Source: a virus
DNA: 26,635 nucleotides
Virus record (IMG/VR): IMGVR_UViG_3300017963_000681
Location: 1 to 26,635 of that record
Strand: one strand, 5' to 3'
A program made the translations under genes and the position numbers. Positions within the stretch are counted from its first letter, which is position 1; every line of letters begins with the position of its first letter. The notes under the pieces were generated by a model. The model worked only from the letters and a program-made list of their open reading frames with translations, had not been told where the DNA came from and did not search any database. Below are positions 1-26,635 of the stretch, one piece after another.

Positions 1-1349
1 ACAATCCCAGCCTCTGCCGCCGCTCGCCACACATCGCTCGGTGCGTTGGTGTGTACGCCCCACGTCCCAATACTGAATGTTGCATCCTGTCCGGGGGTGG
101 GCGCATAGTCACTCTCCACCTCTGCCTTGGCAACAGGCCAGCTCGTCTTGTTGAACGCCGTCACATCTCCGTAAGTGTTGTCTGCCACGCCGCCGAAGTA
201 GGCCGCCAGCTTCGGGTCGTCGCCCGTAGCAAACATCATCCAGCACATCCGCATCCCGTCGAGCACCTTGTACCGCTCGTCAAGGTCGCGGGCGTACAAC
301 CGGAAGGGTCTATCCCCGTACAACACCACGCTGTTTGTCCAGCGCGCCACAACAGAGTCACGATCCGAACCGCTGCCGCTGACTGTGATGTTCGTCACCT
401 CGTACCAGTATTTGGTGCAGGGGGTGTTGCTCACACCCGCGCTGATGCTGATGGTTTCGGTGTCGTTACTCAGTGCCTGCGAGCTGGGAGTCAGGGTGCG
501 CCCCGAGAGCGTGACGTCAACGGCAGGGACGCTGCCTGTGGTGACATAGGTAATCACCGGATAGTAGGCTTCTTCATAATATCTCTGATCGAAGTTCTGC
601 CCAGCCCTGTAGCCCCACGCGTTACTGTAGACGCACTCGGCCATCTGCCAGTTGCTTGTGCGGGGCGGTTGGCGCGTAAAGTACCCCGTGCCGTTGGTGA
701 CATACCCGCCCGCGTTTGTGTGTGCGTCCTCGACGTAGCCGATCCCGAGGTAGTGCAAATAGTGCGCCTTGCTGCCATACGGGGGCCAGTCGGTGACGCC
801 TGAATTCGGGTCCTCCTGTTGCGCGGCAAGGATGTTCACAAAGTAATTTGACATACTCCCGTCGTCCAGAAGGTTCGTCGGCGTGTAGCGGTCCCACAGG
901 TTATCAATCACGTCATCCAGCTCGCCCATGAAGTAGTGCGTGAGATACGGGAACGCCGTTGCCGTATGGCCGCCGCTGTGGTCATTGTATGTGTACTCAA
1001 ATTCCTTGAGCTGGTTGGTCTTGGTGATGTTGGTCGTTACAAGCAGCCAGTTCGTGAACGTGAGCCCGTTGCTCACGACAATCTGCTGGTTGGTCCCGGC
1101 ACTGCACGTCCACGTCTCAACGATGTTCGGCTTGGTCTCGCCGGTAGCCTCGCACCGCTCGACAATCGCGGAGTACAGCTGCCCGATGGGGTCGTACCAC
1201 TCGCGCACCTGATACCAGTTGCCAGTCTGGTCCTCGAGCGGGTAACCGCTCCACGCCGCACCAGCCTCCTCGTTGTACGCAAGGTAGCACAGCACCAGGA
1301 ATGCTGCGGCCAATATGAAGAATAGCACAATTATCACAAGCTCTCTCAT
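1..1349 (-). CDS. Large membrane-anchored protein of unknown function, cut by the left edge
   Basis: An open frame starts at the ATG at 1349 and runs without a stop to base 1, giving at least 449 residues; the C-terminus lies outside the window. It overlaps the stop of the upstream gene by four bases (ATGA), which fixes the start. Residues 1-23 form one hydrophobic segment (MRELVIIVLFFILAAAFLVL), best read as a membrane anchor because no clean signal-peptidase site follows. The rest is rich in Asn, Thr, Tyr and Trp and looks extracellular, with beta-type patches such as YWYEVTNITVSGSGS. I do not recognise the family. Its place at the end of the tail module would suit a fibre, baseplate or host-interaction protein, but a membrane anchor is odd for a virion part. 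Confidence 0.75.
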   Translation of the reverse strand, partial: MRELVIIVLFFILAAAFLVLCYLAYNEEAGAAWSGYPLEDQTGNWYQVREWYDPIGQLYSAIVERCEATGETKPNIVETWTCSAGTNQQIVVSNGLTFTNWLLVTTNITKTNQLKEFEYTYNDHSGGHTATAFPYLTHYFMGELDDVIDNLWDRYTPTNLLDDGSMSNYFVNILAAQQEDPNSGVTDWPPYGSKAHYLHYLGIGYVEDAHTNAGGYVTNGTGYFTRQPPRTSNWQMAECVYSNAWGYRAGQNFDQRYYEEAYYPVITYVTTGSVPAVDVTLSGRTLTPSSQALSNDTETISISAGVSNTPCTKYWYEVTNITVSGSGSDRDSVVARWTNSVVLYGDRPFRLYARDLDERYKVLDGMRMCWMMFATGDDPKLAAYFGGVADNTYGDVTAFNKTSWPVAKAEVESDYAPTPGQDATFSIGTWGVHTNAPSDVWRAAAEAGI

Positions 1350-1888
1350 CTCAAAGGCAAATCCAGATTGATGTCGCCGACGTTCTTGATCCCCTGCGCG
1401 TCGAGCCTGTACCGCCCGACTTTGCCAAGGTCCGTGTCAAACACAAACTTGAACAGCGGCACCCGCAGGTGCGTGGCCGTGGTTTCCGGCTCGGTGGTAG
1501 CCTGCGCAATAGTTGCCGTATCGCTCTCCCGCTGGTGCTCAACGAATAGCCACTCCGGGTCACCGGACAGCGTAAGCACTGATTCTGCCACGGCAATGTT
1601 GACGTCACCGTGGATCCGCAGGTTACCGGGCCGGATGGTGATCTTGCTGCCCTTGTAGTCGGTGTCGTTGTCCGCGTTCTCCTGCATGTACCAGAACGGC
1701 ATATTTCCAAAAAAGCTAGGGGGCGCCTGTATCTCGATGCGGTCGGCGTACACCCGGCTCTGGCCTCCGATGAACTTGAAGTTGTTGAGCTGGCGAGCAA
1801 GCCCCGCAATCTGGGCGGCGAGAGCACCAAGGGCGCCGGTGCCCTTGATTCCGCTGTTGTTCCATTGTCCTGGTGCATTGCTTGGCAT
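1346..1888 (-). CDS. Hypothetical protein in tail module
   Basis: A 180-residue protein with no recognised domain. It starts one base after the stop of the preceding gene without a clear Shine-Dalgarno sequence, so translation is probably coupled. The N-terminal third contains an Ala/Leu helix (GALGALAAQIAGLARQLNNF) followed by a mixed beta-rich region with RVYADRIEIQAPPSFFGNMP, and the C-terminus ends in GDINLDLPLR. There is no signal peptide or membrane segment. Lying two genes downstream of the tape measure, it may be a distal tail or tip component, but that rests on position alone. Confidence 0.75.
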   Translation of the reverse strand: MPSNAPGQWNNSGIKGTGALGALAAQIAGLARQLNNFKFIGGQSRVYADRIEIQAPPSFFGNMPFWYMQENADNDTDYKGSKITIRPGNLRIHGDVNIAVAESVLTLSGDPEWLFVEHQRESDTATIAQATTEPETTATHLRVPLFKFVFDTDLGKVGRYRLDAQGIKNVGDINLDLPLR

Positions 1889-1889
1889 T

Positions 1890-2297
1890 TTACGATGTGG
1901 TTATGTCGTCCCATGACGCGCTTGGTGTGTAGGCTTCCCATGTTTGTGTTTGGCGAAAGAACCAGACGCCGTTCGTTATTGGCGAAAGATCGTCATCAAT
2001 CAGTGTCCACAGCACGTTGTCTTGGTTGTCGTCCTGCAGGTCCGGCACGGTCACCTCAGAGCCCCCACTGCCCGGCGCAAACTTAATCTCAGACGAGGCC
2101 GCAGTTATCCCGGCGTTGTCATCGTCCACAATCTGGCTCAGCTCCCCAATGTCCCGGTAGCGCGTGTAAATCCAATGTTTACGCTGCTTGATAATGGTGT
2201 TGTCCTGCGTCCCGTCAAGGCTCACGTCTACGCGTTCAAGCGTGTTCTTGAGCCCGCCAAGTTGCCAGCTCGTGGTTTTTGTGCCTGTCGGAATCAT
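1890..2297 (-). CDS. Hypothetical protein downstream of tape measure
   Basis: A 135-residue acidic protein whose ATG overlaps the tape measure stop by four bases (ATGA), with GAGG seven bases upstream inside the tape measure gene. The sequence alternates short beta-like stretches with polar loops (KHWIYTRYRDIGELSQIVDDDNAG; WEAYTPSASWDDITTS). No hydrophobic leader and no catalytic motif are visible. Genes directly after the tape measure in siphophages often encode distal tail proteins. This one is small for that role and I do not recognise its family. Confidence 0.75.
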   Translation of the reverse strand: MIPTGTKTTSWQLGGLKNTLERVDVSLDGTQDNTIIKQRKHWIYTRYRDIGELSQIVDDDNAGITAASSEIKFAPGSGGSEVTVPDLQDDNQDNVLWTLIDDDLSPITNGVWFFRQTQTWEAYTPSASWDDITTS

Positions 2298-3712
2298 AGC
2301 TTAACCTCGTCTTTCACGTCCTGCGGGTTTGCGATTATGACGGGCTGCGGCTGGCCGCGCAAAAAGGTCGCCATACGGGAGCGCGGATTCGCCGCCAGAA
2401 GGGCACGCATACGCTCTTCTCCCAGCACCCGCGACATTACTCTCGCTCGCGCACCCCTGCTACCAGCGGCGCCAGCCACCACGTCCTGTTGAAATGTCGC
2501 CACACCGCTTACCGCTCTCGCAACGCGCCCAGCTCTGGGGGACCGCTTTTCGATGGCCTGCAAACCCACCTCGGTGGCCGCGCCCCGTATCTTGGGCAAT
2601 TCCTTCAGTCCCAGCTTAACGCCCTCGCGCATAGCCGCGGCTACAATTGGGGCAAGAGTGTCAATTATTTGAGGGGCCTTTTCGCGGATCGCGGTTGCAA
2701 GTGCGTCCACTCCGCGGGTGATCGCGCCACGCAATGCTGTTTCTATCTGCCCGAATGCCTCGGCCCGCATCTCGCCGCCGGCACTGATTCGGTCCCAGAG
2801 GTCGGTGACAACCGGAATAACCTTCTCAATGGCGTTCCTGGTGCGTTCTGCCCACCGCTGAATAATCCCCGAATCCTTAATTGCGGATGTCCATTCCCGC
2901 ATCCTCCGTGACATCATGCCGAACATGCGTGCGAGGCTGAATCCCTCTTTAAGCTGGTTGCCTATCTCGCGCCCTGAGTCGCGGAGAACAGATAGAAACC
3001 CCCGCGATTCGTTCGTTAAGCTGTCCGCGGTTCTGGCGGCATCGCCCTGCGCGTCACTGAGCCGCCTTTGCAACAGCCCCACCGTTGCAAGCGCCTTGGC
3101 CTGTGTGTCGATGTTTTTCTTGTTCTTGACTATCCCCGCGTCAAGCGCCTCTTGTGCCACCTGTGCCTCGTTGATAACAACGCCCAGCGTTTTCAGGCTT
3201 TCCCGTTCGCCGGTCAGTGCGCTGGTGAATGCACGGATCACGTCCGGGGTGTTGGCGTTCTTGAATGATGCTGTGTCAACAGCCAGCTTGGTGAGTGTAA
3301 CGGCCAGCTCTGCGGCCTGCTGTTCCTCGAGGCCCAGCGCCTTGATAACGTCGCCCGCGTCACTCGCAAGGAACCGCAGCTCGTCACTGCTCCGGTTGGT
3401 TGCGGCCGCAAACTTCTCCATTTCGCCGGTGACAAATTCTGCCGCCCCGCCGAACACCACCTCAAACTTGCTTGCCGCTTCCTCTGCGTCGGCCGCCATC
3501 TTGACAGACGCAATGCCTATAGCCGCGAGCCCCAGCGCGGCACGCCTGGTCTGCCGCAACACGAAATTCCCGAATCCACGGAAGGCGTTGAACGCCACGC
3601 GAGCCGCACGCTTGGCCGCCCGCCCTATTGCATCCATCCCGCGCTGGACGGATCGCACCGTGCCGCGGGTCATGTCAACGAGCCTGATTCGCCACCGTAC
3701 TTCCTCAGCCAT
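2294..3712 (-). CDS. Tail tape measure protein (short)
   Basis: A 472-residue protein with tape measure hallmarks. A basic N-terminus leads into a glycine- and alanine-rich helical stretch (AALGLAAIGIASVKMAADAEEAASKFEVVFGG), then long helices with the conserved style of tape measure N-domains (FVTGEMEKFAAATNRSSDELRFLASDAGDVIKALG, described here in pieces: residues near 95-130) and LGVVINEAQVAQEAL. The C-terminal 130 residues include IIDTLAPIVAAAMREGVKLGL, possibly membrane-active. It fixes tail length during assembly. Its start overlaps the upstream chaperone candidate by eight bases. At about 1.5 angstrom per residue the tail would be roughly 70 nm, short for a siphophage. The existence of a tape measure implies a long-tailed virion. 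Confidence 0.88.
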   Translation of the reverse strand: MAEEVRWRIRLVDMTRGTVRSVQRGMDAIGRAAKRAARVAFNAFRGFGNFVLRQTRRAALGLAAIGIASVKMAADAEEAASKFEVVFGGAAEFVTGEMEKFAAATNRSSDELRFLASDAGDVIKALGLEEQQAAELAVTLTKLAVDTASFKNANTPDVIRAFTSALTGERESLKTLGVVINEAQVAQEALDAGIVKNKKNIDTQAKALATVGLLQRRLSDAQGDAARTADSLTNESRGFLSVLRDSGREIGNQLKEGFSLARMFGMMSRRMREWTSAIKDSGIIQRWAERTRNAIEKVIPVVTDLWDRISAGGEMRAEAFGQIETALRGAITRGVDALATAIREKAPQIIDTLAPIVAAAMREGVKLGLKELPKIRGAATEVGLQAIEKRSPRAGRVARAVSGVATFQQDVVAGAAGSRGARARVMSRVLGEERMRALLAANPRSRMATFLRGQPQPVIIANPQDVKDEVKL

Positions 3713-4469
3713 CGGTTCGCCCTTCCAGTTTCTTCGTAAAGCGCATGAACGCCTTGCGCAAATTGTTTGCCGCTATGTTCAGCGGATCGGCAGGGGAAGG
3801 GGCAACCGCAGCACCTTGGCCGCCGCTGGCCTTGGCTTGCGCCGCAGCCTCGCGCCTGCACTTTGCATCATATTCCAATACAAGTGCTTCGAGTTGTCCA
3901 AGCGGACACTCCCAAATCCAGTAGTCAGGAGTTGCCCCATATTCCCTGCACAGCAGAGCGACGACGGGCCCGTAGTTCGTATCAGTATCTTTGCCCCCGT
4001 CCTCCGCATCAATCTCGTCATCGTTTCCGCATACCTCGTCTATCGCGTCAAGCAGCTCTGCCTGTGTGGCACCACAACCGCGCACCCATTCTTTCAAGAT
4101 ACGCTTTGCAGATTCCCTGTCGTTAACGTGCCTGAATTTCTCGGGATTGCGGCTGTGTGCCATCACGTAGGCCACGGCGATATTCTGCCAGAAAACCCGG
4201 TCCTCGAATAACGGAATGCCCAGCTCGGTGAGCCATAGCCAGCCGCCAAGGCTCAGGGGGTGCACCGTCACATTGCCGACCGTCTTGCTTGCGGCCAGCC
4301 ACGTGCGTGCGCCCGACTTGTCGCCAGGCTCGGTTATTCTCCGGGCCAGCTCGTTCAGCTCTTGCAGTTCGTCCCAGTCAGCGACCAAATCAATCGCCGC
4401 AGTCAGCGCAGGATTTCTTGCTTCCAGCTTTTCGAGCCTTTTTTTCAGTAGCGGGTTTAGCGGTGCCAT
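3705..4469 (-). CDS. Tail assembly chaperone candidate
   Basis: A 254-residue soluble protein between the major tail protein and the tape measure, where phages encode the tail assembly chaperone. It is mainly helical and starts MAPLNPLLKKRLEKLEARNP; the middle has GWLWLTELGIPLF, the C-terminal part YGATPDYWIWECPLGQLEALVLEY, a pattern reminiscent of T-type chaperone domains that recruit the tape measure. It ends in an Ala/Lys-rich tail and overlaps the tape measure start by eight bases. Its ATG is preceded by AAGGA eight bases upstream. The first 26 codons or so overlap another small ORF in a different frame (see 4390-4533). Identification is by position and general character. Confidence 0.7.
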   Translation of the reverse strand: MAPLNPLLKKRLEKLEARNPALTAAIDLVADWDELQELNELARRITEPGDKSGARTWLAASKTVGNVTVHPLSLGGWLWLTELGIPLFEDRVFWQNIAVAYVMAHSRNPEKFRHVNDRESAKRILKEWVRGCGATQAELLDAIDEVCGNDDEIDAEDGGKDTDTNYGPVVALLCREYGATPDYWIWECPLGQLEALVLEYDAKCRREAAAQAKASGGQGAAVAPSPADPLNIAANNLRKAFMRFTKKLEGRTDG

Positions 4470-4533
4470 CCATTCGTTCCTTCACGATAGGCGTCCTGCC
4501 TTTTTCGCAACACTCTTTTCCGTGCTTTTCCAT
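4390..4533 (-). CDS. Small Lys/Cys-rich ORF overlapping the chaperone start
   Basis: A 47-codon ORF begins at the ATG at 4533 behind a strong GGAGG seven bases upstream (GGAGGCTGACATG) and runs through the start of the 254-residue chaperone candidate in another frame. The product is basic with paired cysteines near both ends (KECCEKG; SCADCGD). An A7 run (TGAAAAAAAGG, around 4438-4445) lies in the overlap. A +1 or -2 slip there would join it to the chaperone frame. It may be a genuine small protein, a translational-coupling leader or the front part of a frameshift product. The Shine-Dalgarno sequence is the main support. Confidence 0.45.
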   Translation of the reverse strand: MEKHGKECCEKGRTPIVKERMDGTAKPATEKKARKAGSKKSCADCGD

Positions 4534-4544
4534 GTCAGCCTCCG

Positions 4545-5225
4545 TTAGTTCCGGGCGTAGAACCTGTGGGCCGCAACCGTGGTCCCATCAAATTCGCTGT
4601 TACTGTCCGTGGCCTGCGAGCTGTCCACCTTCCAGTTGGTCGTGGTAAGGCTCGGCGTGCCGATGTACTCAGCGGTGACATCCACCCGGAAGTTCTTGTT
4701 GGCACCCACCCAGTGCTCGTTGTCGCTGTCGTTCGCGTCAACGTGCTCGAGGCTGAACCGCACCGTTACGTTCGTCGGATCGCTGTCGCCGTCGGCGTTC
4801 GCCCAGATATCCGGGCAGCCGATGCCGCCAGTGCTCGCCGGGATAACACCCGACAAGTCCGCGTCGTCCAGTGCGGTGTGCGCGTTGTTGTCGTGGTTGT
4901 GGCCGGTCACGGTCACTTCCGGGTATGCGTCCAGCCTGAAAACCACCTGAATCTCGGTGACTGCCTTGCTGTCCTGCACCTCGCCAAACGTGGTGAGGAA
5001 CGTGCCGAAATCGGTTACGATATCGGTGCCGCAATACCCGTACACGCTCGTGTACTCGTTCCGCTTGTTAGACCCTGCATCCTCGCAACCGCCGGCAACA
5101 TCACCGTCAGCGTCCTGCACCGTCGCGTAGTCCTGCAGGTCGTTGTTGGTGCTGCTCTGCTCCTCGAAATTCGCGCTCATCGCGAATTGGTCGGTGGCTT
5201 GCATATCAACTGATTTGTCTGCCAT
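4545..5225 (-). CDS. Major tail protein
   Basis: I take the ATG at 5225 as the start because GGAGG lies seven bases upstream; a longer reading adds nine residues without such a site. The 226-residue product is acidic and Asn/Asp/Thr-rich with beta-sandwich character, as in tail-tube proteins: TEIQVVFRLDAYPEVTVTGHNHDNN, VTVRFSLEHVDANDSDNEHW and a closing region NSEFDGTTVAAHRFYARN. It sits between the tail terminator candidate and the chaperone/tape-measure pair, the standard slot for the tube subunit. No signal peptide is present, in contrast with several head-region genes here. The role comes from position plus composition. Confidence 0.75.
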   Translation of the reverse strand: MADKSVDMQATDQFAMSANFEEQSSTNNDLQDYATVQDADGDVAGGCEDAGSNKRNEYTSVYGYCGTDIVTDFGTFLTTFGEVQDSKAVTEIQVVFRLDAYPEVTVTGHNHDNNAHTALDDADLSGVIPASTGGIGCPDIWANADGDSDPTNVTVRFSLEHVDANDSDNEHWVGANKNFRVDVTAEYIGTPSLTTTNWKVDSSQATDSNSEFDGTTVAAHRFYARN

Positions 5226-5238
5226 TGTCCGTCCTCCG

Positions 5239-5697
5239 TTAGTATTCGTCACTCCGGTTGTAGATCATCTCGCAACCGATAGTGACAATGTAACAACCCC
5301 GCACTTTTCCTTGGGAATTGGCGGGCACGAATGTATCGCTTTGCACGGTTGGCATCCCACCGCTCGCGATACGGAACCATTGCAGATGCTTTATGTGAAA
5401 AAAGTTCTTCTTTTCGCTCAATAGGTCAATGAGTTGGCTGGCCAGCTTCTGCGCATCAGCCCGCACCTGATAGCGCCCGCGGATCTCGCCGCCGATCCGC
5501 AACGATCCATAACACCCGTCACCCGCCCACGTACTGCGGGCATCACCGCCCCCAGTGTTCAGGCTCCAGCAATTCGTGACGCCCGGCGGCAGCATTCCAA
5601 GCCACGCGTTCTTGCCCTCGGTCGCGCCCGTCTTAGTGAGTAGCATGTCAAATACGATCCGCTCTGCGTCTGCCCAGGATGTCTCGGGATTCGCCAT
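5239..5697 (-). CDS. Tail terminator / tail completion protein candidate
   Basis: A 152-residue protein whose ATG overlaps the stop of the neck protein gene (TGATG), with GAGG upstream. It begins MANPETSWADAERIVFDMLLTK, a helical start similar in style to tail terminator proteins, followed by mixed alpha/beta sequence with Cys residues in GVTNCWSLNTGG, GDGCYGSLRIGG and GKVRGCYIVTIGCEMIY. The middle has a helix RADAQKLASQLIDLLSEKK. Such proteins cap the tail tube and join it to the head. Assignment depends on its slot between the neck protein and the major tail protein. Confidence 0.6.
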   Translation of the reverse strand: MANPETSWADAERIVFDMLLTKTGATEGKNAWLGMLPPGVTNCWSLNTGGGDARSTWAGDGCYGSLRIGGEIRGRYQVRADAQKLASQLIDLLSEKKNFFHIKHLQWFRIASGGMPTVQSDTFVPANSQGKVRGCYIVTIGCEMIYNRSDEY

Positions 5698-6188
5698 CAG
5701 CCCACCTCAAAAGTAATGCTGTCTTGTAGTTGTCCGGGGTTCAGTAAGGCGACGCTGTTTTTGCGCCCCTTTTCAGTCTTGAGCGTTTGCAGATATTCTG
5801 CCTTACTCATACTCCGCGGGGCGTAGTCCTTCGCAAGCGCAGAAGTAGTTAGCCCTACATCCGTCAATGCGTCCTTAAACGAATCGGTGCGCCCGCGGGC
5901 CGCCTCCCTGAACGCCCTTGAGAAACGGCGCGTAATCACGTCCTCTTTGTCCTCTATTGCGCGCTCAATGAATTCGTCATCAGCCTGCGGGCCTTTTGCC
6001 ACAGTGCCGACGCCGCGGTTTTTCCAGGTTTGGCCCTTTTCGTCGTGCATCTTCTTGGCATAGTCCGCGGCATCACTATTCATTGGCACATAGATATCCA
6101 CATGTGTGGGCCCGGCGAGCGCACTAACTACGCTGTCCGCAAATTTACGGAACGCACTATTATCGCCGGATATATCAACACCAATCAC
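5697..6188 (-). CDS. Neck / tail-completion protein (HK97 gp10-like style)
   Basis: A 163-residue protein starting with GTG at 6188, in a GTGA overlap with the preceding stop; a GGGGG stretch lies upstream. It opens MIGVDISGDNSAFRKFADSV and closes with LLNPGQLQDSITFEVG; the L-x-DSI-x-F-x-V ending is typical of the HK97 gp10-like and Mu-type virion morphogenesis proteins. The centre is strongly charged and helical (DDEFIERAIEDKEDVITRR), with a Lys/Arg-rich YLQTLKTEKGRK near the C-terminus. It would act at the head-tail junction. Family membership is judged from the C-terminal motif and gene order. Confidence 0.65.
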   Translation of the reverse strand: MIGVDISGDNSAFRKFADSVVSALAGPTHVDIYVPMNSDAADYAKKMHDEKGQTWKNRGVGTVAKGPQADDEFIERAIEDKEDVITRRFSRAFREAARGRTDSFKDALTDVGLTTSALAKDYAPRSMSKAEYLQTLKTEKGRKNSVALLNPGQLQDSITFEVG

Positions 6189-6748
6189 TGGAGGCCCCCA
6201 ACATACACGTCAAGAATGTTCGTCCACGCTGGACTGTTCGTGAAATACAGGATATCGCCCGTGCCAGCCGTCACGCCGTACACGTTCGTGCCCGGACACA
6301 TCACCATAAGCGTGGATTCCGGCCGAATGCTGATGCTCTGGTTCGTGCCGCCCAGCCATGTGGCCCATGAGTTCTTGATATTGCCCATCGTGACACTGCC
6401 GCGGTTTGCCGCTGGTGCGTTCACCTGGAGCCATTTCACGCCTGTAAGCGTCAACACCTGCCCGAATCGGTTGGTTATGCCGCCGGCGAGGTCGTACACG
6501 CTCTGCGCGCCGTCCGTGAGCCGTATCCGCGCACTCCAGATATGCTCAACCTGGTCGTCGCCGCGCCCCTCGGTCACGTTCCAGACCCGGTTACTGACAA
6601 ACTTCTCGTCTGTCTGAACACCGGACACGTCCGTGAATGAGTGTGTTATGCTCTGATTGACGTACAGATTGCCGGCAATGTTCGTGCTGGAACCGAACGC
6701 ACACGCCGCTATCAGCAAACACCCTGCTACTACTATACCTTTACGCAT
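6185..6748 (-). CDS. Exported (possibly lipid-anchored) structural-style protein
   Basis: A 187-residue protein with an N-terminal export signal: MRK, a hydrophobic core GIVVAGCLLIAACAF, then either a lipobox-like I-A-A-C (Cys16) or cleavage after AFG. AGGAGG stands seven bases before the ATG. The mature part is beta-rich and phage-structural in style, with ILYFTNSPAWTNILDVYVGG at the C-terminus and SVYDLAGGITNRFGQVLTLTG in the middle. It sits between the head morphogenesis and neck genes, so a cytoplasmically assembled decoration or fibre protein would be expected; a secretion signal is unexpected. Function unknown. Confidence 0.75.
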   Translation of the reverse strand: MRKGIVVAGCLLIAACAFGSSTNIAGNLYVNQSITHSFTDVSGVQTDEKFVSNRVWNVTEGRGDDQVEHIWSARIRLTDGAQSVYDLAGGITNRFGQVLTLTGVKWLQVNAPAANRGSVTMGNIKNSWATWLGGTNQSISIRPESTLMVMCPGTNVYGVTAGTGDILYFTNSPAWTNILDVYVGGLQ

Positions 6749-6769
6749 TATCGCGCCTCCTGTGGCCTC

Positions 6770-7735
6770 TCAGGCCGCTTTACGTTGCTTCTCTTTCGAT
6801 TCTTCTTCACGCTCAAGTGCTTTTTCGCCCATCTCGGTGCGATTATCGTCCACCACTGCCTCGCGCTCCTGCTCTTCCTCAAGCTCTTCAGGCAGGATAA
6901 CGGCCGTATAATGGATGCAATTCGGATGGAATAGCCCATCTCCCTCGGCCTCTGCCAGTGTCGGATAGCCGGGTGTCTCACCTGTTAATGAGACAATCTT
7001 CCCGTACCAACGCCAGCAGGGGTCGGGCGGTGGCGCTGTGGGCGGGCCGCCTGCAATCCGGGCGAGGTCATGGCCCTGCTCTATGACGGTGTCATTGTAA
7101 GACTCCCGCGCCACACGCGCCACCGTGGTGCGAGCGAGCATGTTGAAATAGTTCTGCGGTTTCCACGCCCTGCCGGCGCTGTCGATAAACTTCCAGTCAG
7201 GCCGCGCCGCTGTCACCCGCGCAAGCAGCTCTTTCTGCTGGTCGCGGATACTCGTGCCAACGATATTGGCCTTGCGGAACACGTCTGTCACCGCGCCTCG
7301 GATGAAACGCTCGTCCTGCGTGGCAAGCCCGGTGGTCGCCGTAAACGCGAGATTCGGGTTGTCCGGGTGCACAAATGCAAGATAATCGTCCAGATGCTTG
7401 CGGCTGAACGTCTCAAAGGTCACGTTTCGCTCGCTCACCGGCAGATCGCTTATCCCGAACTTGTGCCATTCTTTTGCCGTCGCCGTGGTCATTTTCCTGT
7501 TCCATTCGTCGATATTGCCGCCCATCTCCTGGTACAGCCCTGCTATGTCCCGATACAGCACATCCCTGAAGCGCGCCGACGTGGCAAACTTGCCTGCCCG
7601 CGCCGCCTCAAGGATCCGCGCATCCACCACCGCCTTGCTCGAAAGCAGGATCGCACGTATCCGCTTCTGGTCACGCTCAATCCTGCGCCGGATAAACCGC
7701 TTGCGCTGGCCCCGCTTTGACGGATCTGTCGGCAC
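6770..7735 (-). CDS. Phage head morphogenesis protein (SPP1 gp7 / Mu gpF type)
   Basis: A 321-residue protein starting at GTG 7735, one base after the adaptor gene's stop, with GAGGG upstream. The N-terminus is very basic (RGQRKRFIRRRIERDQKRIR) and the body is helical. The C-terminal half holds the pattern expected of minor capsid proteins of the SPP1 gp7/Mu gpF superfamily: ARTTVARVARESYNDTVIEQG followed by PCWRWYGKIVSLTG and HPNCIHYTAVI, resembling the Cys/His end of that domain. The last 50 residues are Glu/Lys-rich coiled coil. It would bind portal or scaffold during capsid assembly. Here it lies after the capsid gene, not between portal and scaffold. Confidence 0.75.
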   Translation of the reverse strand: MPTDPSKRGQRKRFIRRRIERDQKRIRAILLSSKAVVDARILEAARAGKFATSARFRDVLYRDIAGLYQEMGGNIDEWNRKMTTATAKEWHKFGISDLPVSERNVTFETFSRKHLDDYLAFVHPDNPNLAFTATTGLATQDERFIRGAVTDVFRKANIVGTSIRDQQKELLARVTAARPDWKFIDSAGRAWKPQNYFNMLARTTVARVARESYNDTVIEQGHDLARIAGGPPTAPPPDPCWRWYGKIVSLTGETPGYPTLAEAEGDGLFHPNCIHYTAVILPEELEEEQEREAVVDDNRTEMGEKALEREEESKEKQRKAA

Positions 7736-7736
7736 A

Positions 7737-8129
7737 CTATGCCCTCACAAATTCGATCCGGTTCCATCCCATCCACCGTATCGCCTCTGGCGTTATCTGG
7801 CGCATCGTGGCGCGTATCTGCGTGGGCTCATTGTCGGGCCCGGTAACATCATAGTTGATCGCGCTCGTCTCGGCATTGGCCCGGTCGGGATTAGTGCTCG
7901 CAACATGCAGCGCCTGTTCGTAAAGCGCATAATCCTCGCGGATATCATCGTTGCCGGAACCACTGGCCGGCTCGTCAAGCGTTGACCCCTTGGCCCGCTC
8001 CAGGATGGCCTTGGCGTAGTTCACAGCCGCGCTGCGCTCGTCATCGTCAAACGTGTTCCACTTGTTCGCGGCCGGATGCTTGCCTACCGCAAAATACAAG
8101 TCCGCACCATCTTTTGTGAGGTCGCCCAT
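7737..8129 (-). CDS. Head-tail adaptor / connector protein candidate
   Basis: A 130-residue acidic protein, ATG at 8129 with AAGGAG six bases upstream. The helical N-terminal part reads WNTFDDDERSAAVNYAKAIL and is followed by REDYALYEQALHVASTN, matching the bundle of helices seen in gp6-type head-tail connector (DNA packaging) proteins that dock under the portal. The C-terminus has ITPEAIRWMGWNRIEFVRA. It follows the capsid gene and precedes the head morphogenesis gene, a normal slot for the adaptor ring. No enzyme motif is visible. The assignment rests on helix pattern and location. Confidence 0.65.
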   Translation of the reverse strand: MGDLTKDGADLYFAVGKHPAANKWNTFDDDERSAAVNYAKAILERAKGSTLDEPASGSGNDDIREDYALYEQALHVASTNPDRANAETSAINYDVTGPDNEPTQIRATMRQITPEAIRWMGWNRIEFVRA

Positions 8130-8132
8130 GTC

Positions 8133-8243
8133 CTACTCCTTGGGAGCTGCGGGTTTCTTGGCCTTCTTCGATTTAACCTGCTTGTTTGTGGGCATCGGGG
8201 GCAGGCCCACTTTCGCCTTCGCTGTGTAATTGCCAGTTCCCAT
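8133..8243 (-). CDS. Small basic protein after the capsid gene
   Basis: A 36-codon ORF with ATG at 8243 and GGAGG eight bases upstream, ending three bases before the adaptor start. The product begins MGTGNYTAKAKVGLPPMP and finishes in a Lys-rich tail with KSKKAKKPAAPKE. Small Lys/Pro/Ala-rich proteins next to capsid genes are common in phage head operons, but no function can be given. The strong ribosome site and tight spacing make it a likely real gene. Confidence 0.65.
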   Translation of the reverse strand: MGTGNYTAKAKVGLPPMPTNKQVKSKKAKKPAAPKE

Positions 8244-8265
8244 TATGTGTCCTCCTGTACTGACA

Positions 8266-8294
8266 GGCGGGCGGGGGATTACACCCCGCCCACC
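8266..8294. other. GC-rich hairpin just after the capsid gene
   Basis: GGCGGGCGGGG at 8266-8276 pairs with CCCCGCCCACC at 8284-8294, with one mismatch and a seven-base loop. It lies between the major capsid stop and the next small gene. No T-run follows on the minus strand, so it is not a standard intrinsic terminator. It could stabilise the capsid mRNA 3' end or attenuate downstream transcription. Confidence 0.5.
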
Positions 8295-8308
8295 CGCATT
8301 AGTCGTTA

Positions 8309-9169
8309 CTAAGTGGCAACAACCGTCGAGTTGTACTCAACGTCAATCACCGCACTGGAGCGGTAGATGTTGTGGCCTGCACGGAGCCTGCCGCGGTAGA
8401 GGTCGGCGAACCGGCCCTCTGCGCGCATCTGCTCAATGCTCTTCGGGTCCACCTGCACGCCCAGCGCGAAGCCGTCGCCAACGAGACCGGCAATGCCGTG
8501 GGTCGTTGAGGAGACTGTTGCGCAGTTGTTGCTGATGAACACGTTCCACCCGCCATACACGAACGCATTGCTGCGCCCCTGTGTCAGCACGCTGTCACCA
8601 AGCGCGGAATCCTTGCCGCCGGTGTACGTGATGACCGCCTCTTTGAAGCCAGACGGGGCAACCAGGTACTTTGAGGAAGCATCAGGCCAGTTGAGGTCTT
8701 TTGCCGCCTTGTCCAGCTTGCCGAAGAATGCCGGTACTTCTGCACAGGTCGTTTTGGTGAACTGCCAGTCGGTCCCGCCGTTGTCGAAGTTCGACCCCGC
8801 AGAACCATGCAGTGCCAGCATGGCCGTGTCCAGCGCATCCGAAAGGCGCTCTGCACCCCTGCGGATATACGTCGGCATGTAGTTGATTGTGGTTTCGACG
8901 CGGTTTGAATCGTAGTCGATCAGCTTGAACGCCTTGTCGAAGTTCACCGTGATTTCAGTATCACTGTCGGTGAGATCGTCATAGGTCAGATCAGCGGAAT
9001 CGTCCACGTCGGCCACGCTCACGTCGGAAGCTGCCACGATATGCCACTTGTCGCCGGCAGTATCCATGATCAGGTTCCGGTTAGCGAGCCGCGCCATAAC
9101 CGCGGTCTCGTCAAAAAGGGCAACAATCGTGTTTGCCCACAGTTCTTTCTGTACATAACTCAGTGCCAT
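8309..9169 (-). CDS. Major capsid protein (HK97 fold, P22-coat-like)
   Basis: A 286-residue protein with GGAGG before its ATG. It starts MALSYVQKELWANTIVALFD, a typical opening of P22-coat-like major capsid proteins, with ETAVMARLANRNLI, then TEITVNFDKAFKLIDYD, a helix AERLSDALDTAMLALHGSAG, the P-domain stretch KYLVAPSGFKEAVI, VYGGWNVFISNNC and a late AGLVGDGFALGVQVDPKSIEQMR. The order of spine helix, P-domain and late beta strands fits the HK97 fold. Scaffold lies two genes upstream, as expected. It lacks any signal peptide, unlike its immediate upstream neighbours. Confidence 0.88.
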   Translation of the reverse strand: MALSYVQKELWANTIVALFDETAVMARLANRNLIMDTAGDKWHIVAASDVSVADVDDSADLTYDDLTDSDTEITVNFDKAFKLIDYDSNRVETTINYMPTYIRRGAERLSDALDTAMLALHGSAGSNFDNGGTDWQFTKTTCAEVPAFFGKLDKAAKDLNWPDASSKYLVAPSGFKEAVITYTGGKDSALGDSVLTQGRSNAFVYGGWNVFISNNCATVSSTTHGIAGLVGDGFALGVQVDPKSIEQMRAEGRFADLYRGRLRAGHNIYRSSAVIDVEYNSTVVAT

Positions 9170-9181
9170 TGGTGTTCCTCC

Positions 9182-9568
9182 TTAGTTATTGGCCTGTGCC
9201 ACCTCAACCCACACGCTGGTCTGCAACGCGTAGAGAAGGATGGAATCGTACTGGCCCAGGGTCGTGTTTCCGCTCAGTTCGAGGTTGCCGCTGTCGTTCA
9301 GCACGACATTGGTTGCAACCGCGTTGACTATGAGCAGATACTGCCCTTCGGCGCGTGCGTTACCTACTGCGCAGGTGACAACATGCCCGAATGACATTTC
9401 GATAGATCCCACGTCTGCCGTGAGCGTGCACGCATTGCCGGAGCCAGTCCGGGTCTCGTGCACATAGCCGCCCTCGCGACTTTGTGGGCTGTAAGTGCCT
9501 TGTGCCATCACAACCACCGCAATGGTGAGTGCAACAGCGCAAGTTAACAGTGTTACTACTTTCTGCAT
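9182..9568 (-). CDS. Secreted decoration/fibre-like protein
   Basis: A 128-residue protein, ATG at 9568 with AAGGAG six bases upstream. Residues 1-22 form a signal peptide (MQKVVTLLTCAVALTIAVVVMA) with cleavage expected near AQG. The mature protein starts GTYSPQSREGG, a motif also found in the next gene, and then shows beta strands, with a C-terminal TLGQYDSILLYALQTSVWVEVAQ that resembles ends of trimeric decoration or fibre domains. It lies directly between the major capsid gene and another secreted protein. A capsid accessory role would be usual at this spot; why it is exported is unclear. Confidence 0.72.
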   Translation of the reverse strand: MQKVVTLLTCAVALTIAVVVMAQGTYSPQSREGGYVHETRTGSGNACTLTADVGSIEMSFGHVVTCAVGNARAEGQYLLIVNAVATNVVLNDSGNLELSGNTTLGQYDSILLYALQTSVWVEVAQANN

Positions 9569-9577
9569 TGCATCTCC

Positions 9578-10354
9578 TTAGAGGAACAAACCGATGTAGT
9601 AGTTTGTACCGTTGATTTCAACAGTCAGCTTGGCCGCGTTGGTTTGATACGTACTCGCGTCCTCGCCAATACAGGCCGCCGTGGGTCCACTGAACGTGAA
9701 CACCGTGCTCACGTCCTTGCCTGTGGCAGTCGTTATGGTCGCAAAACTGGCGTTGGTCTGTCCTGTCCCAACCGTTGCCGCTATCGAATCCTCGACCGTT
9801 ACTGCGCCGGTATGTGTCCACGCACCAGCAATCGTCTCGGTCGCGGACTTGTCAACGAGGTTGGCCGCTGTGATGCCGCCGATCTCGTTGCCTACAACGT
9901 CGCCCTCAACGTCAATCCCGCTCGAGTCCATGACTAGCATATTGCTGTCGGTGCCCGCTACCGGAATCTTGAATTGGACTGTGGCATCGGTCGTTCCATC
10001 GTCTGCATCGGTACAATCGACATTGATATCCAGGTACACCTCTGCGGTGCCGCCCGTGTCGGTTGCCACAAACTGCATGCCAATATCATCGCCATCTGCC
10101 GTTGCCGCTTCGCCGCTGATGACCCGCAGGTTGCCCGCGTCCGCGCCTGTCGCGCTCAGCGTAGCGCTGAACGAGTTGGTCGCATCGCCGTCAATAACCA
10201 CGTCCGAGTCGAACGTGATAGAGCCTGCGTCCGTCAGTGTCTTGTTCTGCAGGGTGTTGGTCCCCTCGATTGACACCGGCGTGTAGTTGCCATCTGCGAA
10301 CACAACGGATACCGCACTGATTACAACGAGTGTTGCAAGTATGATTTGTCGCAT
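9578..10354 (-). CDS. Secreted tail-fibre-like protein
   Basis: I choose the ATG at 10354, in a TAATG overlap with the scaffold stop and with GGAG just upstream. The 258-residue product has a signal peptide MRQIILATLVVISAVSVVFA with a clear A-x-A-like site before DGNYTPVSIEG. The mature protein is Thr/Ala/Asp-rich and fibre-like: NTLQNKTLTDAGSITFDSD, then repeated short strands, and SATETIAGAWTHTGAVTVEDS, phrases common in phage fibre stems. The C-terminus is AKLTVEINGTNYYIGLFL. It sits between scaffold and capsid genes. Secretion of such a protein is unusual for a capsid-module gene. Confidence 0.75.
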   Translation of the reverse strand: MRQIILATLVVISAVSVVFADGNYTPVSIEGTNTLQNKTLTDAGSITFDSDVVIDGDATNSFSATLSATGADAGNLRVISGEAATADGDDIGMQFVATDTGGTAEVYLDINVDCTDADDGTTDATVQFKIPVAGTDSNMLVMDSSGIDVEGDVVGNEIGGITAANLVDKSATETIAGAWTHTGAVTVEDSIAATVGTGQTNASFATITTATGKDVSTVFTFSGPTAACIGEDASTYQTNAAKLTVEINGTNYYIGLFL

Positions 10355-11013
10355 TATTCTGCTCCGTTCTGCGAGACCGCCGCCCATGCTGAATCCAAAT
10401 TGTCAACAAGGTTCTTGCCCCGCAATTGTGTTGCTTGTTCTGCCGTCATGGTCCCGCCTTCGGGGATGTTCATTGTCTGGTTTTTCTTTGAGCCTACACC
10501 GCCCTTTTTGTCTGCCATTATGTAGCTCGGACGCTCTTTCAGCGCCGCATCAAGCGCCGCCTTGGCCGCCTTTTCATCGCTCAGGTCAACCCCTTCGAGC
10601 TCACGCGACACAAGCGCCAGCGAGTCTGCCGCAGGCACAAGCTCTCGGTTCCAGCTTATTTCGCTGTGCAGCTTCGAGATAATGCCGTCTTTCTGCATCT
10701 TCGCTATCGTCCCCTGTGCTTCGTCACGCTCTCTGGACAGCGTGTCAAGTTGCGCCTGCAGTTTTTCCATCTGCTTGGCCGTCTTCTCGACTTCGCTCAT
10801 GTCCTTGTTCTCGAGGTCTTCCTTTGCCTGCCGGAGTTCTTCGACCTGCTCCTTGAGCTCTTTCAGCGCGTCCTTGTCCCTGTTGCGGGCGTGGATCGCG
10901 TTGTCTCGCTCTTTGCTGGCCTTCTCGATTTCCGTTGTGATGGCGCCCAGAATCGCTTCCGTCTTCTCATCGTCCAGACCTTCTACCCCACTCAGCATCT
11001 CTTTGAAGTCCAT
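10354..11013 (-). CDS. Capsid scaffolding protein
   Basis: A 219-residue protein with a long central coiled coil (about residues 30-110: repeated KDALKELKEQVEELRQAKED-type heptads), flanked by an acidic N-terminus MDFKEMLSGVEGLDDEKTEA and a C-terminal region with GTMTAEQATQLRGKNLVDNLD. Length, charge and coiled coil match phage scaffolds that guide major capsid assembly, and position shortly before the capsid gene supports this. It lacks a protease motif. The gene runs straight into the secreted fibre-like gene through a one-base overlap, so both are probably translated together. Confidence 0.8.
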   Translation of the reverse strand: MDFKEMLSGVEGLDDEKTEAILGAITTEIEKASKERDNAIHARNRDKDALKELKEQVEELRQAKEDLENKDMSEVEKTAKQMEKLQAQLDTLSRERDEAQGTIAKMQKDGIISKLHSEISWNRELVPAADSLALVSRELEGVDLSDEKAAKAALDAALKERPSYIMADKKGGVGSKKNQTMNIPEGGTMTAEQATQLRGKNLVDNLDSAWAAVSQNGAE

Positions 11014-11049
11014 GACTTCTCCTATTGCGGGTAACGCCCCGCCACGACT

Positions 11050-11128
11050 GCCTGCTTCAACGGCGGCAGGCTCGCCGACTGCGATCCCTTAGCGCCCGGT
11101 CGCTGGGCGAGTGCCCCACAATGGGGCA
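11050..11128. other. Three consecutive hairpins in the gap before scaffold
   Basis: The gap 11014-11133 has no gene. It contains GCCTGC/GCAGGC (11050-11071), CGCCC/GGGCG (11093-11109) and TGCCCC/GGGGCA (11112-11128). On the minus strand they follow the decoration-like gene and precede scaffold. None has a T-run. Possible roles are RNA processing or partial attenuation between the portal and scaffold/capsid parts of the operon. Confidence 0.4.
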
Positions 11129-11133
11129 AATTG

Positions 11134-11796
11134 CTATTCCTCAAACCAGTCGAACTGGTAGTCAAATGCGGTTGCCGACCCAGCCACGCGGTTCTCTACC
11201 GTCAGCGAATACACGGTGTTGCTCTTGAGTATCCATCCGAGTGAGTCGTTTATGTCGCCGCCCGCAGTTCGGCCAGAACCAAGGCGCACGCCCCATATCC
11301 GAGTGCCGTTCGTTACCCCTGTCGGCGACGAGTATATCGAAATCGTGGTGCCCACGCCGGTCAGTGACAGGTCGCGATTATAGACCGTGACCGCTGACCC
11401 GGTTGACGCGTAGGTCGTATCCTTGAATGCCACAAGATCACTCTCGCCCTCTGCCGCAAACGTGACAAACAGGTGCGCATTGCTCGGGGTGTTTGCCGTG
11501 ACTACCAGGAATGTGTTGCTGCCGCCGTTGGCTACGTCAACGAAGTCCTTCAGGTAGTACACCTCGCCATTGTGCACGCGCTCGTGGGCCTTGGCTATCG
11601 TCACAAGCGAGTTGTCCTCGATATCTGCCACGTCGCCTTCAGCATCACGCACCTGCGATGACACCCACAGCTCGTCGTTGGTCACCGTGGCCCAGCCGCC
11701 GCCAGCCTTGCTCTTAACCCGCACGTCGCTCACGCCCTGCGCCGCCACGACGCAAGCCCAGCACATCAGCACCATTATCACTCCAGCTTTCTTCAT
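11134..11796 (-). CDS. Capsid decoration/head-fibre-like protein with a signal peptide
   Basis: A 220-residue protein; ATG at 11796 overlaps the portal stop (ATGA). Residues 1-20 are a signal peptide (MKKAGVIMVLMCWACVVAAQ) with cleavage near VAA-QG. The mature part follows a layout I know from a widespread phage capsid-accessory protein: an N-terminal strand, AHERVHNGEVYYLKDFVDV, then AHLFVTFAAEGESDLVAFKD, VYNRDLSLTG, a GWILKSNTVYSLTVENR strand and an aromatic/acidic ending FDYQFDWFEE. That protein normally lacks a leader. Its location between portal and scaffold fits a head protein. Family match is from memory of the pattern, not a search. Confidence 0.75.
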   Translation of the reverse strand: MKKAGVIMVLMCWACVVAAQGVSDVRVKSKAGGGWATVTNDELWVSSQVRDAEGDVADIEDNSLVTIAKAHERVHNGEVYYLKDFVDVANGGSNTFLVVTANTPSNAHLFVTFAAEGESDLVAFKDTTYASTGSAVTVYNRDLSLTGVGTTISIYSSPTGVTNGTRIWGVRLGSGRTAGGDINDSLGWILKSNTVYSLTVENRVAGSATAFDYQFDWFEE

Positions 11797-13382
11797 TCTC
11801 CATCCTCCATAGGTAGTTGCGGGACGCGTGCCACAGCGTCCTCCATGTTGTTGATGCTCTCTTTTGCCGCCTCTAATTGCTCATCAGTCAGCGCCACGCC
11901 CATAGCCTCAAGCCCTTCCACGATGTTCGATAGCACCAACCTCTGCACCTCAACCGGCATACTGACGTTGGACAGCATCACGTATGCCTGCATCTGCTTC
12001 ACAAAGTCGCGCGCGCCAAAGTCGGTCGGATACACCGGCTCCCACTCGGCAAACTGCGGATCTATGATCTTGCTGATTTGCACAGCCTCGCGCTCGGCCT
12101 CCTCCAGCACCTGGGCCCGCTCGCGCAGCCCCTGTTCGACCTCAAGGTGATCGAACGCCTTGGCCTCGGCCGTCTGGCTGGCCCTTGACTCTGTGCGGAG
12201 CAACAGGCCCGCAGTCTCGAATAGCTCTTTCTTGAGGTATTCGGTCTCGGACCGCATTGAATCCAACGGCGCCGATTCGGGCATAATCACGCCGGGGGGC
12301 TGCTCCCCATCGCCCACCAGGATCGCGTCGTGGTTGCCAATAGCCATGCCGACCCGGTCGTTCTGGATGGCCTTGGTCTTTTGGTCAATGAATTGGTCAA
12401 GGTATGACTGCGGGAAGTATCGCTGCGGGAAAACGCCCTCAAAGTAGTTCTGTCGGTTCGCGCTCTGCAGGTCCATAATAGTCTTCTGGATGCCCTCGAG
12501 ACTGTCGAATATATGAGGATCGGCAGTGATGACGCCCGCGGCCACAAAGGGCACAATACCGAAGCTGTGCGGCATGGTTTCCTGCCTGACGATCTCGTCT
12601 TTACTGCGGCCGTTCTTGCCATCGCCATAGATGTACGTTGTCACATCGCGCTCAGTCCACAGCCACCTGCACCGGCTACAATTGCGCGCCTGCGTGGCAT
12701 CCATGCTGTCCATCTGCGTGCCTTCCAGCAAAAGCCATTTCAGATTGCCCAGATCGTCATAATGCCAGTCCACCACTTCGAGCGCAGTGTAGAGCTGCCA
12801 GTACGGCCGGATCTTCTCGCGGTTTACGTCTGCCTGGGTCGTGCTGCTGGTGACCACGGGCGCGTCGATGCCTATCCAGCACCACCCGCAGGCCGTTATG
12901 AGCTCGGACGCCTCGCGCATGAACGCATCCACTGACTGCCCCTCGCGGTTGATATCCTCGTCAACATCCTCGCTTATGCCGTCACGCTTAACGCCTGGCC
13001 CAAACACGAACTGGTTGATCTTCAGCGCCACCCTGGTGAGGTAGGGGACAACGTGCGTCTGCTCGCGCCTGCCCTGGATGTGCCGCCCCTGCCTGTTCTG
13101 GCCGCCCTCAAACATCAGCTTTGGTTCACCGGGGAACCGCGCCAGCCTTGCGTTCACGTAAGGGCGCCCGCCGCGCAGGCCGAGAATGTTGGTAATGAGC
13201 TGTTGCTCGCGAACTGCGTAAATCGGGTGTTTTCGGCTGCGGATGACCGCCTGCTCTGGGGTCTCGCTGCCCTTGCGCTCCGGCGAGTCGTCGCGCGGGT
13301 CGCGCACTTGCAGTATCGTGGTCTGGGTTGGTGAGCGGTCAAAACTGCGCTCGCTTGAGTTGAGCCCGGTATAGTCGGCCAT
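11793..13382 (-). CDS. Portal protein (SPP1 gp6-like / DUF4055 style)
   Basis: A 529-residue protein, ATG at 13382 with GAGG upstream. It has portal features in order: N-terminal arm, AREQQ-type helix region with YAVREQQLITNILGLRGG, NARLARFPGEPKLMF, clip/wing region, a long helix with EGIQKTIMDLQSANRQNYFEGVFPQ, then TEYLKKELFETAGLLLRTESRASQTAEAKAFDHLEVEQGLRER (residues near 385-430) corresponding to the stem and crown helices. The C-terminus is acidic. It forms the dodecameric DNA channel that binds the terminase. A dedicated promoter and repeat array lie about 150 bases upstream. Confidence 0.82.
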   Translation of the reverse strand: MADYTGLNSSERSFDRSPTQTTILQVRDPRDDSPERKGSETPEQAVIRSRKHPIYAVREQQLITNILGLRGGRPYVNARLARFPGEPKLMFEGGQNRQGRHIQGRREQTHVVPYLTRVALKINQFVFGPGVKRDGISEDVDEDINREGQSVDAFMREASELITACGWCWIGIDAPVVTSSTTQADVNREKIRPYWQLYTALEVVDWHYDDLGNLKWLLLEGTQMDSMDATQARNCSRCRWLWTERDVTTYIYGDGKNGRSKDEIVRQETMPHSFGIVPFVAAGVITADPHIFDSLEGIQKTIMDLQSANRQNYFEGVFPQRYFPQSYLDQFIDQKTKAIQNDRVGMAIGNHDAILVGDGEQPPGVIMPESAPLDSMRSETEYLKKELFETAGLLLRTESRASQTAEAKAFDHLEVEQGLRERAQVLEEAEREAVQISKIIDPQFAEWEPVYPTDFGARDFVKQMQAYVMLSNVSMPVEVQRLVLSNIVEGLEAMGVALTDEQLEAAKESINNMEDAVARVPQLPMEDGE

Positions 13383-13534
13383 TGTATTACCTCACTTCAG
13401 AAAGCCAGCACAATATAGAGCGCCGAAGATGGAGTTGATATGTCCAGAAATGCCGGATACAGCGTGTGGCTATTTGTGGCGCTAGACGGCAGAGAAAAGG
13501 CATAGCATCCCCGGTTTTATATTCTCAGGGACAT

Positions 13535-13563
13535 AGTGTCTCATAAGTGTCTCAGTGTGTCAA
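13535..13563 (-). promoter_or_regulatory. Promoter for the portal/structural block
   Basis: On the minus strand TTGACA (13563-13558) is followed after exactly 17 bases by GACACT (13540-13535), with TGA directly before the -10 as in an extended -10. The same arrangement occurs at 16764-16792 and 24928-24956. The 5' leader to the portal ATG would be about 145 bases. Confidence 0.7.
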
Positions 13564-13595
13564 GTAGAAAATGAGACACGTGAGACATTGAGACA
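13537..13595. repeat. Array of TGTCTCA heptamers in inverted halves
   Basis: TGTCTCA occurs at 13537-13543 and 13548-13554, a variant TGTGTCA at 13556-13562, and the reverse complement TGAGACA at 13572-13578, 13581-13587 and 13589-13595. The two triplets form an imperfect palindrome centred near 13567. One copy overlaps the -10 box, one lies in the spacer and three lie upstream of the -35. This is the layout of a multi-site operator. Confidence 0.65.
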
Positions 13596-13658
13596 CAGGG
13601 CGTTAGACAACAAGCGCCCGTTGGAGCCATGTTGTTGGTTAACTGGGGTTAATGTGAA

Positions 13659-13796
13659 TGAGCGAGGCTCCGGGGGGCGGATTTGCACCGCCTCTGGCTG
13701 CCAAACCTTCCAACGCCGGTTCACTGTGGGAGGCGCCCACGTCACCCAGCTTTCACAGGCGCGCACGCTGGCGGCCTGCCCCCGGACTCTCGCTCA
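13659..13796. repeat. 136-base multibranched inverted-repeat element
   Basis: GAGCGAG (13660-13666) pairs with CTCGCTC (13789-13795), and after a two-base interruption TCCGGGGG (13669-13676) pairs with CCCCCGGA (13779-13786). Inside are GGCGG-7-CCGCC (13676-13692), GTGGG-5-CCCAC (13726-13740) and either CCAGC/GCTGG (13746-13771) or CAGGC/GCCTG (13756-13778). The whole could fold as a closing helix with three or more arms. It could be a structured RNA of either strand or a small mobile palindromic element; I cannot tell which. Confidence 0.55.
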
Positions 13797-13821
13797 AATT
13801 GTTTGCCCGTCATTCATTCGC

Positions 13822-13839
13822 GCTAATGCTCATATTAGC
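13822..13839. other. Perfect hairpin GCTAAT-6-ATTAGC
   Basis: GCTAAT at 13822-13827 pairs with ATTAGC at 13834-13839 across the loop GCTCAT. It lies between the 136-base element and the next palindrome. No gene start or T-run is nearby. Confidence 0.35.
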
Positions 13840-13873
13840 CTATGTACCGCAACCAAAAATGCAGGACAGGGAC

Positions 13874-13887
13874 GCTGGTGCACCAGC
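13874..13887. other. Perfect 14-bp palindrome GCTGGTGCACCAGC
   Basis: The palindrome is followed on the plus strand by TTTTC. As a dyad it could be a protein-binding site; as RNA it would be a weak plus-strand terminator. Nothing else decides between these. Confidence 0.35.
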
Positions 13888-14078
13888 TTTTCAGGGCACG
13901 GGTTCCCAAGGTTGACGGCTTCACTGTTTTAGCACGCTTGCAATCGTACCTCAAGCTCATCGCCTCCCGACCTCGATGTGGCAACGCTGGACCGAAACAG
14001 CCCAATATCACATTCATCGCCCATCCGTGATTCTACCCTGCCTGTCCTTTCGCGGCACTTGGGTCAGACCCACCTGCG

Positions 14079-14291
14079 CTAACGCAGACAGTCGTCAAGC
14101 ACCGTTCGCGGCCTTGTAAGCCGCTTACCGGTAAATTCAGCACCATCCATTGGTGCGCCAAAAACCTCCCATTCGCAGGGGGTTCCGGCATCCCAGCCCT
14201 CTTCAGTGACGTACCACCCTTCCGGCACTGGGTCATCGTCCTTGAGAACCTGCATATATGTCGGTTGTTCCTTGTGTCGGACGGTCTTCAT
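14079..14291 (-). CDS. Small hypothetical protein
   Basis: A 70-residue protein, ATG at 14291 three bases after the previous stop, with AAGGGG about ten bases upstream. It is acidic, with PVPEGWYVTEEGWDAGTPCEWEVFG in the centre and a basic C-terminus TGKRLTRPRTVLDDCLR. It has no export signal or known motif. It is the last gene of the packaging block before the long non-coding gap. Confidence 0.65.
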   Translation of the reverse strand: MKTVRHKEQPTYMQVLKDDDPVPEGWYVTEEGWDAGTPCEWEVFGAPMDGAEFTGKRLTRPRTVLDDCLR

Positions 14292-14294
14292 ATT

Positions 14295-14525
14295 TCAGGC
14301 CCCTTCCTCACCCGCAAGCTGTAGCGCCACATTGCGGCCGATCTCAAAAGCCGGGCGCCACGTCCCGTCCTTTTCTTCAACAACAAACTTGCGAATACCG
14401 CCGACGGGCGGCCGGATGTAAACCATCACGTAGTCGTCATTTCGCATCCGAATTCTCGCGCGCCCCTCTGGGAACCCCACCAAGGGCAACGGGTCATGGT
14501 CGCCATATACTACCAAACTTGCCAT
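14295..14525 (-). CDS. Small hypothetical protein
   Basis: I use the ATG at 14525, overlapping the preceding stop as TGATG, with GGGAGG ten bases upstream; a longer reading of 92 residues has no site. The 76-residue product starts MASLVVYGDHDPLPLVGFP and continues with strands RARIRMRNDDYVMVYIRPP and RKFVVEEKDGTWRPAFEIG, suggesting a small beta-rich fold. It is translationally coupled to the zinc-ribbon gene upstream. Function unknown. Confidence 0.65.
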   Translation of the reverse strand: MASLVVYGDHDPLPLVGFPEGRARIRMRNDDYVMVYIRPPVGGIRKFVVEEKDGTWRPAFEIGRNVALQLAGEEGA

Positions 14526-14758
14526 CACGCCACACCTCCCGCGTATCTCAGCGTCACAATCGGCCCCGGACACTCACAGCACCCGCGGCACTCGCTCAGG
14601 CTCGGCGCCACCACGCTGGCGTGCCGCGTCTTGGCCTCGCAGTTCCCGCAGTAGATCCGCTCCGTCCTGGTTTCGGCCAGCTCACCGCACCGTGCGCAGT
14701 TCTCGCCGTCCACGTTCCCGCACACCGCACACACGAATATCTCGCAGCTACCGGGCAT
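14525..14758 (-). CDS. Small zinc-ribbon protein
   Basis: A 77-residue protein starting at the ATG at 14758 in a TAATG overlap, with AGGAG upstream. It carries repeated CxxC pairs: CAVCGN, CARCGE, CGNCEA and CRGCCECPG, enough ligands for two zinc sites. Such ribbons bind nucleic acid or proteins. Its first ribbon (CAVCG...CARCG) resembles that of the preceding gene, so the two may be tandem paralogues. It follows the large terminase, a place where many phages carry an HNH nuclease, but no HNH motif is present. Confidence 0.7.
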   Translation of the reverse strand: MPGSCEIFVCAVCGNVDGENCARCGELAETRTERIYCGNCEAKTRHASVVAPSLSECRGCCECPGPIVTLRYAGGVA

Positions 14759-14967
14759 TATTCGCTCTCCTCTGGTGTTTTGTCCACATCTTGCATACAT
14801 TCCGGAGAGCTCGCTGCATGATCTGCCACAGGCCCGCATAGTGGGCAAACTCCGTCAATACAGAACGCATACCGCTTCCCACACTCGGCGCAGGGGTGGT
14901 TCCCCACGTAGCCCTCAAAAATCTCCTCACCACACACCGCACAACTGATTCGTTTTCGCCTAGCCAC
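14758..14967 (-). CDS. Small zinc-ribbon protein, GTG start
   Basis: I choose the GTG at 14967 because AGGAGG lies six bases upstream; a TTG at 14985 would place that site inside the gene. The 69-residue product has a basic N-terminus (ARRKRIS), then CAVCGEEIFEG, HPCAECGKRYAFC and CPLCG, a classic two-knuckle ribbon set, and an acidic tail DVDKTPEESE. It starts ten bases after the large terminase stop. A role in packaging regulation or nucleic acid binding is possible but not shown. Confidence 0.68.
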   Translation of the reverse strand: MARRKRISCAVCGEEIFEGYVGNHPCAECGKRYAFCIDGVCPLCGPVADHAASSPECMQDVDKTPEESE

Positions 14968-14977
14968 GCCGCACCTC

Positions 14978-16417
14978 CTACTCAAACGTGCCCTCGATTA
15001 TCATTGACGAGCCACCCTTGATGCTCGCAAACGCCCCACTCAGCGCATCTATCTGATCATCGTGGCTGCCAAGCGGAAATTGCTCTGCCTCATCCAGGAA
15101 TGCCTCGATATCCCAAGTCCCATCGTTCACAAGAATGACCTCGCCGCGCTCTGCTGTCGCACTCACAGGAGTAGCGGCCCACTCCTTGCTGCCTTTGCTC
15201 CTAACATCATACGCCCTGAACCTGTAGCCCTTCAAGACGTTTCTGCGGAAATTGTCCACCACGATCTTGCCGCTTGCGCCGCCCTCCTTCTCCATGCCGA
15301 TCTGCACGCCCACCCCGTCGCGCTCTGCCACCTTGCTGATGCTGTCCTCGACCTTTGCGGGCGTCTCCCTGAACCGGGCAATATGCATCACGTAGTATTT
15401 CCCACCGGCCAGCCGCAGCCGCACCCCTGCCGTCCAGTCCGGGTCAGTGCCCTGCCTGGCCTCTGTGGCCGCCAAGTCCCAGTAGCGGATATCCCGTCCT
15501 GCCGGCACCTCGTCCGGAGATACCACGCCAAACCAGTCCCGCTTGAACATGGCACCTTGCTCAGTCAGCGGCCGCTGTTGGTACATAGCCTCAAACCAAG
15601 CAGAGCCTTGCGTCTGCCGTGTTTCCTCAAGGTTCTTCTTGGAGTACATCTCAGGCCATAGAGCCTCGCCGGGCTTTCTGCCCAGCGGGTCATCGTCCAG
15701 GGCCAGCGCCGGAAGGTTCAGCACGTCCCATTTCTCGCCCCCATCCTGCATAGCCTTAATGCGCCTGCCGGCCAGGTCATCGGAATGCCAGCGCGTCTGA
15801 ACCAGCACAATGGCCCCTGAGGGCCTTAAGCGGGTTCGGAGTACACTCTTGTACCAGTCATCAATTTTGGCACGCTGTAGGGCGCTCAGGGCGTCCTCAG
15901 CGCCTTTGTGTGGGTCGTCTATGATAGCAATATGCGCACCCCGCCCAGTTATGGGGCCGCCGGCGCCTGCTGTAATCATGCCGCCCTCTTGCCCGGCGAT
16001 GTCCCAGCGGTTGGCCGCACTACTACGGGGCGATACAGCCACACCGAATGCAGCGGGGCCATATTCCTCGAGGAGGTCGCGGGCTTTCCTGCCCCATGTT
16101 GCCGCAAACCCGGCCTCGTAGCTGGCAAGGATAACCCGCCGCTCTGGGAACATGCCGAGATACCATGCGGGAAAGTAGCGGGATATCAGCTCTGATTTGC
16201 CGTGCTGTGGGGGCATTGTGACCAGGAGCCGTGAGATATCGCCGCGGATGATGGCAAGCAACTTCTCATTCAGCAGGAGATGATGCTTTGCCGGAACCCA
16301 TCTTTCTTTTGCTGGCGCGCTTGCCGTCGCTATCTGCGCCATCGTCGCAGGGCTCAGTGTCATCGCTTCTAATTCGGATCCGTCCAGCCATATCGGCGAT
16401 TTGTCCTGCTTTACCAT
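14978..16417 (-). CDS. terL: Terminase large subunit (packaging ATPase and nuclease)
   Basis: A 479-residue motor protein. Residues 69-75 are the Walker A variant PPQHGKS, and 161-168 AHIAIIDD is Walker B. The C-terminal RNase H-like nuclease shows YWDLAAT with DPDW after it, and the late HDDQIDALSG (452-461) carries metal-binding acidic residues. It powers DNA translocation into the procapsid through the portal and cuts the concatemer. ATG at 16417 has GGAGG nine bases upstream and lies inside the small subunit gene, so the two overlap by 152 bases. Starts at M19 or M26 would shorten the overlap and still retain the ATPase domain. Confidence 0.93.
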   Translation of the reverse strand: MVKQDKSPIWLDGSELEAMTLSPATMAQIATASAPAKERWVPAKHHLLLNEKLLAIIRGDISRLLVTMPPQHGKSELISRYFPAWYLGMFPERRVILASYEAGFAATWGRKARDLLEEYGPAAFGVAVSPRSSAANRWDIAGQEGGMITAGAGGPITGRGAHIAIIDDPHKGAEDALSALQRAKIDDWYKSVLRTRLRPSGAIVLVQTRWHSDDLAGRRIKAMQDGGEKWDVLNLPALALDDDPLGRKPGEALWPEMYSKKNLEETRQTQGSAWFEAMYQQRPLTEQGAMFKRDWFGVVSPDEVPAGRDIRYWDLAATEARQGTDPDWTAGVRLRLAGGKYYVMHIARFRETPAKVEDSISKVAERDGVGVQIGMEKEGGASGKIVVDNFRRNVLKGYRFRAYDVRSKGSKEWAATPVSATAERGEVILVNDGTWDIEAFLDEAEQFPLGSHDDQIDALSGAFASIKGGSSMIIEGTFE

Positions 16418-16733
16418 TGCCTAACGCCTCCCGTATCTCGTGGACAAACTCGCGCCGCTCGGTGTGGTCGGATTCGATGTCCATTGTCTGGTGCGGCCTG
16501 CCGAGTCCGCGGTCCAGGAGTTCTTTGCATGCCCATGATTCGCCGTTCATAGCTGCGGCCCACGTTATCACCAGCGCCGTCTCGGTGGGGTCGTCGATTA
16601 CGCCGTAGTCTGGGTGTTGCCATGTTATGCCACGATCCTTGACTTTACGCAGAATGGTTTCGTAGGTGGGTTTCCCGCCTGATCCACGGGGCCTACCTTT
16701 CGGGTTGCCAGATTGTCCCTTTTTCCAGGCCAC
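16266..16733 (-). CDS. Terminase small subunit candidate (DUF5681 motif), GTG start
   Basis: A 155-residue protein starting at GTG 16733 with GGAGG about six bases upstream. The N-terminus MAWKKGQSGNPKGRPRGSGG is the signature of DUF5681, a short basic motif found in phage packaging-associated proteins. A helical middle part (ETALVITWAAAMNGESWACKELLDRGLG) would be the oligomerisation core. The tail is Lys/Ser-rich. Its position right before the large subunit supports a DNA-recognition role. The last 50 codons are read in two frames because the large subunit starts inside. Confidence 0.78.
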   Translation of the reverse strand: MAWKKGQSGNPKGRPRGSGGKPTYETILRKVKDRGITWQHPDYGVIDDPTETALVITWAAAMNGESWACKELLDRGLGRPHQTMDIESDHTERREFVHEIREALGNGKAGQIADMAGRIRIRSDDTEPCDDGADSDGKRASKRKMGSGKASSPAE

Positions 16734-16752
16734 TGTACCCTCCTGTATTTTT

Positions 16753-16767
16753 CAATGTGCCACATTG
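16753..16767. promoter_or_regulatory. Operator-like perfect dyad over the packaging promoter
   Basis: CAATGTG-C-CACATTG is a perfect 15-base dyad. It overlaps the last bases of the -10 box and the predicted transcription start of the promoter at 16764-16792. A repressor bound here would block RNA polymerase. No other copy was noticed. Confidence 0.5.
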
Positions 16768-16792
16768 TCTCACACGCCCCCCGGTTTGTCAA
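16764..16792 (-). promoter_or_regulatory. Promoter for the packaging block
   Basis: On the minus strand TTGACA (16792-16787) is followed after exactly 17 bases by GACAAT (16769-16764), with TGA just before it. The TGA is also the stop codon of the upstream membrane protein gene. The small terminase GTG start lies about 30 bases downstream. Confidence 0.75.
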
Positions 16793-16994
16793 GCCGCGAG
16801 AGGCGCCCCGGCCTAGTAGCCCGCTTCATCCACGCAACCCAAATCGTTATAGCCAGGCTCAGGTAGCCCAGCATGATTACCAGTGCGGCGGCGAAGCAGT
16901 CATCCCAGCGGCGGTCGTCCTCGTCGATACTCCACAGGCCAACGGCCGCGGCTATCACCCCGCACACGAAATGGCCTATGATGATTGCTCTCAT
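16770..16994 (-). CDS. Small two-helix membrane protein (holin candidate)
   Basis: A 74-residue protein with two hydrophobic segments, residues 1-20 (MRAIIIGHFVCGVIAAAVGL) and about 34-55 (FAAALVIMLGYLSLAITIWV), joined by an acidic loop SIDEDDRRWDD and followed by a basic tail KRATRPGRLSRLDK. Size, two helices and basic C-terminus resemble class II holins, but no endolysin is adjacent, so the label is tentative. It overlaps the gene before it by four bases. Its final codons contain the -35 box of the packaging promoter. Confidence 0.62.
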   Translation of the reverse strand: MRAIIIGHFVCGVIAAAVGLWSIDEDDRRWDDCFAAALVIMLGYLSLAITIWVAWMKRATRPGRLSRLDKPGGV

Positions 16995-17194
16995 TCTGCG
17001 GGCCTTTGCTCTGCTATCAGTTGTTCCATTGCGTCAAGGACGCTGCTCCGGGCGAATCCATCACACCCCGTCAGCGCATCATAACAGCACTTTACGGCGT
17101 CCGACGTGCCCATCTCGTGCATGATGACGCCGGTCGTGTGTTTGGTTCCCGTGCAGTCTATGTACGTTACTGTAATCTGTTCTAGCTTGCTCAT
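16991..17194 (-). CDS. Small hypothetical protein
   Basis: I choose the ATG at 17194, overlapping the DUF551 gene stop (ATGA) with GGAGG four bases upstream. The 67-residue product begins MSKLEQITVTYIDCTGTK and has a helical second half (DALTGCDGFARSSVLDAMEQLIAEQ). Four cysteines are present without a zinc-ribbon arrangement. It belongs to a run of small accessory genes between the membrane cluster and terminase. Function unknown. Confidence 0.6.
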   Translation of the reverse strand: MSKLEQITVTYIDCTGTKHTTGVIMHEMGTSDAVKCCYDALTGCDGFARSSVLDAMEQLIAEQRPAE

Positions 17195-17715
17195 GCTTCC
17201 TCCGGTGGTTGGGGTAGTGGCATCCAGTGGGTGATGGCCGCCGTCCAGTATTCCATGTCCGTTCCGTAGTTGCCCCACTTGCGTATGTCAGGCAGATTGT
17301 TCCACTGTTTTATTGTAACTGCGCCCGATCTGGTTGACGTCAGATATGACCCGTGATCTTCCGGCAACCGATCCTCCACGCTGATCCACTCCCCCTGCCC
17401 ACCAGCGGCCACGGCCCTCGGTTCGTCGGGGAGGGGTTTGGGGCTGGTTGTTATCACGTCATCTTCCGGCACGGCTTCAAGATTCGGTCCGTATGCCCCT
17501 GCATCGTGCGCCTCAAAGAACATCACAATGCCGTCCTCGTCGGCAAATCCAGCGTGACCATCTATGACCCTGCCCCGACACTGCCATCCACACCGGCCTT
17601 CTTCGCTGACTTCATGTGCATCCTCGATGGCCCTGCACACAACAACCTGCCCGTATTCGCTTTCTGCAAACAGTTGGCCTTTCTTGATGTCCTTCAGTTC
17701 AATAGGCTCACTCAT
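17191..17715 (-). CDS. DUF551-domain protein
   Basis: A 174-residue protein; the ATG at 17715 has GGGAG just upstream (a GTG one codon earlier is less likely). The C-terminal 70 residues match the DUF551 pattern: WISVEDRLPEDHGSYLTSTRSG followed, after a variable middle, by ITHWMPLPQPPEE. DUF551 is frequent among phage accessory proteins; its role is unknown. The N-terminal 100 residues begin MSEPIELKDIKKGQLF and may form a separate small beta domain, joined by a Pro-rich linker. Confidence 0.78.
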   Translation of the reverse strand: MSEPIELKDIKKGQLFAESEYGQVVVCRAIEDAHEVSEEGRCGWQCRGRVIDGHAGFADEDGIVMFFEAHDAGAYGPNLEAVPEDDVITTSPKPLPDEPRAVAAGGQGEWISVEDRLPEDHGSYLTSTRSGAVTIKQWNNLPDIRKWGNYGTDMEYWTAAITHWMPLPQPPEEA

Positions 17716-17739
17716 CACTCCCGCCTTTCGGTTTGGGGG

Positions 17740-17934
17740 TTAGATTCCAATGGCGTTCATGGCCTCATCTAGTGGATGGGTTTTCTTCGGTGGTGCTTCG
17801 TGGATAGCTTCTTCCACGGCCTCCCATGCCCTGTTGTAGATGTCCGTGTAGGCATCTGACGGCCACTTGATATGCCGCCGAATCGCATCGCCTACGGGTT
17901 TCATTAACTGATCTGTTCTTGGATCACCTGTCAT
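17740..17934 (-). CDS. Small hypothetical protein
   Basis: I choose the ATG at 17934 because GGAGG lies seven bases upstream; an upstream TTG reading overlaps the neighbouring gene more and lacks a site. The 64-residue product starts MTGDPRTDQLMKPVGDAIR and has an amphipathic helix TDIYNRAWEAVEEAIHEAPP. No motif is recognised. Confidence 0.55.
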   Translation of the reverse strand: MTGDPRTDQLMKPVGDAIRRHIKWPSDAYTDIYNRAWEAVEEAIHEAPPKKTHPLDEAMNAIGI

Positions 17935-17974
17935 CACTTCTCCTCCATTCTCCATTGCATCATGTGTCTTTGCA

Positions 17975-18178
17975 TCAGTCAGCACTCGGGTTCTGCGTGG
18001 CCTTACCACGCACTTGCGGGGTTTCAAATCCCGGCCATATTCTCAGTTTGCATGTCTTAGCGTAGTCGGGTTCGGCAAACAGGCATTCGTGCTGGTAAAA
18101 ATGACTACAAGCCGTATTGTGACAGGGTAATGTGTACTTCAATCTCGACAGCGATCCAGACTCAATCCGCTCAGTCAT
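17975..18178 (-). CDS. Small Cys-rich hypothetical protein
   Basis: A 67-residue protein; ATG at 18178 overlaps the end of the Lar-like gene by eight bases and has GGAG/GAGG-type sequence upstream. Cysteines and histidines appear as PCHNTACSHFYQHECLF and, later, KTCK, which could bind one zinc ion. The N-terminus MTERIESGSLSRLKYTL is basic. It may be a small regulator or an accessory to the zinc protein before it. Confidence 0.5.
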   Translation of the reverse strand: MTERIESGSLSRLKYTLPCHNTACSHFYQHECLFAEPDYAKTCKLRIWPGFETPQVRGKATQNPSAD

Positions 18179-18731
18179 CCTCTGCTCCTGTCAGGGCTTG
18201 GCATCCTTCACCGCCTTTCTCGACTGCGCGGGTGTTCCACCGTTCACGGCATTTCTGTTCAGCCCATTCGTATGTATGTCCGCGACCGTTCAGGATGCCT
18301 GCACGTTGATGCGCGAAGCATCCGAACGTCGTGCAGGCAATCTCGCACACCTGCTCCTTGACGTGATCGTTGCCGATGCGTTTGACCTCCGGCGTTGCCC
18401 CACAGAACGGACAGGGCTTCAGCTCCCCCGCCTCGTCATGCACCCGCGAAAGTTGGGTCGTGCTCATATCATCTTCAAGCGCATGGTTAGGATCGCCACA
18501 GCCGCACTCGCATCTCGCCTCGTCATGCTCTTGGGGGGCGGGGGTTGTGTCTTTCAGTTTCAGGCTCAACTCGTCGGGGTCGAGGCAAAAGACAGGCCCA
18601 CGGAATCCGCAAGCACACCAAATGCCGTATGTATCCTCGTACCCTTCTGGTCCATGCAATTCGTGACCACATTCCTTTTCAACGTGGTCATACGGACACC
18701 GATATTTCGTGTAGTCGGCATGATCTTTCAT
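18171..18731 (-). CDS. Lar-like restriction-alleviation zinc protein
   Basis: A 186-residue protein, ATG at 18731 with GGAGG seven bases upstream. The C-terminal part has the Lar-type pattern LKPCPFCGATPEV, a distant second Cys set (EVCEIAC...FGC here VCEIACTTFGC) and a closing EQKCRERWNTRA. Lar of the Rac prophage modulates type I restriction-modification. An N-terminal extension of about 100 residues contains CGHELHG, WCACGFRG and CECGCGD, a further zinc-binding region. With the phage methyltransferase it could help evade host restriction; that is inference from family resemblance. Confidence 0.68.
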   Translation of the reverse strand: MKDHADYTKYRCPYDHVEKECGHELHGPEGYEDTYGIWCACGFRGPVFCLDPDELSLKLKDTTPAPQEHDEARCECGCGDPNHALEDDMSTTQLSRVHDEAGELKPCPFCGATPEVKRIGNDHVKEQVCEIACTTFGCFAHQRAGILNGRGHTYEWAEQKCRERWNTRAVEKGGEGCQALTGAEDD

Positions 18732-18734
18732 CAC

Positions 18735-18911
18735 TCATCCTCCAATATCTGATAGCGTATCGTTTTGTGTGGTAAAGCACTTGTTGGAATCATGGGCAAT
18801 ATGAACATGGGAATCTGCTTCTGTCAGGGCGTAGTACCCCGAAGCGCGCAGCACGAGCGGCAAGCTGACCGCCCTCATTTCGCTTTTTCGCTTATCGCCT
18901 AACTGTCCCAT
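18735..18911 (-). CDS. Small hypothetical protein
   Basis: The ATG at 18911 has GGGGAG about seven bases upstream, giving 58 residues; a TTG at 18950 is possible but lacks a site. The product starts MGQLGDKRKSEMRAVSLPLV and ends NDTLSDIGG. No membrane segment or motif is visible. It precedes the Lar-like gene by three bases, so the two are probably translated from one message. Confidence 0.5.
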   Translation of the reverse strand: MGQLGDKRKSEMRAVSLPLVLRASGYYALTEADSHVHIAHDSNKCFTTQNDTLSDIGG

Positions 18912-18966
18912 GTTCAGCTCCCCACTTGCCCATGATTTCCAACCACTCAAATTCAGAGTACGTCAT
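18892..18966 (-). CDS. Possible 24-residue peptide preceded by a minigene
   Basis: A 24-codon ORF (MTYSEFEWLEIMGKWGAEHG...) starts at 18966 and overlaps the start of the 58-residue gene. Just before it a five-codon minigene, MSEYQ, has a good GGAGG seven bases upstream and ends in an ATGA overlap with it. This may be a coupling device, or chance. Confidence 0.25.
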   Translation of the reverse strand: MTYSEFEWLEIMGKWGAEHGTVRR

Positions 18967-18979
18967 TGGTACTCACTCA

Positions 18980-19537
18980 TCACTCATCCTCCTGCCGGGG
19001 CGGGGCTTCAACACACTGCTCCGACTTCTTCCATCGCCGCACAGTCTCGCTCAAGACTTCACGCCGCTCGATACGCTCCTGCTTGCCGTCCAGCCAGAAC
19101 GTGTAGACGGTGATCCGGGTGATGGTGGTTGTCTCGGTTTTCTTGGTGGCGGGAACAGCCTGCAAGTTAAGGGGTGTCCCGTCTCCGAAATAAAACCGAG
19201 CATCGAACGGGTTGTTTACCGGCACCCCATTATCCCGCTCCACCACATTCGTCACCACGCTCACGGTCTTATGGACGTTCGAGATCGCAACACCCGACTC
19301 AAAGACCGCCCCGGCGCGGGTCAGATTGTTTGTTGCACTTTGCGCGTCTACGTTGGCAACGAAATCCACAGAGGCTTCAAAGTTTTTATTAGTAAGCTCT
19401 GCCATGACATCCCTGAGATTCTCAAGCTCGCGTTGCATACGGCGTAGTGATTCAACATACTCGTACCAGTCGAACTCCTGCCCCCACGCCACGCTCGCCA
19501 CCATCAGCACCGCCACCAGTATCAGTATTCGCTTCAT
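18980..19537 (-). CDS. Secreted coiled-coil protein (spanin-like at most)
   Basis: The start at 19537 has GGAGG five bases upstream. The 185-residue product has a signal peptide MKRILILVAVLMVASVAWG, then QEFDWYEYVESLRRMQRELENLRDVMAELTNKN, a coiled coil over about 30 residues. The central part is beta-like with many Val/Asn/Thr, and the C-terminus is charged (KQERIERREVLSETVRRWKK). It would act in the periplasm or outside. Size and coiled coil recall outer or two-component spanins, but there is no lipobox and no lysis partner beside it. A large palindrome precedes the gene. Confidence 0.65.
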   Translation of the reverse strand: MKRILILVAVLMVASVAWGQEFDWYEYVESLRRMQRELENLRDVMAELTNKNFEASVDFVANVDAQSATNNLTRAGAVFESGVAISNVHKTVSVVTNVVERDNGVPVNNPFDARFYFGDGTPLNLQAVPATKKTETTTITRITVYTFWLDGKQERIERREVLSETVRRWKKSEQCVEAPPRQEDE

Positions 19538-19556
19538 CTTGACCTCCGTGTTCGTT

Positions 19557-19588
19557 TGTGATATATCGTGCATGCACGATATGTCACA
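19557..19588. promoter_or_regulatory. 32-base near-perfect palindrome
   Basis: The core ATATCGTGCATGCACGATAT (19563-19582) is a perfect 20-base palindrome. After a single T/G mismatch it continues with TGTGA (19557-19561) and TCACA (19584-19588). It covers the stop of the SPFH gene and lies 20 bases before the next start. There is no T-run, so an operator or an RNA-processing hairpin is likelier than a terminator. Confidence 0.6.
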
Positions 19589-20117
19589 CTTCCTCCTGCT
19601 TGCTCGTGTGTATCCCCATCACCCGCACGGCACGGTGCCGCACAAATGTCGTAAAGTATATCTGCCGGATGCTCAGGCCCCACCCCTTGCACACCGCCCG
19701 CAACCGCGGCAGGATATCCTCACCCATCCGCTGGGTGTCCCGGCAGTCGTCCCATGTGCGCCGGTTGATATACTGCTCAATCTCGCCCTGGAGCGCGTTG
19801 CCCAGCGTTTCCTCGTAGCTGTCAACCTCGTACAATGCGCGTAGTGGGCTCAGGATCCGAAACGCGAGCGCCGCATCTATGGCGATGGCCACGTTGTCCT
19901 TCGTGGTGACTGATTGCGTCTGGTACTCCACCACCCGCGGGGCACAGGACTCGTATGTCATGTCCACGCACCAGCTCCAGACGGGGTACAGGCCCGGCCC
20001 CACCTCATGCCGCCAGCGGCCGGCAATCACGTACACCCCGCGCTCGTGCGGCTCAATCGTGACCACACGGGGGAGCAGTTTCAGCAGGATTTCCCATAGC
20101 CTGTCAAGCCAGTTCAT
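19584..20117 (-). CDS. SPFH/band-7 (stomatin-prohibitin-like) protein
   Basis: A 177-residue protein with a short amphipathic or membrane-associating N-terminus MNWLDRLWEILLKLLPRVV and then a nearly complete SPFH domain: TIEPHERGVYVIAGRW, EVGPGLYPVWSW, QTQSVTTKDNVAIAIDAALAFRI, then YEETLGNALQGEIEQYI and LRAVCKGWGLSIRQIYFT. SPFH proteins form membrane-bound rings that organise proteases such as FtsH or microdomains. The coiled-coil tail usual in the family is missing, so this is a minimal version. It is coupled by ATGA to a small membrane protein upstream. SPFH proteins are uncommon in phage genomes. Confidence 0.82.
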   Translation of the reverse strand: MNWLDRLWEILLKLLPRVVTIEPHERGVYVIAGRWRHEVGPGLYPVWSWCVDMTYESCAPRVVEYQTQSVTTKDNVAIAIDAALAFRILSPLRALYEVDSYEETLGNALQGEIEQYINRRTWDDCRDTQRMGEDILPRLRAVCKGWGLSIRQIYFTTFVRHRAVRVMGIHTSKQEEV

Positions 20118-20269
20118 GCACCGCGCCTCAATATGTCGTTCTCGCGGAGCAGTTCAGCCACCTTGTTGCCCAGCCCCTTGTTGACATCATGCACCACACG
20201 GAGCAGTATCAACAGCCCCGCATTGAATAACAGTGATGCTATCGCCATTCCTCGCCACAGTTCAATCAT
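20114..20269 (-). CDS. 51-residue membrane-anchored peptide
   Basis: ATG at 20269, with GGAGG ten bases upstream, stop overlapping the SPFH start (ATGA). The sequence MIELWRGMAIASLLFNAGLLILLRVV makes one membrane helix followed by an amphipathic charged helix DVNKGLGNKVAELLRENDILRRG. Such a single-span peptide could be a partner of the SPFH protein or a lysis/spanin-like factor. Its coding potential is supported by spacing and coupling only. Confidence 0.6.
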   Translation of the reverse strand: MIELWRGMAIASLLFNAGLLILLRVVHDVNKGLGNKVAELLRENDILRRGA

Positions 20270-20274
20270 TATGA

Positions 20275-20481
20275 TTAGCCCTCCGCTTTAGCCACGATTA
20301 TGCCCAAAACAACAATGGCGGCCACTATAGCCAGAACAACCACCGCCGGCACCCATAGCGGCGCGCATATCCACCACCACGACCACGAAACCACGCTTGT
20401 CAACTTGAGCACCAAGAACACCATGAATAACAGCCCCCAAAACCCCACGCCGCCAACATTAACATTCCTATTCTCACTCAT
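20275..20481 (-). CDS. Two-helix membrane protein (Fragile-X-F-like)
   Basis: A 68-residue protein with two membrane helices, about residues 13-31 (FWGLLFMVFLVLKLTSVV) and 42-64, linked by WSWWWICAPLW. This matches the small phage-encoded transmembrane Fragile-X-F-like family, in which an LKLTGVI-WSWWWV-APLW pattern is typical; the function is unknown. It ends six bases before the 51-residue membrane peptide and overlaps the preceding gene by four bases. Its place suggests it belongs to the membrane cluster around the SPFH gene. Confidence 0.72.
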   Translation of the reverse strand: MSENRNVNVGGVGFWGLLFMVFLVLKLTSVVSWSWWWICAPLWVPAVVVLAIVAAIVVLGIIVAKAEG

Positions 20482-20678
20482 TCATCCACCTCCTGCTTGA
20501 GCCGTTCCACGTATATCGCCGCATCCAGCAATTCGTCCTGCAGGTGCTGAAGCCATTCGCCGGGCGTCAGGTCGTCCCTGGTCGTGTCCGTGCCGTACTT
20601 CTCCAGCCCCTTGGCCGCTCGTCCTGTCAACCGCAGCACTACCGCCTGCACATTCGGGTCTATTATCGGGTTAATCAT
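20478..20678 (-). CDS. MazG-like short phage protein
   Basis: A 66-residue protein, ATG in a TGATG overlap with the phosphoesterase stop. The core GLEKYGTDTTRDDLTPGEWLQHLQDELLDAAIY, here residues about 24-56, follows the phage MazG-like pattern KYG...R.D...EWL.H...EL.DA..Y. Full MazG enzymes are nucleotide pyrophosphohydrolases. At this length it would need to oligomerise, and the metal-binding EExxE set is incomplete, so enzyme activity is uncertain. Confidence 0.65.
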   Translation of the reverse strand: MINPIIDPNVQAVVLRLTGRAAKGLEKYGTDTTRDDLTPGEWLQHLQDELLDAAIYVERLKQEVDE

Positions 20679-21535
20679 CAGCTCACCACCGTTGGCTCGT
20701 GTTCCATTTTCGTCTCGCCCGTCTCGTATACCTCACGCACGCAGTATATCGTGCCATCTCTGCCAATATCGTATTCGATCCAGCCCAAGTCCTTGGCGGG
20801 GTAAATCCGCATCTCAGCGTAGTTGGTGCCGGGCTTGTCGTCGGGGTACGTCATGAACATGCTGGGTGCGGCATAGTACCAGTTCGGCCGCACTATTACC
20901 GGGCGCCGCTTCACCTTGTCGTCATCGTCTACCGTCAGCCGTTCCTCGAGACACGGCGGGGTAACTATGCTGGTGTGCATATGCCCCATGCCGCAAATGT
21001 CGGCGTGAAACGGCTTGAGGATATCCCGCAGTTTGACTTGCCGGTTGGCCGTCTTTCGCTCTGGCTCGCCTGTGCGGTATTGAGCCGTACCCGTGCCGTG
21101 GCAGAAGAATCCCACGCACTCACCCTCCGGTGCCTGGAACCGGATAAAGCACGTGGCCGTGAGATACGGCACGCCGGCACACATCGCTATATACTCGCCA
21201 ACATCCCCAATTTCCTTTGATGGCGTGTAGTCGTGGTTGCCCAGGATGTAGCCGATACAGGTTTTACGTGCGCTTTCAATCGTGCCAGCCGTCCACTTGA
21301 TGGCGTCCAGGAGTGGTTCCTTGTGTTCATCGATAGCAAACCGCTTATCGCCAGCCAGCACGCCTTCAACGCCGTCGCCATGATGTTTCCAGGGGTGTTT
21401 TTTTGCGCGCTCAATGAACCGCATCACCCCCTCAATGTGCATTGCTGGGTTGGCGCGGTGCCAGCAGCTTGTTGCCAGTACCGTAACCCACTTCGCCGCC
21501 TTTGTAAACGGGAGGTTATATTCCATTACACGCAT
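20678..21535 (-). CDS. Calcineurin-like metallophosphoesterase with altered ligands
   Basis: I choose the ATG at 21535, with AGGAG six bases upstream; the open frame extends 60 codons further through the zinc-ribbon gene but without a site. The 285-residue product has GNHD (99-102), CHG (145-147) and GHMH (184-187), the second half of the calcineurin-like metal site. The first motif, normally D-x-H, reads SCWH (23-26), and the GDxxD motif reads AGDKRF (61-66), so two metal-binding acids seem replaced. It may still bind metal, or be a binding rather than catalytic protein. It lies in the replication/accessory border. Confidence 0.75.
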   Translation of the reverse strand: MRVMEYNLPFTKAAKWVTVLATSCWHRANPAMHIEGVMRFIERAKKHPWKHHGDGVEGVLAGDKRFAIDEHKEPLLDAIKWTAGTIESARKTCIGYILGNHDYTPSKEIGDVGEYIAMCAGVPYLTATCFIRFQAPEGECVGFFCHGTGTAQYRTGEPERKTANRQVKLRDILKPFHADICGMGHMHTSIVTPPCLEERLTVDDDDKVKRRPVIVRPNWYYAAPSMFMTYPDDKPGTNYAEMRIYPAKDLGWIEYDIGRDGTIYCVREVYETGETKMEHEPTVVS

Positions 21536-21927
21536 GTTCTGCTCCTTGTTCGCATGTTCATTTTCAGCACCAGGCACGTTGAACACTGGCGCCCTCCTGT
21601 CAATGCTGTAAGCTCGTCCAGTGGCCGGAGGCAGGTGGTGCACCGCCCCTCCTCGCGGGCTGATGCCACGGCGTTGTTCTTCCACACAATGAGCTCTGCT
21701 GTGCACTTGGCGCATCTGGTGCGCTCAGGGATTACGGGGTGCGAGCCGCACGAGTTGCACATTCCCGGCACTGCACGCCGACGCCGCTTGGCACTGTTGA
21801 TGCCGTCGCAACACCGCTGGCAGAGGACCGATCCCGCACGGGCTGGCTCTTTCAGGCAGCTCGAGCAGAACCCAGCCGCCCGCTTTTTGGCCCTGTGTTC
21901 CCTCATCTGTTGTGGTGTGAATGGCAT
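21526..21927 (-). CDS. Triple zinc-ribbon protein
   Basis: A 133-residue protein with three CxxC...CxxC modules: CSSCLKEPARAGSVLCQRC, CNSCGSHPVIPERTRCAKC and CTTCLRPLDELTALTGGRQC followed by STC. The N-terminus is basic (REHRAKKRAAG), as is the linker KRRRRAVPG, which suggests nucleic acid binding. The C-terminus overlaps the phosphoesterase start by ten bases. No nuclease motif is seen. No ribosome site precedes its ATG in the 88-base gap upstream, so the start is less certain. Confidence 0.7.
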   Translation of the reverse strand: MPFTPQQMREHRAKKRAAGFCSSCLKEPARAGSVLCQRCCDGINSAKRRRRAVPGMCNSCGSHPVIPERTRCAKCTAELIVWKNNAVASAREEGRCTTCLRPLDELTALTGGRQCSTCLVLKMNMRTRSRTCV

Positions 21928-22015
21928 AGCTTATTGCGGACAGCCAGGGCGGCGGCGCGTTGCTCCGCTTAAATTCATTGTGTCGCTTGCTGCCGACTCG
22001 CCCCAGCTTTGTCCG

Positions 22016-22402
22016 TTAGTTTTCATCTTGCGCAGGGGTGTCCCCCTCCCATATCTCTCGCTCCAGCTCGTCAACCCTGGCCGCCTTCTCCACCAGCGCC
22101 ATCCAGTCGTTGACGTCCAGTATGACGTAGGTGTCCTCGTTGTTGCGGGTGAACGCCACCAGCCACTTCTTGCGGCCGGGGCAGTCCCGCTTCGCCTGCT
22201 CGATTGCCTTGTAGAAATTCAGGCGTTCCTGGTTTTTGCATTCAAAGTGCCACTCGGCCAGCGGTCCCGTCAAGTCCAGTACATCGCCCTTGATGCTCAG
22301 GCCGCCGCTGTTCGGGGTGCGCCGCACGTTGGTGCCGAAGTAGCGGTTCAGCATCTTGCAGAAGTCGCGCTCGAATCGTTTGCCTTTTGCTTGGGAGTTC
22401 AT
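22016..22402 (-). CDS. PDDEXK Holliday-junction-resolvase-like nuclease
   Basis: The start at 22402 is fixed by an ATGA overlap and GGAG five bases upstream. The 128-residue product reads MNSQAKGKRFERDFCKMLNR, then GGLSIKGDVLDL (Asp40) and WHFECKNQE (Glu54-x-Lys56), giving the E...D...ExK catalytic set of PDDEXK enzymes. A helix and a closing YVILDVNDWMALVEKA complete the fold. It would cut branched DNA during recombination or before packaging. The fit to phage resolvase-like nucleases is good, though exact branch specificity cannot be read. Confidence 0.78.
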   Translation of the reverse strand: MNSQAKGKRFERDFCKMLNRYFGTNVRRTPNSGGLSIKGDVLDLTGPLAEWHFECKNQERLNFYKAIEQAKRDCPGRKKWLVAFTRNNEDTYVILDVNDWMALVEKAARVDELEREIWEGDTPAQDEN

Positions 22403-22755
22403 GCTGGCTCCATTGTCAGCACAAACGCTTCTGCTCTTTGCTCTGCGGTTGCTGTTATCAGCGCAAAATCCCTTATGTCGTCGGGTGCTTCCCATACATC
22501 CAAAACCGTTTGTAAGTTGCGCTTGTACCTGAAGCGCAATATCGGCCGGTCTAGTGCCTTTTCGGCCTCTGCTGTGTAGTTAAGATTACTAAGGTAGCAC
22601 GGCTTATGGTCGCCGTGAATTGGACACCAATACACCACCCCGTTCAGTTGCAGCTCCGGGTTAGGGTCCGTGCAATCACAGGTAAGCCCGCGCAATTCCG
22701 CTACCTTTACCCGCTTTTCTTCGTCTGTCAGCTTGGCGTATTTTTCGCGTGTCAT
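22399..22755 (-). CDS. Phage ABA-sandwich-type hypothetical protein
   Basis: The ATG at 22755 has GGAGG seven bases upstream and overlaps the previous stop (ATGA). The 118-residue product starts MTREKYAKLTDEEKRVKVAEL, contains CDCTDPNPELQLNG, PIHGDHKPCYLSNLNYTAEAEKAL, and closes with LITATAEQRAEAFVLTMEP. Opening and closing phrases match the phage ABA-sandwich family, small proteins of unknown function common near replication genes. Three cysteines and a histidine in the middle may bind metal. Confidence 0.65.
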   Translation of the reverse strand: MTREKYAKLTDEEKRVKVAELRGLTCDCTDPNPELQLNGVVYWCPIHGDHKPCYLSNLNYTAEAEKALDRPILRFRYKRNLQTVLDVWEAPDDIRDFALITATAEQRAEAFVLTMEPA

Positions 22756-22883
22756 TCCCTCTCCTCCAGCGCCTTCACGCGCTCTTCCATGTCCGTTATC
22801 AACCCGCACAGCCACCGGACCACCGGGCCAATGCCGCGGGTGTAGGCCAGTGAAACGTAGTATTCAATCGTTTGCTGGTTCAT
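22752..22883 (-). CDS. Small hypothetical protein
   Basis: A 43-codon ORF from 22883 to 22752, overlapping the genes on both sides by four bases (ATGA at each end). The product is MNQQTIEYYVSLAYTRGIG followed by a charged C-terminal helix VKALEERE. The double overlap makes it a likely coupled gene; function unknown. Confidence 0.58.
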   Translation of the reverse strand: MNQQTIEYYVSLAYTRGIGPVVRWLCGLITDMEERVKALEERE

Positions 22884-23167
22884 GATGTCACCACCCCCCT
22901 GATATAGTACCTAAAAAGGTGCGTATCACCCCATCGTATTACCACTATCTCGCTGCTGGTAATCTCTGGCAGAAATCTGCATAGCATCTCGTGCACATAT
23001 TCCGCAAGCTTCTGTTGTTTGCTGGTGCGAACACAATGACCAAGCACTACCTCAAGCGCCAATTCTTTACCGGCAGGGACTGCACGAAGGCCTTTTGTGA
23101 TATCTAATGCGGCCCAGTACGCAATGTCGCTGGCCTGGTTCTCGTCTCTGATAGCAAACTCGTTCAT
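22880..23167 (-). CDS. Hypothetical protein between helicase and small genes
   Basis: A 95-residue protein, ATG at 23167 in an ATGA overlap with the helicase stop. It begins MNEFAIRDENQASDIAYWAALD and has helices followed by strands (SSEIVVIRWGDTHLFRYYIRG). No catalytic motif or export signal is visible. As a small gene tied to the helicase it may be a replication accessory factor. Confidence 0.65.
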   Translation of the reverse strand: MNEFAIRDENQASDIAYWAALDITKGLRAVPAGKELALEVVLGHCVRTSKQQKLAEYVHEMLCRFLPEITSSEIVVIRWGDTHLFRYYIRGVVTS

Positions 23168-24033
23168 TCAACCCCTCTCGCCATCTCCGTTATGGTCATC
23201 CGCGCACCGTCAAAGTTGCACGTCACCACCTTGCCGCCCTCGCCCTTGGTGTTCTTCAGTACCTTGACGTACAGCTTCCGCTTGTCGTCATCGTCACGCC
23301 ACAGCCCCAGCAGGAGCCCCGCGCTATTCTCGATGCTCCCGCTGTCCTTCGCGCTGTGCAGGAACACCTCCCCGCCCTCGTCGTCGTCCTGCCCGCGGTG
23401 GATCTGCGACGCGCATATCATGATGGTGTTCGTGTTCTTGGCCGTCCGCTTGAGCTCTTCTGCCGCCCTGCTCACGCGCTCGTACCGCTTAGCACCCTTG
23501 CTTTCCATCAGGCCGATGTAGTCCACGATAACCACCGCCGGCTGGTGCCCCAGCTTTTCCGGGTAATGCTTCATAATCAGCGATTCCAGCGCGTACTCGT
23601 CCAGCCGGGAGTGATCGCAAACTGCGACATGCCCCAGCTTGCTGATGATGTCCTTGACGTATTCCTCTGCCTCGAGCCGCACGTATGCCGGCCGCATCTT
23701 GTACTGGCGTTCCACGTCACGGCACTGGGCACCCAATGCCATTGCGGCGAACCGCTCAAAGCACAGTGTGCCCGGCAGCTCCAGCTCGCACATCAGTGTG
23801 GGAAGCGGGTTGGCGTACATGGCTATATTCTGAAGGCAACTCGTTTTGCCCGTTCCTGTATCGCCAAGGATAAACGCCAGCTCGCCCGGCACCAGCGGCC
23901 GCACCGCATCCCGGCCGATGCCCAGCGACGGCAGCCACTTCGACAAGTCCAGCGATACCGGATGCTCCGCGTTGACGAATTCCGTGTATTCAAAGTCCAG
24001 GTCGTACATCGTTTTGATGGTGAGTTCGGTCAT
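23164..24033 (-). CDS. RecA/DnaB-fold replicative helicase-type ATPase
   Basis: A 289-residue ATPase with Walker A GDTGTGKTS (57-65), Walker B VVIVDYIGLM (167-176) and a SQIHRG motif (209-214) like the DnaB motif after Walker B. It also has NTKGEGGKV near the C-terminus, similar to the DnaB arginine-rich end. It lacks the N-terminal domain of full DnaB, so it is a C-domain-only version. It would unwind DNA at the phage origin with the DUF1376 protein, whose gene it overlaps by four bases. Confidence 0.83.
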   Translation of the reverse strand: MTELTIKTMYDLDFEYTEFVNAEHPVSLDLSKWLPSLGIGRDAVRPLVPGELAFILGDTGTGKTSCLQNIAMYANPLPTLMCELELPGTLCFERFAAMALGAQCRDVERQYKMRPAYVRLEAEEYVKDIISKLGHVAVCDHSRLDEYALESLIMKHYPEKLGHQPAVVIVDYIGLMESKGAKRYERVSRAAEELKRTAKNTNTIMICASQIHRGQDDDEGGEVFLHSAKDSGSIENSAGLLLGLWRDDDDKRKLYVKVLKNTKGEGGKVVTCNFDGARMTITEMARGVE

Positions 24034-24794
24034 ACGTTAGGCCCTCGGTTCTTTTTGGGCCTGTAGTTCGCGGCCCTGTCAAGCTCTGTAACCCAGTTAT
24101 TCAAGAGCGTGTCCAGTGAACGGCGGCGGTAATCATCCTTGCGCGAGATGTTGGTGGTGTAGTATTTCTCCATAACCGCCAGCTCTTCTTCTGGTATGTC
24201 GCCAATAATGTCAAGCGCTTCTTTCTCGTACAGCGTCCAGCGAGTAGTTGGCTTTCGATGAAACCACTTTCCGATACGCACCATCAAGTCGGAGTTTTCC
24301 TTGACTCGGTGCCGTCTCTTTTCCGTTTCTGACATACGGGGGGTAGGGGGGTTCTTTAGAGATGAAGATAGAGAAGAAGATGAAAGCCTTTCGTTTAGGT
24401 TTTCTCTAGGTTTCCCAAAAAGAACCTTTTGGTTTTTGCTCCCAACTGGACGGCCACCTTTCTTGCCGTTCTCCGCAAGCCTTTCCCTACGCAATCGCTG
24501 TTTTTCTCGCTCCTTCCAGAGCCCCTTGCTAAATAACCTATTGGTTTCTGTTAGCACTAAAAGAGGGTCATGTTTTTGCATGATTTCGCTTTTGGCACGT
24601 TTCCAGTCATCTAAGTTTGCACGAAGTTCGGATGCGATGTATTCGTCGTCGTTGGGGATTGAACACGAGTCCTGGAATTTCAACCAGACGATATCGAGCA
24701 GTTCTTTGTAGATGCCCTTAGCCGCCCACGTCAGCCGCATTGTGTCGCTTCGCCACTTGTCAGGATACCATTGATAGGCGGGAGATTTATTCAC
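24030..24794 (-). CDS. DUF1376 (YdaU-like) replication protein, GTG start
   Basis: A 254-residue protein; the GTG at 24794 has GGAGG seven bases upstream. The N-terminal 90 residues are DUF1376: PAYQWYPDKWRSDTMRLTWAA, GIYKELLDIVW and SIPNDDEYIASEL. Then a Lys/Arg-rich KKGGRPVGSKNQK and a Ser-rich linker precede a C-terminal helical domain. DUF1376 proteins lie in phage replication modules, probably as initiators or helicase-loading factors. It is preceded by a promoter and branched terminator in its own leader, and overlaps a possible leader ORF by four bases. Confidence 0.82.
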   Translation of the reverse strand: MNKSPAYQWYPDKWRSDTMRLTWAAKGIYKELLDIVWLKFQDSCSIPNDDEYIASELRANLDDWKRAKSEIMQKHDPLLVLTETNRLFSKGLWKEREKQRLRRERLAENGKKGGRPVGSKNQKVLFGKPRENLNERLSSSSLSSSLKNPPTPRMSETEKRRHRVKENSDLMVRIGKWFHRKPTTRWTLYEKEALDIIGDIPEEELAVMEKYYTTNISRKDDYRRRSLDTLLNNWVTELDRAANYRPKKNRGPNV

Positions 24795-24922
24795 CGCTCA
24801 CCCTCCATGCCTGACCTCAAAGGCAAAAAAGAAGCCCCCGCCGGTGATGAAGCCGGAACACTCAAGGAGTGTGGACGGGGGCTGTTGTTTCGTTCTCGTG
24901 ATTGTGTCCCAAGCTTCATCAT
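24791..24922 (-). CDS. Possible leaderless 43-codon leader ORF
   Basis: An ORF from the ATG at 24922 (a second ATG follows directly) to a TGA overlapping the DUF1376 GTG start as GTGA. The promoter at 24928-24956 would start transcription at about this ATG, so the message would be leaderless. It reads through the whole branched terminator. The product (MMKLGTQSRERNNSPRPHSL...) is low-complexity and its composition is dictated by the hairpin, so it may be regulatory or chance. Confidence 0.35.
   Translation of the reverse strand: MMKLGTQSRERNNSPRPHSLSVPASSPAGASFLPLRSGMEGER
24825..24883 (-). terminator. Branched intrinsic terminator / attenuator in the replication leader
   Basis: AGCCCCCG (24833-24840) pairs with CGGGGGCT (24876-24883). 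Inside are two small arms, CCGG-8-CCGG (24841-24856) and ACACTC-3-GAGTGT (24858-24872), giving a three-way junction. On the minus strand the closing stem is followed by TTCTTTTTT (24825-24832). It is downstream of a promoter and upstream of the DUF1376 gene, so it would attenuate that gene, and would also end transcripts from the methyltransferase operon. Confidence 0.78.
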
Positions 24923-24927
24923 GCTCA

Positions 24928-24956
24928 ATTGTCTCACGCCCGTGGGCGGCTGTCAA
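24928..24956 (-). promoter_or_regulatory. Promoter for the replication block
   Basis: On the minus strand TTGACA (24956-24951) and GACAAT (24933-24928) are separated by exactly 17 bases, with TGA before the -10. This is the same pattern as the two other promoters in the window. A CGCCCACGGGCG dyad lies in the spacer. Confidence 0.75.
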
Positions 24957-24964
24957 CATCTTTT

Positions 24965-25621
24965 TCACAGCGGCAGAACCTCCTGCGCTAGGCGCCGGGC
25001 TGCGATCTCGCAATACTTCTCCTCGATCTCAATCCCGATTGCCTTCCGCTGTAGGTCTTTGGCGGCGCGGAGCGTGGTGCCAGAGCCCATGAAGGGGTCG
25101 AGGATGGTGTTCGCAACCCCCTTTTTGTCGGCCTGCACTATACACCACCGCATCAATTCTACTGGCTTCTGTGTTGGATGGACAGCACGCTGTCCTCTTT
25201 CACTGTCCTTGAATGCGCCACACCATTGATGGTCATATATCCGCAATGTGGATTGAAAATTATTCCATGCGCATTCTCCATCTGCATATCCATTATCGCC
25301 AGTTTTCTTGTTCCATATCATTGGGCCGCGACACTCTCCAAGCGATGCGGCCATGTAGTTGCCGCCCCAAACAACCCACATCGTTCCTGCGTGGATAACA
25401 TCCAAAAGCGTTTGCGTGTCTGGTCTTTTGTCCCACTGTGAAGCACTTTTATCTATGCTGTATATCGTATCTTTACCAAACATCTTGCCATCATCAACCC
25501 TCTTGAATATCCCATACGGCGGATCTGTCAGCACCAAGTCCACCCTGTCCAACGTCGGCAGGATTTCACGGCAGTCACCGTGGAAAATGGTTGCATAGTC
25601 GTCTTGGTAGTAGGGTGTCAT
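24965..25621 (-). CDS. Site-specific DNA methyltransferase (N6-adenine or N4-cytosine)
   Basis: A 218-residue enzyme with the catalytic DPPYG (33-37) near the N-terminus and DPFMGSGTT (175-183), the SAM-binding motif, near the C-terminus; this order defines the beta class of the N6/N4 methyltransferase family. GIEIEEKYCEIAARRL follows, the usual SAM-pocket helix. It modifies adenine N6 or cytosine N4 in an unknown target, probably to protect phage DNA. The start overlaps the SSB-like gene's stop as TGATG. No cognate nuclease is beside it, so it looks like an orphan methylase. Confidence 0.88.
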   Translation of the reverse strand: MTPYYQDDYATIFHGDCREILPTLDRVDLVLTDPPYGIFKRVDDGKMFGKDTIYSIDKSASQWDKRPDTQTLLDVIHAGTMWVVWGGNYMAASLGECRGPMIWNKKTGDNGYADGECAWNNFQSTLRIYDHQWCGAFKDSERGQRAVHPTQKPVELMRWCIVQADKKGVANTILDPFMGSGTTLRAAKDLQRKAIGIEIEEKYCEIAARRLAQEVLPL

Positions 25622-25881
25622 CAGAACGGCAACCCCTCATCCCCGCCACCCTGCGCCGCCTCTCCCTCGCCCCGCCTCCGCAGCACTTTCCCGTTCCCCA
25701 AAATGGCACCCTTCTCGCCAGCGTCCCTGCGCTCCTTGCTCAACCCCTGCACCACCATGAAGTCGTTGCCGTACTGGCTGTCCGGCGTCTCAATCAGCAC
25801 GATGTCGAGGTACGTGCCTTTCTTGCCCTCGTACAGTGCGCCTTTGTCTATTTTGGATACGTCTATGCTTGCTGTTATCAT
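25621..25881 (-). CDS. SSB-like OB-fold protein
   Basis: The ATG at 25881 overlaps the preceding stop (ATGA) and has GGAG about nine bases upstream; a longer reading adds a basic stretch without support. The 86-residue product reads ITASIDVSKIDKGALYEGKKG, TYLDIVLIETPD, QYGNDFMVVQGLSKERRDAG and LGNGKVLRRRG, a pattern seen in small phage single-strand-binding-like proteins. The ending GGGDEGLPF matches the acidic SSB tail with terminal Pro-Phe. It probably coats single-stranded DNA for the nearby exonuclease and replication genes. Confidence 0.7.
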   Translation of the reverse strand: MITASIDVSKIDKGALYEGKKGTYLDIVLIETPDSQYGNDFMVVQGLSKERRDAGEKGAILGNGKVLRRRGEGEAAQGGGDEGLPF

Positions 25882-26090
25882 TCGTTGTTCTCCTCGTTTC
25901 CTGTCGGCGTGTATTCTCCACACGAACCACAGCTATTCATACAAATATGCTTGAAATCACAACAGCCAAAGCTTGTGCCGTGACTGCGTTGTGCCGTGTT
26001 GTGGGCGCAGTCAATTGCCATACAGCGCACTTGGCAGAGTATATTCAGCCCAGACACATCTACTGTGATCTTCATGTTTGTCCTTGCCAT
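25878..26090 (-). CDS. Small Cys-rich hypothetical protein
   Basis: A 70-residue protein, ATG at 26090 with GAGGA seven bases upstream. Nine cysteines are spread through it (LCQVRCMAIDCAHN, FGCCDFKHICMNSCGSCGEY), suggesting one or two zinc sites. N-terminal VDVSGLNILCQVRC suggests a small strand-rich fold. It is coupled by ATGA to the SSB-like gene, so it may be a recombination accessory. Confidence 0.55.
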   Translation of the reverse strand: MARTNMKITVDVSGLNILCQVRCMAIDCAHNTAQRSHGTSFGCCDFKHICMNSCGSCGEYTPTGNEENNE

Positions 26091-26102
26091 CTCTCGTCCT
26101 CC

Positions 26103-26635
26103 TCAGAAGGGCATATCATCCCCGCTGATATCATCCAACGGCACCGGCTCACGCTCCGGTATGCCGTACTGTTCCCGCACCTTTGCCTCCAGCGCATCCA
26201 GCTCGTCACAGAACGCCGGGACGTGCTCGGCAAGTGATCCGATTACCGCAGCATTCGGCTCAACGCGCACCCTTACGCTCGGCACATCCCGCGCATCTGA
26301 ATACATAACGAAGTCCCACCAGTCCCGCCCTGTAATCCACAAGCACGCCTGTATCTGCACCATCCAGTGCGCAGGCACACCGCCAGCCACGAGGTGCTTC
26401 AGGTGGTTGGTGAGGGTAGGCACCTTGATTTCAAGGCCGCCATCGTCGCCACAGAGGCCGTCAGGGCTGCATCCTGCCCGCCCGTCGTCTGAGTACACAA
26501 AGCCCACCTGCTTGACGGCGGTGCCGGTGTGCATCTCGTACCACGCCCGCGCCTCTGGCTCCAGGTCCACGCCCCTCTGCATGGCCGCAGACACGAAATG
26601 CTCTGTGGCCCTGCGGGTGATACGTTCGCCCAGCA
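26103..26635 (-). CDS. YqaJ-type viral recombinase / lambda-exonuclease family, cut by the right edge
   Basis: The frame is open to the right edge, so the N-terminus is missing; visible sequence begins LGERITRRATEHFVSAAMQRG. It then shows the YqaJ pattern: GVDLEPEARAWYEMHTG, GCSPDGL, GGLEIKVP (the catalytic E-x-K), VPAHWMVQIQACLWITGRDWWDFVMY. These are core motifs of PD-(D/E)XK exonucleases that produce single-stranded ends for recombination. The C-terminus LDDISGDDMPF ends in an acidic Pro-Phe tip like that of SSB. An SSB-like gene lies two genes away. Confidence 0.82.
   Translation of the reverse strand, partial: LGERITRRATEHFVSAAMQRGVDLEPEARAWYEMHTGTAVKQVGFVYSDDGRAGCSPDGLCGDDGGLEIKVPTLTNHLKHLVAGGVPAHWMVQIQACLWITGRDWWDFVMYSDARDVPSVRVRVEPNAAVIGSLAEHVPAFCDELDALEAKVREQYGIPEREPVPLDDISGDDMPF

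Follow-up and report, generated by a model that had tools for sequence, protein, structure and literature searches.

The head operon of the window and its leadered genes

The window, i.e. the whole stretch of DNA analysed here, is an IMG/VR virus record of 26,635 bases that contains a head operon (Table 1); its remainder holds unrelated accessory genes. The window shows no recognisable prohead protease, and the neck-like protein at 7737-8129 gave no family match.

Table 1. Features of the window; the head operon lies on the minus strand.
Feature	Position	Strand	Remarks
Portal protein (phrog_145)	11793..13382	-	without leader; basis for defining the clade
Leadered protein, portal-scaffold slot, 220 aa	11134..11796	-	mature part akin to phrog_5335 / Vibrio phage VvAW1 gp15
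Head scaffolding protein	10354..11013	-	without leader
Leadered fibre-like protein, scaffold-capsid slot, 258 aa	9578..10354	-	
YTPVSIE motif, predicted mature N-terminus of 9578-10354	10265..10285	-	
Leadered fibre-tip-like protein directly before capsid gene, 128 aa	9182..9568	-	
YSPQSRE motif, predicted mature N-terminus of 9182-9568	9473..9493	-	
Major capsid protein, type 1 (phrog_267)	8309..9169	-	
Small leaderless basic protein adjoining capsid gene (MGTGNYTAKAKV...)	8133..8243	-	slot that holds MxYTP peptides in relatives
Head-tail adaptor-like (neck) protein	7737..8129	-	without leader; called by position after capsid gene
Minor head protein (phrog_581, PF06152)	6770..7735	-	without leader
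Leadered single jelly-roll head protein, 187 aa	6185..6748	-	possible lipobox IAAC
Tail completion-like protein	5697-6188	-	end of head operon
Leadered 185-aa protein outside structural operon	18980..19537	-	

An earlier note on this DNA had claimed that four proteins of the head operon carry Sec-type signal peptides and that the true head proteins do not. All four open reading frames lie where it had placed them, and the leaders were confirmed. The leaders, MRKGIVVAGCLLIAACAFG for 6185-6748, MQKVVTLLTCAVALTIAVVVMA (followed by QG) for 9182-9568, MRQIILATLVVISAVSVVFA (followed by DGN) for 9578-10354 and MKKAGVIMVLMCWACVVAA (followed by QG) for 11134-11796, were called by rule: a basic n-region is followed by a hydrophobic core free of charge, positions -3 and -1 hold small residues, and position -2 is often aromatic or Met. 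Judged by these features all four qualify as Sec/signal peptidase I leaders, from which we infer export and cleavage. The same rule leaves portal, scaffold, capsid, neck and minor head proteins unflagged, in agreement with the claim. It flags 4 of the 10 head-operon genes versus 49 of the 1,421 genes (3.4%) of all fetched loci (p = 2.5e-4, a conservative value because this background itself contains leader-rich relatives).

The leader ATGs are preceded by Shine-Dalgarno sequences (AGGAGG, AAGGAG, GGAG and GGAGG), and two of the starts overlap the preceding stop codon, that of 11134-11796 with the portal gene (ATGA) and that of 9578-10354 with the scaffold gene (TAATG), indicating that the leaders are translated. 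Wrongly assigned start codons were dropped as an explanation on the same grounds. In 9182-9568 alone, a further ATG stands in frame at residue 21, without a clear Shine-Dalgarno site; it would give a leaderless product beginning MAQGTYSPQ. A tally of the bacterial preference for Q at position +1 was abandoned, the cut sites being too uncertain.

The theme had also been extended to two further proteins. The protein at 18980-19537 is leadered; it matched no known family, is unlinked to the capsid motif described below and could belong to the envelope without any relation to the others. The N-terminus encoded at 3-1349 (1-1349 in the earlier note) has a 20-residue hydrophobic stretch, net positive charge being absent, and looks more like a signal anchor than a leader. 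This gene is truncated by the contig end.

Leader gain in two virion-type families and recurrence in the clade

Residues 45-176 of 6185-6748 match the phrog_22694 profile (E 3.1e-22). Relatives are found in the head operons of Microcystis phage Mae-JY04, Streptomyces phage Keanu (gp9) and Bradyrhizobium phage ppBeUSDA76-1, and the start Met of these homologues aligns directly behind the window leader. The family is homologous to the mature part of 6185-6748, is likewise sited between capsid and neck genes and has a median length of 168 aa, which equals the window protein minus its leader. In contrast to the window protein, 56 of the 58 aligned members are leaderless, the flagged rows being the window and L040, which is also the only locus with a leader among 80 homologous IMG/VR loci. 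As L041, the sister of L040, is leaderless (support 99/96), the family gained a leader at least twice, separately in the window and in L040, the window row itself sitting on a long branch of unsure placement.

An AlphaFold2 model of 6185-6748 is an all-beta jelly-roll with a mean pLDDT of 88 (about 50 for residues 1-20 and 82-96 for the remainder), and in this model the leader is outside the fold. Fold matches include single jelly-rolls such as the PRD1 penton protein P31 and unnamed Caudovirales proteins, those in the PDB being weak and to generic beta folds. The possible lipobox, judged by the pattern [LVI][ASTVI][GAS]C close to where the h-region ends, coexists with an alternative peptidase I site, and the protein may be a lipoprotein.

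For 11134-11796 the leader is predicted to span approximately residues 1-19, with the cut between VVAA and Q. The protein matches the phrog_5335 profile (E 8e-8), and its mature part is 28% identical over 153 aa to gp15 of Vibrio phage VvAW1, which, unlike the window protein, is leaderless and adjoins the terminase genes. Modelling was poor (pLDDT 39, from an alignment of three sequences), and a scan of the collection with this single protein gave no match. Neither this family nor that of 6185-6748 has a sequence match among solved structures, a lone match at E 0.61 not being meaningful. Going by these homologies, both 6185-6748 and 11134-11796 are members of leaderless virion-type families to which a predicted leader has been added.

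Searches with a portal alignment yielded about 50 contigs with portals mostly 31-45% identical to that of the window, four weak portal rows at 22-32% identity being left out. The nearest cultured portals are only 20-26% identical, hence the clade is uncultured; scans of genome contigs with portal alignments found no prophages, and L002 was the sole match in a scan of the collection with the capsid protein. Leadered head-operon proteins occur in 20 of the 30 rows of the portal tree, namely the window, L141, L142, L143, L144, L147, L026, L033 (contig shared with L161), L159, L164, L169, L171, L175, L178, L183, L184, L185, L188, L191 and L193, where L171 (an open reading frame of 44 aa) and L193 were counted after tree labelling on a weaker Shine-Dalgarno score. 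The common slot of the leadered protein is the gene after the capsid gene; the window and L169 use the scaffold-capsid gap, and L026 and the window also the portal-scaffold gap. Leaders are absent from L002, L162 and L165 and from the seven rows of a supported subclade whose GC content is 0.32-0.42, and are thus not essential to the head type. The idea that leaders are simply frequent around capsid genes was dropped, since among distant capsid relatives only 1 of 48 loci has a leader on a gene lying no more than 4 kb from that of the capsid, under a stricter rule that missed L143 and L147.

The earlier note had taken homologues that start after the hydrophobic segment as evidence against its proposal. 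Such homologues exist for 6185-6748 and 11134-11796, yet the proposal survives them, because they point to leaders added to leaderless virion-type families and because leadered proteins in the capsid slot are the rule in the clade of the window.

The mature N-terminus, the capsid type and the exchangeable C-terminus

The leader of 9578-10354 comprises residues 1-20, with a predicted cut between VVFA and DGNYTPVSIEG, and that of 9182-9568 residues 1-22, with a predicted cut between VVMA and QGTYSPQSREGG. The C-terminal parts of both resemble a leadered, spike-like protein of L175, with identities of 38% over 66 aa for 9578-10354 and 43% for 9182-9568. The L175 protein scores 26.5 against the phage depolymerase C-terminal domain PF25692, above the cut-off of 25, and 9182-9568 scores 16.7, a weak match below it. 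A tblastn search of cultured phages with 9578-10354 found no homologue. The earlier note was right that Sec-type leaders stand on fibre- or decoration-like proteins of the head operon.

Directly behind the predicted cut both proteins carry a motif of the form YTPxSxE. Among the 548,112 residues encoded by the genes called in the loci collected up to that point, the pattern Y[TS]Px[ST]xE has five matches. All five, those of 9182-9568 and 9578-10354, two in L033 and one in L147, lie directly behind leaders. Later finds behind leaders came from L144, L159, L164, L169 and L171; variant forms are DYTPASAES in L183, DLTPRSAEGG in L184 and QYTPVKRED in L185. The leadered proteins 6185-6748 and 11134-11796 carry no YTP motif. 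A DNA-level scan of IMG/VR for the motif, not a census because it requires particular codons, gave five matches, four of which were taken as noise; the fifth is a leaderless head protein of L152 that starts PDYTPVSVEG.

The motif also heads small leaderless proteins of 31-57 aa, rich in lysine and proline, that adjoin the capsid gene and begin MxYTP. They start MGDYTPNT in L159 (sequence MGDYTPNTKYKH), MDYTPNT in L162, MSDYTPTT in L171, MAYTPYC in L185, MSYTPKN in L144 and MAYTPKP in L002, all of them beside type-1 capsids only; the small peptide of L147 starts MTNPDPTYTPND, where the motif is less clear. In most of the MxYTP peptides the distance from the motif to the N-terminus is the same as in the leadered proteins after predicted cleavage, which lends independent support to the predicted cut.

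Four types of capsid protein occur in the clade, with no convincing BLAST match across types (best E 0.002). YTP on leadered proteins is present in 11 of 11 type-1 lineages, among them L185 with its capsid confirmed as type 1, versus none of the 8 others (Fisher p = 1.3e-5 with L184 included, 1.2e-4 if L184 is counted against the association), p-values that serve as guides only because lineages are related and neighbouring genes linked. The type-2 lineages L141, L178 and L191 have FYD in common instead of YTP (L175 has neither), and the type-3 lineages L142 and L143 a common TI...SxFxP start. Motif and capsid may be co-inherited by linkage, but pure linkage is disfavoured as the motif also occurs outside the after-capsid slot: in the window and L169 it lies upstream of the capsid gene, and L033 has it in its tail region.

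The C-terminal domains follow a different pattern. A domain with the signature GQLLxG...TTTNGWxxxS is found in L142 (type 3), L191 (type 2) and L159 and L164 (type 1) behind different N-terminal motifs, and 9182-9568 and 9578-10354, with a type-1 capsid, share their C-terminal domains with the leadered protein of the type-2 lineage L175. Virion-anchored fibres usually combine a conserved docking end with a tip that is exchanged. Finally, the mature parts of the L141 and L178 proteins are 59% identical and their leaders differ, being of the peptidase I type in L141 and carrying a clear lipobox (LAGC) in L178. This switch of leader on a retained mature part suggests that export itself is probably what has been selected.

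A possible extracytoplasmic step in head decoration and its relation to known systems

The cytoplasm is regarded as the sole site at which tailed-phage heads are assembled and decorated. From the leaders and their starts, the motif after the predicted cut, its link to the capsid type, the exchange of C-termini and the leader gain of the jelly-roll protein we infer a route that would differ from this in export, cleavage, docking and timing. Each protein would combine a Sec leader, a short motif at the mature N-terminus that is specific for the capsid type, and a C-terminal beta domain open to exchange, YTPxSxE pairing with the type-1 capsid of the window. During late expression Sec would export the proteins and signal peptidase I would cleave them, exposing the N-terminal motif, with a lipoprotein leader in place of the peptidase I type in some lineages, and the processed proteins would accumulate in the periplasm or envelope. 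When the inner membrane gives way during lysis, heads would be released, meet them and become decorated via the motif. The reading we tentatively favour, giving it a little less than an even chance, takes the proteins to be secretory fibres or decorations of the head whose N-terminus docks on the capsid; export would come first, and loading at or after lysis. That tailed phages of this clade complete their virions outside the cytoplasm, with Sec-exported, peptidase-processed head fibres loaded only when lysis mixes the compartments, is possible, and we would sooner doubt it than assert it. Among the options offered by the earlier note, decoration of virions after leaving the cytoplasm is the best supported, owing to the motif, the capsid-type link and the recurrence in the clade, and its interpretation as a whole stands in part.

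Alternatively, the proteins could be exported without being virion parts. Built from recycled virion domains, they would remain in the envelope or medium and act there as decoys, receptor masks, enzymes that degrade glycans or superinfection blockers. The real-looking leaders, one of them with a possible lipobox, and the depolymerase-type C-terminal domain of the L175 homologue speak for such roles, and known phages hold exported host-modifying genes among their structural genes, e.g. lambda lom. Phages of Porphyromonas gingivalis, too, encode secreted proteins that follow the Q-rule (PMC10367356). We consider this explanation unlikely, if worth serious attention, as it does not account for a mature N-terminus that tracks the capsid type while the C-terminus is exchanged, for the same N-terminus on small leaderless neighbours of the capsid gene or for the constant placement beside that gene.

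A cytoplasmic function of the hydrophobic N-termini, either in head assembly or as segments removed by a protease during maturation, would agree with the cytoplasmic site of head assembly and with the reading of P. gingivalis phage capsid leaders as cut by a prohead protease (PMC10367356). It is improbable in view of the composition of the leaders, from the basic n-region and hydrophobic core to the small -3/-1 residues and the frequent aromatic residue or Met at -2, the failure to recognise any prohead protease in the window, the switch to a lipobox in L178 and the 56 of 58 jelly-roll family members that do without a leader. That the leadered genes are ordinary lineage-specific envelope or lysis-related cargo placed in the head operon by chance is very improbable: unrelated accessory genes do occur elsewhere in the window and 18980-19537 is leadered outside the operon, but the clade comparison weakens this view through the recurrence in the same slot over lineages with portals 31-45% identical to that of the window; the motif linked to the capsid and the kinship with head-operon families that lack a leader also speak against it.

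If the favoured reading of fibres or decorations loaded at lysis is true, part of a virion is made via the secretion pathway of the bacterium and joins the particle at lysis. This would bear on virion surface proteins that need periplasmic folding or modification, on lysis as a step that also serves assembly, and on annotation pipelines in which phage proteins with a leader are classed as host cargo; with one peptide motif and one capsid type it also offers a compact test. In the literature searched, outside which most subscription journals lie, we found no report of leadered decoration or head-fibre proteins and no description of a post-lysis maturation step for tailed phages.

Several known systems share parts of this arrangement. 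Exported morons of the lambda lom/Bor and T1 cor type are leadered genes near structural genes; to our knowledge they are neither homologous to virion families nor specific for a capsid type. PF09956 cement proteins and the actinophage head proteins starting MxxYxP belong to a head operon as here and compare with the leaderless L152 protein, but differ from the clade of the window in being without leaders. The best clade member, one leadered L033 protein, reaches 19.9 bits against the curated PF09956 cut-off of 24, and no window protein matches this family. The nearest precedent that we found is that of the Nixviridae prophages of P. gingivalis, which have signal peptides on the capsid gene and on genes of unknown function and encode Q-rule secreted proteins whose function is likewise unknown (PMC10367356). 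These prophages resemble the clade of the window in carrying signal peptides on phage genes, some of them structural, and differ from the window in that the capsid protein itself is leadered, a prohead protease is proposed to make the cut, and no capsid-linked mature motif is described (PMC10367356).

Variable genes next to the capsid and portal genes

The contigs L060 and L076, which derive from one sample, match in their downstream genes, but the leadered proteins (those with a Sec-type N-terminal signal predicted by rules) encoded after the capsid gene differ, so that from sequence comparison this slot looks as if it had been exchanged between them. A leadered protein of contig L141 is homologous to that of L060 (E 6e-12).

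In L155, L157, L173, L179 and L180, members of the low-GC leaderless subclade of the portal tree, the protein encoded between the portal and scaffold genes is 179-325 aa long and has no leader. The window has the leadered protein 11134-11796 in this slot.

Features in the window and in other contigs
Feature	Contig	Position	Strand	Remarks
Large protein	window	3-1349	-	downstream of tail genes; truncated at contig end
Lar-like restriction alleviation domain	window	18171-18734	-	PF14354
SPFH / Band 7 protein, phage-encoded	window	19584-20117	-	PF01145, E 2e-15
Small transmembrane protein	window	20275-20481		near SPFH / Band 7 gene
N6/N4 DNA methylase	window	24965-25621
Leadered protein, 452 aa	L026	4809-6167		C-terminal part resembles cyanophage tail-fibre-like proteins
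Three additional leadered proteins	L033	10850-13398		downstream of tail genes, same phage
Leadered protein	L060	6834-7529		3' of capsid gene
Leadered protein	L076	4485-4922		3' of capsid gene
Two leadered fibre-like proteins	L102	9938-13043		side by side; distant capsid relative

Possible membrane-related genes of the window

The gene for the leadered protein 18980-19537 adjoins the SPFH / Band 7 gene, and together with the small transmembrane protein the two possibly form a membrane-related cluster. The large protein at the contig end could be assigned to no family; its N-terminal 20 residues are hydrophobic.

Leadered proteins with cement or fibre similarity

One of the three L033 proteins combines the YTP motif, which in several leadered proteins lies just after the predicted cut, with a weak phage cement match. 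The L102 pair sits downstream of a long gene (891 aa); one protein is 446 aa long, the other has a length of at least 587 aa, and one of the two contains a beta-helix-like repeat. The C-terminal part of the L026 protein matches phrog_8198, a cyanophage tail-fibre-like family, with E 5e-30, a further case of a leader on a family that matches without one.
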